From positions 62,001-126,000 of the forward strand of contig CAJTGJ010000001.1 of the NCBI GenBank assembly GCA_910575695.1: a stretch of DNA of 64,000 nucleotides. The letters run 5' to 3'. Source of the DNA: Oscillospiraceae bacterium. Its GTDB lineage: Bacteria; Bacillota; Clostridia; Oscillospirales; Oscillospiraceae. Shown one piece after another: positions 1 through 64,000 of the stretch (position 1 is the stretch's first letter; the number at the start of each line of letters is the position of its first letter). Position numbers and translations under genes: made by a program. Below the pieces are notes generated by a model. It was not told where the DNA came from, searched no databases, and saw only the letters and a program-made list of their open reading frames with translations.

Positions 1-2
1 AC

Positions 3-62
3 CCGCTGACCCAGAACGATTTCTTCATTGGGAACGGGATGCTGACCATCGCCTTTGAATGA
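3..62 (+). CDS. C-terminal end of an unidentified protein (partial)
   Basis: A reading frame enters from the left edge and ends at TGA after 19 codons (ending MLTIAFE). Most of its third codon positions are G or C, as in the real genes of this window, which is the only support for coding. Too short to assign a function. A perfect 7-bp hairpin follows 18 nt after the stop, consistent with the end of a transcription unit. Confidence 0.4.
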   Translation, partial: PLTQNDFFIGNGMLTIAFE

Positions 63-80
63 GCCAGCGAGACCGGGGGG

Positions 81-98
81 CAGGGCCGTAAGGCCCTG
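81..98 (+). terminator. Possible hairpin terminator
   Basis: The arms CAGGGCC and GGCCCTG pair perfectly over 7 bp around a GTAA loop and are followed by TTTGCCGTTT. The T-tract is weak, so this is a possible rather than a clear intrinsic terminator for the gene ending at 62. Confidence 0.4.
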
Positions 99-248
99 TT
101 TGCCGTTTGCGGCCCCCTGTGGCGCGTTCTCCGGGTGGGCGGGTGTTTACCCCTCCACCGCCGCAGGGCCCCGCTGTGGCCGGCGGCAGGGTGTGGTGTG
201 GCCGTTTCCTGTTCCGTTTTCAAGGTGCGTATGTAAAAGGGGCGGCGG

Positions 249-280
249 TTGACTCCCCCTGTGCCGATGGGTATACCCAT
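249..280 (+). promoter_or_regulatory. Possible promoter overlapping a perfect 14-bp palindrome
   Basis: TTGACT (249-254) and TATACC (272-277) are 17 nt apart. The perfect palindrome ATGGGTATACCCAT (267-280) covers the -10. No plus-strand gene follows before the opposing gene ending at 352. The rest of 63-351 shows no convincing gene, only short GC-rich inverted repeats at 284-350. Confidence 0.3.
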
Positions 281-351
281 GAGCGCCCGCCCCACTACGG
301 GGGCGGCTGGACTTGCACCAGCGGCGGCGAATGCCGTCGGCCTTGCGGGCG

Positions 352-489
352 TTAGTTTTCTTCCTGCTCCGCTGGTTCGTAAGTATCGCAGCCAGCTACG
401 GAAATGTTTACGGCCTCCCCACCGTAAGAGCAATGACCGTCAAGCCAGAACTCACAATCGGAACGGATGCATTTAATTTCAAGCATCAT
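352..489 (-). CDS. Small cysteine-rich protein, DUF1540-like
   Basis: 45 aa, with four cysteines in the order C-x4-C-x6-C-x11-C (CIRSDCEFWLDGHC, then GCDTYEP). This resembles the short DUF1540 zinc-ribbon-like modules of Firmicutes; the match is from memory. The start is the first of two tandem ATGs (489 and 486), preceded by AGAAAGGAAAAAG. A longer frame to 576 exists but its extra residues overlap the upstream gene's 3' end. It lies 44 nt after the 200-aa gene on the same strand, probably in one transcript with it and the 37-aa gene. Metal binding is an inference; function unknown. Confidence 0.6.
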   Translation of the reverse strand: MMLEIKCIRSDCEFWLDGHCSYGGEAVNISVAGCDTYEPAEQEEN

Positions 490-533
490 ACTTTTTCCTT
501 TCTGCCCTCGTGACCTCCGGGGCGGGCCGTTTG

Positions 534-1136
534 TTAATCCCAGAAGGGGCGGATCTGACCGTTCCAGGCTTCCCACTGCCAGGCGCCACGCCCGACGTTG
601 AAGCGGATGTAGTGGTAGTCGGTGGCGCAGTAGATCGGGCGGCGGTCGATCTTCTTCCCGGTCCGGCGGAGCTGGTGGTGCCGGTTGACCTCGTACTCGT
701 CGATCTCATGCAGAATCGTGACCTTGCTGCGGTCAAAGCCGAACTCGCTGCAAACCCAATCCAGGGCCTCGGCGTCGGTCATGTAACGCGCTGCGCCGCC
801 GGGGACGCTCTCGGCCAGGTCGGTGTACTGCTCCTGAGTGACGTTGTGGGTATCCTCGTAGGGCTTCCACTCCTGCTCCCGCTCCAACTCCTTCTTCAGG
901 CGCTCGATCTCGACGTCGCGGCGGGTGAGCTCGGTGGCCTGGTCACGCTGTGCTTTGAGGGTGGCCATGTTGACCTCGCGCTGAATGCGCTCGGCCATCC
1001 CGTCGGCGTTCTTCTTGTAAGCCTTGCAGAAGGCGTCCTTGTCGCCATCAAAGTCCATGTAGGCCCGCTCAATGGCCTCGTACTGTACCAGCGTGGGATA
1101 AAAGCCGGTGCGCTTCTCAAATTCCTCGATCATCAT
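534..1136 (-). CDS. Hypothetical protein of a type common on Clostridia mobile elements
   Basis: 200 aa, soluble, no signal peptide or membrane segment. The N-terminus (EEFEKRTGFYPTLVQYEAIE, then a YMDFDGDKDAF stretch) matches my memory of a hypothetical family carried on integrative elements and phages of gut Clostridia. Residues about 50-95 are rich in E, R, K and Q and probably form a coiled coil. The C-terminal part is aromatic (YCATDYHYIRF, WQWEAWNG). The start has AAGGAGG ten bases upstream. Middle gene of a three-gene minus-strand set read from the promoter at 1428-1456. No enzymatic motif recognised. Confidence 0.65.
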   Translation of the reverse strand: MMIEEFEKRTGFYPTLVQYEAIERAYMDFDGDKDAFCKAYKKNADGMAERIQREVNMATLKAQRDQATELTRRDVEIERLKKELEREQEWKPYEDTHNVTQEQYTDLAESVPGGAARYMTDAEALDWVCSEFGFDRSKVTILHEIDEYEVNRHHQLRRTGKKIDRRPIYCATDYHYIRFNVGRGAWQWEAWNGQIRPFWD

Positions 1137-1263
1137 AATCGATTGCCTCCTTGATTTTTTTGCCTTACTCTGTTATCATGGAGGCGGGCCGGGGTAAGGC
1201 TCCCGGCACCGCCCATTTGGGTTTGGGTAGCGGTTCTCTTGGTAGGGGGTCCGCTACCCGTTT

Positions 1264-1377
1264 TTATTCACCCATGATCCGCTTGACGCTCTCGCGGAGT
1301 TCTTCGAGCGTTTCGCACTTGGCGATGAGCTCCAGCACCGCACGGAGCAGGGCCATCGTGGTGTTCATCTCGTCCAT
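1264..1377 (-). CDS. 37-aa helical small protein
   Basis: The frame MDEMNTTMALLRAVLELIAK... ends in ESVKRIMGE and is predicted almost wholly helical and amphipathic. Support for coding: a strong ribosome binding site (AAGGAAGTGAGGAA) directly before ATG, codon use like its neighbours, and a consensus promoter with operator 44-50 nt upstream. First gene of the minus-strand set. The intergenic stretch 1137-1263 holds only the ribosome binding site of the next gene and short repeats. Function unknown. Confidence 0.6.
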   Translation of the reverse strand: MDEMNTTMALLRAVLELIAKCETLEELRESVKRIMGE

Positions 1378-1427
1378 TTCCTCACTTCCTTTCTTAAGGG
1401 GCTGGCCGCCCCTGCCTTACAATCCTT

Positions 1428-1456
1428 ATATTACACTAATTCGTGTCGTTTGTCAA
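1428..1456 (-). promoter_or_regulatory. Consensus promoter with embedded palindromic operator
   Basis: On the minus strand TTGACA (1456-1451) is 17 nt from TAATAT (1433-1428). The near-perfect palindrome ACACTAATTCGTGT (1433-1446, one mismatched pair) fills the spacer, the classic place for a repressor site. The likely binder is one of the XRE proteins encoded divergently from 1545. Confidence 0.7.
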
Positions 1457-1496
1457 TACCTATTTTACATTTTTTCGTGGATTTTGAAAAAAACTT

Positions 1497-1525
1497 TTGA
1501 CAAGTGACATGAATTGGTGTATAGT
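1497..1525 (+). promoter_or_regulatory. Consensus promoter for the two XRE genes
   Basis: TTGACA (1497-1502), 17-nt spacer, TATAGT (1520-1525). The expected start point falls at about 1531-1532, on the Shine-Dalgarno sequence TAGGAGGTGA (1531-1540), so the transcript would have almost no leader. Confidence 0.75.
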
Positions 1526-1544
1526 AGTCGTAGGAGGTGACGCC

Positions 1545-1760
1545 ATGGACATTACGGTGGCCGAAAAGATACGGCTGATTATGAAGCGTCAGAATAAAAC
1601 GATGGGGGACATCGCCGAAGCCTCTGGGCAGACCCGGCAGAACCTATCCAATAAAATGACGCGGGGAAACTTCACCGAGAAGGATATTCTGGCCTTGGCG
1701 GGGGCTTTGGGCTGCCAAGTTGAGATCCGATTCACACTCCCTGACGGAACCGAGATTTGA
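1545..1760 (+). CDS. XRE-family helix-turn-helix regulator
   Basis: 71 aa, essentially a lone Cro/C1-type DNA-binding domain: KIRLIMKRQNKTMGDIAEAS, then SGQTRQNLSNK as recognition helix and a C-terminal LALAGALGCQVEIRF scaffold. The ATG is chosen because AGGAGG sits seven bases upstream; a longer frame back to 1497 runs through the promoter. The stop is followed immediately by the ribosome binding site of the next XRE gene, so the two are probably translationally coupled. Likely a repressor of its own and the divergent promoter (inferred from context). Confidence 0.85.
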   Translation: MDITVAEKIRLIMKRQNKTMGDIAEASGQTRQNLSNKMTRGNFTEKDILALAGALGCQVEIRFTLPDGTEI

Positions 1761-1771
1761 GGAGGCCGACG

Positions 1772-2053
1772 ATGAGCTACTTTTCTACCCCGGACAGCTA
1801 TGAAAGGGTGTACCTTTCCTTTGACCCCATGCACTGCCTTATGCAGGAGCGGAATATCACCGACCTTCAGCTGGCTAAGAAAGTGGGCGTGAAGGTGGAC
1901 GTGATCCGGAACACCTACAAGTATCAGGACACAGTGACCCTCTCCACGATTCGCAGCATCTGCGAGGCCCTTGACTGCGGCCCCGGAGATCTGATGACCG
2001 CCGGGAAGGTCGAGTGCATCCCTGCCAAAAAAGAAGACCCGGACGCCAGGTGA
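1772..2053 (+). CDS. XRE-family helix-turn-helix protein
   Basis: 93 aa. After a ~25-residue N-terminal arm comes a Cro/C1-like fold (MQERNITDLQLAKKVGVKVD, then a TLSTIRSICEALDCGPGDLM scaffold) of the short HTH_26 type. GGAGG overlaps the preceding stop, and the start is ten bases on. It forms an operon with the XRE gene at 1545. Its TGA lies in the loop of a 9-bp GC hairpin (2038-2062), and a T-tract terminator follows at 2092. The role as co-regulator is inferred. Confidence 0.8.
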   Translation: MSYFSTPDSYERVYLSFDPMHCLMQERNITDLQLAKKVGVKVDVIRNTYKYQDTVTLSTIRSICEALDCGPGDLMTAGKVECIPAKKEDPDAR

Positions 2054-2091
2054 GCGTCCGGGAGGGGAGAGCAGGGGCATATTCCATTTTA

Positions 2092-2126
2092 AGCAGGGAG
2101 GCCGTGCCGGACCTCTCTGCTTTTTT
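2092..2126 (+). terminator. Intrinsic terminator after the XRE pair
   Basis: AGCAGGGAGG (2092-2101) pairs with CCTCTCTGCT (2112-2121), one mismatch, followed by a run of six T. A second hairpin without T-tract (2038-2062) precedes it. Confidence 0.8.
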
Positions 2127-2244
2127 CTGTCCATGTACAGCCCCCGCGCCCATCCAGGCCCGCCAAGCCCGATGGACAGTAAAATCCTAATCAAGCCGCT
2201 CTCCTTATGGCCGGAGTATAGCACGGGCGGTCTGCTGATTTTGT

Positions 2245-2282
2245 AAAAAAAGGAAATCCCCCAGAGCCGTAACTCTGAGGGA
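2245..2282 (-). terminator. Intrinsic terminator downstream of ssrA
   Basis: On the minus strand TCCCTCAGAG pairs with CTCTGGGGGA (10 bp, one G-U) and is followed by TTTCCTTTTTTT. It lies about 100 nt past the mature tmRNA 3' end. The intervening 2283-2385 holds one more hairpin (CAGGAAG/CTTCCTG, 2337-2357) and no supportable gene. Confidence 0.75.
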
Positions 2283-2385
2283 CTTTCTTTACCCGCATAC
2301 ACTGAGCGGGGCGAGCAGTACGATACACTCCACAGTCAGGAAGATGGTGACTTCCTGGCCGTCTTGGGTTCGTACAACTCTCTTG

Positions 2386-2731
2386 TGGTGGAGGCGAGGG
2401 GAGTCGAACCCCTGTCCGAAAGCGCTTCCACAGGAACCTCTCCGAGCGCAGACGGCCGGTTACATTCCCTTACTCAGCCGCAGGCCGTCAAACTGCTGAG
2501 CTTGGTAGAGTCATGATTCATGGCACGGTCAACTCTTTCCGTACGCACGGGCACCACTAAGATGACGCCCAACCCCGGCTCGTGGTCCTTCCGGGGAGGA
2601 CGGCCGCGTTAAGCCGCGGCGAGAACTACGTTATCGTTGTTCTTTAATTTATAATTGCCCGTTTTAAGGATGTCAGGCGCATCCGCTCGCTATTCCTGCT
2701 TCTGTACCCCCGTCGAAACCAGTACGCCCCC
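2386..2731 (-). ncRNA. ssrA: tmRNA (transfer-messenger RNA)
   Basis: Rescues stalled ribosomes with SmpB and tags the nascent peptide for proteolysis. The minus-strand 5' end GGGGGCG (2731-2725) pairs with CGCCTCC before the encoded CCA (2388-2386) to make the acceptor stem. The T arm reads GGGGTTCGACTCCCC, and the conserved 5' segment CTGGTTTCGACGGGGG is present. The tag frame ends ...NNDNVVLAAA and stops at 2609-2611; its first codon is uncertain. About 346 nt, a normal bacterial size. smpB lies two genes upstream on the same strand, as in many Firmicutes. Confidence 0.95.
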
Positions 2732-2853
2732 TCGTCGTCGCAAAGTCCGCTCAGTTCCGCTTCCGCCTGCGGCGAAAGCTCCACACGCTCCCTTGCTCCT
2801 CCTCTCCCGGCGGCCTGCGGCCGCTTTGAGCGGGAGGAATCGTGAAAGAGCCT

Positions 2854-3372
2854 TTACACCTTCTCCGGCGCGGGATACTCCACGCCCTGGGTGTCCACGG
2901 TCACCTTTTTCATCCTCTGGTCCTTCTTGGGCCGGTCGTTCCAGTCCCGCTTGGCGCTTACGATGGCGTCCGCCGTCTCCATGCCCTCGATCACTTTGCC
3001 GAAGGCCGCGTAGCCGCCGTCCAGATGGGGCGCGTCGGCCACCATGACAAAGAACTGGCTGCCCGCCGAATCCGGCTCCATGGTGCGGGCCATGGACAGC
3101 ACCCCCCGCTGGTGGAGCAGGTCGTTCTGGAACCCGTTCTGGCTGAACTCGCCCTTGATGCAGTAGCCCGGACCGCCCGAGCCCATCCCCTCGGGGTCGC
3201 CCCCCTGGATCATAAAGCCGGGGATCACCCGGTGGAAGATCAGCCCATCGTAAAACCCGGACTGTACCAGCGTCACAAAGTTGTTCACCGTATTGGGCGC
3301 GACGTCCGGATACAGCTCCGCCTTCATCACGCCGCCGTCCTCCATCTCAATGGTCACAATGGGATTGCTCAT
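2854..3372 (-). CDS. Peptidyl-prolyl cis-trans isomerase, cyclophilin type
   Basis: 172 aa, cytoplasmic single-domain cyclophilin that speeds proline isomerisation during folding. The catalytic core is visible as FHRVIPGFMIQGGD (catalytic Arg, with Phe and Gln), SQFFVMVADAPHLDG and YAAFGKVIEGM. No signal peptide. The start at MSNPIVT has AAAGGGATGG upstream; an ATG three codons earlier sits on that site and is less likely. It lies 22 nt after smpB and before ssrA, probably in the smpB transcript. The 120 nt between it and ssrA hold no recognisable gene. Confidence 0.93.
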   Translation of the reverse strand: MSNPIVTIEMEDGGVMKAELYPDVAPNTVNNFVTLVQSGFYDGLIFHRVIPGFMIQGGDPEGMGSGGPGYCIKGEFSQNGFQNDLLHQRGVLSMARTMEPDSAGSQFFVMVADAPHLDGGYAAFGKVIEGMETADAIVSAKRDWNDRPKKDQRMKKVTVDTQGVEYPAPEKV

Positions 3373-3394
3373 GATTACCATCCCTTTCTCATTA

Positions 3395-3856
3395 TCAGTA
3401 GCGGCCCCGCGAAGCCCGGTCCATCTCCCGCTTGGCGTCCCGCCGGGCGGCGTCCTCCCGCTTGTCGTAGAGCTTCTTGCCCTTGGCCAGCGCCAGCTCC
3501 ACCTTCACCCGGGGACCGGAAAAGTACAGCGACAAGGGAATCAGCGAATAGCCGTCCTGCTGTACTCTGGCCTGAAGCTTGCGGATCTCCCGCCGGTGGA
3601 GCAGGAGCTTCCGGGTGCGCCGGGGGTCCTTGTTGAAGATATTGCCCTTTTCGTAGGGGGAGATGTGCATCCCGTAGAGGAACATTTCCCCGTCCTTCAC
3701 CGAGCAGAAGGCGTCCCGCAGATTCACCGCGCCCTGGCGGATGGATTTGACCTCCGTACCCGCCAGCTCGATGCCAGCCTCGTATTTGTCCTCGATGAAG
3801 TAATCGTGGAACGCCTTGCGGTTGGCGGCCACCTGTTTGATTGACTGCTTTCCCAT
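3395..3856 (-). CDS. smpB: SsrA-binding protein SmpB
   Basis: 153 aa, the usual length. Binds tmRNA and enables trans-translation on stalled ribosomes. Diagnostic segments are [37 protein letters not shown], the [12 protein letters not shown] loop and the basic C-terminal tail ([18 protein letters not shown]) that enters the empty mRNA channel. Its promoter is at 3904-3932, divergent from the secreted-protein gene at 4105. The same-strand order smpB - cyclophilin - ssrA puts both partners of the rescue system together. Confidence 0.97.
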
Positions 3857-3903
3857 ACCCGGCGTCCCTCCCTTCGGGCCGAAGCCTTTCTCCGTGGTAT
3901 ATC

Positions 3904-3932
3904 AGCATATCACGCCGCCCGCCCGAATGCAA
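3904..3932 (-). promoter_or_regulatory. Promoter of smpB
   Basis: Minus strand TTGCAT (3932-3927), 17-nt spacer, TATGCT (3909-3904). Confidence 0.6.
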
Positions 3933-4006
3933 GGGAAAAAAGCCGTTTTCATGTTACATTTATGTTACTGTCTCCGGCACATTCCACAAAAATTCCCCCA
4001 GCGCCC

Positions 4007-4035
4007 TTGTACCGGCGGACGCTTTCTGCTATAAT
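4007..4035 (+). promoter_or_regulatory. Promoter of the secreted-protein gene
   Basis: TTGTAC (4007-4012), 17-nt spacer, perfect TATAAT (4030-4035). About 65 nt of leader precede the start at 4105. Confidence 0.75.
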
Positions 4036-4104
4036 CGGTGTGAAATCAAAAATGCGGCGGTCTGCGGCGCTCCCGCGGGTCCCGGCAGCAGGGAGGACAC
4101 AAAT

Positions 4105-5091
4105 ATGAAAAAAACGCGCGTATTCCCCACACTGGCAGCTGGATTTCTGGCCCTTATGCTCCTGGCTGGCGCGGCCGCGCCAGCCAGGGCCTCTGCGGTC
4201 GGGAAAAGCATCACGGTGTACCCCGGCGTCAGCGTTTATGTTGAAGACACAAAGCTGAACCCCAGGGACGCCAACGGCAGAACTGTGGAGGTATTCAACT
4301 ACAACGGCACCGTCTATCTGCCGGTCCGGGCCATCAGTCAGGCGCTGGACAAGCCGGTGCAGTGGGTCAGCGGCACCCGCAGCGTCTATGTGGGCAAACC
4401 TTCCGCCGCCGCGCTCGGTTCTGCCTGGGCGCAGCAGGATTCCGCCATGTTCGATTCAACAGCGGATGCCCTCCAGAATTTCAGCGGCATGGAACAGACC
4501 GGCTCAACCCCGTCCGCCGTGGCCATCGCAGTCGAAAAGCGCATCACGGTTTACCCCGGAGTCACCGTCTACGTCGATGGCCGGAAGCTGACCCCCAAGG
4601 ACGCCAACGGCAAGGCGGTGGACGTATTCAACTACAACGGCACTGTCTACCTGCCGGTCCGTGCCATCTGCGAGGCGCTGGACAAGCCGGTCTATTGGGA
4701 CAGCGTGAACCGCAGCGTCGTCGTGGACAAGCACCCCAGTGTGCCCAACTATGTCGGAGCCTGGCGGGCCACCAACACGAGTATGAAGATGTGGATCACC
4801 GTCGAAAACGGGAAATACATCATAAAGGCCAAAACAACTGACCGCAGCACCGATTGGAGGGAATGGGATTTTGAATGTACCCGCCAGCAGAATGGCAGCC
4901 TGCTCAGCGACTGGGGCGGATATTCAGATCGGATTATCCGGGAAGACGGGAGCCTGGGCGGCGGCGGAGCCTTTTTTGAACTGGTCGGAGGGCTGAGATT
5001 TGACAGCAGAGGGCGGCTTCTCTTCACGGCCGGTTACCCGAACACAGACGTATCGATTTTTAATAGTACACCGGTATTTATAAGAGCATAG
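4105..5091 (+). CDS. Secreted protein with two copper-amine-oxidase N-terminal-like domains
   Basis: 328 aa with a clear signal peptide (MKKTRVFPTLAAGFLALMLL, cleavage near ARA-SAVG). Two homologous ~65-residue modules follow (about 34-100 and 145-210), each containing ITVYPGV..YV, a DANG turn, VFNYNGTVYLPVRAI and ALDKPV.W. This is the Cu_amine_oxidN1 fold used by Firmicutes as a cell-surface module; the name does not imply amine oxidase activity. The last ~115 residues begin VGAWRATNTSMKMWITV and look like a beta-barrel (lipocalin-like) domain. ATG is preceded by GGGAGG. Own promoter and terminator, so monocistronic. Ligand unknown. Confidence 0.85.
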   Translation: MKKTRVFPTLAAGFLALMLLAGAAAPARASAVGKSITVYPGVSVYVEDTKLNPRDANGRTVEVFNYNGTVYLPVRAISQALDKPVQWVSGTRSVYVGKPSAAALGSAWAQQDSAMFDSTADALQNFSGMEQTGSTPSAVAIAVEKRITVYPGVTVYVDGRKLTPKDANGKAVDVFNYNGTVYLPVRAICEALDKPVYWDSVNRSVVVDKHPSVPNYVGAWRATNTSMKMWITVENGKYIIKAKTTDRSTDWREWDFECTRQQNGSLLSDWGGYSDRIIREDGSLGGGGAFFELVGGLRFDSRGRLLFTAGYPNTDVSIFNSTPVFIRA

Positions 5092-5116
5092 ACTTGTTCT
5101 GTCTTATCATAAACCG

Positions 5117-5152
5117 AAAAGAGGGCGCGGCGCACCGCCGCGTCCTCTTTTT
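5117..5152 (+). terminator. Intrinsic terminator
   Basis: A/T-flanked GC hairpin (AAAAGAGGGCGCGG ... CCGCGTCCTCTTTTT), loop GCACCG region, five T. Ends the secreted-protein gene. Confidence 0.85.
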
Positions 5153-5164
5153 GCAAATCCGCTC

Positions 5165-5193
5165 TTGTTTTTATAGAAGGAATAGCATATAAT
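5165..5193 (+). promoter_or_regulatory. Promoter of murI
   Basis: TTGTTT (5165-5170), 17-nt spacer, TATAAT (5188-5193). Confidence 0.7.
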
Positions 5194-5224
5194 ATCAGAG
5201 TTTAACAGAAGGGGGGCGGTGCGC

Positions 5225-6076
5225 ATGGACAGACGGCCCATCGGCGTGTTTGATTCCGGCCTTGGCGGGCTGACCGCGGTGCGGGAGCTGGCCCGGCTCA
5301 TGCCGGAGGAGGACCTGGTCTATTTCGGCGACACCGGGCGGGTGCCCTATGGCGGGCGCTCCCGGGACATTTTAATCAAATATGCCCGGCAGGACACGGC
5401 GTTTCTGCGCTCCTTCGACCCCAAAGCCATCGTCATTGCCTGCGGCACCGTATCCACCACCGCCCTGGACGTGCTCCAGCGGGAGAACGATATCCCCATA
5501 TTCGGCGTGGTGGAGCCCGCCGTCCGCGCCGCCGCCCTGGCCTCCCAGAACCACCGGGTCGGCCTCATCGGCACCAGGGCCTCCATCCGTTCGGGGGCCT
5601 ACGAGCGCCTGCTGGCCCGGCTCCACCCCGGCGCGGAGGTCACGGCCCGGGCCTGCCCGCTGTTCGTCCCCCTGGTGGAGAACGGGCGGTTCCTCCCCGG
5701 CGACATTGTGGCGGAGACGGTGGCGGCGGAATATCTGGCCCCCATCCAGGCGGCAGGGGTGGACACTCTGATCCTGGGGTGTACCCATTATCCCCTGCTG
5801 AAACCGGTGATCGGGGCGTACATGGGACCGGGCGTCACCCTCATCGACGTAGGCGCCCAGTGCGCCCGCTGGACGGCGGAGCGGCTGGACCGGGCGGGCC
5901 TGCGCGCCGGCGGGACAGGGACGGGGCGGCACCGCTTTTACGTCAGCGACAGCACCGAGGACTTCGCCGCCCTGGCCTCCGTATTTCTGCGGGAGGACGT
6001 GGGGTCCGAGGTGGAGCAGATCGACATCACTGAGTATGAAGGAGCGGCCCGCCCGGCGGGAGCGGGGCAGGGCTGA
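5225..6076 (+). CDS. murI: Glutamate racemase
   Basis: 283 aa. Interconverts L- and D-glutamate, supplying D-Glu for peptidoglycan. The N-terminal signature GVFDSGLGGLTAVREL and YFGDTGRVPYG are textbook. The second catalytic cysteine is in LGCTHYPLL. The first lies in IACGTVSTTALD, where the family norm is ACNTxS: Asn is replaced by Gly while Cys and Thr remain. The start is the ATG eight bases after AGGGGGG; a GTG two codons earlier also exists. The next gene begins ten nt after the stop, suggesting an operon murI - DUF1934 - argS. Confidence 0.92.
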   Translation: MDRRPIGVFDSGLGGLTAVRELARLMPEEDLVYFGDTGRVPYGGRSRDILIKYARQDTAFLRSFDPKAIVIACGTVSTTALDVLQRENDIPIFGVVEPAVRAAALASQNHRVGLIGTRASIRSGAYERLLARLHPGAEVTARACPLFVPLVENGRFLPGDIVAETVAAEYLAPIQAAGVDTLILGCTHYPLLKPVIGAYMGPGVTLIDVGAQCARWTAERLDRAGLRAGGTGTGRHRFYVSDSTEDFAALASVFLREDVGSEVEQIDITEYEGAARPAGAGQG

Positions 6077-6086
6077 AAGGATTGCT

Positions 6087-6596
6087 ATGAACAACAATGT
6101 GATCATATCCATCAAGGGCAGGCAGCTGTACGCCGAGGGCATTCCCGAGGAAATGGAGCTGGTGACCTCCGGCACCATGAAGCGGGACGGCGCGGACGGG
6201 TACACGGTGACCTACCAGGAAAGCGAGCTCACCGGATTGGAGGGCACCACCACCAGACTGCTCATCAAGAACGGGCAGGTGACCCTTCTGCGGGAGGGGA
6301 ACATCAACTCCCAGATGGTGTTCGAGGAGGGCAGGCGGCACCTGTCCATGTACGAGACGCCCTACGGCGCGCTGTCCGTCGGCGTCAGCACCAAGCGGAT
6401 GCACTCCACTCTGTGCGAGGCGGGGGGCGATCTGGAGATCGACTACGCCATCGAGATCGACAATCTGATCGCGGGGCAGAACCTGTTCCGCATGAACGTA
6501 AAGAAAAACCCCGCCCTGGGCGTTCCTTTTTTCCGGGAGAAAAAGGAACCGAAAAAGAGCTTTCAGCCCGCTGCTGACAGGATGCATTTGAGTTGA
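6087..6596 (+). CDS. DUF1934 (YwiB-like) protein with repeat-derived C-terminus
   Basis: 169 aa. Family DUF1934 is a small beta-barrel protein; B. subtilis ywiB likewise sits just upstream of argS. Visible here: VIISIKGRQLYAEGIPEEME, VTYQESELTGLEGTTT and a paired LSVGVSTKRM ... GGDLEIDYAIEID strand pattern. The last ~20 residues (from about GVPFFREKKEPKK) are encoded by a dispersed hairpin repeat (family B) and are probably not part of the original protein. The start is the ATG after AAAGG, since residues before it overlap murI. Function unknown. Confidence 0.85.
   Translation: MNNNVIISIKGRQLYAEGIPEEMELVTSGTMKRDGADGYTVTYQESELTGLEGTTTRLLIKNGQVTLLREGNINSQMVFEEGRRHLSMYETPYGALSVGVSTKRMHSTLCEAGGDLEIDYAIEIDNLIAGQNLFRMNVKKNPALGVPFFREKKEPKKSFQPAADRMHLS
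6522..6566 (+). repeat. Dispersed hairpin repeat, family B copy 1
   Basis: The palindrome 6522-6549 (GTTCCTTTTTTCC / GAGAAAAAGGAAC) is followed by CGAAAAAGAGCTT. Related copies are at 16902 and 32748. This copy lies inside the 3' end of the DUF1934 gene. Confidence 0.7.
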
Positions 6597-6672
6597 ATTT
6601 CCGCGCGGCGGCGGGGATGGTTGGGACTGGGGCCTTTTTGGATAGGGCAGATCAGGAAAAGGAGAATGTACC

Positions 6673-8421
6673 ATGTCGAATTTGATTCAGGCCGCGCGGG
6701 AGCAGGTATCCCAGCTCACCCAGGCGGCGTATGAAAAGGCCGCGTCCGAGGGGCTGTTCCCGGCGGGGCAGGAGATCCGCGGTACCGTGGAGGTGCCCAA
6801 GGACAGCAAAAACGGGGATTTCGCGTCCTCCTTTGCCATGGCGGGGGCCAAGGCCCTGCGCATGGCCCCCCGGCAGATTGCCCAGATCATCCTGGACCAT
6901 CTGGAGCTGGAGGGCACGCTGTTCCAGCGGGCGGAGATCGCCGGGCCGGGGTTTCTGAATTTCTTCTACGCCCCCCGGTGGTACGGCGAGGTGCTGGGGG
7001 CGGTGGAGGAAGCCCCGGATACCTACGGGGCCTGCGGCGAGGGCGCGGGCCGGAAGGTGATGGTGGAATTTGTGTCCGCCAACCCCACCGGGCCCATGCA
7101 CATGGGCAACGCCCGGGGGGGCGTGCTGGGGGACACCCTGGCCAACGTGCTGCGCCGGGCGGGCTGGGACGCCTGGAAGGAGTTCTACATCAACGACGCG
7201 GGCAACCAGGTGGACAAATTCGCCCGGTCCATCCACGCCCGGTATATGCAGCTCATCCTGGGGGAGGACAATTACCCCTTCCCGGAGGACGGCTATCAGG
7301 GCGGGGACATCAAAGAGCTGGCCCAGGCGTTCTACGAGGCCCACGGGGACAGCTATAAGGATGCCCCCGAGGGCAAGTGGCTGGACGAAATGAGCCGTTT
7401 CGGGCTGGAACGCAACATCCCCAAGATGAAAGACGATCTGCGGAAGTACGGCATTGAGTACGACCAGTGGTTCTTTGAATCCGAGCTCCACGACAGCGGC
7501 TACGTGGCGGAGACGGTGGCCCTGCTCACGGAAAAGGGGTGGACGTACGAGAAGGAAGGGGCGCTGTGGCTGAACACCACGGAGCTTTTGAAGGAAAAGT
7601 TCATCCGGGAGGGCAAGACCCGGGAGCAGGCGGACAAGCTGGACCTGAAGGACGACGTGCTGCGCCGTGCCAACGGGTTTTACACCTACTTTGCCGCCGA
7701 CATTGCCTACCACCGGAACAAGTTCGAGAAGCGGGGCTTTGACAAGGTGATTAACGTGTGGGGCGCGGACCACCATGGCCACGTGGCACGGCTCCAGGCG
7801 GCGCTGGACGGGCTGGGGCTGGACGGCTCCAACCGTCTGGTGATCGTGCTGATGCAGCTGGTGAACCTGCTCCAGGACGGCAAGCCGGTGCGTATGTCCA
7901 AGCGGACGGGCAAGGCCATCGCCCTCCACGACCTCCTGGACGAGATCAGCGTGGACGCGGCCCGGTATTATTTCAACAACCGCGCGGCCACCAGCCCCCT
8001 GGATTTCGATTTGGATCTGGCGGTGCGGCAGGACAGTGACAACCCGGTTTACTACGTACAGTACGCCCACGCCCGGATCTGCTCACTGCTCACCCGCATG
8101 AAGGAGGCGGGGGCCGGCGTATGCCCCGCCCGGGAGGTTGACGCCTGCGCCCTGGTCCAGCCCGAGGAGCTGGCCCTGGTCAAAACCATCGCCCAGTACC
8201 CGGAGGAGATCCGTCTGGCGGCCCGGGACTGCGACCCCAGCCGGATCAACCGGTATCTGACCGCCCTGGCGGGGGATTTTCACCGCTTCTACAACGCCTG
8301 CCGCTGTATGGTGGACGACCCCTGCGTCCAGGCCGCCCGACTCAAGCTGGCGGACAGCGTCCGGCTGGTGCTGGCCAACGGGCTGGGCTTGCTGGGCGTT
8401 ACTGCGCCCAATAAGATGTAA
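6673..8421 (+). CDS. argS: Arginyl-tRNA synthetase
   Basis: 582 aa class I synthetase charging tRNA-Arg. The N-terminal Add-1 domain (residues 1-110) precedes the HIGH-type motif in ANPTGPMHMGNARGG. The KMSKS-like loop is VRMSKRTGKA, and the all-alpha DALR anticodon-binding domain with RYYFNNRA and YVQYAHARI leads to the C-terminal LGLLGVTAPNKM. Length is normal. The start has AGGAGAATGTACC upstream. Last gene of the murI - DUF1934 - argS group. It is followed directly by repeat R1 rather than by a recognised terminator. Confidence 0.97.
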   Translation: MSNLIQAAREQVSQLTQAAYEKAASEGLFPAGQEIRGTVEVPKDSKNGDFASSFAMAGAKALRMAPRQIAQIILDHLELEGTLFQRAEIAGPGFLNFFYAPRWYGEVLGAVEEAPDTYGACGEGAGRKVMVEFVSANPTGPMHMGNARGGVLGDTLANVLRRAGWDAWKEFYINDAGNQVDKFARSIHARYMQLILGEDNYPFPEDGYQGGDIKELAQAFYEAHGDSYKDAPEGKWLDEMSRFGLERNIPKMKDDLRKYGIEYDQWFFESELHDSGYVAETVALLTEKGWTYEKEGALWLNTTELLKEKFIREGKTREQADKLDLKDDVLRRANGFYTYFAADIAYHRNKFEKRGFDKVINVWGADHHGHVARLQAALDGLGLDGSNRLVIVLMQLVNLLQDGKPVRMSKRTGKAIALHDLLDEISVDAARYYFNNRAATSPLDFDLDLAVRQDSDNPVYYVQYAHARICSLLTRMKEAGAGVCPAREVDACALVQPEELALVKTIAQYPEEIRLAARDCDPSRINRYLTALAGDFHRFYNACRCMVDDPCVQAARLKLADSVRLVLANGLGLLGVTAPNKM

Positions 8422-8430
8422 GCGCCGCTT

Positions 8431-8734
8431 ATGGGCCCTGCCGGGGGCGTTACTTTTCCCACGTGGGAAAAGTAACCAAAAGGACGCTTAGGGGGAGGCC
8501 CGCCGGACCGGACGCTTGCGCGTCCTAAGGCGGGCCTCCCCCTAAGAACCCCCTGTTTTACGGGGGGCGCCCTATACGGGGAATGGGCGTACAGTTCCGG
8601 CGCGTGGGGCCGGGATGTATTCCCCCCTGTTTTCGCTGGCGCTTCCATGTTCCGTTACTGAGTGATGGGCGGGGTCCACGGACTGCGCCTGGGTGGGTGG
8701 ACCGTTTGCTCCATCGCGGCGGGGGTGGCTTCCC
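8431..8734 (+). repeat. Structured repeat R, copy 1
   Basis: Succession of hairpins: H2 28-nt palindrome centred on CACGTG (8449-8476); H3 with a perfect 18-bp stem (8487-8504 with 8529-8546) enclosing GGACGC/GCGTCC; H4 CCCCC/GGGGG (8549-8567). A less structured conserved tail follows, including CCTGTTTTCGCTGGCGCTT. It matches the reverse complements of 9563-9905 and 53221-53605. Confidence 0.85.
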
Positions 8735-8905
8735 CTATTCTGCCTCAATATATTGTTCCTCGGTGCTCTGCTGGGCCTGCTTTAACAAAGCGATGGCCTC
8801 AGCAGAGTTTTTGTTTTCCAGAAGCCATAATGCATCTGTGATGGCGTTAAAAAGTGTGCTGTACATCTTTTGATAGGGATTTGGCTTAAATTTTAATAAA
8901 CTCAT
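8735..8905 (-). CDS. 56-aa small protein of the repeat-flanked XRE module
   Basis: Frame MSLLKFKPNPYQKMYSTLFN... ending QSTEEQYIEAE. Predicted helical with an acidic end and no membrane segment. AGGAG lies eight bases before ATG, and a perfect promoter (TTGATA-N17-TATAAT) with an overlapping palindrome lies upstream, so expression is well supported. It is divergent from two XRE genes. Its stop lies at the inner edge of repeat R1. No family recognised; small size and XRE partner would suit a regulated toxin, antitoxin or effector, but nothing in the sequence decides. Confidence 0.65.
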   Translation of the reverse strand: MSLLKFKPNPYQKMYSTLFNAITDALWLLENKNSAEAIALLKQAQQSTEEQYIEAE

Positions 8906-8948
8906 GGCATTCACTCCTAAAAATTTTTATTGCACCAGTATAAGTGCA

Positions 8949-8977
8949 ATTATACTGCAACAATACGCTAATATCAA
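8949..8977 (-). promoter_or_regulatory. Promoter with palindromic operator
   Basis: Minus strand TTGATA (8977-8972), 17-nt spacer, TATAAT (8954-8949). The inverted repeat AGTATAA-gtgcaa-TTATACT (8937-8956) overlaps the -10, a likely XRE binding site controlling the 56-aa gene. Confidence 0.75.
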
Positions 8978-9019
8978 GCTAAAATTTGTGCGGATATAGG
9001 TGCAGATCGGGGTGATGGC

Positions 9020-9244
9020 ATGGACTATGCATATGACCTTGTCGTAGGCCAACAGATTCGGAGTGTACGGGAATCCCTTGGCCTGACCCAAGAACAGCTT
9101 TCCGCCCGGCTCCAGACCCACGGCTGTGATATAACCCGAAGCGCATTGGCAAAAATAGAGGCAGGCCAGCGCCACATCTATGCCATTGAACTGCGCACCC
9201 TGCGGGAGATTTTAGACGTTCCATACGAAACGCTGCTGCCATAA
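9020..9244 (+). CDS. XRE-family regulator 1 of the repeat-flanked module
   Basis: 74 aa, a lone Cro/C1 helix-turn-helix: QQIRSVRESLGLTQEQLSAR, then ITRSALAKIEAGQRHI as recognition helix, then ELRTLREILDVPYETLL. GGGGTGAT lies just before ATG. A paralogue follows at 9323 after a short terminator-like hairpin. Likely repressor of the divergent 56-aa gene via the 8937-8956 palindrome (inferred). Confidence 0.85.
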   Translation: MDYAYDLVVGQQIRSVRESLGLTQEQLSARLQTHGCDITRSALAKIEAGQRHIYAIELRTLREILDVPYETLLP

Positions 9245-9246
9245 AC

Positions 9247-9270
9247 CGGGGCAGTTTTCCCCGCCTTTTT
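9247..9270 (+). terminator. Short intrinsic terminator after XRE 1
   Basis: CGGGG ... CCCCG stem with a 7-nt loop, followed by CCTTTTT. Confidence 0.5.
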
Positions 9271-9288
9271 GGAGTACACCATTCATAA

Positions 9289-9304
9289 GCGGATAATAAT
9301 CCGC
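9289..9304. promoter_or_regulatory. Palindromic operator candidate before XRE 2
   Basis: GCGGATAATAATCCGC is a perfect 16-bp inverted repeat, 19 nt before the XRE 2 start. It resembles the 15241-15257 palindrome of another XRE module (both have CGGAT-core arms). Confidence 0.45.
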
Positions 9305-9322
9305 CCCTGAAAAGGTGATGAT

Positions 9323-9562
9323 ATGCAAAAACTGCGGCCGGATTTAGACATTGGGCATCGGATCGGGGATTTGCGCCGGGCGGCTGGGCTGACCCAGGAC
9401 CAGACCATAGCGAGGATGCAGTTGATGGAAATTCAAATATCAAAAAGCTCCTATGCCAAGCTGGAGACAAACCGCATGAATATCAAGATCAGCGAGCTGA
9501 TTGCCCTGCAAAAAATCTTCAAGGTGGATTTCAACGCATTTTTTGAGAACCTGGAGGAATAA
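9323..9562 (+). CDS. XRE-family regulator 2 of the repeat-flanked module
   Basis: 79 aa, a paralogue of the preceding XRE protein (shared pattern: G..I..LR...GLTQ.Q..AR, then S..AKLE..R.., then I.EL..L..I..V....FF). Ribosome binding site AAAGGTGATG. It may have its own operator (9289-9304). Its stop is immediately followed by repeat R2. Two tandem XRE paralogues with one small divergent gene suggest mutual regulation; partner DNA sites need binding assays. Confidence 0.85.
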   Translation: MQKLRPDLDIGHRIGDLRRAAGLTQDQTIARMQLMEIQISKSSYAKLETNRMNIKISELIALQKIFKVDFNAFFENLEE

Positions 9563-9905
9563 ACAAACCCCCACCCGAGCACCGAAAGCACGTCCCCCCA
9601 AGCACCGCACCCAGCCAGCCCCACCGCAGCAGGCGCTGAATCATGGACCCCACCCATCATCAGTAACCGGACCTGCCAGCGCCAGCGAAAACAGGGGGAA
9701 ATACGTCCCGCCCCCGCGCGCCGGACCCCCACCTCCGCACCGAAAGCGGCGAGCCCTTGCCCTTGACCTTACGGGGGATTCTTAAGGGGGCGGCCGTCCT
9801 TAGGACGCGAAGCGTCCGGTCCGGCGGCCGCCCCCTTAAGCGTTCTCTTTGGTTACTTTCTCTCACGTGAGAGAAAGTAACGCCCCCGGCAGGGGGACCA
9901 TGGGG
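9563..9905 (-). repeat. Structured repeat R, copy 2 (inverted)
   Basis: Reverse-orientation copy. H2 is a 30-nt palindrome at 9852-9881 and H3 has a perfect 16-bp stem (9781-9796 with 9825-9840). Relative to R1 and R3 both arms of H3 have changed together (AAGGGGGCGGCCG against AGGGGGAGGCCCG), so pairing is kept. Confidence 0.85.
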
Positions 9906-9979
9906 GATGAAAAACAGAGCCCCGGCAGGGCCCCCCTGCCAAAGCCCTCCCCCGCAGGGGAAAAATTTCCGAAAGGGTC

Positions 9980-10008
9980 TTGCAATCCGGGGCAAACCGT
10001 GGTAAACT
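9980..10008 (+). promoter_or_regulatory. Promoter of the rimP-nusA operon
   Basis: TTGCAA (9980-9985), 17-nt spacer, TAAACT (10003-10008). Confidence 0.55.
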
Positions 10009-10031
10009 ATGTGTATTGTATGGTAAGGAAG

Positions 10032-10060
10032 GAGTGAGGCGAACGCCTCACTCTTTCTTT
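10032..10060 (+). terminator. Leader hairpin upstream of rimP (candidate attenuator)
   Basis: GAGTGAGGCG and CGCCTCACTC (10 bp, minimal loop) are followed by TTTCTTTT, only six nt before the AAAGGAG of rimP. It has terminator form yet lies between promoter and first gene, so it may attenuate the operon. Confidence 0.55.
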
Positions 10061-10083
10061 TGAGCAAAGGAGTGATACCCGGG

Positions 10084-10527
10084 ATGGCAAAGGTGACCGA
10101 CGCGGTGGCCGCCCTGGCCCTGCCCATCGTAGAGCAGGCGGGCTGCACCCTGTGGGACGTGGAATATGTCAAGGAGGCGGGGGAATGGTTCCTCCGTGTG
10201 TATATCGACAGGGACAGCGGCGTGGACATCGACTGCTGTGAGGCGGTCTCCCGCCCGCTGTCCGACGCGCTGGACGAGGCCGACCCCATCCAGGGGGGAT
10301 ATACCTTCGAGGTGTCCTCCGCGGGGCTGGACCGGGCGCTGAAAAAGCCCGAGCATTTTGAAAAATGCATGGGCCGGACGGTGGATCTGAAACTCTACCG
10401 CCCGGTGGACGGCGGCAAGGAGCGCACCGGCGCGCTCACCGGCTATGAGAACGGGGCCGTCAGCGTGGACGGCGTGCGCTTCGAGAAGAAAGACGTGGCC
10501 CAGGTGCGTCTGCACGTGGAATTTTGA
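10084..10527 (+). CDS. rimP: Ribosome maturation factor RimP
   Basis: 147 aa, needed for 30S subunit maturation. Typical segments: LWDVEYVKEAGEWFLRVYID, DCCEAVSRPLSDALDEAD, YTFEVSSAGLDRALKKPEHF and the C-terminal SH3-like barrel ending VAQVRLHVEF. The ATG is preferred because AAAGGAG lies about eleven bases upstream. In-frame TTG and GTG codons 12-24 nt earlier sit on or before that site. First gene of the rimP-nusA-ylxR-L7Ae-infB cluster, the standard Firmicute order. Confidence 0.93.
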   Translation: MAKVTDAVAALALPIVEQAGCTLWDVEYVKEAGEWFLRVYIDRDSGVDIDCCEAVSRPLSDALDEADPIQGGYTFEVSSAGLDRALKKPEHFEKCMGRTVDLKLYRPVDGGKERTGALTGYENGAVSVDGVRFEKKDVAQVRLHVEF

Positions 10528-10542
10528 AGGAGTTAATGCGAT

Positions 10543-11805
10543 ATGGCAAAGAAAAAAACCGCCGCGAAAAGCACGGAGCTGGATGCAAAGGAGTTCTTCG
10601 CCGCCATTTCCGACATTGAGACGGAAAAGGGCATCCCGAAAAGCTATATGCTGGAGAAGATCACCCAGGCGCTGGTGGCCGCCTATAAGCGGGACCACGA
10701 GGGCATCACCGACAACGTGGTGGTAGACGCCAACGAGGAGCTTGGCTCCGTGCGGATGTTCGTGAAGAAGGACGTGGTGGAGGAGGTGGATAACCCCCAC
10801 ACCGAGATCAGCCTGGAGGAGGCCCGCAGGGCCCTGCCCCGGGCCCAGCTGGGGGATGTGCTCCGAATTGAGATCAAGCCGAAAAACTTCGGACGCATCG
10901 CCGCCCAGACCGCCCGCCAGGTCATCATCCAGGGAATGCGGGAGGCGGAGCGGGGGATGATCTTCGCCGAGTTCTCCGCCAAGGAGCACGAGATTCTCAC
11001 CGGCGCCGTCACCCGGGTGGACGAGCGCAACGGCTCGGTGTCCATCCGGCTCACCTCCGGCTCCGAGTTCACCGACGCCTTTTTGTCCGCCGGCGAGCAG
11101 GTCAAGGGCGAGGTGGTCCACGAGGGCGACCGCGTCCGGGTATACGTGGTGGAGGTCCGGCAGGCCACCCGGGGGCCCCAGGTGCTCATCTCCCGCACCC
11201 ACCCCGGCCTGGTGAAGCGGCTGTTCGAGCTGGAGGTGCCCGAAATCTACGACGGCACGGTGCAGGTCATGTCCATCGCCCGGGAGGCGGGGAGCCGCAC
11301 CAAGCTGGCCGTGTGGAGCGACGACGAGAACGTGGACCCCATCGGCGCCTGCGTGGGCCCCCGGGGCCAGCGGGTGAACGCCGTGGTGGAGGAGCTGCGG
11401 GGGGAAAAGGTGGATATCATCAAGTATTCCGACGACCCCAGCCAGTATGTAGCCGCCGCCCTGGCCCCCGCCGACGTCATCAGCGTCATCGAGCTGGAGG
11501 CGGGCAAGAGCTGCCGGGTGGTGGTGCCCGACGACCAGCTCTCCCTGGCCATCGGCAAGGAGGGGCAGAACGCCCGGCTCGCCGCCCGTCTGACGGGCTA
11601 TAAAATCGACATCCGGCCCGCCAGCGCCCCCGAGCCCCCCGAGGAGGAAAAAGCCCCGGAGGAGGCTGAGGCGGAAGCCGCGGAGGCGTCCGTGGGCGAA
11701 GCTGTGGACGGATGCGGGAAGGAAGCGCCGGAACCGGACGAGGCGGAAGCCGGGGCCGGGGATGAGGCGGAGGAGGAAGCGGAACTCGAGGCGGCAGAGG
11801 AATAG
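10543..11805 (+). CDS. nusA: Transcription termination/antitermination factor NusA
   Basis: 420 aa. Binds RNA polymerase and modulates pausing and termination. The N-terminal domain (1-130) carries [20 protein letters not shown], followed by the S1 domain ([17 protein letters not shown]) and two KH domains ([20 protein letters not shown] and [18 protein letters not shown]). After residue 350 a strongly acidic Glu/Ala tail of ~65 residues replaces the AR repeats of proteobacterial NusA; acidic tails are seen in other Firmicutes. Starts 15 nt after rimP. Confidence 0.96.
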
Positions 11806-11880
11806 CATCCGTCTGAACGCTGCGGCCTCTGAATACAATACGCGGGCGCGCCATGCGCCCCGAAAGAGGGGGAGAACATC

Positions 11881-12156
11881 ATGCCGAAAAAAATACCCAT
11901 GCGCCAATGCCTTGGCTGCCGGGAGATGAAGCCCAAGCCGGAGCTGATCCGGGTGGTGCGCTCCCCCGAGGGAGACTTGTCATTGGACTTCCGGGGGAAG
12001 AAGCCGGGCCGGGGCGCCTATCTGTGCCCTGACCCAGCCTGCCTGGCCCGGGCGAAAAAGAGCCGCGCCATCGAACGGGCCCTGTCCGCCCAGGTGGGGC
12101 CGGAGGTCTGGGACGCGCTGGAGGCGCAGATGAAGGCGGGTGACGGCGGTGACTGA
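11881..12156 (+). CDS. ylxR: YlxR/RnpM family RNA-binding protein
   Basis: 91 aa, DUF448. The conserved CLGCREMKPKPELIRVVR, GKKPGRGAYLCPDPACL and alternating basic residues are diagnostic. In B. subtilis the homologue (RnpM) binds RNase P RNA and other transcripts. ATG follows GGGGGAGAAC. The 3' end overlaps the next gene by 8 nt, suggesting coupling. Position between nusA and infB is the conserved one. Confidence 0.92.
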   Translation: MPKKIPMRQCLGCREMKPKPELIRVVRSPEGDLSLDFRGKKPGRGAYLCPDPACLARAKKSRAIERALSAQVGPEVWDALEAQMKAGDGGD

Positions 12157-12544
12157 CAGCGCCCTAACCCTGCTGGGGCTGGCCCTGCGGGGGAACCGTC
12201 TGGCGGTGGGCGAGGAGCCGGTGAAGGAAGCCTGCAAGGCCCGCCGGGCCTGGCTGGTGATATCCGCGCGCGACGCGGCGGACAACAGCGTCGGCCTCGC
12301 CGGACGCATGGCGGAGCTGGGGGGCGTGCCGTGGGTGCGCGTCCCCTGGGACAAGGAGGCCCTGGGGAACGCGCTGGGCCGGAAGCTGTGCGCCGTGGCC
12401 GCCCTCACCGACAAGGGGCTGGCGTCCGCCTTCGCGGAAAAGCTGGCCCAGGCCGACGAGAGCCCGCGCCCTGCCCTGGAATCCCTGTTGAACGAGAAAA
12501 AGAAGCCGCGGGCTCAGAAAAAGCCCGCTCCACGTGAATCTTAG
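12149..12544 (+). CDS. L7Ae-family ribosomal protein (YlxQ type)
   Basis: 131 aa. L7Ae/L30e fold RNA-binding protein, expected to bind kink-turn RNA. Features: LTLLGLALRGNRLAVGEEPV, ARRAWLVISARDAADNSV, the VPWDKEALGNALG region, and a basic Lys/Pro-rich C-terminal tail (EKKKPRAQKKPAPRES) unusual for the short family. The GTG at 12149 has AGGCGG nine bases upstream; GTG at 12140 is the alternative. Second L7Ae-type gene in the window, the other at 58299. Confidence 0.85.
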   Translation: MTDSALTLLGLALRGNRLAVGEEPVKEACKARRAWLVISARDAADNSVGLAGRMAELGGVPWVRVPWDKEALGNALGRKLCAVAALTDKGLASAFAEKLAQADESPRPALESLLNEKKKPRAQKKPAPRES

Positions 12545-12556
12545 GAGGTGGCCTGT

Positions 12557-14917
12557 TTGAGCCTTGCGAAACTGAACGCCCGCGATGTGGCCAAGGACTT
12601 TGGGATGCAAGCCAAAGCCATTATCGCGCTGTTAGCCGAATACACCAAAGAGACGGTATCCCCCACGAAGATCCTGACGGACCGGGAGCTGTCCATCATT
12701 TTCGAGCATCTGACCCAGCACAACCAGGTGGATTCCATCGAATCCATCTACGCCGACGTATACCACGAGCCGGCAAAGGCCAAGGAGTCCGCTCCCGCCC
12801 CCAAGGGGAAGCAGCCCAGGCAGTCCGACCGGAAGGAGGGCAAGGCCCCCGCCCAGAAGGAGAACAAGCCCGCTCCCGCACCCCAGGGCCAGAAGGAGAA
12901 GGACCAGGCCAAGCCCGCCGCTCCCGCCAAGCGCACCCCCGAGAAGAAGGTGGTGGACACCCGCAAGGGCGGCGGCGTGAACCTGGAGAAATACGACCAG
13001 CGGCTGGAGGACCTGGCCCCGGACAAGGCCAACCGGATGCAGACCGGAAAGCAGAAGTTCCAGAACCGGAACAATAAGAACCGGAACCAGAACTTTGGCA
13101 GCAAGCGCAAGCAGGAGGAAGCGGAGAAAATGCGCCGCCTCCAGCTGGAGATCGCCAAGAAGACCCCGCTCACCGTGAAGATCCCCGATGAGATCGGCGT
13201 GGGCGAGCTGGCCTCCCGGATGAAAAAAACCGGGGCCGAGGTGGTCAAGTGCCTCATCCGCAACGGCGTCATGGCTTCCCTGTCCGACATCATCGACTAC
13301 GACACCGCCGCCCTGGTGGCCATGGAGCTGGGCTGCAAGGTGGAGAAGGAAGTCATTGTCACCATCGAGGAAAAGCTCATCGACGTGTCCGAGGACAAGG
13401 AGGAGGATCTGGAGCCCCGCGCCCCCGTGGTGGTGGTCATGGGCCACGTGGACCACGGCAAGACCTCCTTGCTGGACTATATCCGCCACGCCAACGTGGT
13501 GTCCGGCGAGGCGGGCGGCATCACCCAGCACATCGGCGCCTACCAGACGGAGGTAAACGGCAAGCCCATCACCTTCCTGGACACGCCGGGGCACGAGGCG
13601 TTCACCGCCATGCGGGCCCGCGGCGCCATGGTCACTGACATCGCCATCCTGGTGGTGGCGGCGGACGACGGCATCATGCCCCAGACCGTGGAATCCATCA
13701 ACCACGCCAAGGCCGCCAGCATCCCCATCATTGTGGCGGTCAACAAGATGGATAAGCCCGAGGCCAACCCCGAGCGCATCAAGCAGCAGCTCACTGAGTA
13801 CGAGCTGGTCCCCGAGGAGTGGGGCGGCGAGACTATCATCTGCCCCATTTCCGCCAAGACCGGCATGGGCATCGACACCCTGCTGGAAATGGTCACCCTC
13901 ACCGCCGAGATGCGGGAGCTGAAGGCCAACCCCAACCGCACCGCCCACGGCGCTGTCATCGAGGCCCGCCTGGACAAGGGCCGGGGCCCGGTGGCCACGC
14001 TGCTGGTGCAGAACGGCACCCTGAAGCAGGGCGACGTGATTATCGCCGGGATGGCGGTGGGCCGCGTCCGGGCCATGACCGATTACCGGGGAAATAAAGT
14101 CGCCGAGGCGGGTCCCTCCGTGCCCGTGGAGATCATCGGCATGGGCGAGGTCCCCGGCGCGGGCGACGACTTCCACGCCGTGGCCGACGAGCGCATGGCC
14201 CGGGAGCTGGTGGAGCAGCGCAAGGCCGAGATGAAGAACGCCACCACCGGCTCCGCCAAGCAGAAGGTGTCCCTGGAGGAGCTGTTCAGCCAGATCCAGG
14301 CGGGCGAGATGAAGGACCTGAACATCATCGTCAAGGCGGACGTGCAGGGCAGCGCCGAGGCGGTCAAGGCCAGCCTGGAGAAGATTTCCAACGAAGAGGT
14401 CCGGGTGCGGGTCATCCACTGCGCCGTGGGCGCCATCAGCGAGAACGACGTGATGCTGGCCACCACCTCCAACGCCATTATTGTGGGCTTCAACGTCCGC
14501 CCGGACAAGAACGCCGCCGAGTCCTCCGCCCGGAACAAGGTGGATATGCGGATGTACCGGGTGATCTACGACTGCATCAACGAGATCGAATCCGCCATGA
14601 AGGGGATGCTGGCCCCCAAGTTCAAGGAGGTGGCCCTGGGGCAGGCCGAGGTGCGCCAGGTGTACAAGATCACCGGGGTGGGCTTCGTGGCCGGGTGCTA
14701 CGTCACCGACGGCAAGGTGGCCCGGAACGCCCAGATCCGCCTGGTGCGGGACGGCATCGTGATTCACGAGGGCGTGATGAACTCCCTCCAGCGCTTCAAG
14801 GACAGCGTGAAGGAGGTCGCCCGGGGCTACGAGTGCGGCATCGGGATTGAGAAGTACAGCGATATCAAAGAGGGCGACATCATCGAGGCGTTCCAGATGG
14901 AGCAGATTGAGGTATAG
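12557..14917 (+). CDS. infB: Translation initiation factor IF-2
   Basis: 786 aa GTPase that brings initiator tRNA to the 30S subunit. The N-terminal IF2_N module ([15 protein letters not shown]) is followed by a Lys/Pro/Ala/Gln-rich linker (~75-200), then a second IF2_N and the G domain with [14 protein letters not shown] (G1), [10 protein letters not shown] (G2), DTPGHEAF (G3) and NKMD (G4). The C-terminal domains end in [21 protein letters not shown]-type sequence. The TTG at 12557 is chosen because AGGAGG (12543-12548) is eight bases upstream; the GTG nine bases earlier overlaps that site. A strong terminator follows, which is odd because rbfA normally belongs to the same unit. Confidence 0.96.
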
Positions 14918-14921
14918 TTGT

Positions 14922-14955
14922 GCGGGGGCGGGCGGCTTCGCCCGCCCCGTTTTCT
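14922..14955 (+). terminator. Intrinsic terminator after infB
   Basis: GC hairpin (GGGGCGGGCG ... CGCCCGCCCCG around GCTT) followed by TTTTCTTT. The stop codon of the opposing 85-aa gene (14956-14958) abuts the T-tract. Confidence 0.8.
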
Positions 14956-15213
14956 TTACCGAAGGGACGCGCCGAGATGGAAGCCGCAGACAAACGCCGC
15001 CTCCATATCCCAGCCACGCAGTTCCTCCCAGCCATCGCACAGGGCAGCAACGCGCTGGAACACATCGGGTGGGCAGGCTTTTTCCAGCGCCTCCCAGCTG
15101 CGGCTTACCATGTTGGCACATTCCTCCCGGTTTTGCCGAGCGTCTATGCCATAGCACCCTTCCAAACAGTACCTGCTGGCATACTCCCAAAGGACGTGGA
15201 CGACCTCTTGCAT
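14956..15213 (-). CDS. DUF6809-like small protein, inserted between infB and rbfA
   Basis: 85 aa, soluble and helical, with four to five cysteines. The C-terminal AAFVCGFHLGASL resembles the F..GF.LGA ending of DUF6809-type small proteins of gut Clostridia; assignment from memory only. The ATG at 15213 has AGGGGTGG upstream; a GTG at 15222 is possible. It is divergent from an XRE gene with a shared palindromic promoter region, as in the modules at 1.3, 8.7 and 59 kb. Function unknown. Confidence 0.6.
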   Translation of the reverse strand: MQEVVHVLWEYASRYCLEGCYGIDARQNREECANMVSRSWEALEKACPPDVFQRVAALCDGWEELRGWDMEAAFVCGFHLGASLR

Positions 15214-15240
15214 TTCTACCACCCCTATGATAAATTTAAT

Positions 15241-15291
15241 ACGCGGATTATTCGCGTGTCTTATGATATACGAATTTTATCCGCGTGTCAA
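15241..15291. promoter_or_regulatory. Divergent promoter with palindrome and direct repeats
   Basis: Minus-strand promoter TTGACA (15291-15286), 17-nt spacer, TATCAT (15268-15263). The near-perfect 17-bp palindrome ACGCGGATTATTCGCGT (15241-15257) lies just beyond the start point. The octamer CGCGTGTC occurs twice, within the palindrome flank (15253-15260) and over the -35 (15282-15289). Probable binding sites for the XRE protein encoded at 15307. Confidence 0.7.
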
Positions 15292-15306
15292 GACTTGGAG
15301 GAAAAG

Positions 15307-15525
15307 ATGTCAAATTTTTCTCTGCGCATGAAAGAATTGCGGAAAGAGCGAAATATGAAACAACAGGAACTTGCGGATACATTTTCTGTCAAACTGCGCA
15401 CTTATCAAGGTTACGAATATGGGGAATCCTACCCCGAGGCAGCAAAACTGATTGCCATTGCCGACTTTTTCGACGTCAGCTTGGACTATCTTGTAGGCCG
15501 CTCTGACATACGGGAACGGCAGTAA
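15307..15525 (+). CDS. XRE-family helix-turn-helix regulator
   Basis: 72 aa, Cro/C1 type: RMKELRKERNMKQQELADTF, recognition helix VKLRTYQGYEYGESYPE, then LIAIADFFDVSLDYLVGRS, a very typical phage-repressor-like ending. Its stop is 14 nt before rbfA, with the AAAAGGAGG of rbfA in the gap, so rbfA is probably read from the XRE promoter. Codon use is less GC-rich than the flanking housekeeping genes, a sign of acquisition. Confidence 0.9.
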   Translation: MSNFSLRMKELRKERNMKQQELADTFSVKLRTYQGYEYGESYPEAAKLIAIADFFDVSLDYLVGRSDIRERQ

Positions 15526-15539
15526 AAGGAGGCTTTTTT

Positions 15540-15935
15540 ATGCCAAGCAATCGCATCGGACGCATCAACGAGGAGATCCAGCGGGAGCTGTCCTCCCTGA
15601 TCCGCGCCGTGAAGGACCCGCGGGTGGCGGACGCGGGCATGGTCAGCGTCACCGCCGTGGAGACCACCCCGGATCTGAAATATGCCAAAATTTACGTCAG
15701 CGCCCTGAACAAGGACAGCAGTGCCCAGCTTTTGAAGGGCCTGAAATCCGCCTCCGGCTGGCTGCGCCGGGAACTGGGGCAGGCGCTGAACCTGCGCAAC
15801 GTCCCCGAGCTGACCTTCGTGCGGGACGATTCCATTGACAAGGGGGCGCATATTCTGGATATGCTCCGGGACCCGGAGGTGGTCAAGCCCGCCAATCCGG
15901 CCAACGCCCACATCATTCTGGACGAGGAGGACTGA
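15540..15935 (+). CDS. rbfA: Ribosome-binding factor A
   Basis: 131 aa, binds the 30S subunit during late maturation and cold adaptation. Recognised from NRIGRINEEIQRELSSLIRA, VKDPRVADAGMVSVTAVE, DLKYAKIYVSAL and the C-terminal FVRDDSIDKGAHILDML. AAAAGGAGG precedes the start. Separated from infB by the XRE / 85-aa pair and a terminator, so its transcription has been re-wired. nrnA follows after 3 nt. Confidence 0.96.
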   Translation: MPSNRIGRINEEIQRELSSLIRAVKDPRVADAGMVSVTAVETTPDLKYAKIYVSALNKDSSAQLLKGLKSASGWLRRELGQALNLRNVPELTFVRDDSIDKGAHILDMLRDPEVVKPANPANAHIILDEED

Positions 15936-15938
15936 CCC

Positions 15939-16898
15939 ATGGATTACCGGGAGGCGGCGGCGTTTTTACGCGCCCACGACAATTATCTGATTCTGACCCA
16001 TAAGCGTCCCGACGGGGATACCATCGGCTGCGGGGCGGGGCTGTGCCGCGCCCTGCGGAAGCTGGGCAAGACCGCATACGCCCTGCCCAGCCTGGACGCC
16101 AGCTCCAAGCTGGCCCGCTATCTGGACGGCCTCGCCGCCCCGGAGGATTTTGCCCCGGACACGGTGGTGAGCACCGACGTGGCCACGGAAAACCTGCTCC
16201 CGGCCAACGCCCAGCCCTGGCGGGGGCGGATTGACCTGGCCATCGACCACCACCCCTCCCAGGAGTTTTTTGCCAGGGAGACCTGCCTGGAGGCGGACAA
16301 GGCCGCCTGCGGCGAGATCATCTGGAAAATCTGCTGTGAGCTGGGGGTGATGGACGGGGAAATCGCCACGCCGCTGTATGTGGCGGTGTCCACCGACTGC
16401 GGCTGCTTCGTCTACAGCAACACCACCCCCCACACCCACCGGGCGGCGGCGGCGCTGATGGAGGCGGGCGCGGACTGCAAGACGCTGAACAAACGGCATT
16501 TCCGCACCAAGTCCATGCGGCGGATGAAGCTGGAGAGCCTGATTTTGCAGAATATGCATTTGTACCACGAGGGCACGGTGGCGGCGGCCCCCATTTCCCT
16601 GGAAATGATGGCGGAGGCCGGGGCCACGTCGGAGGACACGGACGATCTGGCGGCGTTCCTGGGCCAGATCGAGGGGGTGCTCCACACCGCCACCATCCGG
16701 GAGCATGAGGGGGGCGAATGCCGTATTTCCGTGCGCACCAAGGCGGACGAGCTGAACGCCACCCGCGTGTGCGCCCGCCTGGGGGGCGGGGGGCACAAGG
16801 CCGCGTCGGGCTGTACCGTGAAGGGTACGGTGGAGGAGGCGGAAAAGGCCATTCTGGCCGCTATTGACGAGCAGCTGGCTCAGCCTGCGCAGGACTGA
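15939..16898 (+). CDS. nrnA: Bifunctional oligoribonuclease / PAP phosphatase NrnA
   Basis: 319 aa DHH-DHHA1 phosphoesterase degrading nano-RNA and 3'-phosphoadenosine 5'-phosphate. Metal-binding motifs: [15 protein letters not shown] (I), VSTDVA (II), [11 protein letters not shown] (III, DHH), and [13 protein letters not shown]. The DHHA1 domain has the RCN-type end [15 protein letters not shown]. Starts 3 nt after rbfA, the usual rbfA-nrnA-truB order. Confidence 0.93.
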
Positions 16899-16901
16899 GG
16901 G

Positions 16902-16952
16902 CCTTCTTCTTTTTCTCGGGAGAAAAAGAAGGAGCAAGAAAAAGAGCTTGAA
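16902..16952 (+). repeat. Dispersed hairpin repeat, family B copy 2
   Basis: The stem CTTCTTTTTCTC / GAGAAAAAGAAG is followed by AGCAAGAAAAAGAGCTTG. Located between nrnA and truB. Related to copies at 6522 and 32748 but with a CTTC instead of TTCC arm. Confidence 0.65.
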
Positions 16953-17000
16953 GCTGGCTTTGATTGTGACAGGTCCTTTGCTGGGAGGGGGATTCTTTTT

Positions 17001-17888
17001 ATGGCAAATGGGATTATTATCATTGACAAGCCTGCCGGCTGGACCTCCATGGACGTATGCGCCAAGCTGCGGGGAATGTTCCACGAGAAGCGGGTGGGCC
17101 ACGCCGGGACGCTGGACCCCATGGCTACAGGGGTGCTGCCTGTATTTATTGGACGGGCCACCCGGGCGGTGCAGTACGCCGCCGAATCCGACAAGGAGTA
17201 TATCGCGGGGCTAAAACTGGGGGTTGTTACAAACACCCAGGACACCACCGGGGAAATTCTGGAGGAGCGCCCCGTGGATGTAACCCGGGATCAGCTTCTG
17301 GCGGCGCTGGAGGCCTTTCACGGCTGGATCAGGCAGGTGCCGCCCATGTATTCCGCCATCAAAGTCAACGGCAAAAAGCTCTATGAGCTGGCCCGGAAGG
17401 GCAGGGAGGTGGAGCGGGAACCCCGCACCGTCGCCATCCGCGCCCTGGAGCTGCTGGACGAGACGCCGCCGGAAGGGGCGGACTGCCTCCTGCGGGCGGC
17501 GTGTTCCAAGGGCACCTATGTGCGCACCCTCTGTCATGATATCGGGCAGGCCCTGGGCTGCGGGGGATGTATGGCGTCCCTGCGGCGCACCAGGGCGGCG
17601 GGGTTTACATTGGAGGATTCCGTAACGCTGGAGGCGGTTCAGCAGGCGGTGGACCGGGGGGAGGGGGAGGGCCTTCTCCTGCCGGTGGACTCCTATTTTG
17701 CCGGACTGCCAGTGCTGGTGCTGAAGAATGCCGGCGCGGAGAAAAAGATCCGCAACGGCGCGGCCCTGGCCATCCGGGATATGCCCGACGGGGAGTACCG
17801 GGTGTACGGCATGGACAAGACATTTCTGGCCCTTGGACGGGTGGCGGGCGGAACGCTCACCACCGTCAAGAGCTTTTTCGAGGTGTAA
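17001..17888 (+). CDS. truB: tRNA pseudouridine(55) synthase
   Basis: 295 aa. Isomerises U55 in the T loop of tRNAs. The catalytic segment is [19 protein letters not shown] (Asp nucleophile). Also visible are [36 protein letters not shown] and [13 protein letters not shown], plus a short PUA-like C-terminal domain. GGGAGGGGG precedes ATG. ribF begins 6 nt after the stop. Confidence 0.96.
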
Positions 17889-17894
17889 TAGCCA

Positions 17895-18845
17895 ATGGAC
17901 AATCAACGCAAAGTAATCGCCTTGGGCTTTTTCGACGGGGTGCATCTGGGCCATGGGGCGCTCCTGCGCCGGGTGGCCCAGCGGGCCCGGGAGCTGGACG
18001 CCGTCCCCTGCGCGTTCACCTTTGACCAGAGCCCCGCCGCCGCCCTCACCGGACGGGAGGTGCCCCTGCTCACCGGGGTGGGCGACCGCACCGCCCTGAT
18101 GGACAGCCTGTACGGCATCCGGGAGGTCATTGTGGCCCCCTTTGCCAGGATGCAGAGCATGGATTGGCGGGACTTTGTGGCGGGCTATTTGAAGGAGGCG
18201 CACCACGCCGTCCACGTGGTGGCGGGGCACGATTTCCACTTCGGCTGCAGGGGCGAGGGCAGTCCGGAGCGCCTTGCCGCCGAGTGCGCCCGGCTGGGCA
18301 TCGGCTGCGACATCATCCCCAAGGTGGAGCTGGACGGCATCACCATATCCTCCACCTACATCCGCACCCTGATTAAGGAGGGCCGGATGGAGGAGGCCGC
18401 GCGGTTTCTGGGCCATCCCCACCGCCTGTCCGGCCCAGTGGTCCACGGCAGCCAGATCGGGCGCACCATCGGCGCTCCCACCGCCAACCTGCTGACGCCG
18501 GAGGGCGTCATTGCCCCCGCCTTCGGCGTGTACGCCGCCAGGGTGCGGGTGCTGCCGGATTACCCCGGCCGCCAGCCGTATCTCCCGGGGGAGGGGCCCT
18601 ATCTGGCGGTGACCAACGTGGGGGTGCGCCCCACGGTGAACCCCACCCTGTCCGGGGTGACGGTGGAGCCGTGGATTTTGGACTACAGCGGCGATTTGTA
18701 CGGGCGCACCATCTGCCTGGAGTTCTACCGCCAGCTCCGGGCGGAGCAGAAATTCGCCTCGGTGGACCAGCTTCGGGCCGCGATCCTGGAAAACGCGGAG
18801 CAGACCCGGCAATACTTTGCCGCAAAGGAGCGCACCCCATGTTAG
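17895..18845 (+). CDS. ribF: Bifunctional riboflavin kinase / FAD synthetase
   Basis: 316 aa. Makes FMN then FAD from riboflavin. The N-terminal adenylyltransferase has GFFDGVHLGHGALL and VAGHDFHFGCRGEG. The C-terminal flavokinase has QIGRTIGAPTANL (the PTAN metal-binding motif), AVTNVGVRPTV and LYGRTICLEF. Normal length. Its last 7 nt overlap the DUF554 gene. Supplies cofactors used by the nearby Bcd-Etf enzymes, though the adjacency is the generic truB-ribF one. Confidence 0.95.
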   Translation: MDNQRKVIALGFFDGVHLGHGALLRRVAQRARELDAVPCAFTFDQSPAAALTGREVPLLTGVGDRTALMDSLYGIREVIVAPFARMQSMDWRDFVAGYLKEAHHAVHVVAGHDFHFGCRGEGSPERLAAECARLGIGCDIIPKVELDGITISSTYIRTLIKEGRMEEAARFLGHPHRLSGPVVHGSQIGRTIGAPTANLLTPEGVIAPAFGVYAARVRVLPDYPGRQPYLPGEGPYLAVTNVGVRPTVNPTLSGVTVEPWILDYSGDLYGRTICLEFYRQLRAEQKFASVDQLRAAILENAEQTRQYFAAKERTPC

Positions 18846-19549
18846 CCACCATCATCAACGTGATTTTAATCCTGCTGGGCAGCGCCGCGGGCCTGCTGTT
18901 CAAAAACCTTATCAGCGAAAGGCTCATGTCCATCCTGACCCACGCCCTGGGCCTGTGTGTGCTGGGCATCGGCATCAGCAGCATGATCGGCACCCAGGAT
19001 ACGCTGTGCGTCATTGTGTGCATGGCGGCGGGCACGGTGCTGGGCCACGCCATCGACATTGAGGGACGGCTGGAGGGGGCGGGGGACCTTCTGCGCGCCC
19101 GCTTGCTCAAAGGGGGCGGCGGGAACAGCCGCTTTACCGAGGGCTTTGTCAGCGCGGCGGTGCTGTTCTGCGTGGGGGCCATGGCCATCACCGGCTCCAT
19201 CGAGGCGGGATTGAACCACAACTATGAGATCATCATATCCAAGGGCGTCATCGACGGGGTGACCTCCATCTCCTTTGCCGCCACCATGGGCGTGGGCGTG
19301 GCCTTTTCCACCATCCCCCTGCTGGTCTATCAGGGGGGCATCACCCTGCTGGCGGGGTGGGTGGGGCCGTATCTGCCCGGGGCGGTGATTACCGAGATGA
19401 CCGCCGTGGGGGGCACGCTGATCGCGGCCATCGCCGTCAATATGCTGGGGCTGGGCCGGGAGAAGATCAAGGTGGGCAATATGCTCCCGGCCATGTTCCT
19501 GCCCGTCGCTTACATACCGCTGGCGGAGTGGATTGGCGCACTGTTTTGA
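18839..19549 (+). CDS. DUF554 integral membrane protein
   Basis: 236 aa with about six hydrophobic segments, starting MLATIINVILILLGSAAGLL. YdfK-type DUF554 features: GLCVLGIGISSMIGT, GHAIDIEGRLEG, FCVGAMAITGSIEAGL and a C-terminal MLPAMFLPVAYIPLAEWIG. Function of the family is not established; transport has been proposed. ATG overlaps the ribF stop. A diverged second copy of its 3' end lies at 19712-19783 beyond a hairpin-rich insert. Confidence 0.88.
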   Translation: MLATIINVILILLGSAAGLLFKNLISERLMSILTHALGLCVLGIGISSMIGTQDTLCVIVCMAAGTVLGHAIDIEGRLEGAGDLLRARLLKGGGGNSRFTEGFVSAAVLFCVGAMAITGSIEAGLNHNYEIIISKGVIDGVTSISFAATMGVGVAFSTIPLLVYQGGITLLAGWVGPYLPGAVITEMTAVGGTLIAAIAVNMLGLGREKIKVGNMLPAMFLPVAYIPLAEWIGALF

Positions 19550-19553
19550 AAAC

Positions 19554-19711
19554 CCGCAAGCATATTGCCCGCTGGGGCCCCGCCGTGAGGCGGGGCGGCG
19601 CTTGCGCCGTAAAATGCTTCGCCCCGCGAAGCATTTTGTCCGGGCCGGATTCATTCCGGACCGGATCAATTTCAATGGGGTCCCCGTCAAAGCGTGCTTT
19701 GACGGGGCGGC
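19554..19711 (+). repeat. Hairpin-rich insert, family C copy 1
   Basis: Five consecutive inverted repeats, including GCCCCGCC/GGCGGGGC, GGCGC/GCGCC, AAAATGCTTCG/CGAAGCATTTT, TCCGG..ATTCAT..CCGGA and CCCCGTCAAAG/CTTTGACGGGG. Near its left end AGCATATTGCCC is the reverse complement of GGGCAATATGCT found inside the DUF554 gene. Same layout as the insert at 40517. Confidence 0.65.
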
Positions 19712-19783
19712 AATATGCTGCCGGCTATGTTCCTTCCAATTTTATACATACCGCTGGCGGGTTGGCTGGCGGGGCTGTTCTGA
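19712..19783 (+). pseudogene. Duplicated 3' tail of a DUF554 gene
   Basis: The 24-codon frame NMLPAMFLPILYIPLAGWLAG-LF-stop parallels the end of the intact gene (NMLPAMFLPVAYIPLAEWIGALF) with several substitutions. No start codon context of its own, so a gene remnant. The tail is more diverged than a fresh duplication would be and may be left from recombination with a homologous allele or paralogue. Confidence 0.75.
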
Positions 19784-19917
19784 GGAAAAAGCGCCCCCGC
19801 CCCGCTTTTGAACACAAAACCGCCGTCCCTGTCCGGGGCGGCGGTTTTCCGTTCCGCCGCCCTCTGAAAAATTTGGAGAAAATTTACGAAAACCCAGAAT
19901 ATTGTTTTAAAAACTCC

Positions 19918-19946
19918 TTGCATTAACGGGGCAAAGGCTGTATACT
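19918..19946 (+). promoter_or_regulatory. Promoter of the butyrate operon
   Basis: TTGCAT (19918-19923), 17-nt spacer, TATACT (19941-19946). The ~190-nt leader that follows holds GGCCG/CGGCC with flanking G/C and a GTTTTT tract (about 20067-20097), a possible attenuator, and a single Rex-like half site TTGTTAA (20044-20050). Confidence 0.65.
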
Positions 19947-20139
19947 AATACGAGGATTCAGGGGTGCCATCCCCGGCTTACTTAGATGCGGCATGATTGG
20001 CGCGCACTGCCAGAAATCATTGCCGCACCAATTACCCTTTTGTTTGTTAAAAAAATGGCGAACTTTGGGGCAGGCCGGAGAACGGCCCCGTTTTTCCCGC
20101 ACCACCTGAACTGGTACATTTTTTGAAGGAGGCAATCTG

Positions 20140-20925
20140 ATGTCATTTGTAAACGTTGAGCAGCAGGGCGCTGTGGCGGTGCTCACCATTGACCGCCCCA
20201 AGGCCCTCAATGCCCTGAATCCCGAGGTGCTGGCCGATCTGAAGGCCGCGTTTGAGGGTATTGACCAGAACACCGCCCGCTGTGTGGTCCTCACCGGCGC
20301 GGGGGACAAGAGCTTTGTGGCGGGGGCCGACATCGGCTCCATGTCCACCATGACCAAGGCTGAGGGCGAGGCTTTCGGCAAGCTGGGCAATGACATCTTC
20401 CTGATGATCGAGAACTTCCCCCTGCCGGTCATCGCGGCGGTGAACGGCTTCGCCCTGGGCGGCGGCTGCGAGCTGGCCATGTCCTGCGACATCCGCGTCT
20501 GCTCCGACAACGCCATGTTCGGCCAGCCCGAGGCGGGCCTGGGCATCACCCCCGGCTTCGGCGGCACCCAGCGCCTGCCCCGCATCGTGGGCCTGGGCAT
20601 GGCCAAGCAGCTGCTGTACACCGCCCGGAACATCGACGCCGGCGAGGCCCTGCGCATCGGCCTGGTCAACGCCGTGGTCCCCCAGGCGGAGCTGATGGAC
20701 ACCGCGCTGAAGATGGCCAGCACCATCGCCAAGAACGCCCCCATCGCCGTCCGCGCCTGCAAGCAGGCCGTCAACGAGGGGATGCAGGTCTCCATTGACA
20801 AGGCGGTGGAAATCGAGGAAAAACTGTTTGGCGGCTGCTTCGAGACCCACGACCAGGTGGAGGGCATGGCCTGCTTCCTGTCCCGGGAGAAGCCCAAGCC
20901 CAAGGCTGTGTTCACCAATAACTAA
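20140..20925 (+). CDS. crt: 3-hydroxybutyryl-CoA dehydratase (crotonase)
   Basis: 261 aa. Dehydrates 3-hydroxybutyryl-CoA to crotonyl-CoA. Crotonase fold: oxyanion-hole segments FVAGADIGSM and NGFALGGGCELAMSCD (with the first catalytic Glu), and FGQPEAGLGITPGFGGTQRL with the second catalytic Glu. GAAGGAGG precedes the start. First gene of crt-hbd-bcd-etfB-etfA. Thiolase is not in the window, so the pathway's first step is encoded elsewhere. Confidence 0.94.
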   Translation: MSFVNVEQQGAVAVLTIDRPKALNALNPEVLADLKAAFEGIDQNTARCVVLTGAGDKSFVAGADIGSMSTMTKAEGEAFGKLGNDIFLMIENFPLPVIAAVNGFALGGGCELAMSCDIRVCSDNAMFGQPEAGLGITPGFGGTQRLPRIVGLGMAKQLLYTARNIDAGEALRIGLVNAVVPQAELMDTALKMASTIAKNAPIAVRACKQAVNEGMQVSIDKAVEIEEKLFGGCFETHDQVEGMACFLSREKPKPKAVFTNN

Positions 20926-20983
20926 GTCCGCAAGGGAATCCGCAATCCCATTGAATCAAAACAAAATTTAGGAGGAAATCATC

Positions 20984-21856
20984 ATGAGCAAGGTTGGTAT
21001 TATCGGCGCCGGCACCATGGGCCAGGGCATCGCCAAGGCGTTTGCCCAGAGCGGCTGGACCGTCGCCCTGTGCGACATCAAGCAGGAGTGGGCGGACAAC
21101 GGCAAGGCCAAGATCCAGAAGGGCTACGCCAAGCTGGTGGAAAAGGGCAAGATGGACCAGGCCAAGGCCGACGCCAACGTCAACGCCATCACCGCCGGCC
21201 TGAAGGAGGACCTGTGCGCCGACTGCGACCTGATCGTGGAGGCCGCGTTCGAGGACATGGGCGTGAAGCAGGCCACCTTCGGCGAGCTGGACAAGATCTG
21301 CAAGCCCGAGTGCATCTTCGCCTCCAACACCTCCTCCCTGTCCATCACCGAGATCGGCAAGGGCCTGAGCCGTCCCCTGATCGGGATGCACTTCTTCAAC
21401 CCCGCCGACCGGATGAAGCTCATCGAGGTCATTGCCGGGGCCAACACCCCCGCCAGCATGGTGGCTGACATTGTGAAGATCTCCGAGGAGCTGGGCAAGA
21501 CCCCCGTGCAGGTCAACGAGGCCGCCGGCTTTGTGGTCAACCGCATCCTCATCCCCATGATCAACGAGGCCGCCTTCATCAAGATGGAGGGCGTGTCCAA
21601 CATCGCGGGCATCGACGCCGCCATGAAGCTGGGCGCCAACCATCCCATGGGCCCCCTGGAGCTGGGCGACTTCATCGGCCTGGACATCTGCCTGGCCATC
21701 ATGGACGTGCTGTACAACGAGACCGGCGACAGCAAGTACCGCGCCTGCCCGCTGATCCGGAAGATGGTCCGGGGCGGCCAGCTGGGCGTGAAGTCCGGCA
21801 AGGGCTTCTATGTGTACAACGCCGACCGCACCAAGACTGCCGCTGACGAGCTGTAA
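20984..21856 (+). CDS. hbd: 3-hydroxybutyryl-CoA dehydrogenase
   Basis: 290 aa. Reduces acetoacetyl-CoA with NAD(P)H. The Rossmann motif VGIIGAGTMGQGIA opens the protein. The catalytic His is in IGMHFFNPADRMKLIEV, and the C-terminal dimerisation domain has EAAGFVVNRILIPMINEA and GPLELGDFIGLD. AGGAGG precedes ATG. Very strong codon bias, as in the whole operon, implies high expression. Confidence 0.96.
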   Translation: MSKVGIIGAGTMGQGIAKAFAQSGWTVALCDIKQEWADNGKAKIQKGYAKLVEKGKMDQAKADANVNAITAGLKEDLCADCDLIVEAAFEDMGVKQATFGELDKICKPECIFASNTSSLSITEIGKGLSRPLIGMHFFNPADRMKLIEVIAGANTPASMVADIVKISEELGKTPVQVNEAAGFVVNRILIPMINEAAFIKMEGVSNIAGIDAAMKLGANHPMGPLELGDFIGLDICLAIMDVLYNETGDSKYRACPLIRKMVRGGQLGVKSGKGFYVYNADRTKTAADEL

Positions 21857-21892
21857 GGCCGGCAGCTGAGTTTATAAGGAGGGAATACATTC

Positions 21893-23050
21893 ATGGATTT
21901 TAAACTGTCCAAAGAGCAGCTCATGCTCCAGAAGATGTTCCGTGAGTTCGCGGAGAACGAAGTCAAGCCCATCGCCGCGGACGTGGACGAGGAGGAGCGC
22001 TTCCCGGAGGAGACCGTCAAGAAGATGGCCAAGCTGGGCATGATGGGCATTTATCTGCCCAAGGAATACGGCGGGGCCGGGGCCGATATCCTGAGCTACG
22101 TCATGGCGGTGGAGGAGCTGTCCAAGGTGTGCGGCACCACCGGCGTCATTGTGTCCGCCCACACCAGCCTGTGCTGCGCCCCCATCTTTGAAAACGGCAC
22201 CGAGGAGCAGAAGAAGTATTATCTGCCCAAGCTGTGCTCCGGCGAGTGGATCGGCGCGTTCGGTTTGACCGAGCCCGGCGCGGGCACCGACGCCCAGGGC
22301 CAGCAGACCACCGCCGTGAAGAACGAGAACGGCGACTGGGTGCTCAACGGCTCCAAGATCTTCATCACCAACGCGGGCTACGCCCATGTGTTCGTGGTCA
22401 TGGCCATCACCGGCGTGCGCACCGACAAGCGAGGCCGCACCTCCAAGGAGATCACCGCCTTCATCGTGGAGCGCACCGACCCCGGCTTCTCCGTGGGCAA
22501 GCACGAGAAGAAGATGGGCATCCGCGGCTCCTCCACCTGTGAGCTGATCTTTGAGGACTGCGTCATCCCCGCCGACCGTATGCTGGGCAAGCAGGGCAAG
22601 GGCTTCGCCCTGGCCATGAAGACCCTGGACGGCGGCCGGATCGGCATCGCCTCCCAGGCTCTGGGCCTGGCCGAGGGCGCGATTCAGGAGACCATCGCCT
22701 ACACCAAGGAGCGCGTCCAGTTCGGGCGTCCCATCGCCAAGCAGCAGAACACCCAGTTCGAGCTGGCCGATATGTACGCCCGCACCGAGGCCGCCAAGTA
22801 CCTGGTGTACTCCGCCGCCATGAAGAAGCAGAACCACGAGCCCTACACCGTGGACGCCGCCATGGCCAAGCTGGTGGCCGCTGAGACCGCCAGCGACGTG
22901 ACCCGCCGCTGCGTGCAGCTGTTCGGCGGCTACGGCTACACCCGGGACTATCCCGTGGAGCGCATGATGCGCGACGCCAAGATCACCGAGATCTACGAAG
23001 GCACCAGCGAAGTCCAGCGCATGGTCATTTCCGGCGCGATTTTGAAATAA
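21893..23050 (+). CDS. bcd: Butyryl-CoA dehydrogenase (short-chain acyl-CoA dehydrogenase)
   Basis: 385 aa FAD enzyme reducing crotonyl-CoA to butyryl-CoA. With the EtfAB encoded next, this reaction in Clostridia is coupled to ferredoxin reduction by electron bifurcation (family knowledge). Motifs: GLTEPGAGTDAQGQQT, MGIRGSSTCELIFEDC, GRPIAKQQNTQF, QLFGGYGYTRDYPVERMMRD and IYEGTSEVQRM, with the catalytic Glu in YEGT. Starts after GGAGGG, 36 nt downstream of hbd. Confidence 0.95.
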   Translation: MDFKLSKEQLMLQKMFREFAENEVKPIAADVDEEERFPEETVKKMAKLGMMGIYLPKEYGGAGADILSYVMAVEELSKVCGTTGVIVSAHTSLCCAPIFENGTEEQKKYYLPKLCSGEWIGAFGLTEPGAGTDAQGQQTTAVKNENGDWVLNGSKIFITNAGYAHVFVVMAITGVRTDKRGRTSKEITAFIVERTDPGFSVGKHEKKMGIRGSSTCELIFEDCVIPADRMLGKQGKGFALAMKTLDGGRIGIASQALGLAEGAIQETIAYTKERVQFGRPIAKQQNTQFELADMYARTEAAKYLVYSAAMKKQNHEPYTVDAAMAKLVAAETASDVTRRCVQLFGGYGYTRDYPVERMMRDAKITEIYEGTSEVQRMVISGAILK

Positions 23051-23065
23051 GGAGGTAGAAACACC

Positions 23066-23872
23066 ATGAAAATCATTGTCTGTGTCAAGCAGGTGCCCGA
23101 CACCTCCGGCGTGGTGGCCGTCAAGGAGGACGGCACCATGGACCGCGCCGCTATGGCCACCATTTCCAACCCCGATGATATGAACGCCCTGGAGGCCGCC
23201 CTGCAAATCAAGGAAACCAACTCCGACGTGAAGGTGTGCGTGGTGTCCATGGGCCCCCCGCCCACGGAGTCCATGCTCCGGGAGTGTCTGGCCATGGGCG
23301 CGGACGAGGCCTATCTGGTCTCCGCCCGCGAGTTCGGCGGCGCCGACACCTGGGCCACCTCCAACACCCTGGCCGCGGCGATTGAGAAGATCGGCGTGGA
23401 CAAGGGCGACATCGTGATGTGCGGCCGTCAGGCCATCGACGGCGACACCGCCCAGGTGGGCCCCCAGATCGCCGAGAAGCTGGGCCTGCCCCAGGTCACC
23501 TACGTCACCGCCATCGACTACAAGGCCGGTGAGCTCACCGTCCGCCGGGAGCTGGAGGACGGCTACATGACCATCAAGGTGCAGACCCCCTGCGTGCTCA
23601 CCTGCATCAAGGAGCTGAACAACCCCCGTTACATGAGCGTGTCCGGCATCATGGAGTGCTATTCCAAGCCCTATGCCGTGTGGGACTACGAGGCCCTGAA
23701 GGAGAGCAAGTGGGTGGGCCCCGTGGAGAACGTGGGCCTGAAGGGCTCCCCCACCCAGGTGTACAAGTCCTTCTCCCCCCCGGTGAAGGGCAAGGGCACC
23801 ATGATCGAGGGCGCGGACAAGGCCGCCTGCGAGCAGCTGGTGTCCATGCTGGGCGAGAAGCATATTATCTAA
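23066..23872 (+). CDS. etfB: Electron transfer flavoprotein, beta subunit
   Basis: 268 aa. Carries AMP or the bifurcating FAD with EtfA. Recognised from MKIIVCVKQVPDTSGV, the NPDDMNALEAAL segment, CGRQAIDGDTAQVGPQIAE (nucleotide binding) and TCIKELNNPRYMSV. The length and EtfA partner fit clostridial butyryl-CoA-linked ETFs. AAGGAGG lies upstream; 15 nt after bcd. Confidence 0.95.
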   Translation: MKIIVCVKQVPDTSGVVAVKEDGTMDRAAMATISNPDDMNALEAALQIKETNSDVKVCVVSMGPPPTESMLRECLAMGADEAYLVSAREFGGADTWATSNTLAAAIEKIGVDKGDIVMCGRQAIDGDTAQVGPQIAEKLGLPQVTYVTAIDYKAGELTVRRELEDGYMTIKVQTPCVLTCIKELNNPRYMSVSGIMECYSKPYAVWDYEALKESKWVGPVENVGLKGSPTQVYKSFSPPVKGKGTMIEGADKAACEQLVSMLGEKHII

Positions 23873-23890
23873 GGAAAGGGGCGTTTGAAT

Positions 23891-24997
23891 ATGGCTTATA
23901 ATAGTAAAGACACCGCCGCTTTCAAGGGCGTGTGGGTATTTTGTGAGCAGCGGGACGGCGTGATCCTGGGCACCGGCTACCAGCTGCTGAGCGAGGGCCG
24001 CAAGCTGGCCAACGACCTGGGCGTGGAGCTGTGCGGCGTGCTGCTGGGCAGCGGCGTCAACGAGGAGCACGCCAAGGCTCTGGGCGGCTACGGCGCGGAC
24101 AAGGTCTACATCTGCGACCACGAGCTGCTCAAGGACTACACCACCGACGCGTACACCAAGGTGTTGTGCGACCTGGTGGAGGACAAGAAGCCGGAGGTGT
24201 TCCTCATCGGGGCCACCAACATCGGCCGGGACCTGGGCCCCCGTGTGGCGGCCCGGCTGCACACCGGCCTGACGGCGGACTGCACCCACCTGGACGTGGA
24301 TGTGGAGAAGTACAAGGCGTTCCTGAAGACCACCTCCACCATCGACGTGGACAACACGCCGTTTGAGAACAACAAGAACCTGAAGATGACCCGTCCGGCC
24401 TTCGGTGGGCACCTGATGGCCACCATCGTGTGCCCGGACTACCGTCCCCAGATGTCCACCGTCCGTCCCGGCGTGATGCAGACCCAGGCCTTCGACGAGG
24501 CCAAGGCCGCTCAGACCGTGCTGGAGAAGATCGACGTGCAGCTGTCCAAGGACGACATCCATGTGGATCTGGTGGAGATCAAGAAGTCCGCCAAGAAGCT
24601 GGTGGACCTGATCGGCGCGGATGTTGTCGTGGCTGTGGGCCGCGGCATCAGCTCCAACCCCACCCGGGGCATCGAGATCGCTGAGGAGCTGGCCAACGTG
24701 CTGGGCGGCGTGGTCGGCGCGTCCCGCGCCGTGGTGGACGCGGGCTGGATCGGCGTGGACCACCAGGTGGGCCAGACCGGCAAGACCGTGCACCCCAAGA
24801 TCTACGTGGCCCTGGGCATCTCCGGCGCCATCCAGCATCTGGCGGGTATGCAGGACTCCGAGTGCATCATCGCGGTGAACAAGAACGGCAGCGCGCCCAT
24901 TTTCGACGCGTCTACCTACGGCATCACCGGCGACCTGTTCAAGGTCGGCCCCATGCTGGCCGAGGCCATCAAGGGATTCAAGGCTTCCAAGGGCTGA
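23891..24997 (+). CDS. etfA: Electron transfer flavoprotein, alpha subunit
   Basis: 368 aa. FAD-binding partner of EtfB; the pair passes electrons between NADH, ferredoxin and Bcd. An N-terminal extension (FKGVWVFCEQRDGVILGTGY) is typical of the clostridial form. The C-terminal FAD domain shows VAVGRGISS, GASRAVVDAGWIGVDHQVGQ, GKTVHPKIYVALGISGAIQH and VNKNGSAPIFDASTYG. ATG chosen, nine bases after AAAGGGG; an in-frame TTG lies two codons earlier. Last gene of the operon. Confidence 0.95.
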   Translation: MAYNSKDTAAFKGVWVFCEQRDGVILGTGYQLLSEGRKLANDLGVELCGVLLGSGVNEEHAKALGGYGADKVYICDHELLKDYTTDAYTKVLCDLVEDKKPEVFLIGATNIGRDLGPRVAARLHTGLTADCTHLDVDVEKYKAFLKTTSTIDVDNTPFENNKNLKMTRPAFGGHLMATIVCPDYRPQMSTVRPGVMQTQAFDEAKAAQTVLEKIDVQLSKDDIHVDLVEIKKSAKKLVDLIGADVVVAVGRGISSNPTRGIEIAEELANVLGGVVGASRAVVDAGWIGVDHQVGQTGKTVHPKIYVALGISGAIQHLAGMQDSECIIAVNKNGSAPIFDASTYGITGDLFKVGPMLAEAIKGFKASKG

Positions 24998-25025
24998 CAA
25001 AATAACCTATATTTTACCATCTGTA

Positions 25026-25063
25026 AAGTCAGGAGCGGATAAAATATCCGCTCCTGGCTTTTT
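25026..25063 (+). terminator. Intrinsic terminator of the butyrate operon
   Basis: GTCAGGAGCGGATA pairs with TATCCGCTCCTGGC (one G-T), with a short A-rich loop and five T. Confidence 0.9.
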
Positions 25064-25242
25064 GTGCAATTCTACATAATTTTTACGGCGAAATATGTTG
25101 GGCGACCAGAATTGGTGGCGAATACTGACTGTATAGTTCCACATCTTGTGCCTGTGTCGGATTTTGTCGAATTATGCGGTTTCTGCCCCTTGAAACCGGG
25201 GAAAATCTTGGTGATAATGGGAATGAAAGCGAGGTGAAGTCA

Positions 25243-25512
25243 ATGCGAGAGTTGTTTTTGCAAACGCTGACGCTCCCCGACGAATCCGGCGCGGCCCGCA
25301 GCTATGATTACATCATCCTGATCGACGAAATGGACGTCGGTCCCTATTCCTGCGAGAGCTATGGCATCCGGATTGTCGAGCAAGGCGGGGCAGAGGCCTC
25401 CGCAGCCCATGTGACGTGCAGCGCCGCCCGGATCGACGAGCTCAGCAGCCTTCTGGTTCGCAATGGGGTGACACCTGCCACGTTCCATGACGTGCTTGCT
25501 GACTGGCTTTAG
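25243..25512 (+). CDS. DUF6514-like small protein
   Basis: 89 aa, soluble. The pattern YDYIILID..., ESYGIRIVEQGG, ITCS-type strand and the C-terminal LLVRNGVTPATFHDVLADWL matches my memory of DUF6514 proteins found in Oscillospiraceae, whose function is unknown. GAGGTGAAG precedes ATG; the frame is open for 23 more codons upstream but without a better site. It stands alone between the butyrate terminator and the convergent ATPase gene. 25064-25242 holds no other gene. Confidence 0.65.
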   Translation: MRELFLQTLTLPDESGAARSYDYIILIDEMDVGPYSCESYGIRIVEQGGAEASAAHVTCSAARIDELSSLLVRNGVTPATFHDVLADWL

Positions 25513-25587
25513 CCGTCCTAAAGATGTAATTGCCCGAAAGACATACCGCTCGAAAAGCTGTAAACAGTCCGACCGGCTCTAACATAT

Positions 25588-25613
25588 GCGGGACGCCAGA
25601 GATGGCGTCCCGC
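25588..25613. terminator. Convergent hairpin between DUF6514-like and ATPase genes
   Basis: GCGGGACGCC and GGCGTCCCGC pair perfectly around AGAGAT. No long T-tract on either side, so only a possible terminator. Confidence 0.4.
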
Positions 25614-25620
25614 TAGTTCA

Positions 25621-26709
25621 TTACATTGGGTGTATCCGGTCCAGGGCCAGGATCTCGTCCGCCAGACGGTCTGCCGTCTCCGCCACGCGGCTGAAGTCCA
25701 CATAGGGGTTATAAAGCCGTTCCAGCCGGTCATGGGCCTCCTTGGCCTGGGAAAGCCCCGCTATACCCTCCTCCAGCAGGGCGGAAGCCACCCGCTTGGT
25801 GAACCGCAGCCGGGATTTTGCGGCGCGGCAGGCGTCGGCGCTGACCATGGAATCCAGCCGCAGGCGGCGGTAGGCCCGGTGGGGCCAGGGCTCCTCCGGC
25901 GTGGCGGTGACAAAGGCCAGGGACAGGCCGGGGAAGATCAGGTGGGCCAGCCGGTCCGGGGCCATGGGGTCGGGGCAGGCGATGACCTGATGTCCCGCCG
26001 CCAGCCCGGCGGTGAGAAGCGGGTTGAGCAGATGGTGGGCCAGGCCATAGCTGTCCGCCAGCTCGTAAACCCGGCCAGCCTGGGCGTCCACCGTGTCCCA
26101 GAGGGACACGAATCCTTTGTGGGTAACGGCGGAAAGGAACCGCTGCCGGGGCCGGGAGGGGCCTGTACCGGGCTTTTTCAGCTCCCGGCCGATGATGCCC
26201 GCGGCCCGCTTGGCCAGCCTCTGCTGCACCGCGTCGGTGTCCAGAAGCTCATTCATGTCCCGGCGCAGCTCCCCCGCCGCCCCCAGGCAGCGGTATACCC
26301 GCTTGTAGCGGCCCTGGTACTCGGTGAAGGCGGCCTGGATCTGCTCCTTCAGGGGCTGGAGCCCCGCGCGGTCGTAGAAGCCGCTCAGATCTATGTAACG
26401 GTCAACTACGCCGGGGCATTGGGGTTCTACCACGTGGGGCGCGGTGCCGTCCACAATCGCCGCCCCCAGCTGGGGCAGGATCAGCGCGTCCAGCGAATCC
26501 GGGTCGCCGGAGCAAAGCACCTCTTCCGTCTCCAGCCCCGCCGCCTGGGCGTGGCGGCCCACCCGCCGCATAAGGCTGGATTTGCCGCTGCCCGGGCCGC
26601 TCTTGATGATGTACAGCGCCCGGATGTGCTCTGGGTCGGACAGCTGGTGGTACAGGGAATAAAATCCCGAGGGCGTGTTCCCCCCGAGAAAATATTGAAT
26701 GTTCGACAT
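25621..26709 (-). CDS. P-loop ATPase-like protein (PRK06851 type)
   Basis: 362 aa, cytoplasmic. Walker A is IIKSGPGSGKSSLMRR (about 40-55). The N-terminal FLGGNTPSGFYSLYHQL is characteristic of an uncharacterised Firmicute ATPase family (PRK06851). A second half follows with HKGFVSLWDTVDA and a DRLAHLIFPGLSLAFVT segment but no obvious second intact P-loop. The start is the ATG preceded by AGGAGGAGG; upstream in-frame residues are junk-like. Divergent from the hydrogenase gene. Biological role unknown. Confidence 0.8.
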   Translation of the reverse strand: MSNIQYFLGGNTPSGFYSLYHQLSDPEHIRALYIIKSGPGSGKSSLMRRVGRHAQAAGLETEEVLCSGDPDSLDALILPQLGAAIVDGTAPHVVEPQCPGVVDRYIDLSGFYDRAGLQPLKEQIQAAFTEYQGRYKRVYRCLGAAGELRRDMNELLDTDAVQQRLAKRAAGIIGRELKKPGTGPSRPRQRFLSAVTHKGFVSLWDTVDAQAGRVYELADSYGLAHHLLNPLLTAGLAAGHQVIACPDPMAPDRLAHLIFPGLSLAFVTATPEEPWPHRAYRRLRLDSMVSADACRAAKSRLRFTKRVASALLEEGIAGLSQAKEAHDRLERLYNPYVDFSRVAETADRLADEILALDRIHPM

Positions 26710-26861
26710 TCGCCAAAAGCCTCCTCCTGATCGGGCGGGGACGCCCCCGCCCTGCGTTTTCATACCCAACCTATGCAGGCCGGCCCGCCAGAGTGCGCGT
26801 CCCCTTCATCCAACTGCCAAAACCACCACAAATTTTCACAATAAAATCAGCGGTTTTGGGG

Positions 26862-26890
26862 TTGACGCGGAACTTCATCCACGCTATAAT
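26862..26890 (+). promoter_or_regulatory. Promoter of the hydrogenase-like gene
   Basis: TTGACG (26862-26867), 17-nt spacer, TATAAT (26885-26890). Confidence 0.8.
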
Positions 26891-26969
26891 TCAAAACTGT
26901 AAATCGACATTTTTTTAACAATTCAGGGCCGGCCCCGGCCCGCCAGTATGCAGAGGAGTGAAACTGCCC

Positions 26970-28481
26970 ATGCGTCATTACGAAACTACAGTTCAAAAGC
27001 TGAAGGACGATGTGCTCACCGCCGTGGCCCGTCTGGCCTGGAACGAGCGGCTGGAGGGCACCGACCTGCTGAACATCCCCGAGGCAATCATCCCCGGACC
27101 CGAGGCCCAGATGCGATGCTGCATCTACAAGGAGCGGGCCATTGTCACCAGCCGGGTCAAAATGGCCATGGGCGGCGACCGGGCCAACCCCTCCCTGGTG
27201 GAGGTGCTGCCCATCGCCTGCGACGAGTGCCCCGTCACCGAGATCAGCGTGGGCCCGTCCTGCCGGGGCTGTATCGCCCACCGGTGCGCCGAGGCCTGCC
27301 CCAAGGGCGCCATCACCATCGAAAACCACCGCTCTGTCATCGACCATTCCAAGTGCATCCTGTGCGGCAAGTGCGTGGCCGCCTGCCCCTACGGCGCCAT
27401 TACCAAAAATATGCGCCCCTGTGAGCGGGGGTGCCCCGTGGGCGCCATCTCCATGGGCGAGAACCGCAAGGCCAGCATCGACGCCACCAAGTGCATCTCC
27501 TGCGGCCAGTGCGTGATCCAGTGCCCCTTCGGCGCGGTGATGGACAAATCCTACATCGTGGACGTCATCCAGATGCTGATGGGCGCGGACAAGTGGGGCC
27601 TCCACGTCTACGCCATTCTGGCCCCCTCCTTCGTGGGCCAGTTCGACTGTACCCCCGGCCAGATGGCGGCGGCGCTGAAGGAGATGGGCTTCTACGACGT
27701 GGCGGAGGTGGCGCTGGGCGCGGACCTCACCGCCCAGACCGAATCCGCCGAGTTCGAGGAGCGGGGCGGCGCGCCCATGACCTCCTCCTGCTGTCCGGCG
27801 TTCGTGGCCTTTGTGGAGCGCCATATGCCCGACCAGGTGCCCCTTGTCTCCACCACCCCCTCCCCCATGGTGATGCTGGGCCGGAACATCAAGGACCGGG
27901 ACCCCCTGGCCCGGGTGGTGTTCATCGGCCCCTGCGTGGCCAAGAAGCGTGAGTTCCACCTGGGCCGCACCCGGGCGTCGGTGGACCTGGTGCTCACCTT
28001 TGAGGAGCTGTACGCCATGCTGGCCGCCAAGGATATCGACGTGGCCAAGATGAAAGAGATTCCCCTGGACCATGCCAGCGGCTTCGGCCGGGCCTTTGCC
28101 GCCGGGGGCGGCGTGGCGGCGGCGGTGGCCCAGGGCCTGAAGGAGCGGGGCAGCTCCGTGGAGGCCAGGACCATCGCGTGCAGCGGCATTGAGGAGTGCA
28201 AGCTGGCCCTGCTGAAGATGTCCAAGGGCGTGCTGCCGGAGAACTTCATCGAGGGCATGGCCTGCCAGGGCGGGTGCGTCCAGGGCCCGGCGGTGATCAA
28301 CCGCAGCCCCAAGAACAAGAACGAGGTAGCCAAGCACGTCAAGCAGGCGGGGGAGCGCACCATTGCCGACGCCATCAACCAGATCGGCGGCGTTCCGGCG
28401 GATATCCCCGCCCATATCAGCGACAAGAAGCCGGGCGGGGCCGTGGAAAAGGTCCGGGCGGAGGCCGCCGCCCAGTCCTGA
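26970..28481 (+). CDS. [FeFe]-hydrogenase-like protein, group B type
   Basis: 503 aa, soluble. The N-terminal half has several 4Fe-4S ligand sets (CDECP, CRGC...CAEACPKGAI, CILCGKCVAACPYGAI, CISCGQCVIQCPFGAV). The C-terminal half carries the H-cluster motifs as TSSCCPAF, GPCVAKKREF and EGMACQGGCVQG. The GPC form of the second motif fits group B rather than group A (family knowledge). Expected to exchange electrons between ferredoxin and protons, which suits a butyrate former with Bcd-Etf, but group B enzymes are poorly characterised. ATG at 26970 has AGAGGAG upstream. No maturases HydEFG nearby. Confidence 0.85.
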   Translation: MRHYETTVQKLKDDVLTAVARLAWNERLEGTDLLNIPEAIIPGPEAQMRCCIYKERAIVTSRVKMAMGGDRANPSLVEVLPIACDECPVTEISVGPSCRGCIAHRCAEACPKGAITIENHRSVIDHSKCILCGKCVAACPYGAITKNMRPCERGCPVGAISMGENRKASIDATKCISCGQCVIQCPFGAVMDKSYIVDVIQMLMGADKWGLHVYAILAPSFVGQFDCTPGQMAAALKEMGFYDVAEVALGADLTAQTESAEFEERGGAPMTSSCCPAFVAFVERHMPDQVPLVSTTPSPMVMLGRNIKDRDPLARVVFIGPCVAKKREFHLGRTRASVDLVLTFEELYAMLAAKDIDVAKMKEIPLDHASGFGRAFAAGGGVAAAVAQGLKERGSSVEARTIACSGIEECKLALLKMSKGVLPENFIEGMACQGGCVQGPAVINRSPKNKNEVAKHVKQAGERTIADAINQIGGVPADIPAHISDKKPGGAVEKVRAEAAAQS

Positions 28482-28493
28482 CAAACAGCAGTC

Positions 28494-28530
28494 AAACAGG
28501 CCGTCCGGATATCCGGACGGCCTGTTTTTG
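28494..28530. terminator. Perfect-palindrome bidirectional terminator
   Basis: AAACAGGCCGTCCGGAT is followed directly by its reverse complement and then TTTTTG. It serves the hydrogenase gene and, read on the other strand, the membrane-protein gene ending at 28543. Confidence 0.85.
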
Positions 28531-28542
28531 TCTCTGGTACGG

Positions 28543-28860
28543 CTATCTGATTTTCCTCAAAATCCATAGCGCCACGTCGGCTATGAACAGAAAAAGGGTG
28601 TAGCACAGCTGTAACCCGTTTGCCATCCGGACGGTGTTATCCATGCACCAGGGGATCGTATACGCGAACAGGTTCAGAATGACGAACAGCGCGGCATACG
28701 CGATCAGGGACGCTTCGGCGATCAGCCTCCGGCCCCGCTCGTCCTGCCCCTCCTTGGAAAAGTAGTAATATACAAACAGGCCCAAAAACACGAAGCCAAG
28801 TATTGCGTTTATCCGCATAAAAAGCCTGCTGTCAAACAGCGTTGTCACCCATTCCATCAT
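28543..28860 (-). CDS. Small membrane protein, unknown
   Basis: 105 aa with three hydrophobic segments: INAILGFVFLGLFVYYYF, ASLIAYAALFVILNLFAYTI and LCYTLFLFIADVALWIL, ending in RKIR. An Asp/Glu/Arg-rich loop (KEGQDERGRRL) follows the first. AGGGGGAAC precedes two tandem ATGs. Codon use is less GC-rich than its neighbours. Convergent with the hydrogenase gene and divergent from leuS. No family recognised. Confidence 0.7.
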   Translation of the reverse strand: MMEWVTTLFDSRLFMRINAILGFVFLGLFVYYYFSKEGQDERGRRLIAEASLIAYAALFVILNLFAYTIPWCMDNTVRMANGLQLCYTLFLFIADVALWILRKIR

Positions 28861-28977
28861 TTCCAGTTCCCCCTGCGCGTCAAATTACCCCGGACCTTAA
28901 CCCGTGTGTTCCCTGTAGTTTATCATAACCGCCTGTGTGTTTCAAGTCTTTTACCCGGACTTTTCCCTCCCACCCCC

Positions 28978-29006
28978 TTGCAATTTCCCCGCGTTTCCTA
29001 TATAAT
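28978..29006 (+). promoter_or_regulatory. Promoter of leuS
   Basis: TTGCAA (28978-28983), 17-nt spacer, TATAAT (29001-29006). Only ~33 nt of leader, so no room for a T-box. Confidence 0.8.
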
Positions 29007-29045
29007 ATTTTGACTTGAAAAAATCACCCAAGGGAGTGTTTTACG

Positions 29046-31466
29046 TTGAAATACGATTTCGCCTCCATTGAGCCCAAGTGGCAAAAACGCTGGGAGGACG
29101 CCAGGGTCTACGCCGCGGCCGACCAAAGCGACAAGCCCAAGTTCTACGGCCTGATCGAGTTCCCCTACCCCTCCGGCCAGGGCCTCCACGTGGGCCATCC
29201 CCGGCCCTACACCGCCATGGACATCGTCACCCGGAAAAAGCGGATGGACGGCTATAACGTCCTGTTCCCCATGGGCTTCGACGCCTTCGGCCTGCCCACC
29301 GAGAACTACGCCATCAAGAACCACATCCATCCCGCCAAGGTGACCCGGGACAATATCGCCAACTTCACCGCGCAGCTCAAAATGCTGGGCTTCGGCTTTG
29401 ACTGGGACCGGGTGGTGGACACCACCGACCCCAGCTACTACAAGTGGACCCAGTGGATCTTCCTCCAGCTCTACAAAAAAGGGCTGGCCTACAAGGCCAC
29501 CATGCCCGTGAACTGGTGCACCTCCTGCAAGTGTGTGCTGGCCAACGAGGAAGTGGTGGACGGCGTGTGCGAGCGGTGCGGCTCCCCGGTCATCCGCAAG
29601 GAGAAGTCCCAGTGGATGCTGAAGATCACCGAGTACGCCCAGCGGCTCATCGACGACCTGGACGGCCTGGACTTCATCGAGCGTGTGAAGATCCAGCAGC
29701 GCAACTGGATCGGCCGCTCCACCGGCGCGGAGGTCACCTTCAGGAGCACCGCCGGGGACGACATCGTGGTGTTCACCACCCGGCCCGACACCCTGTTCGG
29801 GGCCACCTACATGGTGCTGTCCCCGGAGCACGAGCTGGTGAAGAACTGGCTGGAGGGCGGGAAGCTCCATAACGCTGACGAGGTGCGGGCCTACCAGAAA
29901 ACCGCCGCCTCCAAGTCCGACCTGGAGCGCACCGAGCTGAACAAGGAAAAGACGGGCGTGTGCCTGGACGGCGTGGGGGGGGTGAACCCCGTCAACGGGA
30001 AGGAGATCCCCATCTTCATCTCCGACTACGTGCTGTCCACCTACGGCACCGGGGCCATCATGGCAGTTCCCGCCCACGACGACCGGGACTGGGAGTTCGC
30101 CAAGAAGTTCGGCTGTGAGATCATCGAGGTGGTGTCCGGCGGGGAGGACGTGCAGAAGGCTGCTTTCACCGCCAAGGACGAGACGGGCATTCTGGTGAAC
30201 TCCGACTTCCTCAACGGCCTGACCGTCAAGGACGCCATCCCCGCCGTCACAAAGTGGCTGGAGGAAAAGGGCATCGGCGAGGCCAAGGTGAATTACAAGC
30301 TCCGGGACTGGGTGTTCTCCCGCCAGCGGTACTGGGGCGAGCCCATCCCCATGGTTTACTGCGAGAAGTGCGGCTGGCAGCCCCTGCCGGAGGACCAGCT
30401 GCCCCTGCTCCTGCCCGAGGTGGAGAGCTACGAGCCCACCGACGACGGCGAAAGCCCCCTGTCCAAGATGACCGACTGGGTGAACACCGCCTGCCCCTGC
30501 TGCGGCGGGCCCGCCCGCCGGGAGACGGACACCATGCCCCAGTGGGCAGGCTCCTCCTGGTACTTCCTGCGGTATATGGACCCCCGCAACGACAAGGCCC
30601 TGGCCTCCAGGGAGGCTCTGGACTACTGGTCCCCGGTGGACTGGTATAACGGCGGCATGGAGCATACCACCCTCCATCTGCTGTACTCCCGGTTCTGGCA
30701 CAAGTTCCTGTACGACATCGGGGTGGCGCCCACCAAGGAGCCCTACCAGAAGCGCACCAGCCACGGCATGATTCTGGGCGAGGGCGGCGAGAAGATGTCC
30801 AAGTCCCGGGGGAACGTGGTGAACCCCAACGATATCGTGGCGGCCTACGGCGCGGACACCCTGCGGCTGTATACCATGTTCATCGGCGACTTTGAGCAGG
30901 CGGCGGTTTGGTCGGACCAGGCCGTCAAGGGCTGCAAGCGGTTCCTGGACAAGGTGTGGAACCTGGCGGAGGGCTGCTCGGACAGCCTGGAGTACACCAA
31001 GGCCAACGAGGCGGGCATCCACAAGTGCATCAAGAAGGTGGCGGACGACATTGAGGCCATGAAGTTCAACACCGCCATCGCCGCCATGATGACCCTCGCC
31101 GGCGATTTCCAGAAGAACGGCTGCTCACGCGGCGACATGAAAACGCTCATCACCCTGCTGTCCCCCTTCGCCCCCCATGTGGCGGAGGAGCTGTGGTCGA
31201 TGCTGGGCGGCGAGGGCTTCGTGTGCCAGCAGCCCTGGCCCGTCTACGACGAGAGCAAGACCGTGGCCAGCGAGATCACCATGGCCGTCCAGGTCAACGG
31301 CAAGGTGCGGGCCAACATCACCGTCCCCGCCGGGGCGGACAACGACGCCATTGCCGCCGCCGCCCTGGCCGACCCCAAGGTGCAGAAATTCACGGTTGGC
31401 ATGGCGCTGGTCAAGACCATTGTGGTGCCGAACCGGCTGGTGAATCTGATCGTGAAGCCCCAGTAA
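29046..31466 (+). CDS. leuS: Leucyl-tRNA synthetase
   Basis: 806 aa, class Ia. HIGH-type motif in [20 protein letters not shown], zinc-site cysteines ([10 protein letters not shown] and CERCGSP), and the CP1 editing domain with [20 protein letters not shown] and [13 protein letters not shown]. Also [16 protein letters not shown] and [12 protein letters not shown] (KMSKS). The TTG at 29046 is the start: AAGGGAG is about nine bases upstream and homologues begin MKYDF.  Monocistronic; rpsU has its own promoter. Confidence 0.97.
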
Positions 31467-31531
31467 AGCCCCGATTGGCGGAAATTACAGCATTTGCTAA
31501 TCTCCGACGTAAAATCCCCTATATTTTGCGG

Positions 31532-31560
31532 TTGACATTGGAGCGTTTTTCACATATAAT
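31532..31560 (+). promoter_or_regulatory. Perfect consensus promoter of rpsU
   Basis: TTGACA (31532-31537), 17-nt spacer, TATAAT (31555-31560), full consensus, in keeping with a highly expressed ribosomal gene. Confidence 0.9.
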
Positions 31561-31639
31561 ACTACTGTTAAAGCCATAACCAATGGCCCTTAAAGCATCC
31601 TGGATGAAACCGGATGTTTCGGAGGGAGGGAAATCATAG

Positions 31640-31822
31640 ATGTCCGAAGTTCATGTCCGCGAGGGCGAGTCTCTGGAGAACGCGCTGAAGCGCTTTAAGC
31701 GCAGCTGCGCGAAGTCCGGCGTGCTGGCTGAGGTGCGTAAGCGCGAGTTTTACGACAGCCCCAGCGTGAAGCGCCGCAAGAAGAGCGAAGCGGCCCGTAA
31801 GAACCGCAAAAAGTTCTACTAA
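31640..31822 (+). CDS. rpsU: 30S ribosomal protein S21
   Basis: 60 aa, normal size. [20 protein letters not shown], the Cys-containing [19 protein letters not shown] and the basic tail [17 protein letters not shown] are diagnostic. GGAGGGAGGG lies upstream. Own promoter and terminator. The ~75-nt leader contains a short CATCC/GGATG hairpin. Confidence 0.97.
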
Positions 31823-31830
31823 GACGGTTG

Positions 31831-31867
31831 AAAACAGCGTTCCGCTTGGGCGGGGCGCTGTTTTTTA
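31831..31867 (+). terminator. Intrinsic terminator of rpsU
   Basis: AAACAGCG ... CGCTGTTT outer stem with an inner CCGC/GCGG stem, followed by six T. Confidence 0.88.
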
Positions 31868-31916
31868 TCCGTGGTTTCTGCCGGGCCAGGGCAGGGGGGA
31901 CGACGGGGGAGACATT

Positions 31917-32168
31917 ATGGATGATATCAGAAAGCAGATTGAGGAAATCTCCTGCAAGGAGGACTTTCTGTCCTTCCTGAGCTGGCTGGCCTCCGACTTC
32001 CGCGCCAGCCCCCAGGAATGGGAAAACCGGACGGTGGATCAGTACCTGGAGGCGGTGCGGTCCTGGGTGGAGGACTTTTCCACCTGTGAATACAATGATG
32101 TTGACTGGGGCCGGATGGAGTATTCCATCATGGCACGGATTTTATATATGGGGAAGCTGTACGAGTAA
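31917..32168 (+). CDS. DUF7660-like small acidic protein
   Basis: 83 aa, soluble and acidic. FLSFLSWLASDF, then EWENRTVDQYLEAVRSWVED and a C-terminal W..MEYSIMARILYMGKLYE fit DUF7660-type proteins (from memory), which are common, often solitary and of unknown role. GGGGGAG precedes ATG. A TetR gene follows 27 nt later and may be cotranscribed. Confidence 0.65.
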   Translation: MDDIRKQIEEISCKEDFLSFLSWLASDFRASPQEWENRTVDQYLEAVRSWVEDFSTCEYNDVDWGRMEYSIMARILYMGKLYE

Positions 32169-32195
32169 ACGGATTCCGGACAAGGAGGGGGCATC

Positions 32196-32762
32196 ATGGC
32201 CCAGCTCACAAAAGCCGCCATCATGGACGCGTTCGTCCACCTGCTGGAGCAGATGCCCATGGACCAGATCACGGTGCAGGCCATCACGGCGGGGTGCGGC
32301 ATCAGCCGCAACACGTTTTATTATCACTACAGCGATATTTTCGCCCTGCTGAAGGCGGTGCTCCAGCGGGACATGGATATGCTGCTGGTCCAGCGCCGTC
32401 CGGGGGAGCACGCCCGGGAGGGCCTGCGGCGGCTGATCGACTACATCGCCGACCGCCAGCGGATGGTACAGCACATTTACAGCTCCATCGGCCACGCCAC
32501 CATGGAGGATTATCTGGTGGAGACCACCTGGGATCTGTTCATGGCCTATCTTCGGGACACGGCGGAGGGGCTGTCCCCGTCGGAGGAGGACATGGAGTTC
32601 CTCTGCTACTCCTACCAGTTCATGCTGATCGGGATTCTGCTGGGCTGGGTGCGCCGGGGAATGAAGGGGGATTTAGCGGACCTGCTGGAACGGGCCCAGC
32701 GCCTGTTTTTCCACGGCACCCGCCGGGTGCTGGAGGAAAACAGCGGCGTTCCTTTTTCCTGA
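32196..32762 (+). CDS. TetR/AcrR-family transcriptional regulator
   Basis: 188 aa. N-terminal HTH: TKAAIMDAFVHLLEQMPMDQ, ITVQAITAGCGISRNTFYYH (recognition helix with the FYYHY signature). The C-terminal ligand domain of ~125 residues is all-helical, similar to DhaS-like TetR proteins. AAGGAGG precedes the start. The last codons (GVPFS) come from a dispersed family-B hairpin repeat overlapping the stop. Target genes are not evident; the DUF7660-like gene upstream is the nearest partner. Confidence 0.88.
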   Translation: MAQLTKAAIMDAFVHLLEQMPMDQITVQAITAGCGISRNTFYYHYSDIFALLKAVLQRDMDMLLVQRRPGEHAREGLRRLIDYIADRQRMVQHIYSSIGHATMEDYLVETTWDLFMAYLRDTAEGLSPSEEDMEFLCYSYQFMLIGILLGWVRRGMKGDLADLLERAQRLFFHGTRRVLEENSGVPFS

Positions 32763-32805
32763 GTTCCTTTTTCTTGAAAGAAAAAGGAACCGAAAAAGAA
32801 CTTTA
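32748..32805 (+). repeat. Dispersed hairpin repeat, family B copy 3
   Basis: Stem GTTCCTTTTTC / GAAAAAGGAAC (32763-32790) with a second left arm (32748-32758) just before it, then CGAAAAAGAACTTT. The tetR stop codon lies between the two left arms. Confidence 0.75.
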
Positions 32806-32878
32806 TGCTCGCTGACGGGGCAGGGTGGTCTATGATAGATGACTGCCCGGCGGCGTAATGCGGTGTTGAAATACAAAA

Positions 32879-32914
32879 GGGAAGGGGTTTTATGGACGCC
32901 CTTCCCTCTTTTTT
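32879..32914 (+). terminator. Intrinsic terminator after tetR
   Basis: GGGAAGGG pairs with CCCTTCCC around a 12-nt loop, followed by TCTTTTTT. The remaining 32915-33046 holds one more GC hairpin (GGCGGGC/GCCCGCC) and no gene. Confidence 0.85.
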
Positions 32915-33046
32915 ATATTTACACTGCGGGGGCCGCGCAGCGGCGTGTGGCAGGCGTCATAGGCAAAGCGCAGCCCATTTTCAGGGGCTGGCGGGCTTTG
33001 CCCGCCGGGTGCCGATGTTCAAGTATTTTGACGATAAGATGGGGCT

Positions 33047-35512
33047 TTATAGCTTCCTGATGTATTGGGCGCTGGATTTCAGCATCAGCCGCTTGGTGCC
33101 CACGCCGTCAAAGGCGATTTCCAGCAGTACGTCCCCCCCCATTTTCTGGGCGGACAGCACCATGCCCTGCCCGAACGCCTTATGGGACAGCATATCCCCC
33201 TTCTGGTAGTCCGGCAGGCTGGCGGCAGGCGCGGCCGCGGCGGACTGGAACGCGGGCCGGACGGCGGTTTTCTGGGGCCGGGGCGGGGTGTAGGCGCGGC
33301 GCTCCCCGCTGTATGCGCCCTGGCGGTACGGTTCCCGGAAGGTGGACACACGGGGCGTCTGGTCGAACTCGTCCCCGGCCGGGGCGGGGTCCAGATAGGA
33401 GCGCCCTGACTGCTCCAGCAGTTCCGCCGGGATCTCCCCGGCAAACCGGGAGGGCTGGTTGTTGGTGGTGCGGCCGAACAGCATCCGCTGGCCCGCGCAG
33501 GTCAGGTACAGCCGCTCCTTGGCCCGGGTGAGGGCCACGTAGCACAGCCGCCGTTCCTCCTCCATCTCCTCCGCCTCGCCGATGGCCCGCAGGCCGGGGA
33601 AGATCCCCTCCTCCATGCCCACCACGAACACGGAGGGGAACTCCAGCCCCTTCGCGGAGTGCATGGTCATCATCACCACCGCGTCCTCGTTAGGGTCATG
33701 GTTGTCCAGGTCGGTGTACAGGGCGATCTCGTCCAGGAAGCCCGCCAGGGACGCGTCCTCCCCGGCGTTCTCCACGTAGCCGTTGATGGAGGTCAAAAGC
33801 TCCCGCACGTTTTCCAGCCGGGTGCGGGCCTCGATGTCGTTTTTGGACTGGAGCATATTGGCGTAGGCCGTCCGGGCCGCCACTTCCTCGTAGAAATCGG
33901 TCAAATCCATGGTCTGGGACAGGGCGGTGAGCTCGTCTATCATGGCGGCGAACTCCCCCAGCTTTTTTGCGGGCTTTTGCAGCTCGGGGTAAGCGCCCGC
34001 GTTGGAGACCACGTCCCACACGGACAGCCCGTCCCGGGCGGCGATGGCCCGGGCCTTTTCCACGGTGGTATTGCCGATGCCCCGGGGCGGGTTGTTGATG
34101 ATCCGGGTGAGCCGCAGGTCGTCGGCGTGGTTCTGGATGGCGCACAGATAGGCCAGCATATCCTTGACCTCCGCCCGGTCAAAGAACCGGGTGCCGCCGA
34201 TGACCCGGTAGGGGATGCCGCTCCGTTTAAACGCAACCTCCAACTGGTTAGACTGGGCGTTCATGCGGTAGAGGACGGCGTGGGTGTTCCACTTGATCCC
34301 CGCGCGGTAGTCCTCCATCAGCTGGTTTGCCACATAGCGGGCCTCGTCGTTCTCGTTCATGGCGGTGTACAGGGACACCTTGTCCCCGTCCGCTCCCGAC
34401 GTCCACAGCTCCTTGCCCTTGCGGCCCTGGTTGTGGCGGATGACAGCGTTGGCGGCGGCTAAGATGTTCTTGGTGGAGCGGTAATTCTGCTCCAGGCGGA
34501 TGGTGCGGCACCCCGGGTACTGCTCCTCGAAGGACAGGATATTTTCGATGGTGGCCCCCCGGAAGCGGTAGATGGACTGGTCGTCGTCCCCCACCACGCA
34601 GATGTTCTCATGCCCTCCCGCCAGCAGGGAGGCCAGCAGGTATTGCAGGTTGTTGGTGTCCTGGTACTCGTCGATGAGGACATAGCGGAATTTGCGCTGG
34701 TAGTAGGCGCGGACCTGCTCATCCTTTTGCAGGAGGCGGACGGTGTGGAGGATGATGTCGTCGAAGTCCAGCGCCCCGGCTTCCCACAGCCGCTTTTCGT
34801 AGGCGGTATACAGTTTGGCGAGTTTCTGCAAACGGAAATCCCCGGACTGCTCCGCGTCCTCCATGAAATCCCGGGCCAGCTGGAGCTTGTCTTTTGCCCG
34901 GGAAATAGTGCCCAGCACGGAGCGGGGCGGGAACTGCTTCTCCTCGAAGCCCAGCTCCCGGATGCAGTCCTTCATCACCCGCAGGGAATCGTCGGTGTCG
35001 TAGATGGTAAAGGAGGAGGGGAAGCCCAGCTTTTCGATGTCCCGGCGGAGTATTCGCACACAGGCGGAGTGGAAGGTGGACGCCCACACGTCCCGGGCGG
35101 AGGAGCCCAGCATTTTTTCCAGCCGGTCCTTCAGCTCCCCGGCGGCCTTGTTGGTGAAGGTGATGGCGATGATGGTCCAGGGGGCGGCGGGCTCCAGGGC
35201 GCACAGCCGGTCGGCCCGCAATCGGCCCTCCTGGCTGGGCCGGGCGGCGTAGTCCCGCAGAAAAGCCAGGTCGCCTTCCGTCACCCAGCCGGGGGCCTCG
35301 TCGGAATCCGAACCCCGCCCGTACCGGATCAGGTTGGCCACCCGGTGGATGAGCACCGTGGTCTTGCCCGAGCCCGCCCCCGCCAGCAGCAGCAGCGGCC
35401 CCTCGGTGGCCAGCACGGCTTTTTGCTGCTCGGGGTTGAGATTGGCGTGGTTTTGGGCGATGACCGCCCGGCGGAGGCGGCAGAATTCCAGCTCCTGCTC
35501 TGGTGTCAGCAT
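33047..35512 (-). CDS. pcrA: ATP-dependent DNA helicase PcrA/UvrD
   Basis: 821 aa superfamily 1A helicase acting in repair and replication-transcription conflict. Motifs in order: LNPEQQKAV (Q motif), AGAGSGKTTVLIHRV (I), TFTNKAAGELKDRL (Ia), LIDEYQDTNNLQY (II), VGDDDQSIYRFRGA (III), RLEQNYRSTKNIL (IV), MTMHSAKGLEFPSVFVVGME (V) and YVALTRAKERLYLT (VI). A ~150-residue C-terminal tail ends in a Tudor-like MLSHKAFGQGMVLSAQK. ATG chosen, AAGGA ten bases upstream. An insert of ~35 residues after motif I (GRGSDSDEAPGWV) is longer than in B. subtilis PcrA. Confidence 0.95.
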   Translation of the reverse strand: MLTPEQELEFCRLRRAVIAQNHANLNPEQQKAVLATEGPLLLLAGAGSGKTTVLIHRVANLIRYGRGSDSDEAPGWVTEGDLAFLRDYAARPSQEGRLRADRLCALEPAAPWTIIAITFTNKAAGELKDRLEKMLGSSARDVWASTFHSACVRILRRDIEKLGFPSSFTIYDTDDSLRVMKDCIRELGFEEKQFPPRSVLGTISRAKDKLQLARDFMEDAEQSGDFRLQKLAKLYTAYEKRLWEAGALDFDDIILHTVRLLQKDEQVRAYYQRKFRYVLIDEYQDTNNLQYLLASLLAGGHENICVVGDDDQSIYRFRGATIENILSFEEQYPGCRTIRLEQNYRSTKNILAAANAVIRHNQGRKGKELWTSGADGDKVSLYTAMNENDEARYVANQLMEDYRAGIKWNTHAVLYRMNAQSNQLEVAFKRSGIPYRVIGGTRFFDRAEVKDMLAYLCAIQNHADDLRLTRIINNPPRGIGNTTVEKARAIAARDGLSVWDVVSNAGAYPELQKPAKKLGEFAAMIDELTALSQTMDLTDFYEEVAARTAYANMLQSKNDIEARTRLENVRELLTSINGYVENAGEDASLAGFLDEIALYTDLDNHDPNEDAVVMMTMHSAKGLEFPSVFVVGMEEGIFPGLRAIGEAEEMEEERRLCYVALTRAKERLYLTCAGQRMLFGRTTNNQPSRFAGEIPAELLEQSGRSYLDPAPAGDEFDQTPRVSTFREPYRQGAYSGERRAYTPPRPQKTAVRPAFQSAAAAPAASLPDYQKGDMLSHKAFGQGMVLSAQKMGGDVLLEIAFDGVGTKRLMLKSSAQYIRKL

Positions 35513-35544
35513 ATGTATCAATCCTTTTTTATCAAGTGGGTATG

Positions 35545-35573
35545 ATTATATCAAAGTTTCGCCCAAAAGTACA
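35545..35573 (-). promoter_or_regulatory. Promoter of pcrA
   Basis: Minus strand TGTACT (35573-35568), 17-nt spacer, TATAAT (35550-35545). The -35 is off-consensus but identical to that inferred for RNase J. Confidence 0.55.
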
Positions 35574-35584
35574 GAGGTGTTCCA

Positions 35585-35613
35585 TTGCCAAGCCGGGGAC
35601 GGTGTGGTATAGG
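35585..35613 (+). promoter_or_regulatory. Promoter of the 26-aa gene
   Basis: TTGCCA (35585-35590), 17-nt spacer, TATAGG (35608-35613). Confidence 0.45.
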
Positions 35614-35650
35614 CAAAGCACCCAACACAAGATACAGGGAGGGACAGGCC

Positions 35651-35731
35651 ATGATCCGCTATGCCGCGCAAAGCAGCCTTGCCATACTGCGGGAACACGA
35701 CCGCCACATCAGCGGGGACGAGCTGGCATGA
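35651..35731 (+). CDS. 26-aa microprotein with its own promoter
   Basis: Reading MIRYAAQSSLAILREHDRHI then SGDELA-stop. Support: AGGGAGGG about eight bases before ATG, a promoter-like pair at 35585-35613 and a strong GC hairpin directly after the stop. Amphipathic, no membrane segment or signal peptide. Could equally be the remnant of a longer gene. Sits between the divergent-facing pcrA and convergent RNase J genes. Confidence 0.4.
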   Translation: MIRYAAQSSLAILREHDRHISGDELA

Positions 35732-35767
35732 GGAAAGCGCCGGGGCGCATGGCTCCGGCGCTTTCCG
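35732..35767. terminator. GC hairpin between microprotein and RNase J genes
   Basis: GGAAAGCGCCGG pairs with CCGGCGCTTTCC, 12 bp perfect, 11-nt loop. No T-tract on either side, so a terminator only in the loose sense. Confidence 0.55.
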
Positions 35768-35773
35768 TATCAC

Positions 35774-37435
35774 TCACACCTCCATGATAACAGGGAGTAT
35801 CATGGGGTTCCGCTTCGTCTTTTTGTAGAGATAGCTGGACAGGGCGCCCTTCATCTCGGACTTGATGGTGGACCAGTCCCGGATGCGCCGGTCCTGGCAG
35901 CGGTCCAGGGCGTCCACCGCCACCTGCCGCAGCTCCTCCATCAGCTCCTCGGATTCCTTCACGTACACAAAGCCCCGGGTGATGATGTCCGGCCCGGAGA
36001 TCACCGAGCCGTCCTCCCCGGACATGGACACGACCACGACGATCATGCCGTCCTGGGCCAGGTGCTGGCGGTCCCGGAGCACCACCGCCCCCACGTCGCC
36101 CACGCCGTAGCCGTCCACGAACACCTTGCCCGCGGGCACCGTGCCATTGAGCTTGACGCTGTTCTGGGTCAGCTCAATCACCCGGCCCACGTCGCTGATG
36201 ACGATATGCCGGGGGTCCATGCCCATCACCTCCCGGGCCAGCCGGGCGTGGGTCTTCAGGTGGCGCTGTTCGCCGTGGACGGGGATGAAGAATTTGGGCC
36301 GCACCAGGGCGTGCATGATCTTCAGCTCGTCCTGGCAGGCGTGTCCGGACACATGGAGGGGAAGCTCCCGCTCGTTGACCACCTCGGCCTCCCGGCGGTA
36401 CAGCTCGTTGATGACGTTGCCCACGGAATCCTCGTTGCCGGGGATGGCGGAGGCGGAGATGATCACCCGGTCCCCGGGCTGTATGTCCACCTGCCGGTGG
36501 GTATTGAAGGCCATCCGGGTGAGGGCGGACATGGTCTCGCCCTGGCTGCCGGTGCTGATGATGCACACCTTGTTCCGGGGCAGGGTCTTGATCTGCGCCA
36601 GGTCCACCACCGTCCCGGCGGGTATGTTCATATAGCCCAGCTCGGTGGACACCTTCATGGCGTTCTCCATGCTCCGCCCGGTGACCGCCACCTTCCGCCC
36701 GTACTTGGCGGCTACGTCGATGATCTGCTGGATGCGGTCGATGTTGGAGGCGAAGGTGGTGATGATGATGCGCTCCCCGCACCCCCGGAACAGGGCCTCA
36801 AAGGACGCGCCCACGCTGCGCTCGCTCTTGGTAAAGCCGGGGCGCTCCACATTGGTGGAATCGCACAGCAGGGCCAGCACCCCTTCGTTGCCCAGCTCGC
36901 CCAGCCTCGTCAGGTCGGCCATGCCGCCCTGGATGGGGGTGGGGTCGATCTTGAAATCGCCGGTGTGGACGCACACGCCCACGGGCGTACGGATGGCGAA
37001 GGCCACCGCGTCCGCGATGGAGTGGTTGATGTGAATGAATTCCACGCTGAACCGGCCCGCCCTGACGGTCTCTCCCGCCTCGCAGGTGATGAGCTTCACC
37101 TTGTCGGACAGCCGGTGCTCGTCCAGCTTCAGCTTGATGAGGCCCGCCGACATCCGGGTGGCGTAGATGGGGGCGTTTACGTCCCGCATCAGGTAGGGGA
37201 TGGCCCCGATGTGGTCCTCGTGGCCGTGGGTGATGAAAATGGCCCGGATACGGTCCCGGTTCTGGATGAGGTAGGTGAAGTCGGGTATGACCACGTCGAT
37301 GCCGTACATATCGTTGTCCGGGAAGCCCATGCCCACGTCCACGATAATGATGTCGTTCCCGTACTCGTAGACCGTGAGGTTCTTGCCGATCTCGTTGAGA
37401 CCGCCAAGGGAAATGATTTTCAGTTTTTCCGCCAT
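35774..37435 (-). CDS. rnj: Ribonuclease J
   Basis: 553 aa beta-CASP metallo-beta-lactamase with 5' exo- and endonuclease activity, central to mRNA decay in Firmicutes. Metal site HGHEDHIGAIPYL; others are HINHSIADAVAF, VHTGDFKIDPTP, CDSTNVERPGFT, and beta-CASP FASNIDRIQQI, TGSQGETMSAL and VSGHACQDELK. A C-terminal domain follows. ATG at 37435 with AAAGGAG upstream; the frame runs open further but without sites. A single RNase J is seen here, no J1/J2 pair. Confidence 0.95.
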   Translation of the reverse strand: MAEKLKIISLGGLNEIGKNLTVYEYGNDIIIVDVGMGFPDNDMYGIDVVIPDFTYLIQNRDRIRAIFITHGHEDHIGAIPYLMRDVNAPIYATRMSAGLIKLKLDEHRLSDKVKLITCEAGETVRAGRFSVEFIHINHSIADAVAFAIRTPVGVCVHTGDFKIDPTPIQGGMADLTRLGELGNEGVLALLCDSTNVERPGFTKSERSVGASFEALFRGCGERIIITTFASNIDRIQQIIDVAAKYGRKVAVTGRSMENAMKVSTELGYMNIPAGTVVDLAQIKTLPRNKVCIISTGSQGETMSALTRMAFNTHRQVDIQPGDRVIISASAIPGNEDSVGNVINELYRREAEVVNERELPLHVSGHACQDELKIMHALVRPKFFIPVHGEQRHLKTHARLAREVMGMDPRHIVISDVGRVIELTQNSVKLNGTVPAGKVFVDGYGVGDVGAVVLRDRQHLAQDGMIVVVVSMSGEDGSVISGPDIITRGFVYVKESEELMEELRQVAVDALDRCQDRRIRDWSTIKSEMKGALSSYLYKKTKRNPMILPVIMEV

Positions 37436-37807
37436 AAATACTCCTTTTTTGATTTCGTCGTTGTTGTCGCGTCCGGCCTTGCTCACAGCGGCCCGGATGC
37501 CTCTTTTTTGCGCATAGAACGATAGACGGTCCTCAAAGCCCGCCTGTTTGTGCCTATAGTAGATGGCAGAGAGGTTTGGACACCGCAAAAAACGGGGGCC
37601 TGTCCCCGCGTGTGCTTTGCAGGCCGGACCGCCGCCCGTCCGGCCCTGTCTCGCCGGCGGGGCAGAGGTCCGGCTCCGCCGCCGGCGCCGTCCAATTTAC
37701 CCTGTCTATCAAAAAGCGCTGCCGCCAGCGCTTTACGCCAAAATGAAGTGGCTCAACTCGACCCGAACCCGCCATACCAGCCCGCCCGGGGAGGAACCGT
37801 TTGGAGC

Positions 37808-37836
37808 AGTATATCACACCCGGCTGTAAAAGTACA
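37808..37836 (-). promoter_or_regulatory. Candidate promoter of rnj, giving a ~365-nt leader
   Basis: Minus strand TGTACT (37836-37831), 17-nt spacer, TATACT (37813-37808). The stretch 37436-37800 has no gene but several hairpins (GGCCGGAC/GTCCGGCC near 37620; AAAGCGCTG/CAGCGCTTT near 37713), so it may be a long structured leader. Confidence 0.45.
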
Positions 37837-37845
37837 GCTTTTTTT
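37823..37845 (+). terminator. Possible plus-strand terminator
   Basis: GCTGT/ACAGC stem with AAAAGT loop followed by seven T. It overlaps the -35 of the rnj promoter and no plus-strand gene precedes it, so it may be fortuitous. 37846-37947 contains a further strong hairpin (37870-37904) and nothing else. Confidence 0.4.
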
Positions 37846-37947
37846 GTCGAAGCGCCAAATCGTACGGAAGCCCTGCTGGCCGCGCCACGCGGCCCCGGCA
37901 GGGCCGGAGCGGCGGACATTGATTCCCGTGCGCCGGACAATCAAGCC

Positions 37948-37976
37948 TTGTAAACCGGAGAAAATTTTGGTATACT
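37948..37976 (+). promoter_or_regulatory. Promoter of the PPOX-family gene
   Basis: TTGTAA (37948-37953), 17-nt spacer, TATACT (37971-37976). Confidence 0.7.
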
Positions 37977-38018
37977 TATCAGCAATATTCCATTCCACAC
38001 AGAAAGGAGCTGGCCGCA

Positions 38019-38501
38019 ATGCGGGAAATGCGCAGGTTCAGGCAGGCCCTCACCCGGGAGGACTGCGATGCCGTATTGGAAAAGGGGACCTCCGGGGTGC
38101 TGGCGGTGACGGGGGACGGGGGCTGGCCCTACGCCGTGCCGCTGAGCTACGTGTGGCGGGAGGGGAAGCTGTATTTCCACTGCGCCCTGTCCGGCCACAA
38201 GCTGGACGCCATCCGGGCGGACAGCCGGGCGTCCTTCTGCGTCATTGACCAGGACCACATCGTCCCCGAGGAGTACACCACCTATTACCGCTCGGTGATT
38301 GTATTCGGCCGGGCCAGGGTGCTGGACGATCCGGCGGAAAAGCGCCGCGCCATTGAGGCGCTGGCGGAAAAATACCGTCCCGGCTTCCCCGAGGCTACGG
38401 CTGCGGAAATCGACGGGGCCTGGGACCGTTTCTGCATGGTGGAGCTGGCGGCGCGGCAGGTGACCGGCAAGCAGGCCAAGGAGCTGGCGGCGGGCCGCTA
38501 G
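38019..38501 (+). CDS. Pyridoxamine 5'-phosphate oxidase family protein (NimA-like)
   Basis: 160 aa split-barrel FMN-binding protein. GVLAVTGDGGWPYAVPLSYV, GKLYFHCALSGHKLDAIRAD and the SVIVFGRARVLDD strand match the NimA-type subfamily, in which the His of the FH.A..G.K segment is a ligand. Some relatives reduce nitroimidazoles; most are uncharacterised, so resistance should not be assumed. AAAGGAG precedes ATG. Own promoter. Confidence 0.85.
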   Translation: MREMRRFRQALTREDCDAVLEKGTSGVLAVTGDGGWPYAVPLSYVWREGKLYFHCALSGHKLDAIRADSRASFCVIDQDHIVPEEYTTYYRSVIVFGRARVLDDPAEKRRAIEALAEKYRPGFPEATAAEIDGAWDRFCMVELAARQVTGKQAKELAAGR

Positions 38502-38580
38502 AAGGATTTCTCCCCAGCCGGTATTGCCTCCCCCCATTTTTGTATAGAATAGAGGGATAAACCGAATGGGAGGTCTGACT

Positions 38581-39741
38581 ATGCTAGACGCCATCCTTCT
38601 CCGCATCCTGCCCGATGGGGGCCGTCCCGACAGCCCCGACTGCCGCCGCCGGTGCGGACTGCTGGCCGGGGGCGCCGGCGTGGCGCTGAATTTACTGCTG
38701 TTCGCGGGCAAGCTGCTGGCCGGGATCGTCACCGGGGCCATTTCGGTGACGGCGGACGCCTTCAACAATCTGTCCGACGCCGCCGGTTCGGTGGTGACGC
38801 TGGCGGGCTTCCGCATGGCGGGCCAGCGGGCGGACGAGCGCCACCCCTTCGGCCACGGGCGCATCGAATACCTGGCGGGACTGGCCGTGTCCATGCTGAT
38901 TTTGCTGGTGGGGCTGGAGCTGGCCCGCAGCTCCGTGGGCAAGATCCTCCGCCCGGAGGAAACAGCCCTCACCCTGCCCGCCGCCGCGGTGCTGGCGGCC
39001 TCCATCCTGGTGAAGCTGGGCATGGGCCGGTTCAACGCCGCCCTCAGCCGCCGCATTGACTCCGCCGCCCTGAAAGCCGCCGCTCTGGACGCCCAGACCG
39101 ACGCTCTGGCCACCTCGGCGGTGCTGGCGGGGCTGGCGGCTTCCCGCCTGCTCCACGTCCAGCTGGACGGCTGGCTGGGCCTGGGGGTGGCGGCATTTAT
39201 CCTCCGCACCGGCTGGACCGCCGCCAAGGACACCCTGGATCCCCTGCTGGGGGCCCGGCCCGACCCCGCCATGGTGAAGGATATCGAGACGCTGATCCTC
39301 AGCCACAGGCAGGTGCTGGGGATACACGACCTGGTGATACACGACTACGGCCCCGGGCGGCGGATGATGTCCGTCCACGCCGAGGTGCCCGCCCGCAGCG
39401 AGCTGGTGGATATCCACGCTGTCATCGACCATATCGAACGGGAGCTGGACCGGCGGTTCGGCCTGGAGGCGGTGATCCACCTGGACCCCGTGGACCAGGA
39501 CGACCCCCATGCCCGGCGTCTGCTGGCGCTGGCCTCGGAGCTGGTCCGGGACATCGACCCCGCCGCCACGGTCCACGACCTGCGCTGCGGCAGGGACGGC
39601 GAGGTGGCCTTCGACGTGGTGGTGCCCTATGAGGTATCCCTCACCGACGATGAGGTGCGCGCCGCGCTGGAGGAGGCGCTGTGCGCCCGGGAGCCGGACT
39701 GCCGCCCCGTCATCGGGGTAGACCGGACTTATGTGCTGTAA
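38581..39741 (+). CDS. Cation diffusion facilitator family transporter
   Basis: 386 aa. Exports divalent metal ions by H+ antiport. Membrane part residues ~30-210 with SVTADAFNNLSDAAGSVV (metal site N..SD) in TM2 and HPFGHGRIEYLAG; the second site AAALDAQTDALATSAV has the Asp expected in TM5 in place of the usual HxxxD His. The cytoplasmic domain extends to ~385 residues, about 80 longer than minimal CDF proteins. GGGAGG precedes ATG at 38581. Ion specificity (Mn, Zn, Fe) cannot be read. Confidence 0.9.
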   Translation: MLDAILLRILPDGGRPDSPDCRRRCGLLAGGAGVALNLLLFAGKLLAGIVTGAISVTADAFNNLSDAAGSVVTLAGFRMAGQRADERHPFGHGRIEYLAGLAVSMLILLVGLELARSSVGKILRPEETALTLPAAAVLAASILVKLGMGRFNAALSRRIDSAALKAAALDAQTDALATSAVLAGLAASRLLHVQLDGWLGLGVAAFILRTGWTAAKDTLDPLLGARPDPAMVKDIETLILSHRQVLGIHDLVIHDYGPGRRMMSVHAEVPARSELVDIHAVIDHIERELDRRFGLEAVIHLDPVDQDDPHARRLLALASELVRDIDPAATVHDLRCGRDGEVAFDVVVPYEVSLTDDEVRAALEEALCAREPDCRPVIGVDRTYVL

Positions 39742-39829
39742 ATCTGGTTTATTAACAAATAGCTGTGGAAGTTTATCCCCATTTGCCGTATAATGGGGAG
39801 GTCAATTTACGACAGAAAGGGTGTCGCTT

Positions 39830-40516
39830 ATGCCCCGTAGCATTTTGATCGTCGAGGACGACAAGAATATCGCCGACCTCCTGCGGCTCTATCTGGAAAA
39901 GGAGGAAATGACCTGCCACACCGCCCTGGACGGCCTGGCGGGGCTGGAGAAGTTCCAGCAGGTCCAGCCCGACCTGGTGCTGCTGGACATCATGCTGCCC
40001 GGCATGGACGGCTGGGCGGTGTGCAAAAAGATCCGGGAGACGTCCAAGACCCCCATTATCATGCTCACCGCCAAGGGCGAGCTGGAGGACAAGGTAAGCG
40101 GCCTGGAGATGGGGGCGGACGACTACATCACCAAGCCCTTCGAGGCCAAGGAGGTGGTGGCCCGCATCCACGCCGTGCTCCGCCGCTCCGGCGAGGAGGA
40201 GCAGCCGGAAAAACGCCTCAGCTTTGACAAGCTGGTGGTCAATCTGGATTCCTACGAACTGCTGGTGGACGGCAGGCGGGTGGATACCCCCCCGAAAGAG
40301 CTGGAGCTGCTCTACCACCTGGCCGCCGCCCCCAACCGGGTGTTTACCCGGAACCAGCTGCTGGACGAGGTGTGGGGCTTCGACTACTTCGGAGACAGCC
40401 GGACGGTGGACGTACACATCAAGCGCCTGCGGGAGAAGCTGGAGGGCGTGTCCGACCAGTGGAGCCTGAAAACCGTCTGGGGCGTGGGCTACAAATTTGA
40501 GGTGGCTTCAGCATGA
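39830..40516 (+). CDS. OmpR/PhoB-family response regulator
   Basis: 228 aa. The receiver has ILIVEDDKNIADLLRLYL (acid pocket), VLLDIMLPGMDGW (phospho-Asp), LTAKGE and DDYITKPFEAKE (Lys). The winged-helix domain shows LTPPKELELLYHL-type sequence, NRVFTRNQLLDEVWG and RTVDVHIKRLREKLE. AAAGGG lies eight bases before ATG, and a TATAAT (39789-39794) upstream may be the -10. TGA overlaps the ATG of a small frame through a family-C repeat that leads to the kinase. Confidence 0.94.
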   Translation: MPRSILIVEDDKNIADLLRLYLEKEEMTCHTALDGLAGLEKFQQVQPDLVLLDIMLPGMDGWAVCKKIRETSKTPIIMLTAKGELEDKVSGLEMGADDYITKPFEAKEVVARIHAVLRRSGEEEQPEKRLSFDKLVVNLDSYELLVDGRRVDTPPKELELLYHLAAAPNRVFTRNQLLDEVWGFDYFGDSRTVDVHIKRLREKLEGVSDQWSLKTVWGVGYKFEVASA

Positions 40517-40650
40517 AGTCACTGGCACGCAAAGCGTGCCGCCGCGAGTGCGGCGGAGCGGGACGGGATTCACTCCCGGCCCGCAATACGTTCAATCTTA
40601 AGAGGGTCCCCGCGAAACGGGACGTTTCGTGGGGGGTGGCCAGCGCGTGA
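40513..40650 (+). CDS. 45-codon frame through a family-C repeat linking regulator and kinase
   Basis: ATG overlaps the regulator's stop (ATGA) and TGA overlaps the kinase's GTG (GTGA). The translated product (MKSLARKACRRECGGAGRDS...) is Arg/Cys-rich and encoded by hairpins, so it is unlikely to be a folded protein. The frame may be kept because it passes ribosomes from regulator to kinase across the insert. Inferred from sequence layout only. Confidence 0.35.
   Translation: MKSLARKACRRECGGAGRDSLPARNTFNLKRVPAKRDVSWGVASA
40517..40646 (+). repeat. Hairpin-rich insert, family C copy 2
   Basis: Consecutive hairpins GGCACGC/GCGTGCC, CGCCGC/GCGGCG, GGGA..ATTCAC..TCCC and CCCCGCGAAAC/GTTTCGTGGGG. 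It shares with 19554-19711 the ATTCA(T/C)TCC loop, a TTCAAT linker and GGGTCCCCG before the last stem. Confidence 0.65.
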
Positions 40651-42068
40651 AAACCATGTACGGGCGGCAGTTCGCCACCATGGTGGGCATGGTCCTGCTG
40701 TCCTTTCTCATGCTGGGCGCGTCCTTCGCCACCCTGAGCTACCAGTACACCATCCGGGAGAAAAAGGACACCCTGGAGCGCAACGCCAAGTATATCGCGG
40801 AGTTCACCTCCGATTCCCTGAACACCGGCGGCGAGCTGGTGTGGCAGACCGGCGCGTTCCAGAGCTACCTCAACTCGGTGGCCCAGGTGTCCGACACCCG
40901 CATTATGGTGGCCACTCCGGAGGGGGTGGTGGTATACGCCACCAGCAGCGGCGACGCCCTCCCCGGCCTGCAATACGCCTCCCTGCCCCAGCAGACCGTG
41001 GACGACATACAGCGGGGGACCTGCACCGGCATGACCACCCTGGACGGGATGTATGACGAGGCCCGCTATCTGGTGGGCCTGCCCATCACCAGCGCCACCG
41101 GGCATTTGCAGGGGCTGGTGCTGGTGTCCTCCTCCGCGTCCAACATCAGCGGCGTGTGGCACGACCTGTTCGGCATTCTGCTGATGACCACCCTGGCGGT
41201 GGTGCTCATCGCCGCCATCATCAGCTCCGTCACCAGTATGCACCAGTCCCAGCCCATCAAGGAGGTGGCCGCCGCCGCCCGGCAGTTCGGCCTGGGCCAG
41301 CTGGATGTGCGGGTGGACGTGGGAAACCGCCGGGACGAGGTGGGGGAGCTGGCCGAGGCCTTCAACGCCATGGCCGAATCCCTGGCCGTCAGCGAACAGC
41401 GGCGCACCGAGTTCATCGCCAACGTCTCCCACGAGCTGAAAACCCCCATGACCACCATCGCGGGCTTTGCCGACGGCATTCTGGACGGCACCATCCCCCG
41501 GTCGGAGGAGCGGCATTATCTGGAAATTATTTCCTCGGAAACCCGCCGCCTGTCCCGGCTGGTGCGCTCCATGCTGGACCTGTCCCGGCTCCAGTCCGAC
41601 GAACGGGCCGCGCAGCAGCAGTTCGACATCAGCGAGACGCTGGTGCGCACCCTGGTGGCGCTGGAAAGCAAGGTAAACGCAAAAACCCTGGAGGTGGACG
41701 CCCAGGTGCCCGATGAGCCTGTCCCCGTGTGGGGGGACCAGGACGCCATCACCCAGGTGTGCTACAACCTGCTGGACAACGCCATCAAGTTCTCCCAGGA
41801 AGGGGGCGTGCTGGGCATCGGGGTGACCGTCAAGGGCCAGAAGGCCACCATCACCGTCAGCAACCAGGGGGAGACCATCCCCCCCGAGGAGCTGTCCCTG
41901 GTGTTCGACCGGTTCCACAAAACCGACCACTCCCGCAGCGCGGACCGGGACGGCGTGGGCCTGGGGCTGTATATCGTCAAAACCATCCTCAACAGCCACA
42001 AGGAGAACATCACCTGCACCAGCGAGGACGGCGTCACCAGGTTTGTATTCACCCTGACCCGGGCATAA
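40647..42068 (+). CDS. Sensor histidine kinase
   Basis: 473 aa. TM1 ~12-32 (MVGMVLLSFLMLGASFATLS), an extracytoplasmic sensor of ~140 residues, TM2 ending LLMTTLAVVLIAAIISSV, then HAMP (PIKEVAAAARQFGLGQLDVR, GELAEAFNAMAESL). HisKA has EFIANVSHELKTPMTT with the phospho-His, and the ATPase has NLLDNAIKFS and GVGLGLYIVKTIL. The GTG overlaps the preceding 45-codon frame; an ATG three codons on is the alternative. An HtrA-type protease gene follows, which suggests control of envelope or secretion stress as with CssRS of B. subtilis (inference). Confidence 0.92.
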   Translation: MKTMYGRQFATMVGMVLLSFLMLGASFATLSYQYTIREKKDTLERNAKYIAEFTSDSLNTGGELVWQTGAFQSYLNSVAQVSDTRIMVATPEGVVVYATSSGDALPGLQYASLPQQTVDDIQRGTCTGMTTLDGMYDEARYLVGLPITSATGHLQGLVLVSSSASNISGVWHDLFGILLMTTLAVVLIAAIISSVTSMHQSQPIKEVAAAARQFGLGQLDVRVDVGNRRDEVGELAEAFNAMAESLAVSEQRRTEFIANVSHELKTPMTTIAGFADGILDGTIPRSEERHYLEIISSETRRLSRLVRSMLDLSRLQSDERAAQQQFDISETLVRTLVALESKVNAKTLEVDAQVPDEPVPVWGDQDAITQVCYNLLDNAIKFSQEGGVLGIGVTVKGQKATITVSNQGETIPPEELSLVFDRFHKTDHSRSADRDGVGLGLYIVKTILNSHKENITCTSEDGVTRFVFTLTRA

Positions 42069-42201
42069 GCAAGCCCCGCAGGGGGGCACATGGCGCACCC
42101 GTCCCGCCGCATCCCGCGTACCCGTTTCACAGGCGCTCCCCTGTCCGGGGGCACAAACCGCGTCCCCCCCTCAGCCCAGTCCTGAATTGGAGGTCTTTCC
42201 C

Positions 42202-43515
42202 ATGGACAACTATCTCAACTACCGCTGGCCCAAGGGCCCCGGCGTCCAGCCGCCCCCCATGCCTGACCTGTCCTCCCGGCCCGTCCCCCGGCGGGCGCCC
42301 CGGCGGCGCACCGCCCGTCAGTGGGCGGTGTCCGCGGTGTGCGTCGTGCTGGTGCTGGCCCTGCTGGGCAGCATCAGCTTCTGGGCGGTGAACGGGCTGG
42401 CCAATCTGCTGGCTGACGCGGACTTCTCCGGCGGCGGCAGCGGCCGCGACCCCGGGGCCCACCGCACCTTCCCCGTCCCCAGCGGCGGTGAGGAGGAGTC
42501 CGACTGGTCGCTGGACGACCTGCCCTGGGGAGATCCCGACCCGGAGGTCCAGCTCTCCGTGGAGCCCGCCCAGGGCAATGTGCTGTCCGGACGGGACATC
42601 CACACCAAGGTGCTGCCCAGCATCGTCTATGTGGAGGCCCAGGGGGGCGGCGGACTGAACCGGAGCCTCTATGCCGGCACCGGCATCGTGGTCACCGCGA
42701 CCGGCTATGTGCTCACCAACTTCCACATCATCGAGGACACCAGCAAGGTGCAGGTGATGCTGGTGGACGACCAGACCACCTACTACGACGCCCAGGTCAT
42801 TGGCGTGGACGAGGAATTTGATTTGGCGGTGCTGAAATTCGACGGGGAAGGGCTGGGCCTCGCCCCCGCCCGGCTGGGGGATTCCGACGCCCTGGCGGTG
42901 GGCGACCGGGTGTACGCCGAGGGCAATCCCATGGGCTACCTGCTGGGCTCCATGTCGGCGGGCATCGTGTCCGCCCTGGACCGGGACGACGAGGTGGACG
43001 GCGGCGGCATGGTCATGATCCAGACCGACACGCCGCTGAACCCCGGCAACTCCGGCGGCGCGCTGGTAAATGAATACGGGCAGGTGGTGGGCATCACCTC
43101 CGCCAAGATCACCGGACTGGTCACCGAGCGGAACGAGGCCATTGAGGACGCCGCCGTCATTGAGAACATCGGCCTGGCCCTTCCCATGTCGGATATCCTG
43201 CCCTTTGTCAACCGGATGATCGCCACCGGGAAAAGCTGGCGGCCCTCCATCGGCATCACCTGCTCCCAGGCCGTGGAGGACGGGCGGCAGGGCATCAAGG
43301 TGGCGGAGGTGGAGGAGGACGCCCCCGCCTTCGCGGCGGGCCTCCAGCCGGACGACCTGATCATCTCCGCCAACGGGGAGCGGGTGACGGACCTGGCCGG
43401 ACTGCGGCGGATGATTTACCGCACCGGGGCGGATGAACAGCTCCACTGCGTGGTGGTGCGGGACGGGGAGGAGCTTACCATCTCCTTCGGCCTCATCGAC
43501 AAGCTGGAGGGATAG
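42202..43515 (+). CDS. HtrA/DegP-family serine protease
   Basis: 437 aa. Cytoplasmic Pro/Arg-rich N-terminus, one TM (about 43-66, AVSAVCVVLVLALLGSISFW), then a trypsin-like domain with the triad His in YVLTNFHIIED, Asp in EEFDLAVLKF and Ser in LNPGNSGGALVNEYG. The C-terminal PDZ domain has GIKVAEVEEDAPAFAAGLQ and DDLIISANGERV. Membrane-anchored quality-control protease outside the cell. GGAGG precedes ATG; 133 nt after the kinase, probably in the same regulon. Confidence 0.94.
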   Translation: MDNYLNYRWPKGPGVQPPPMPDLSSRPVPRRAPRRRTARQWAVSAVCVVLVLALLGSISFWAVNGLANLLADADFSGGGSGRDPGAHRTFPVPSGGEEESDWSLDDLPWGDPDPEVQLSVEPAQGNVLSGRDIHTKVLPSIVYVEAQGGGGLNRSLYAGTGIVVTATGYVLTNFHIIEDTSKVQVMLVDDQTTYYDAQVIGVDEEFDLAVLKFDGEGLGLAPARLGDSDALAVGDRVYAEGNPMGYLLGSMSAGIVSALDRDDEVDGGGMVMIQTDTPLNPGNSGGALVNEYGQVVGITSAKITGLVTERNEAIEDAAVIENIGLALPMSDILPFVNRMIATGKSWRPSIGITCSQAVEDGRQGIKVAEVEEDAPAFAAGLQPDDLIISANGERVTDLAGLRRMIYRTGADEQLHCVVVRDGEELTISFGLIDKLEG

Positions 43516-43531
43516 GGCTGACGCCCAACGA

Positions 43532-43567
43532 AAAGGGCGGTCCGCGCCTGGGGCGGGGCCGTCCTTT
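43532..43567 (+). terminator. Probable terminator after htrA
   Basis: AAAGG...CGG and CCG...CCTTT form an imperfect GC-rich stem. The T-tract is short. Confidence 0.5.
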
Positions 43568-43598
43568 GTACACGAACTGTGACAGGAGGCGTATCGCC

Positions 43599-44570
43599 AT
43601 GAATCGGGAACAGGTAGCGGCCCTGCTGGCGGGGTCCGCAGGCCACATCTCCGGGGAGGAGATGAGCCGTGCCCTGGGGGTCACCCGGGCGGCGGTGTGG
43701 AAGGAAATCGACGCCCTGCGCCGGGAGGGCTGGCCCATTGAATCGTCCACCCGGAAGGGGTATTATCTGTCCGGCCCGCCCCCGGTGCTGTCGGCGGCGT
43801 ACATCTCCGCCAAGCTGGCCCCCGGCAGCATATTCGCCGGGAAGGTGCGGGTGGAGGCGTCGGTGGATTCCACCAACACCCGGCTGAAGGCGGAAGCCGC
43901 CGCCCTGCCCTCCGGCGCGGCTCTGCTGGCGGAGGAGCAGACAGGCGGACGGGGCACCCACGGCCGCTCCTTCCAGTCCCCCAGGGGGGACGGGCTGTAC
44001 CTGTCGGTGCTCCTGCGGCCCTCGGCGGAGCTGAGGGACCTGTTCACCCTCACCGGCTGGGTGGCGGTGGCGGCCCGGGACGGCGCCGCCAAAGCCAGCG
44101 GGGCCCCGGTGGAGATCAAGTGGCTCAACGACCTGTACCTCCACGGGCGGAAGCTGTGCGGCATCCTCACCGAGCTGTCCTTCCTGGGCGAGAGCGCGGA
44201 GCCGGACTATGTGGTGGTGGGGATGGGTGTCAACATGAACCAGACCGCCGAGACCTTCCGCGCCCAGGGGCTGGAGCACATCGCCGCCTCGCTGGCGGGG
44301 GAGGGGTACCCCGTGGAGCGCAACCAGCTGGCGGTGTGCCTGCTGGACGCCCTGGACCGGATGGCCCGGGACTTCCCCGGGCAAAAGGCGGATTACCTGG
44401 AGCGCTACCGCGCCCACTGCATCACCCTGGGGCGGCGGGTGTCCTTCGAGACGGAGGGCGGCGTGCTCACCGGGACTGTCACCGGGGTGGACGGCCAGTT
44501 CGGCTTACAGGTCCAGGCGGACGGGGGAGGGAGCCACACCGTAACCTCCGGCACCGTGGCCATGCTTTGA
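43599..44570 (+). CDS. birA: Bifunctional biotin-[acetyl-CoA-carboxylase] ligase / biotin repressor
   Basis: 323 aa. N-terminal winged helix (ISGEEMSRALGVTRAAVWKE, RKGYYLSG), then the ligase domain with DSTNTRLKAE, the adenylate loop TGGRGTHGRSFQSP (usual GRGRxGR, with Thr at one Arg position), KWLNDLYL and KLCGILTELS, and a C-terminal SH3-like domain. Attaches biotin to carboxylases and probably represses biotin genes. AGGAGG lies ten bases before ATG. No biotin genes adjacent. Confidence 0.93.
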   Translation: MNREQVAALLAGSAGHISGEEMSRALGVTRAAVWKEIDALRREGWPIESSTRKGYYLSGPPPVLSAAYISAKLAPGSIFAGKVRVEASVDSTNTRLKAEAAALPSGAALLAEEQTGGRGTHGRSFQSPRGDGLYLSVLLRPSAELRDLFTLTGWVAVAARDGAAKASGAPVEIKWLNDLYLHGRKLCGILTELSFLGESAEPDYVVVGMGVNMNQTAETFRAQGLEHIAASLAGEGYPVERNQLAVCLLDALDRMARDFPGQKADYLERYRAHCITLGRRVSFETEGGVLTGTVTGVDGQFGLQVQADGGGSHTVTSGTVAML

Positions 44571-44572
44571 TA

Positions 44573-44614
44573 CAAAACCCCCCTCTCCGCCAGACGGCGG
44601 GGAGGGGGGGTTGT
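44573..44614. terminator. Bidirectional terminator between birA and citrate synthase
   Basis: ACCCCCCTCTCCGCC pairs with GGCGGGGAGGGGGGT; TTGTTTGTT follows on the plus strand and TTTTGT on the minus. Confidence 0.75.
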
Positions 44615-44624
44615 TTGTTCTGGG

Positions 44625-46037
44625 TCAGCCCCTGTCCTTCAGCGGCACAAAAGAGCCTTTCGGCCCCACCGCCTTGTAGGCCGGACGGATGATCCGGCCG
44701 AAGGGATTGTAAACCTCCTCCACCCGGTGGGCGCACCAGCCCACAATCCGGGCGATGGCGAACAGCGGGGTGTACAGCTCCGGCGGGATGCCCATCATCT
44801 TGTACACCAGCCCGGAATACATATCCACGTTGGCGGACATGACCTTCTCCTGGCCGGTGACGGAGCGGAACAGGCCGGGGGCCAGCCTTTCCACCAGCTC
44901 AAACAGCTCAAATTCCTCCAGCATCCCCTTGTTCCTGGCCATGTCCTTCGCGAACTGCTTTAAAATCACCGCCCGGGGGTCGGACAGGGTGTACACCGCG
45001 TGGCCCATGCCGTAGATCAGGCCGGAGCCGTCCCCGGCCTCCTTCTTCAAAATCCTTGTCAGGTAGGCGGACACCTCATCCTCGTCCTTCCAGTCCTTCA
45101 CGCGGGCCTCGATCTCGTCAAACATATGCATCACCCGCGTATTGGCCCCGCCGTGCCTGGGGCCCTTCAGCGAACCCACCGCCGCCGAAATGGCGGAGTA
45201 AATATCCGTCCCCGACGAGGACAGCACCCGGCAGGCAAAGGCGGAGTTGTTGCCGCCGCCGTGCTCCATGTGGAGCACCAGGCACAGGTCCAGCAGGCGG
45301 GCCTCCTCCGGGGTGAACTGGTTGTCGTGCCGGACGGAATACAGGAAGTTTTCCGCCACCGAAAGCTCCGGCTGGGGCCTATGTAAGTACAGGGATTCCC
45401 GGTCGAAATAGTGCTTCTTGGCGGCATAGGCGTGGGCCACGATCACCGGGAACCGGGCGATGAGCTTCACCGCCTGGAGCATTTCCATGGGCAGGGTGTT
45501 GTTGTCCGGGTCGGGGTCGTAGGAATACAGCGCCAGCACCGACCGGGCCAGCTTGTTCATGATGTCCGAGCTGGGGGCGGAGAGGATCATGTCCTCGGTG
45601 AATTTCGGGGGGAGCTCCCGGTAATAGGCCAGGATGTCCCGGAACTGGGCCAGCTCCGCCCCGGTGGGCAGGCCGCCGAACATGAGCAGGTAGGCGGTCT
45701 CCTCAAAGCCGAACCGCTCCTCCCTGGTAAAGCCGTCCACCAGCTCCTCCACGTTGATGCCCCGGTATAGCAGCCGCCCGGGGACGGGCGTGCGTTCGCC
45801 GTCCTCCAGGATGTAGCCCTTCACGTTGCCGATGAGGGTGACGCCGGCCATGACGCCGGTGCCGTCGTGGTTGCGCAGGCCCCGCTTGACGTCGTACTTC
45901 TCGTAATAGCGGGGGCTGATCTGGGTATGTTCCTCAAACTCCCCGCATATATCTTTGATAAAGTTCACCGATGCTTTGTGCTGTTCCATGGCAGTCCTCT
46001 GCGCTTCCACTAAGGTCTGATAAATATTTGTACCCAA
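44625..46037 (-). CDS. Citrate synthase family protein
   Basis: 470 aa. Condenses oxaloacetate with acetyl-CoA, or propionyl-CoA in 2-methylcitrate synthases. Active-site histidines in HMEHGGGNNSAFACRVLSSS and KGPRHGGANTRVMHM, Asp in the C-terminal MSANVDMYSGLVYKMMGIP. An N-terminal ~60 residues (EEHTQISPRYYEKYDVKRGL) is typical of the longer clostridial type. TTG at 46037 has AGGAGG nine bases upstream and is preferred to a TTG 18 codons earlier. No aconitase or isocitrate dehydrogenase nearby, so an anabolic glutamate role is likely but unproven. Confidence 0.92.
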   Translation of the reverse strand: MGTNIYQTLVEAQRTAMEQHKASVNFIKDICGEFEEHTQISPRYYEKYDVKRGLRNHDGTGVMAGVTLIGNVKGYILEDGERTPVPGRLLYRGINVEELVDGFTREERFGFEETAYLLMFGGLPTGAELAQFRDILAYYRELPPKFTEDMILSAPSSDIMNKLARSVLALYSYDPDPDNNTLPMEMLQAVKLIARFPVIVAHAYAAKKHYFDRESLYLHRPQPELSVAENFLYSVRHDNQFTPEEARLLDLCLVLHMEHGGGNNSAFACRVLSSSGTDIYSAISAAVGSLKGPRHGGANTRVMHMFDEIEARVKDWKDEDEVSAYLTRILKKEAGDGSGLIYGMGHAVYTLSDPRAVILKQFAKDMARNKGMLEEFELFELVERLAPGLFRSVTGQEKVMSANVDMYSGLVYKMMGIPPELYTPLFAIARIVGWCAHRVEEVYNPFGRIIRPAYKAVGPKGSFVPLKDRG

Positions 46038-46105
46038 GATAGCCCGCCTCCTTTGACGTGTCCGAATGCTGTTTCCTGTTTCCTTGCGCAATAGTGATAA
46101 AAAAT

Positions 46106-46134
46106 ATTATACCGCAATTTTACTGCCAAGTCAA
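46106..46134 (-). promoter_or_regulatory. Promoter of the citrate synthase gene
   Basis: Minus strand TTGACT (46134-46129), 17-nt spacer, TATAAT (46111-46106). Confidence 0.8.
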
Positions 46135-46218
46135 TGCAATTTTCCAAGGGCGATTCTTGTAATTTCAAGGGTTTTCCCGCCCGTTCCACTAAATTTTTGA
46201 ATAATCGAGGTGTTCAAC

Positions 46219-47268
46219 TTGCGAAACGCTGACGCATGGCGGGCGCTCCGCGCCCCGTTCCTCACCGGGCTGGCCCTGAGCCTTGCCCTGATGCTCCTGC
46301 CGCTGGCGGCGCTGGGCGAGAGCGGCGCCGGGGAGGTGGCCGCCCTGCCCCCCGTCCCCACTCCGGCGGCGGAGCCTTCCGCAGCCCCCTCCGCGGCCTC
46401 CTCCACCCCGCCGGGGGAGCTGGACAGCGCCCGGACCCTGCGGGTGCTCCAGCAGGACGGCACGGTGGAGGCCATGTCCATGTCGGACTACCTGTGGCGG
46501 GTGGTGGCGGCGGAGATGCCCGCTACCTTTGAGGGGGAGGCCCTCCGCTCACAGGCGGTGTGCGCCCGGACCTACAGCCTGTGGAAGATGCAGGCCAAAA
46601 GCCACGAGGCGGACGGGGCGGACATCTGCGCCGATTCCGGCTGCTGTCAGGCGTACATCGCCCCCGAGAACGCCGCCCAGCGGTGGGAGGAAAACGCGGA
46701 GGCCTATACCCAGAAAATTTCCGGCGCGGTGGCGGACACCGACGGGCAGGTGCTGACCTACGGCGGCTCGCCGATCCAGGCGGTGTTCTTCTCCTCGGCG
46801 GACGGACAGACCGCCGACGCGGCGGAGGTGTGGGGCCGCTCTCTGCCCTATCTGGTCCCGGTGGACAGCCCCGAGGGGGAGGAGGTGCCCAACTACCACT
46901 CCACCGTCACCCTGACGGCGGAGGAGGTGAAGTCGCTGGCGGCGGGCGCTGGGCTGGGGTGCGACCTGTCCGGCGAGCCCTCCGCCTGGTTTGCCAACCT
47001 GACCCGCACCGCCTCCGGACGGGTGGACAGTGTGGAGCTGGGGGGCGTGTCCCTGTCCGGCGGCGCGGCCCGGTCGCTGTTCTCCCTGCGCTCGGCCAGC
47101 TTTGACATATCCCTGGCGGACGGGGCGTTCACCTTTTCCGTCACCGGCTACGGCCACGGGGTGGGCCTGAGCCAGTACGGGGCCAACGCCATGGCAAAGG
47201 CGGGCAGCGGCTGGCGGGAGATCCTGGCCCACTACTACACCGGGGCGGAGCTGCAAACCTATGGCTGA
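46219..47268 (+). CDS. spoIID: SpoIID/LytB domain protein (stage II sporulation protein D type)
   Basis: 349 aa. Signal/anchor segment LTGLALSLALMLLPLAALG, a Pro/Ala/Ser linker to ~65, then the SpoIID domain: YLWRVVAAEMPATFEGEALR (catalytic Glu region), QAVCARTYSLWKMQ, DADGQVLTY-like strand, IQAVFFSSADGQTADAAEVW and GYGHGVGLSQYGANAMAK. SpoIID is the lytic transglycosylase of the engulfment machinery, so the host probably sporulates or descends from a sporulator. TTG at 46219 has GAGG upstream; GTG at 46210 overlaps it. Confidence 0.88.
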   Translation: MRNADAWRALRAPFLTGLALSLALMLLPLAALGESGAGEVAALPPVPTPAAEPSAAPSAASSTPPGELDSARTLRVLQQDGTVEAMSMSDYLWRVVAAEMPATFEGEALRSQAVCARTYSLWKMQAKSHEADGADICADSGCCQAYIAPENAAQRWEENAEAYTQKISGAVADTDGQVLTYGGSPIQAVFFSSADGQTADAAEVWGRSLPYLVPVDSPEGEEVPNYHSTVTLTAEEVKSLAAGAGLGCDLSGEPSAWFANLTRTASGRVDSVELGGVSLSGGAARSLFSLRSASFDISLADGAFTFSVTGYGHGVGLSQYGANAMAKAGSGWREILAHYYTGAELQTYG

Positions 47269-47274
47269 CCGCCA

Positions 47275-47303
47275 TTGAAACCGGGGCGGGGATGTGGTAT
47301 GCT
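47275..47303 (+). promoter_or_regulatory. Promoter of the acetyltransferase gene
   Basis: TTGAAA (47275-47280), 17-nt spacer, TATGCT (47298-47303). Confidence 0.65.
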
Positions 47304-47401
47304 TATGCCATCAACCAAGAGAGGGTGGTATGCCATGGTGCGATGCATTGTCCTGAGCGGGATCGTCGGACAAATTTGACATCACTCAGGAGGTATGCAA
47401 G

Positions 47402-48049
47402 ATGATCCCGCAATGGAAAATTTATCCCCGCTCCCAGGGGCACAGCACGGTCTACCTGCAAAACGCGGTGAACGACCCGTCCATTTCCGTGGGCGAGTAC
47501 ACCGTCTACGACGACTTCGTCCACGACCCCAGGGATTTTCAGCGCAATAACGTGCTCTACCACTATCCCATTAACCACGAGCGGCTTGTCATCGGGAAAT
47601 TCTGCTCCATCGCCTGCGGGGCAAAGTTCCTGTTCAACAGCGCCAACCACGCGTTAGGCTCCCTGTCCACCTACACCTTCCCCATCTTTTTCGAGGAGTG
47701 GGGGCTGGACGTGGAGCGCATCCCGGAGGCGTGGGACAACCACGGCGATATCGTGGTGGGAAACGACGTGTGGATCGGCTACGAGGCCGTGATTTTAGCG
47801 GGCGTTACCATCGGGGACGGGGCCGTCATCGCCGCCCGGGCGGTGGTGACCCGGGACGTGCCCCCCTACACCATCGTGGGCGGCGTCCCCGCCAGACCCA
47901 TCCGGCGGCGCTTCGAGGAGGGGGACATCGCCCGCCTCCAGGCCCTGCGCTGGTGGGACTGGCCCCCGGAGCGGATCGCCGCCAGCATCGACGCCATCCA
48001 GTCCGGGGACCTGGACCGTCTGGAACGGGCGGCGGACGGCATTTTCTGA
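47402..48049 (+). CDS. CatB/Vat-related hexapeptide O-acetyltransferase
   Basis: 215 aa left-handed beta-helix enzyme. [25 protein letters not shown] carries the conserved catalytic His (NH.....S), followed by the hexapeptide turns [20 protein letters not shown] and [20 protein letters not shown] and the [13 protein letters not shown] cap. Family members acetylate chloramphenicol or streptogramin A, but many chromosomal ones have other substrates; no mobile context suggests acquired resistance here. AGGAGG precedes ATG. Confidence 0.9.
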
Positions 48050-48057
48050 CTAAACTG

Positions 48058-48086
48058 GCGGCGGCATGGGAATCCCGTGCCGCCGC
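48058..48086 (+). terminator. Terminator-like hairpin after the acetyltransferase gene
   Basis: GCGGCGGCATGGG pairs with CCCGTGCCGCCGC around AAT; weak T-tract. Confidence 0.5.
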
Positions 48087-48139
48087 TGGTTACATTTTCG
48101 ATACAATTATGATGATTTTATTAAATTTCCCCGGTATCA

Positions 48140-48168
48140 TTGCATTCCTTTCTGCCCTATGGTATCAT
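48140..48168 (+). promoter_or_regulatory. Promoter of the LTA-synthase-like gene
   Basis: TTGCAT (48140-48145), 17-nt spacer, TATCAT (48163-48168). GGTATCAT occurs twice, at 48133-48140 and 48161-48168. Confidence 0.65.
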
Positions 48169-48244
48169 GTGAACGCTGATTTGGTAGACATAAATGAGTT
48201 TATCATCCTTTTTATGTCGAAACTATATAGGAGTGAGCTGTCAT

Positions 48245-50413
48245 ATGAACCAGTCCCGCCAAAATTGGAGGCCGGCCCCCAGCCGCCACACCGGACGCCG
48301 TAGCGCCGTGGGCTCGCCTCTGCTGTCCATTCTGTTTTTCCCCGCCATCATCCTGTACCACGAGCTGCTGCTGCAGGCCTTTGATGAGAGCTTCGATTTC
48401 TTCACCATGGCGCTGGTGCGGATCCCTCTGTTTTCCATCGCCGCCGGCCTGTTCCTGTTTCTGATCCTGGACCTGCTCCCCTGGCGGCGGGCCGCCCGGA
48501 TCGCCGGCGGCGTCCTCATCGTCCTGTGGACCATCATCCTGTGCATCGAGCACGGGTGCCGCAATATGTTCGGCCTGTACTACGGCATCTCCTTCATGGG
48601 CACCATGGCCGGGGACGTGATGGGCGACTTCGGCTCCCTGATCCTCTCCGCCATTCTGGGGATGATCCCCTTCATCCTGCTGTCCACCCTGCCCGCCATC
48701 GCCTACTTCTTCCTGCGCCACACCGTCATCCGGGATGACGGCCAGGAGGGCATAGCCCGGATCATCGTGGCCGCGGGCATGGTGGTCTGCCAGCTGCTGG
48801 GCTGGGCTCTGTCCGTCTTCGGCCCGGCGTCCAACTACTATACCTATGAGTACAGCGCCACCGCCAGCATCCCCCATTTCGGGCTGATGACCTGCGTGCG
48901 GCTGGAGCTGGAATACGCCATCCTGGGCGCGCCCACGCCGCCGCTCAGCGATTTTATCGATGATGTCCCCGCCACCGCCGTGATCGGCCCCTATGAGTCC
49001 GCCGCGCCCACGGCCTCGTCCGATCCCACCGCCGCCCCCACCCAGCCTCCCCATGCCACCGGTCCCAACGTGCTGGATATCGACTTCGAGGCGCTGGCCG
49101 CGGCGGAGGAGAATGAGACCATCCAGAATATGCACCAGTATTTCGCCAGCCTCACCCCCTCGGAGAAAAACCAGTACACCGGGATGTTCCAGGACAAAAA
49201 CCTGATCCTCATCACGGCGGAGGGCTTCTCCACCTACGCCATCGACAAGGAGCTCACCCCCACACTGTATAAGCTGTCCCAGGAGGGCTTCGTGTTCAAC
49301 AACTTCTACCAGCCGGACTGGACCCAGTCCACCTGCGGCGGGGAATTTTCCGTCACCACCGGCGTTATCCCCAACTGGATCTCCCCCGGCCCCCAGATGG
49401 CCGCGCCGGCCAGCGCCGATAACGCCATGCCCACCGTCCTGCCCAAGCTGTTCGCTCCCCTGGGCTACAATGTCCCCGCGTTTCACAACCACACCTACAC
49501 CTACTACAAGCGCAACACCTATCTGGAAAATTTCGGCTACGACTTCAAGGCCAAGGACAACGGCATAACCCTGGAAAATCCAGAGCTGTGGCCGGAATCC
49601 GACCTGGAGATGATGCAGGCCACCTGCCGCGCCTATATTGACGACTACGTCAACAACGGCACGCCCTTCCACGCTTACTACATGACGGTAAGCGGCCACG
49701 GCAAGTATAACTGGGCGGACAACGCCATGTCCGAAAAGCACCGGGAGGAGGTCCAGGCCAAATACCCCGATATGTCCGAGGTATGCCAGGCATATCTGGC
49801 CTGCAATATGGAGCTGGACCAGGCCCTGGAGCATCTCATCAGCCAGCTGGAGGAAGCGGGCATTGCCGACGACACCCTGATCGTCATGGCCGCCGACCAC
49901 TACCCCTACCTGATGGTGATGGAGGACGGCACCGACTACTACAACGAGCTGCGGGGCTTTGAGGACAGCGAGGACGACACCTCCCGCTACCGCAACACCC
50001 TGTTCATGTGGTCCGGGGCCATCAAGACCCCCATCCAGGTGGACACGCCCTGCTCCTCCATCGACATCGTGCCCACCATCTGCAACCTCTTCGGCCTGGA
50101 ATACGATTCCCGGCTCTACTCCGGCCGCGACATTTTCGCGGAGAACTACGAGGCGGACCAGTATTCCAACTGTATGCCCCTGGTGGTGTTCGCCAACAAG
50201 GGCAAGGGCAACAGCTGGATCACCGCCGCCGGGACCTACGAGAGCTCCACCGGGACCTTTATCCCAAACGAGGGCGTCACCGTAGACGAGGAATACGTCT
50301 CCCGGGTAAAGCGGCTGGTGTCCGCAAAGGTGAACTATTCCAAGCTCGTCGTCCAGGAGGACTACTACAAGTACGTGTTCCCGGACAGCGTCCCCCAGGA
50401 CGCTCAGGATTGA
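48245..50413 (+). CDS. LTA synthase-like membrane sulfatase-fold protein
   Basis: 722 aa. Five hydrophobic segments in residues ~25-210 (such as LLSILFFPAIILYHELLLQ and FILLSTLPAIAYFFL), a Pro/Thr/Ala linker (~250-285), then an extracellular sulfatase-type domain: NLILITAEGFSTYAI (metal-binding Glu), DWTQSTCGGEFSVTTG with the likely nucleophile Thr, HNHTYTYYKRNTYL, YMTVSGHGKYN, MAADHYPYL. Relatives polymerise glycerol phosphate or add it to glycans. Substrate not readable. The ATG at 48245 follows GGAGTGAGC. Monocistronic, strong terminator. Confidence 0.88.
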   Translation: MNQSRQNWRPAPSRHTGRRSAVGSPLLSILFFPAIILYHELLLQAFDESFDFFTMALVRIPLFSIAAGLFLFLILDLLPWRRAARIAGGVLIVLWTIILCIEHGCRNMFGLYYGISFMGTMAGDVMGDFGSLILSAILGMIPFILLSTLPAIAYFFLRHTVIRDDGQEGIARIIVAAGMVVCQLLGWALSVFGPASNYYTYEYSATASIPHFGLMTCVRLELEYAILGAPTPPLSDFIDDVPATAVIGPYESAAPTASSDPTAAPTQPPHATGPNVLDIDFEALAAAEENETIQNMHQYFASLTPSEKNQYTGMFQDKNLILITAEGFSTYAIDKELTPTLYKLSQEGFVFNNFYQPDWTQSTCGGEFSVTTGVIPNWISPGPQMAAPASADNAMPTVLPKLFAPLGYNVPAFHNHTYTYYKRNTYLENFGYDFKAKDNGITLENPELWPESDLEMMQATCRAYIDDYVNNGTPFHAYYMTVSGHGKYNWADNAMSEKHREEVQAKYPDMSEVCQAYLACNMELDQALEHLISQLEEAGIADDTLIVMAADHYPYLMVMEDGTDYYNELRGFEDSEDDTSRYRNTLFMWSGAIKTPIQVDTPCSSIDIVPTICNLFGLEYDSRLYSGRDIFAENYEADQYSNCMPLVVFANKGKGNSWITAAGTYESSTGTFIPNEGVTVDEEYVSRVKRLVSAKVNYSKLVVQEDYYKYVFPDSVPQDAQD

Positions 50414-50445
50414 CGGCGGGCCATCCGAAAGAAATTTTGTGCAGT

Positions 50446-50484
50446 AAAAACGGTCCGGCAGGTGATTCTGCCGGACCGTTTTTC
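50446..50484 (+). terminator. Intrinsic terminator after the LTA-synthase-like gene
   Basis: AAAACGGTCCGGCAG pairs with CTGCCGGACCGTTTTT, loop GTGATT. Confidence 0.92.
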
Positions 50485-50536
50485 TTGTGTTATCCATATT
50501 CCCGGCCAGGGGAGCGGCACGGATGCCGCAATACGG

Positions 50537-51073
50537 TCAAAATATCCTGTCACCGGCTCTCAAACGGGCCAGCACCCACAAAGCGGCGGGCTTGAAAACA
50601 GCATAAAGTCCATAGCCCAGCGCTCCGCCGGCGGCATTCGTAATCAGATCCGTGATATCCGAGGAGCGGCCAAAGAAGGGCTGCAGCAGCTCAATGCCCA
50701 GGCTCATCAAAAAGCAGAAAAACACCGTCGCGCCGAACCCGGCCCGTTTGCCCCGGGCCAGCGGAAACAGAAACCCGAAGGGCACGGTCATGATAACGTT
50801 CAGGAGCACCTGCCTGAAAAAGTCCCCTCGCCCCAGGGTAACATCGATAAACGGCGTCAGATTCATGGGCTGATAAGGGTGGTCCAGCATGAACGGAACC
50901 GATGCGACCACCGGCATCATGGTAAAGTAAAGCACCAGAGAGAGATACGCGTACATGAGGGTACGGACGAGCAGACGGTCTCTGCCCTGGGCCCTCCACT
51001 TCCTGAAAAAAACGAAAGCGTACAGAAACACCAGCACGGCGGCATCTATGAAATATTTTATATGGTATTTCAT
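50537..51073 (-). CDS. VanZ-family membrane protein
   Basis: 178 aa with four hydrophobic segments, including YFIDAAVLVFLYAFVFF, LMYAYLSLVLYFTMMPVV, VLLNVIMTVPFGFLFPL and the VanZ signature SLGIELLQPFFGRSSDITDL followed by ITNAAGGALGYGLY. VanZ proteins influence glycopeptide susceptibility in enterococci, but most members have no known role. The start follows GGGAGTG and lies 13 nt after the lipid kinase gene, so the two are cotranscribed. Confidence 0.88.
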   Translation of the reverse strand: MKYHIKYFIDAAVLVFLYAFVFFRKWRAQGRDRLLVRTLMYAYLSLVLYFTMMPVVASVPFMLDHPYQPMNLTPFIDVTLGRGDFFRQVLLNVIMTVPFGFLFPLARGKRAGFGATVFFCFLMSLGIELLQPFFGRSSDITDLITNAAGGALGYGLYAVFKPAALWVLARLRAGDRIF

Positions 51074-51086
51074 CCCGACACTCCCG

Positions 51087-51995
51087 TCAGGAAAGCGGAA
51101 TGCCGCAGGCCATGGCAATGGCTTGGGCCTTGTTGTGTATCGTGGTGACGGCCTGCTCGCCGCCGAACTCGCCGTCCACCGTCCAGGCCACCGGCACGTC
51201 GCAGGCAAAGGTGACCTCACCGGCGGCAAAGCCTGTCACGGCTCCGTCCTCCGTCACCTCCAGGGTGGTCAGGGCGGTGAGGATGGACTGCCAGTCCTTG
51301 GGCGTCTTGGGCTGGCGGATCAAAATCACCTCAAACAGGCCGTCGTCCAGCCGCACCTTATCCCGGGGCAGGTTCACCAGCCCGCCCACCGACACCGTGT
51401 TGCCCACCATGCCGTAGATGAAATCGCCCTCCACCTCTCTGCCGCCGTCGGCGTTCACCTTCATGTGATAGCTGGGGATGTTGGCCAAACGGCCCGCCCC
51501 CTCCAGCACGTAGGCAAGGTGCCCCAGCAGGTTCTTGTTGGCCTGGGGCGTGGAGTAGGACACGTCGGTGAACAGCCCGAACGCCGCCACATAGGTAAAG
51601 GGATGGCCCTGGGCGTCCCCCACGTCGATGCGCCGGGGCTCGCCGCTCCCCGCCATCTCCGCCAGCTCCGCCGTGGTCTTGGGCAGCTCCAGGGTGCGGG
51701 AAAAGTCGTTGGTGGTGCCCGCCGGGATGTAGCCCAGCACCGGGCGCCGCTCCGCCGGCAGGGCCAGCAGGCCCTGTACCGTCTCGTTCAGCGTGCCGTC
51801 GCCGCCGCAGCACACGATCCGGTCATAATGTACGCCCTGGTAAATCACTGTGGAGGTGGCATCCCCCCGTTCCTGGGTGGGGTGGACGGTGATTTCATAG
51901 CCTTGCCTCGCAAAAATCTCCACCGCCTCAGCCAGGCTCCCTTTGGCGGTTTTCCGTCCGGCGGCGGGATTGTAGATGTACAAAAGTCGTTTCAT
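51087..51995 (-). CDS. Diacylglycerol/lipid kinase family protein (YegS/BmrU type)
   Basis: 302 aa. Phosphorylates a lipid, probably diacylglycerol from lipoteichoic-acid turnover. Motifs: YNPAAGRKTAKGSL, the nucleotide-binding IVCCGGDGTLNETVQGL, GYIPAGTTNDFSRTL, YVAAFGLFTDVSY and LDDGLFEVILIR. Start at MKRLLYIYNPA after GGAGTG; the promoter is at 52063. Lying beside the LTA-synthase-like gene (convergent), it would recycle the diacylglycerol that LTA synthesis releases, an attractive but unproven link. Confidence 0.9.
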   Translation of the reverse strand: MKRLLYIYNPAAGRKTAKGSLAEAVEIFARQGYEITVHPTQERGDATSTVIYQGVHYDRIVCCGGDGTLNETVQGLLALPAERRPVLGYIPAGTTNDFSRTLELPKTTAELAEMAGSGEPRRIDVGDAQGHPFTYVAAFGLFTDVSYSTPQANKNLLGHLAYVLEGAGRLANIPSYHMKVNADGGREVEGDFIYGMVGNTVSVGGLVNLPRDKVRLDDGLFEVILIRQPKTPKDWQSILTALTTLEVTEDGAVTGFAAGEVTFACDVPVAWTVDGEFGGEQAVTTIHNKAQAIAMACGIPLS

Positions 51996-52062
51996 GGAAC
52001 CATTCACTCCATAGAACATCCGCCCCGGTCCATTGGAACAGGGCAGGTAATCGGTGAACTGT

Positions 52063-52091
52063 ATTATACCCAAATCCTGCCTGAAATACAA
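52063..52091 (-). promoter_or_regulatory. Promoter of the lipid kinase - vanZ pair
   Basis: Minus strand TTGTAT (52091-52086), 17-nt spacer, TATAAT (52068-52063). Confidence 0.75.
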
Positions 52092-52115
52092 TGAACAATC
52101 TGTAAAACCCTGCCC

Positions 52116-52144
52116 TTGCCAGAGCCGGGGGCAGACGGTATAAT
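52116..52144 (+). promoter_or_regulatory. Promoter of azlCD
   Basis: TTGCCA (52116-52121), 17-nt spacer, TATAAT (52139-52144). Confidence 0.75.
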
Positions 52145-52197
52145 AGTTTTATTAATTTGCCGCATTCCAGCGCTTTTTACCGAAAGAAGTGAACCCA

Positions 52198-52896
52198 ATG
52201 AACCGAAAAACCCTGGCCGCGGCCTTCCCCTACACCGTCCCGGTGCTCATGGGCTACCTGTCCATCGGCATCGTGTTCGGCTGGATGCTGTCGGCCGCCG
52301 GATTCCACCCCGTCTGGTCCCTCATCATGTCCTCCGCCATCTACGCGGGCAGCGGCCAATACCTGGGGGTGCAGCTCCTGGCCCAGGCCTCTCCGCTGGC
52401 GGACGCCGCCTTTCTCACCCTGGTGCTCAATTTCCGGCACCTGGTATACGGGCTGTCCATGCTGGAAAAATTCCGGGGCATGGGCTGGCGGAAGCTGTAC
52501 ATGATTTTTTCCCTCACCGACGAGACCTACGCCCTGCTGGCCGGGGTGGAGGCCCCGGAGGGTGTCAACGAAAAGCAATTCTATTTCCTCATCGCCATCC
52601 TGGACCACCTGTACTGGATCGCGGGCTCCATCATCGGCGCTGTGGCGGGAGCGCTCATCACCATCAACACGGAGGGCATCGACTTCGCCATGACGGCGCT
52701 GTTTCTGGTCATCGCGGTGGAGCAGTGGCAGTCCGGCAAAAACCATTCCCCGGTGTTCCTGGGGGCGCTGGGCACCCTGGCGTGCCTGCTGGTATTCGGA
52801 CCGGAAAACGGGCGGTTCCTGATCCCGGCGCTGGTCATTCTGGTGGCGGGGCTGCTGCTGATGCGTCCCGGATTGGAAGGGGGGAGGCCGTCATGA
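52198..52896 (+). CDS. azlC: AzlC-family branched-chain amino acid exporter subunit
   Basis: 232 aa, about six TM segments. AAFPYTVPVLMGYLSIGIVFG, SAIYAGSGQYLGVQLLAQ and LNFRHLVYGLSML are characteristic of AzlC (larger subunit of AzlCD/YgaZH exporters). The ATG at 52198 is taken; a GTG three codons earlier is possible and the ribosome binding site is weak. TGA overlaps the azlD ATG (ATGA). Confidence 0.92.
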   Translation: MNRKTLAAAFPYTVPVLMGYLSIGIVFGWMLSAAGFHPVWSLIMSSAIYAGSGQYLGVQLLAQASPLADAAFLTLVLNFRHLVYGLSMLEKFRGMGWRKLYMIFSLTDETYALLAGVEAPEGVNEKQFYFLIAILDHLYWIAGSIIGAVAGALITINTEGIDFAMTALFLVIAVEQWQSGKNHSPVFLGALGTLACLLVFGPENGRFLIPALVILVAGLLLMRPGLEGGRPS

Positions 52897-53219
52897 CAAC
52901 CATTCAAATCGCCGCCCTGGTGGCCGTCATGGCGGTGGTGACGTTCCTCACCCGGGCCTTGCCGTTCCTTCTGTTCGGCCGGGGCGGCGAGCCGCCAAGG
53001 GTAGTGCTTTATCTTGGCAGATTTCTCCCGCCCGCCGTCATCGCCATGCTCATCGTCTACTGCTACCGGGGCACCACCTTCACCGACCCAAGCGGCTGGG
53101 CCCCCGGCCTCATCGCCGGACTGGCGGTGGTGATTCTTCATGTCTGGAAGAAGAATAATATGCTGTCCATCGTAGGCGGCACGATTTTGTATATGGTCCT
53201 GGTCCAGGCTGTGTTCTAA
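52893..53219 (+). CDS. azlD: AzlD-family branched-chain amino acid exporter subunit
   Basis: 108 aa, three to four TM segments. The AzlD signature is TFLTRALPFLLFGRGGEPP and YLGRFLPPAVIAMLIVYC. Works with AzlC; substrates in other species are Val, Ile and related amino acids. GGGGAGG precedes the start inside azlC. Followed at once by repeat R3 rather than a T-tract terminator. Confidence 0.92.
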   Translation: MTTIQIAALVAVMAVVTFLTRALPFLLFGRGGEPPRVVLYLGRFLPPAVIAMLIVYCYRGTTFTDPSGWAPGLIAGLAVVILHVWKKNNMLSIVGGTILYMVLVQAVF

Positions 53220-53220
53220 C

Positions 53221-53605
53221 GGAAAGACTGACCGCCGTCCCCACCCCAATAGGTGCTCTACCGGCCAGAGCCCCCACATCCCACTGCTTTGAGTAAACGC
53301 GCCCCAGCCTCCACCGCGGCGAGTAAGGCCCACCGCAGGAGGCGCTGTGCGTGGACCCCGCCCATCACTCAGTAACCGAACATGGAAGCGCCAGCGAAAA
53401 CAGGGGAAAATACATCCCGGCCCCACGCGCTGGAACCAAACCACCAGCATCCCGTATAGAGCACCCCCGTAAAACAGGGGGTTCTTAGGGGGAGGCCCGG
53501 CCTGAGGACGCGAAGCGTCCGTCCGGCGGGCCTCCCCCTAAGCGTTCTCTTTGGTTACTTTCTCTCACGTGAGAGAAAGTAACGCCCCCCGCAGGGGCCC
53601 CCATC
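53221..53605 (-). repeat. Structured repeat R, copy 3
   Basis: Solitary copy between azlD and tuf, same orientation as R2. H2 30-nt palindrome 53554-53583; H3 16-bp stem (53484-53499 with 53527-53542) enclosing GGACGC/GCGTCC; H4 CCCCCGTAAAACAGGGGG at 53464-53481. It extends ~100 nt further in its tail than is clearly shared with R1. No gene in 53220-53668. Confidence 0.85.
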
Positions 53606-53620
53606 CGGAGAAATCCAGGC

Positions 53621-53657
53621 AAAAAAACCAGCCGCCCATACAAGCGGCTGGTTTTTT
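53621..53657 (-). terminator. Intrinsic terminator of tuf
   Basis: AACCAGCCGC pairs with GCGGCTGGTT; A7 on the left and T6 on the right make it bidirectional. Confidence 0.92.
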
Positions 53658-53668
53658 ATTATGCCAGA

Positions 53669-54871
<1,203 letters not shown>

Positions 54872-54931
54872 TTTGAGTTTTCCTCCTTGTAATTGTGAAT
54901 GTTAAAATTGAGGCAATTGTCGGATGGGCCT

Positions 54932-54960
54932 ATTTTATCCTATGGCGGAAGAAATTGCAA
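54932..54960 (-). promoter_or_regulatory. Internal promoter of tuf
   Basis: Minus strand TTGCAA (54960-54955), 17-nt spacer, TAAAAT (54937-54932), between fusA and tuf. Confidence 0.55.
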
Positions 54961-54968
54961 CCACTAAT

Positions 54969-57077
54969 TTACGCGTCTTCCTTCCGGCCGCGCTGGGCAA
55001 TGATTTTTTCCGCGATGCTCTTGGGAATCTCCACGTAGCTGTGGGGCTCCATGGTGTACTGGCCCCGGCCCTGGGTGCGGGAACGCAGGTCGGTGGCGTA
55101 GCCGAACATCTCGGACAGGGGCACCAGGGCGTCGATCTGGGTGGCGCCGGGCCGGGCCTCCTGGCCCTGAATCTGTCCGCGGCGGGAGGTCAGATCGCCG
55201 ATGACGTTGCCCAGGTAATCGTCGGGCACGGTGACGGACACCTTCATGATGGGCTCCAGCAGGCAGGCCCCGGCCTTGCGGCAGGCCTCCTTGAAGGCCA
55301 TGGAGCCGGCGATCTTGAACGCCATCTCGGAGGAGTCCACCTCGTGGTAGGAACCGAAGGTCAGGTGGACCTTCACGTCCACCACGGGATAACCGGCCAT
55401 GACGCCGGCCTGCATGGCCCCCTGGATGCCCTGGTCCACGGCGGGGATGAACTCCTTGGGAATCACGCCGCCGGTGATCTCGTTGAGGAACTCGTAGCCC
55501 TTGCCGGGCTCGTTGGGCTCCACCTGGATGACCACGTGGCCGTACTGGCCCTTGCCGCCGGACTGGCGGGCATACTTGGTGTCCTGCTTGACGGACTGCT
55601 TGATGGTCTCCTTGTAGGCCACCTGGGGCGCGCCCACGTTGGCCTCCACCTTGTACTCGCGGAACAGGCGGTCCACGATGATCTCCAGATGGAGTTCACC
55701 CATGCCGGCGATAATGGTCTGGCCCGTCTCCTCGTCGGTGTAGGTCTTGAAGGTGGGGTCCTCCTCGGCCAGCTTCATCAGGGCGATGCCCATCTTCTCC
55801 TGGCCGGCCTTGGTCTTGGGCTCGATGGCCACCCGGATGACGGGCTCGGGGAACTCCATGGACTCCAGAATGACGGGGTGCTTCTCGTCGCACAGCGTGT
55901 CGCCGGTGGTGGAGTTCTTCAGGCCGATGACGGCGGCGATGTCGCCGGAGTACACGGTCTCGATATCCTCCCGGTGGTTGGCGTGCATTTGCAGGATGCG
56001 GCCGATGCGCTCCTTCTGCTTCTTGGTGGAGTTGAGCACCGACGTGCCGGTGTTCAGGGTGCCGGAATAGACCCGGATGAAGGACAGACGGCCCACAAAC
56101 GGGTCAGTGGCGATCTTAAAGGCCAGGGCGGAGAACGGCTCGTCGTCGGAGGACGGGCGGTCCTCCTCCTCCTCGGTCTCGGGGTTCACGCCCTTGATGG
56201 GCGGGATGTCCAGGGGAGAGGGCATGAAGTCCACGATGGCGTCCAGCAGCTTCTGCACGCCCTTGTTGCGGTAAGAGGTGCCGCAGGTGACGGGGACCAG
56301 CAGGTTGTCGATGGTGCCCTTGCGCAGCGCCTTGCGGATCATGTCCGTGGGGATGGGCTGCTCGTCCAGGGCCAGCATCATGATCTCCTCGTCGATGTCG
56401 GCGCAGGCGTCGACCAGCTTGGTGCGGTACTCCTGGGCCAGCTCCATCATATCCGCGGGGATGTCCTCCACCCGCATATCCTTGCCCATCTCGTCGTAGT
56501 AGACATCGGCGTTCATCTCCACCAGGTCGATGATGCCCTTGAAGGTCTCCTCGGAGCCGATGGGGAGCTGAATGGGGACGGCGTTGGCCTTGAGCCGGTC
56601 GTGGATCATGCTGAGCACGTTGTAGAAATCCGCGCCCATGATGTCCATCTTGTTGACGTAGATCATGCGGGGGACCTTGTAGTGGTCCGCCTGACGCCAC
56701 ACCGTCTCGGACTGGGGCTCCACGCCGCCCTTGGCGCACATGACGGTCACAGAGCCGTCCAGCACGCGCAGGGAGCGCTCCACCTCCACGGTGAAGTCCA
56801 CGTGGCCCGGGGTGTCGATGATGTTGATGCGGGTCTGGGGGAACTGATTGGCAGTCCCCTGCCAATAGCAGGTGGTGGCGGCGGAGGTAATCGTGATGCC
56901 GCGCTCCTGCTCCTGCGCCATCCAGTCCATGGTGGCGGTGCCGTCATGGGTCTCACCGATCTTGTAGTTCACGCCGGTGTAGTACAGGATGCGCTCGGTG
57001 GTGGTGGTCTTACCGGCGTCGATGTGGGCCATGATGCCGATATTTCTGGTATTCTCCAGAGAAACTTTTCTTGCCAT
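54969..57077 (-). CDS. fusA: Elongation factor G
   Basis: 702 aa translocase GTPase. [20 protein letters not shown] (G1), [11 protein letters not shown] (G2), [16 protein letters not shown] (G3), [10 protein letters not shown] (G4), and domains III-V with [20 protein letters not shown] and QFVAYKETI-like sequence; the C-terminus has [16 protein letters not shown]. Length normal; one copy in the window. 21 nt after rpsG. Confidence 0.98.
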
Positions 57078-57098
57078 TTTGGTTTGTGTCCTCCGTCC

Positions 57099-57569
57099 TT
57101 ACCAGCGATAGTGGGCGAATGCCTTATTGGCCTCGGCCATCTTGTGGGTGTCCTCGCGCTTCTTCACGGCGGAGCCGGTGTTGTTGGCGGCGTCCATGAT
57201 TTCGCCCGCGAGGCGCTCCTTCATCGTCTTCTCGCCGCGGTTGCGGGAGTAGTTGGTCAGCCAGCGCAGGCCAAGGGTCTGGCGGCGCTCCGGGCGGACC
57301 TCCATGGGGACCTGATAGGTGGAACCGCCCACACGGCGGGACTTGGTCTCCAGCGAAGGCATAATGTTCTCAATGGCGGTGCTGAACACCTCCAGGGGCT
57401 CTTTGCCGGTTTTGTCCTTGATGATGTCAAAGGCGCCATAGACGACCTTCTGGGCCACGCCCTTCTTGCCGTCCAGCATAATGCTGTTGACGAGCTTAGT
57501 GACTAAGACGGAATTATACAGCGGGTCAGGCAGGACCTCCCGCTTGGGTACGTTACCACGTCTGGGCAC
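57099..57569 (-). CDS. rpsG: 30S ribosomal protein S7
   Basis: 156 aa, the usual size. [55 protein letters not shown] and the C-terminal [15 protein letters not shown] are diagnostic. Binds the 3' major domain of 16S rRNA and in E. coli represses its operon by binding the S12-S7 spacer. AAGGAGGGAAGCG precedes ATG. Confidence 0.98.
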
Positions 57570-57789
57570 TTCGCTTCCCTCCTTCTACATAGAATTAGAA
57601 TTCACAGGTACTCGAAGTTTTTCAAGCCGGGCCGGAAGCCGGCGGCTCAAAAACACCTCCGTACAATGCCTGTCCGAGGTTTCCCCATTTGTGCACCCGC
57701 CCCGCAGGGGCGCAGATACGTATATGGTTAAACACCCGGCAAGGCGGTTTGCCTTGCGCGTGTGCGCAAAACTTGTTGTGGGCGAAGAA
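57570..57789 (-). promoter_or_regulatory. Structured rpsL-rpsG spacer, possible S7 autoregulatory site
   Basis: 220 nt without a gene. On the minus strand: GCAAGGC/GCCTTGC, GCCCC/GGGGC, ACCTC...GAGGT and GCCGCCGG/CCGG..GGC hairpins. An unusually long and structured spacer for two adjacent ribosomal genes. Regulatory role is by analogy with E. coli S7 only. Confidence 0.35.
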
Positions 57790-58215
57790 TTACTTCTTCT
57801 TGGCCGCCTTGGGCCGCTTGGCGCCGTACTTGGAACGGGCCTGCATCCGGCCGTTGACGCCCTGGGTGTCCAGCGTGCCGCGGATGATGTGGTAACGGAC
57901 GCCGGGCAGGTCCTTGACACGGCCGCCGCGGATCATGACCACGGAGTGCTCCTGCAGGTTGTGCCCCACGCCGGGGATATAGGCGGTGACCTCGTAGCCG
58001 TTGGTCAGGCGCACACGGGCGATCTTACGCAGCGCGGAGTTCGGCTTCTTCGGGGTGGAAGTACGAACGGCGGTGCACACGCCCCGCTTCTGGGGAGAGG
58101 GGAGATCCGTCTCCTTGTTCTTCAGGGTGTTCAGACCGTGCTGCATGGCGGGGGAGTTGGACTTGTAGGTGCTCTTTTCCCGGCCCTTGCGGACCAGTTG
58201 GTTAAAAGTAGGCAT
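57790..58215 (-). CDS. rpsL: 30S ribosomal protein S12
   Basis: 141 aa. [20 protein letters not shown], the [19 protein letters not shown] core (the Lys linked to streptomycin response), and [16 protein letters not shown] tail. GTRTFTPKK-type region reads [12 protein letters not shown], wild-type in form. AAGGAGGAAAATC precedes ATG at 58215. Confidence 0.98.
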
Positions 58216-58298
58216 GATTTTCCTCCTTTCAATAGATATATATTTTAACGGATAATCCAAGGATTATTCGCCAAAACCGGAAAAAATTTGGTATGGGC

Positions 58299-58538
58299 TC
58301 AAAGCTCAGCGGCCACGGCGGCCCTCACGGCAATGCCGCAGTCCCGTCCCAGCTCCTTCATGGAATCAAACCACAGGGTTTCCACGCCCTGTTCCCGGGC
58401 CAGCTCCTCCAGGGGCCGGATGAGCTGGGGGTCGGCGTCCCGGGCGGCGTACAGCCGCCTGGCGCGGCCCGCGTTCAGCGCCCGACGGACCTGCTTTGCG
58501 CCCACGACTTTGGCGGAATTTGTCAAATTCTCAGGCAT
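58299..58538 (-). CDS. L7Ae-family ribosomal protein (YbxF type)
   Basis: 79 aa kink-turn-binding protein: AKVVGAKQVRRALNAGRARR, YAARDADPQLIRPLEELARE and an IAVRAAVAAEL C-terminus. In B. subtilis ybxF stands between rpoC and rpsL; here it begins the str operon, with no rpoBC upstream on this side. The ATG follows a weak site (GGGGGT). The upstream in-frame extension crosses the promoter and is rejected. Confidence 0.88.
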   Translation of the reverse strand: MPENLTNSAKVVGAKQVRRALNAGRARRLYAARDADPQLIRPLEELAREQGVETLWFDSMKELGRDCGIAVRAAVAAEL

Positions 58539-58574
58539 CAGGCGGACCCCCTTCACATACCAACGCAATGTTGA

Positions 58575-58603
58575 ATTATAACATACCAAAACCGGGCCGT
58601 CAA
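58575..58603 (-). promoter_or_regulatory. Promoter of the L7Ae-rpsL-rpsG-fusA-tuf operon
   Basis: Minus strand TTGACG (58603-58598), 17-nt spacer, TATAAT (58580-58575). Confidence 0.85.
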
Positions 58604-58749
58604 GGGCGAATCCCACGTAAAACAGGTTTATTTGCCCTCCTTGTGCATCAAAATAGCCAAAGCGTTCAGAGGGGACGCCTGTGACCCGGCGGAAACGCCA
58701 AATCCTGCGCTGGAGTGAACGATCCCCCGGCGCGTCTGCGTCGGGGGAT

Positions 58750-58953
58750 TTATTCGTCCTCAATATATTCCGCGATATCCTCTATTTGGCAGTGGAGAAT
58801 CCTGCACAGCTGGTTCAGCGTGTAGGTACTCACATTTTCATTCTTCCGGAGGCGGTCGAGCTGGCCCGCGCTGAATTGGTATTTCCGGAGCAGGCGGTAT
58901 TGGGAAACGCCCTGCCGCTTCATGGTAGTCCACAGCCTGTCATAGACAATCAA
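58750..58953 (-). CDS. XRE-family regulator (HTH_26 type)
   Basis: 67 aa. IVYDRLWTTMKRQGVSQYRL, recognition helix FSAGQLDRLRKNENVS, then TYTLNQLCRILHCQIEDIAE: the short HTH_26 Cro-like fold. TTG start at 58953, needed to complete helix 1, with GGGGAGGGAG upstream. Divergent from a 95-aa gene across overlapping promoters and an 11-bp inverted repeat (59007-59034). Confidence 0.88.
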   Translation of the reverse strand: MIVYDRLWTTMKRQGVSQYRLLRKYQFSAGQLDRLRKNENVSTYTLNQLCRILHCQIEDIAEYIEDE

Positions 58954-58982
58954 ATTGCGTCTCCCTCCCCTCTGTTACATTT

Positions 58983-59034
58983 ATGTTACATTCTTGCCAA
59001 TCTATTGACAATAGCCCATATTCGGGCTATTGTC
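58983..59034. promoter_or_regulatory. Overlapping divergent promoters with a long inverted repeat
   Basis: Minus promoter TTGTCA (59011-59006), 17 nt, TAACAT (58988-58983). Plus promoter TTGACA (59005-59010), 17 nt, TATTGT (59028-59033). The inverted repeat GACAATAGCCC-atattc-GGGCTATTGTC (59007-59034) fills the plus promoter and covers the -35 of the minus promoter, so one bound dimer could shut both. Confidence 0.8.
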
Positions 59035-59058
59035 TTGATAAGAGGGAGGGATGAAACG

Positions 59059-59346
59059 TTGGAAAAAGGAATTGCTCCAGACCCGAACAAAAGGGCGCTG
59101 GCTTATCGAATGCTCAACGGCCTGACCGATATAGGGCCATTGACAGGCTGTATTTTGGAAGAACGTGAACAGATCGACCGTCTCGTCAATCAAATCGATC
59201 AGCATCGGCTAAGGCTGTGCAACCGGGTTCACATGGATTTTGAGGATCGTGACATGGAAGCAATTATCAAAACGTATGAGCAGTTGAATCGTCTCTGTGC
59301 GGATTTGATGTATAACCAGGGGTGGTTTGACGCGGCGAACACATAA
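59059..59346 (+). CDS. 95-aa protein of an XRE-paired module
   Basis: Begins MEKGIAPDPNKRALAYRMLN, continues with ILEEREQIDRLVNQIDQHRL and ends MYNQGWFDAANT. Helical and probably coiled-coil in the middle; no membrane segment. TTG at 59059 has GAGGGAGGG eight bases upstream; no better start fits the promoter. Followed by a strong terminator. Likely controlled by the divergent XRE repressor. No family recognised. Confidence 0.65.
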   Translation: MEKGIAPDPNKRALAYRMLNGLTDIGPLTGCILEEREQIDRLVNQIDQHRLRLCNRVHMDFEDRDMEAIIKTYEQLNRLCADLMYNQGWFDAANT

Positions 59347-59349
59347 AGC

Positions 59350-59380
59350 AAGTCCCTCCGCATCACGCGGAGGGACTTTG
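59350..59380. terminator. Bidirectional terminator
   Basis: AAGTCCCTCCGC pairs perfectly with GCGGAGGGACTT around ATCAC; lies between the 95-aa gene and convergent rpoN. Confidence 0.8.
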
Positions 59381-59397
59381 TCATGGGGCAATTCAAT

Positions 59398-60744
59398 TTA
59401 ATTCCGGGCCTTCCGCCCCGACGCGCCGGGTATGTTCAGCTCGTCCCGGTATTTCGCCACCGTGCGCCGGGAGATGGGGCATCCCCCCGCCGCCAGCGCC
59501 TCGCACAGCTTCTGGTCGGACAGGGGATGGGCCTTGTCCTCCCCGCCGATGAGCCGCTTCAGCGCCGCCTTTGCCGCCGCGCCGCCCATATCGCCCCCCG
59601 CGCCGCCCCGGGAGAAGAACCAGCCCAGGGGATACACTCCCCGCTGGCACTGCAAATACTTCTCCCGCACCGCACGGCTGACGGTGGATTCGTGAATGCC
59701 CACCTCGTCCGCCACGTCCGCCATGCGCAGGGGCCGCAGGGCCTGCTCCCCAACCCGGAAGAACTCCTCCTGCCGCTCCACGATGGCCTGGGCGCACCGC
59801 AGGAGTGTGTCCCGCCGCTGGCCGATGGCCCCCAGCACGTCCTGGGCCGCCTGCACCTTTTTCCGCAGGTACTCCTTCACCTCGGGCTGGCCGGAGTTGG
59901 CCAGCAGCTCCCGGTAATAGCCGTTGATCTGGAAAGCGGGGCGCTCCCCGGCCCGGGCCTTTGCCACGAAATGGCCGTCCTGCTCCTCCACAAAGATGTC
60001 GGGGTAGACGTAGGCGGTCTGTCCCGGCTGCTCGAACACCGCGCCGGGGCGGGGGTCCAGCTCCCGGATGGCCTTCCGCGCCGCCGCCACCTCGTCCACC
60101 GTCACCCCCAGCTTGTCCGCGATACAGCGGAACCGGCACCGGGCCAGGGCCTCCAGATGGTCCCGGACGATGGCCAGGGCCGGACCGTCCACCCCCGCCC
60201 GCTCCAGCTGGAGGGCCAGGCACTGGGACAGGTTTTCCGCCCCCACCCCGGCGGGCTCCAGGGTGCGCAGCACCGCCGCCCCCCGCTCCAGCAGGGGCAG
60301 GGGGATGCCGCTGTCCCCGGCCAGCTCGTCCAGCGGCGTGCGCAGATAGCCGTCCCCGTCCAGGCAGGAGGCCAGGAACTTCACCGTCCGGGCGGTGTCC
60401 CCGTCCAGCCGCAGCCGGTCCAGCTGGCGGGCGGCGAACTGGGGGAGGGTCTCCTCCAGCCCGCCGCTGACGCCGATGCGGGCGATGGGGTCGTCCTCAT
60501 ACTCCCACAGGCCCTGATAATAGCGGTTCTGCCGGTCGTTGTCCGCCAGCCACCGCAGATGCTGGAGCCGCTCGTCCTCCCGGTCCGGCTCCGCCGGGGC
60601 GGCGTCGTTCAGGTCCACCACCGGGTTTTCCTGGGCAAGCTCCTGTAAATAGTCCCACAGCTCCGTCGTGCTCATCTGGAGCACCTCCAGCCGCTGGATC
60701 TGCCGCTGGTCCAGCTGCTGGGTCTGCTTTTGCAACAACTCCAC
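59398..60744 (-). CDS. rpoN: RNA polymerase sigma-54 factor
   Basis: 448 aa. Region I is Gln-rich (QKQTQQLDQRQIQRLEVLQM), the core-binding region shows PAGVGAENLSQCLALQLE, the HTH is MADVADEVGIHESTVSRAVR, and the RpoN box is ISRRTVAKYRDEL. Directs transcription from -24/-12 promoters with AAA+ activators, none of which is in the window. GTG start with GGGAGATC upstream. It lies 39 nt after the Sel1-repeat gene, so the two may be cotranscribed. Confidence 0.95.
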   Translation of the reverse strand: MELLQKQTQQLDQRQIQRLEVLQMSTTELWDYLQELAQENPVVDLNDAAPAEPDREDERLQHLRWLADNDRQNRYYQGLWEYEDDPIARIGVSGGLEETLPQFAARQLDRLRLDGDTARTVKFLASCLDGDGYLRTPLDELAGDSGIPLPLLERGAAVLRTLEPAGVGAENLSQCLALQLERAGVDGPALAIVRDHLEALARCRFRCIADKLGVTVDEVAAARKAIRELDPRPGAVFEQPGQTAYVYPDIFVEEQDGHFVAKARAGERPAFQINGYYRELLANSGQPEVKEYLRKKVQAAQDVLGAIGQRRDTLLRCAQAIVERQEEFFRVGEQALRPLRMADVADEVGIHESTVSRAVREKYLQCQRGVYPLGWFFSRGGAGGDMGGAAAKAALKRLIGGEDKAHPLSDQKLCEALAAGGCPISRRTVAKYRDELNIPGASGRKARN

Positions 60745-60783
60745 GGCCTGATCTCCCTTCTCTGTATGCTCCGCAGCGTGCCG

Positions 60784-63700
60784 TTACTTCTTCCCGAAGG
60801 GCCACCAGCCCTTTTTCTCCTTCTTGGGCGCGGGGGCCGGGGCGGGGCGGGGGGCCGGAGCGGCTTTCACCGGAGCCGGGGCGCTTTCCCCCGGGTTCAA
60901 GCGCTCCAGAGCTTCCCGGGACTTCTTGTGCCCCTTGTCCGCCGCCTTCTGGTAGAACTTTTTGGCCTTCTCCATGTCCCGCTCCACGCCGGTACCCTTC
61001 TCATAGCACTGGCCCAGCAGGTACATCCCCCGGGCGCTGTCCTTCTCCGCGGCCCGCTGGAACAGGGCGGCGGCATGGGCCTGGTCCTGCTCCGCGCCGC
61101 AGCCCCGGAGGAAGCACTCCCCCAGGGAGCAGGTGCCGTCCATATGCCCGCCCTTATCCGCCAGGATGTACAGCCGCACCGCCTCGCCGGGGTCTTTTTC
61201 CACGCCGTAGCCGTTCTCGTAGCACTCGCCCAGCAGGAATTCCGCCCGGTGGTAGCCCTGCTCCGCGGCCTTGGCAAACCACTGCGCCGCCTGGGCGTCG
61301 TCCTCCTCCACGGCGATGCCGTGGTAGTAGAAGAAGCCCAGATTGCACATGGCCCGGGCATTGCCCCGCTCCGCCGCTTCGCGGTACAGCTCCGCCGCCC
61401 GCTTCTTGTCCTCCACCACGCCGTGGCCCAGCTCGTAGCACAGGCCCAGGGAGCAGGTGCCCGCGGCGTAGCCCCCCTCGTGGGAAACGGTGTACAGCCG
61501 GGCGGCTTCGTTGATGTCCTTTTCCACGCCGTAGCCATATTCGTAGCACTCGCCCAGCAGGTAGCGGGCCCGGGCGCTGCCCTGCTCCGACGCCTTGCGG
61601 AACCACTTCACCGCCTCCGCGTCGTTTATCTCCACGCCGATGCCCTGATAGAGGCAGTAGCCGTAATTGCACTGGGCCCAGGCGCTGCCCTGCCTGGCGG
61701 CCTCCAGGTAGAGCTGCGCGGCCCGCTCCCGGTCCATCACTACGCCCTTGCCGAACTCATAGCACACGCCCAGGGCGCAGGTGGCGCTGGGGTACTGCTG
61801 TTCGTGGGCCTTGCGGTACAGCTCCACCGCCTGTTCCATGTCCCGCTCCACGCCCACGCCGCTCTCGTAGCACTCGGCCAGCAGGTTCTGGGCCCGGGGC
61901 TGGCCCGCCTCGGCGGCTTTGACAAACCACTTTACCGCCTCCGCGCCGTCCTCCGGCACGCCGATTCCCCGGTAATAGCAGAACCCCAGATTGCACTGGG
62001 CCCGGACATAGCCCTGCTCCGCCGCCTGCCGGTACAGCTCCACCGCCCGGGGCAGATCCTGCTCCACGCCGGTGCCCAGCTCGTAGCACAGCCCCAGGGA
62101 GCAGGTCGCCGCCGGGAAGCCGGCCTCGTGGGACTTCTGGAACAGCTCAAAGGCCCGGGCCTCGTCCTGCTCCACGCCGTAGCCGTTGTCGTAGCACTCC
62201 CCCAAAAGCTGGAGGGCCCGGGGGTAATCCTGCTCCGCCGCCCGGGTGAACCACCGGACGGCCTCCTTGTCGTTCATCTCGGTGCCGATCCCCTGGTAGT
62301 AGCAGAAGCCCAGGTTGCACTGGGCCCGGGCCTCTCCCGCCTCGGCGGCCTTCCGATACAGCTCCACCGCCCGGGCCTTGTCCATCTCCACGCCGATGCC
62401 CAGCTCGTAGCACAGGCCCAGGGCGCAGGCGCCCTGGGGGTGGCCCTTTCCGTCCGCCTGTATGTACAGCTCCACCGCCTTTTCCGGGTCCTTTTCCACG
62501 CCGAAGCCGCCCTCATAGCACTGCCCCAGCAGGAACAAGGCCCGTCCGTGGCCCTGCTGGGCGGACTTTTCAAACCAGGCCGCCGCCTGGGCGTCGTCCT
62601 CCTCCACGCCGATGCCCCGGTAGTAGCAGTAGCCCAGATTGCACTGGGCCCGGGCGTCCCCGGCCTCAGCGGCCTGGGTGTAGAACCCGACGGCCCGGTC
62701 CAGGTCCTGTTCCACCCCCCGGCCCAGCTCGTAGCACAGCCCCAGGGCGCAGGTGCTGGGGGGATAGCCCCCCTCGCTGGCGGCCTGGTACAGGCGCACC
62801 GCCTTGTCCTGGTCCTGCTCCACGCCGTACCCGAAGTCGTAGCAGTCGCCCAGCAGGCCCAGGGCGCGGGGATAGCCCTCCTCCGCCGCCTGGGCGAACC
62901 ACTTGACGGCCTCTTTGTCGTCCACCTCGGCGCCGATGCCCCGGTAGTAGCAGAAGCCCAGGTTGCACTGGGCGGGCACGTAGCCCCGCTCCGCCGCCTC
63001 CCGGTACAGCTCCACCGCCCGGGGCATATCCTGCTCCACCCCGGCGCCCAGCTCGCAGCACAGGCCCAGGGCGCAGATGGCGGGGGGATAGCTGTCCTCC
63101 CCCTCGCTGGCCTGGGCGTACAGCTCCGCCGCCTTTGCCTCGTCCTTCTCCACGCCGTTGCCGTACTCATAGCACTGGCCCAGCAGGAAGATGCCCTTGG
63201 CGTACCCCTCTTCGGCGCACTGGCGGTACAGCTCCGCCGCCTTTTCCTCGTTTTTCTCCAGGCCGATGCCCCGGTCATAGCACACGCCCAGGGCGCAGGT
63301 GCCCGCGTCGTATTTCTGCTCGTGGGCGGCAAGGTACAGCTCCACCGCTTTTGCCTCGTCCTTGTCCACCCCCAGCCCGTTTTCATAGCACTCGCCCAGA
63401 AGGACCTGGGCCCGGGGGTACTCCTGCTGGGCGGCTTTGGCAAACCAGCCCACCGCCTCCTCATAGTCCTGGTCCAGCCCGATGCCCCGGTAGTAGAAAA
63501 AGCCCAGATTGCACTGGGCGGGGGGGTAGTCCTGCTCTCCCGCCTCCCGGTACAGCTCCGCCGCCCGCAGTTTGTCCATGTCAACCCCGGTGCCGATCTC
63601 GTAGCACAGCCCCAGCTCGCACTGGGCGGGGGGGTAGCCCTGCTCCGCCGCCAGGGCGAGCTGCTGCACGCCCTTTTCCGGGTTCTTTTCTGTGCCGATG

Positions 63701-64000
63701 CCCCGCAGCCAGCACAGGCCCAGGCCGTACTGGGCGGAGATGTGGTCCCCGTCCGCCGCCTTGACGAACCAGCGGAAAGCCTCCTCCCCGTCCCGGGGGG
63801 CGCCTCCGGTGCCGTTGCAGTAGTTCATGGCCACCTTGTACTGGGCGTCCAGGTCGCCCTCCTCGGCGGCCTCCAGCAGCTCCCGGAAGGACTGCTCCTT
63901 CTTGGCTGACACATCCGCCATGCTCTGAAGCACCTCGGGGCTGAAGTACACCATAACGGTGTCCTCGTCCTGCCCGCCGGAGGTGATGCCGTCGTTTCTC
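60784..64000 (-). CDS. Giant Sel1-repeat protein (possibly truncated by the window edge)
   Basis: At least 1056 aa from the Met at 63954; the frame stays open to the edge with protein-like residues (GITSGGQDEDTV), so the true start may be outside. About 27 consecutive 36-residue Sel1 repeats (pattern A..LG.CY..G.GVE.D..EAV.LY..AAE.GY). They fall into a repeating trio: CALGLCYELG, AQCNLGFCYYRGIG...KWF and A..LLGECYENGYGVEKD. No signal peptide. The C-terminus is a Pro/Ala linker and a Lys/Trp tail (KKEKKGWWPFGKK) that could touch a membrane or partner. Expected protein-interaction scaffold; partner unknown. Confidence 0.9.
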   Translation of the reverse strand, partial: RNDGITSGGQDEDTVMVYFSPEVLQSMADVSAKKEQSFRELLEAAEEGDLDAQYKVAMNYCNGTGGAPRDGEEAFRWFVKAADGDHISAQYGLGLCWLRGIGTEKNPEKGVQQLALAAEQGYPPAQCELGLCYEIGTGVDMDKLRAAELYREAGEQDYPPAQCNLGFFYYRGIGLDQDYEEAVGWFAKAAQQEYPRAQVLLGECYENGLGVDKDEAKAVELYLAAHEQKYDAGTCALGVCYDRGIGLEKNEEKAAELYRQCAEEGYAKGIFLLGQCYEYGNGVEKDEAKAAELYAQASEGEDSYPPAICALGLCCELGAGVEQDMPRAVELYREAAERGYVPAQCNLGFCYYRGIGAEVDDKEAVKWFAQAAEEGYPRALGLLGDCYDFGYGVEQDQDKAVRLYQAASEGGYPPSTCALGLCYELGRGVEQDLDRAVGFYTQAAEAGDARAQCNLGYCYYRGIGVEEDDAQAAAWFEKSAQQGHGRALFLLGQCYEGGFGVEKDPEKAVELYIQADGKGHPQGACALGLCYELGIGVEMDKARAVELYRKAAEAGEARAQCNLGFCYYQGIGTEMNDKEAVRWFTRAAEQDYPRALQLLGECYDNGYGVEQDEARAFELFQKSHEAGFPAATCSLGLCYELGTGVEQDLPRAVELYRQAAEQGYVRAQCNLGFCYYRGIGVPEDGAEAVKWFVKAAEAGQPRAQNLLAECYESGVGVERDMEQAVELYRKAHEQQYPSATCALGVCYEFGKGVVMDRERAAQLYLEAARQGSAWAQCNYGYCLYQGIGVEINDAEAVKWFRKASEQGSARARYLLGECYEYGYGVEKDINEAARLYTVSHEGGYAAGTCSLGLCYELGHGVVEDKKRAAELYREAAERGNARAMCNLGFFYYHGIAVEEDDAQAAQWFAKAAEQGYHRAEFLLGECYENGYGVEKDPGEAVRLYILADKGGHMDGTCSLGECFLRGCGAEQDQAHAAALFQRAAEKDSARGMYLLGQCYEKGTGVERDMEKAKKFYQKAADKGHKKSREALERLNPGESAPAPVKAAPAPRPAPAPAPKKEKKGWWPFGKK

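Follow-up and report, generated by a model that had tools for sequence, protein, structure and literature searches.

REP/REPIN elements are paired inverted hairpins in intergenic DNA that go with RAYT transposases, and in integrons small cassettes that can be interchanged lie beside folded sites. In mobile insertion cassettes (MICs), such as MIC231 of Bacillus cereus and mic-qnrD, a passenger gene lies between inverted repeats with no transposase nearby; the passages of PMC3913671 concerning them give the ends of mic-qnrD as imperfect repeats of 24 bp, and the MIC target as duplicated. TIMEs are presented in the corresponding part of PMC4133298 as 262 bp elements with Tn3-type ends of 38 bp and duplications of 5–6 bp. 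MITEs are AT-rich and measure approximately 30–300 bp in the sections of PMC3049150 and PMC10969869 that deal with them.

The locus described here belongs to a window of 64,000 nucleotides from an Oscillospiraceae genome, called G000 below; the other G-codes designate relatives, with one genome per species. Positions 8431–9905 of the window form a single element between argS, which ends at 8421, and rimP. Two inverted arms of approximately 300 nt enclose three genes, all read outward: a 56-aa gene on the minus strand and two XRE genes on the plus strand (Table 1). The arms, their folding and the three open frames were all found as in the preliminary description, which had reported a small-gene module framed by inverted structured repeats. 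The two arms showed 86% complementarity between 8596–8661 and 9660–9725, and 78% between 8467–8517 and 9810–9860. The outer stop codons were located approximately 16 nt (left) and 39 nt (right) from the edge of the arm profile. XRE1 and XRE2 matched HTH_3 and HTH_31/HTH_19 models, and shared 37% identity over 65 aa. The 56-aa gene has an alternative GTG start giving 59 aa. With the limits applied, Pfam, PHROGs and PADLOC gave no family for its product apart from a sub-threshold YfdX match; homologues were present in G026, G014 and G028.

Table 1. Features of the element and of the related lone arm in the window (arm-profile coordinates taken via loci L016 and L017).
Feature	Position	Strand	Remarks
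Left arm R1	8431..8730	+	outer end 8431; profile match ~8433-8719, 226 bits
Left-arm outer hairpin	8449..8476		12-bp perfect stem, loop ACGT
56-aa gene	8735..8905	-	ATG 8905, stop 8735; reads outward into left arm
Conserved operator-like inverted repeat	8931..8948		upstream of XRE1
XRE1, 74 aa	9020..9244	+	open frame
XRE2, 79 aa	9323..9562	+	open frame; reads outward into right arm
Right arm R2	9575..9905	-	outer end 9905; profile match ~9601-9898, 207 bits
Right-arm outer hairpin	9852..9881		13-bp perfect stem, loop ACGT
Lone arm, same family	~53308-53602	-	arm-profile match, 240 bits

The arms are visibly G+C-rich and strongly structured. The left arm folded better than all of its 200 shuffles (z −6.49) and the right arm better than all of its 100 (z −4.56). 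A known RNA family was ruled out, as no Rfam family covered either arm at gathering scores. Near the outer end, a perfect Watson-Crick stem of at least 10 bp was present in 104 of 109 arms, with 17 distinct stems, and 91 of these 104 arms had an N-C-G-Y loop; such a stem occurred in none of 2180 base-shuffled arm ends. Re-pairing of the stem halves gave a mean of 1.0 and at most 4 perfect stems against the 6 observed, a weak control because the inner 10-bp stems number only six distinct ones. Non-Watson-Crick stem cells amounted to 5 out of 923 in 74 arms (one being a G-T pair), in a count where the outer eight bases on each side were partly fixed by the search motif. RNAalifold, applied to 74 arms, mainly recovered the second hairpin. 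The near-perfect stems suggest that the outer hairpin may act as single-stranded DNA, or that the palindromes may get corrected. At loci L051, L052, L111, L112, L113, L214 and L224 of G027, the inner half of the arm (approximately 130–150 nt) was tandemly repeated beside full arms.

The genes around the arms were oriented with a crude gene caller. The outer end of 87 paired arms was faced by a gene 3' end in 40 cases (36 within 100 nt), by a 5' end in 34, and no gene was called in 13. For 26 lone arms, the corresponding numbers were 18, 7 and 1. The arms might be functional 3' ends of the cargo and host genes, terminators or RNA-stability structures, without any mobile unit. The strong folding, the outward-pointing cargo genes with their stops close to the arms and the 3' ends facing most lone arms would agree with such a role, yet the latter orientation is the reverse of a terminator read from inner to outer end. 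Perfect stems almost free of G-U pairs are unlike a typical RNA stem, 26 of the 44 pairs collected have no gene-sized cargo, and relatives lack arms behind the same genes. We consider this interpretation highly improbable.

The arm family belongs to one Oscillospiraceae genus. The arm search gave matches in 20 of 36 other genomes of the genus, and a single weak match (1.5e-4) in 23 genomes of other genera. The exact arm pattern, searched in the genomes of 84,980 species, was found in 34 stretches of seven MAGs, including S13_Bin1. Carriage by phages was rejected, with no match to the exact pattern in viral contigs, and so was carriage by plasmids, in which the left arm had no match. In G000, ten further inverted pairs were gene-less, approximately 630–680 bp in size with interiors of 63–65 nt, and four arms were alone; these counts are lower bounds because 40 of 50 first-look candidates were scored. 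Taking one of the ten as a reference, the nine others each paired a left-type with a right-type arm, 73–99% identical to it, which indicates that the pair multiplied as a pair. The lone copy at 53 kb, lying between what we take to be an upstream transporter-like gene and the end of tuf, had been considered a sign that the repeat spreads independently; the copy is real, but the repeat exists in G000 mainly as whole inverted pairs.

Almost all arm copies in the 5.06-Mb assembly of G000 were located on contig C1 (356 kb); C2 and C3 had a single site each. A chimeric bin was considered as a possible reason for this clustering, and sequence composition did not clearly decide for or against it. The tetranucleotide correlation with the window reached at least 0.87 for 13 of 18 stretches of other contigs and was lower for five; it was 0.82 for one C1 stretch. 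The rimP and lepA genes each matched once in G000. A shorter repeat, made of a hairpin followed by AACCGAAAAAGAGCTT, was seen at 6522–6573 and 32763–32814 of the window and has 15 copies in all on 10 contigs of G000; its first copy provides the final codons of the 6036–6596 frame. In G027, the counterpart of the framed 156.7-kb site of G000 has no arm and carries a related short hairpin repeat. Elsewhere in the window, a Twister-sister ribozyme match (81 bits) was found at 270–353 on the minus strand, and a long array of 108-nt repeats, coding-looking, at 60965–63735.

A total of 44 distinct inverted pairs was collected from at least 11 genomes, all of them draft assemblies in which the element ends are uncertain. 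Sampling favoured arm-rich genomes; in those with few or no matches, the reading concentrated on argS-rimP and lepA. The interior was shorter than 250 nt in the 26 pairs without gene-sized cargo, in which none of the four cargo families (XRE, RHH, DUF6809, 56-aa type) was found, and larger in 18. To these 18 were added five gene-bearing pairs, a selected set chosen where DUF6809 genes adjoin arm matches. A regulator, XRE or RHH, was present in 22 of these 23 gene-bearing pairs. Profiles detected XRE in 20 and RHH in one more, and the last of the 22 is L200, where the XRE gene lies in a frame missed by the coordinate filter. The only pair devoid of a regulator, L224, has a 333-nt interior largely made of repeated inner-arm sequence. 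A DUF6809-type gene was found in twelve of the 23 pairs and a 56-aa-type gene in five. In the usual cassette, an XRE gene (sometimes RHH) diverges from a DUF6809 or 56-aa-type gene, and the stops adjoin the arms. The other cargo that had been anticipated between other inverted pairs therefore exists, in the form of XRE, RHH and DUF6809 types. The Pfam model DUF6809 scored 34.7 bits at L049, above the cut-off of 27, and stayed below it at L052 (21.7) and at window positions 14959–15222 (25.9). Its name appeared in no paper of the literature searched, which comprised few subscription papers and no bioRxiv preprints, and the cassettes give this family a first genomic context. A known defence system was rejected as cargo, PADLOC giving only weak generic HTH matches in the cargo and none for the small proteins.

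An inverted repeat, TGCAC-N8-GTGCA, was located upstream of XRE1 at seven of seven distinct XRE1-type loci, from which the pattern itself was derived, and was absent from the remaining 275 of 290 fetched loci. Four of the seven loci, in three genomes, had no arms. The conservation of this operator-like repeat suggests that XRE1 may repress its own divergent promoters, which would make the cassette a self-regulated module; there is a weak possibility that it is of the addiction type. In G014, an XRE1-type cassette was present at a different site, adjoining htpG. At L063, L064 and L065 (G010 and G006), XRE1 relatives that share the operator diverge from a CCFTGHR-motif protein, presumably SLOG/DUF1273-like.

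DUF6809 matches were found in 39 of 60 genomes. An XRE gene was the neighbour of the DUF6809 gene in 17 of 17 cases near an arm and in 10 of 15 cases without one, indicating that the divergent pair forms an independent module, often but not always framed. An example without arms, 5 kb from the framed cassette, is the divergent DUF6809-like and XRE pair at window positions 14956–15222 (minus strand) and approximately 15307–15525 (plus strand), flanked by genes that we take to be infB and rbfA-like. It could be imagined that the XRE/small-protein pair is the real invader, and that the arms, as an intergenic repeat in their own right, came to lie around it later. The arm-less pairs, in the window, in the argS-rimP gap of G016 and elsewhere, would be explained in this way, as would the frequent XRE neighbour of arm-less DUF6809 genes, the wide occurrence of DUF6809 and the XRE1 relatives of G006, G010 and G053, which have no arms. 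Such an invasion is less easily reconciled with the 23 pairs holding cassettes between two inverted arms and with the sites at which both empty and filled frames occur, and we regard it as improbable.

The state of the argS-rimP gap was compared between species. Among the 37 genomes of the genus, G000 included, rimP was found in 36, and argS adjoined it in 19. The gap was empty, with a size of 115–341 nt, in 13 of these 19 genomes (G004, G007, G008, G012, G013, G015, G017, G022, G025, G029, G030, G032 and G033). Framed cassettes were present in four: 56 aa/XRE1, XRE2 in G000, 57 aa/XRE1 in G026, DUF6809/XRE in G005, and in G028 a different XRE with a 63-aa homologue of the 56-aa protein, the strands being swapped. 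G036 possessed a DUF6809-like/XRE pair with the left arm only, and G016 a similar pair with no arms. Only G026 shared the kind of cargo of G000. The preliminary description had expected relatives with an empty gap, and these 13 genomes provide them; the repeats do not stand at the same positions with the same genes in all relatives.

Altogether, nine sites were common to several species, argS-rimP and eight matched by their flanks, and their contents differed at five. The lepA site was gene-less in G000 and contained XRE in G002 and S13_Bin1 and DUF6809/XRE in G027; of 30 lepA ends, 27 had no arm and three were occupied, and the gene downstream of lepA varied. The mnmG site was gene-less in G000, with DUF6809/XRE in G002, G027 and S13_Bin1 and a different XRE in G028. 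Site F was gene-less in G000 and carried XRE in S13_Bin1. G027 and S13_Bin1 had gene-less pairs at site D, and G014, which is linked via one flank only, had cargo there. At sites E, G, H and I, the two genomes agreed in their kind of content. The 143.7-kb site of G000 was empty in G016, G032, G033 and G036; G022 had a single arm there, and G027 a pair. One site can be frameless, empty-framed, or framed around one of several small cassettes.

Between the close species G005 and G026, identity reached 99.3% in the argS flank, 97.4% in the left arm and 93.9% on the rimP side; the interiors were unrelated, with a switch at the inner arm ends. The right arms were alike only in approximately 100 nt adjoining the cargo. 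The contents thus change in place, since close species share a 97% identical arm around unrelated cargo, and the divergence of arms, cargo and flanks is uncoupled. Similarly, the identities of left arm, cargo and right arm were 77.7, 90.4 and 98.2% at site I, and 75.3, 94.1 and 85.4% between G002 and S13_Bin1 at the mnmG site. As a background, left arms of different elements showed a median identity of 73.9% and a 90th percentile of 80.6% (first 401 pairs, with no random draw), and arms at shared sites were often at this level (70–77%). Arms of the same genome were 80.7% identical in G000 and 80.4% in G027, compared to 73.1% between genomes. They were somewhat closer in S13_Bin1 (76.8%) and G030 (77.4%), and barely or not closer in G002, G005, G026, G028 and G036 (71.4–75.7%). 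The separate divergence of arms, cargo and flanks, together with the fixed sites, points to resident frames with exchangeable contents and not to one hopping composite.

We propose to view the element as one member of a family of frames that lack a transposase, in which two structured inverted arms of approximately 300 nt occupy gaps between host genes. In this model, recombination among the many dispersed arm copies would homogenise the arms and shuffle the cargo, and the formation of a new frame would need a hypothetical trans-acting enzyme recognising the hairpin ends. As an overall explanation, resident frames whose cargo is shuffled by inter-arm recombination stand, in our judgement, about evenly between right and wrong. 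The switch between G005 and G026 is sharper than what crossing-over of approximately 74% identical arms leaves, unless the donor carried these arms as well. Within-genome similarity of the arms is clear only in G000 and G027, the background-level identity at many shared sites would also be expected from repeated insertion, and arm-less cassettes exist. The clean G005/G026 border would also be compatible with an enzyme that cuts precisely. The arms may form a docking platform in two halves, at which a hypothetical enzyme, perhaps acting on single-stranded hairpins, would swap whole cassettes at the inner arm ends of fixed sites. This possibility, which we hold to be unlikely, implies an integron-like exchange in which palindromic frames dispersed across the chromosome encode no enzyme themselves.

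Target-site duplications, which the preliminary description had suggested looking for, did not exceed the permutation control once the end hairpin was left out. In 41 of the 44 pairs, leaving out the end hairpin, the mean longest word shared by the flanks was 5.59, against 5.53 (sd 0.18) after re-pairing, and 114 of 300 permutations were as high; the trimming removed 16 or 20 nt beside the hairpin, and the uncertain ends could hide a duplication. Trimming only 8 nt produced a slight excess (6.39 versus 6.12, with 18 of 300 permutations as high), probably coming from the shared end hairpin. As previously described for the element, none of the reading frames inspected between the arms was seen to encode a transposase. 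The Y1_Tnp profile had no match in G000. It was present in 17 of the 40 genomes searched, a set without G025–G036; the arm-bearing genomes G004, G007, G008, G015 and G019 had a match, and G002, G005, G014, G017, G021 and G022 had none. RAYT/REP mobilisation was consequently rejected as the current driver in G000, although some other arm-bearing genomes have the gene.

Transposition mobilised in trans, of the MITE or mobile-insertion-cassette type, into a few preferred gaps would account for the different contents by independent insertions. The background-level identity of many shared-site arms agrees with it, as do the whole pairs at ten other sites of G000, the occupation of only three of 30 lepA ends, and the short distance to the facing 3' ends (at most 100 nt for 36 of 40). 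It does not readily explain the nearly identical left arms of G005 and G026 around different cargo or the lack of duplication above the control, and no mobilising transposase was identified, Y1_Tnp being absent from G000. The 3' and 5' gene ends facing paired arms are nearly balanced (40 versus 34), so that a plain preference for positions behind stop codons does not describe the choice of sites. This mode of transposition is a possible explanation, in our view rather less probable than resident frames. The earlier proposal of a composite mobilised through its non-coding ends holds insofar as the cassette does lie between non-coding inverted ends, the pair recurs at the ten other sites, and an XRE1-type cassette is found beside htpG. 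Hopping as one unit is not in agreement with frames common to the same sites across species while the contents differ, nor with the duplication result.

Under the model of resident frames, transposase-less repeats, usually held to be passive debris, would persist as frames at housekeeping loci (argS-rimP, lepA, mnmG), with regulator genes inside them that differ between species. How very small regulatory modules spread and are replaced can thereby be tested.

Nothing matching framed exchangeable cassettes was found in the literature searched, within the scope given above. Compared to REPIN/RAYT systems, the arms are much longer, genes are carried as cargo, and G000 has no Y1_Tnp match. The comparison with integrons was considered because the cargo switches at the arm border; the present cassettes differ in being single, self-promoted, divergent and scattered over many sites. 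As far as the relevant sections of PMC3049150 and PMC10969869 describe them, the pneumococcal BOX and RUP repeats and MITEs are similarly intergenic, folded and modular, and the tandem inner-arm segments of several G027 elements resemble the variable number of boxB. The arms share with MITEs the inverted and multicopy arrangement, but are G+C-rich, form pairs of at least 600 bp and often frame genes; small size, AT-richness, terminal inverted repeats and duplication do not occur here as a set. In the TIME-framed composites of Tn3 origin, from the part of PMC4133298 that presents them, two non-autonomous elements likewise frame transposase-less DNA with varied modules inside, whereas the arms studied here have no detected duplication. 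By analogy, the element may work like a mobile insertion cassette: here too, passenger genes lie between two inverted repeats with no transposase among the frames between the arms. It differs from the MICs, to the extent that PMC3913671 portrays them, in its structured arms of approximately 300 nt, in the lack of a detected duplication, and in contents that differ between species at fixed sites.
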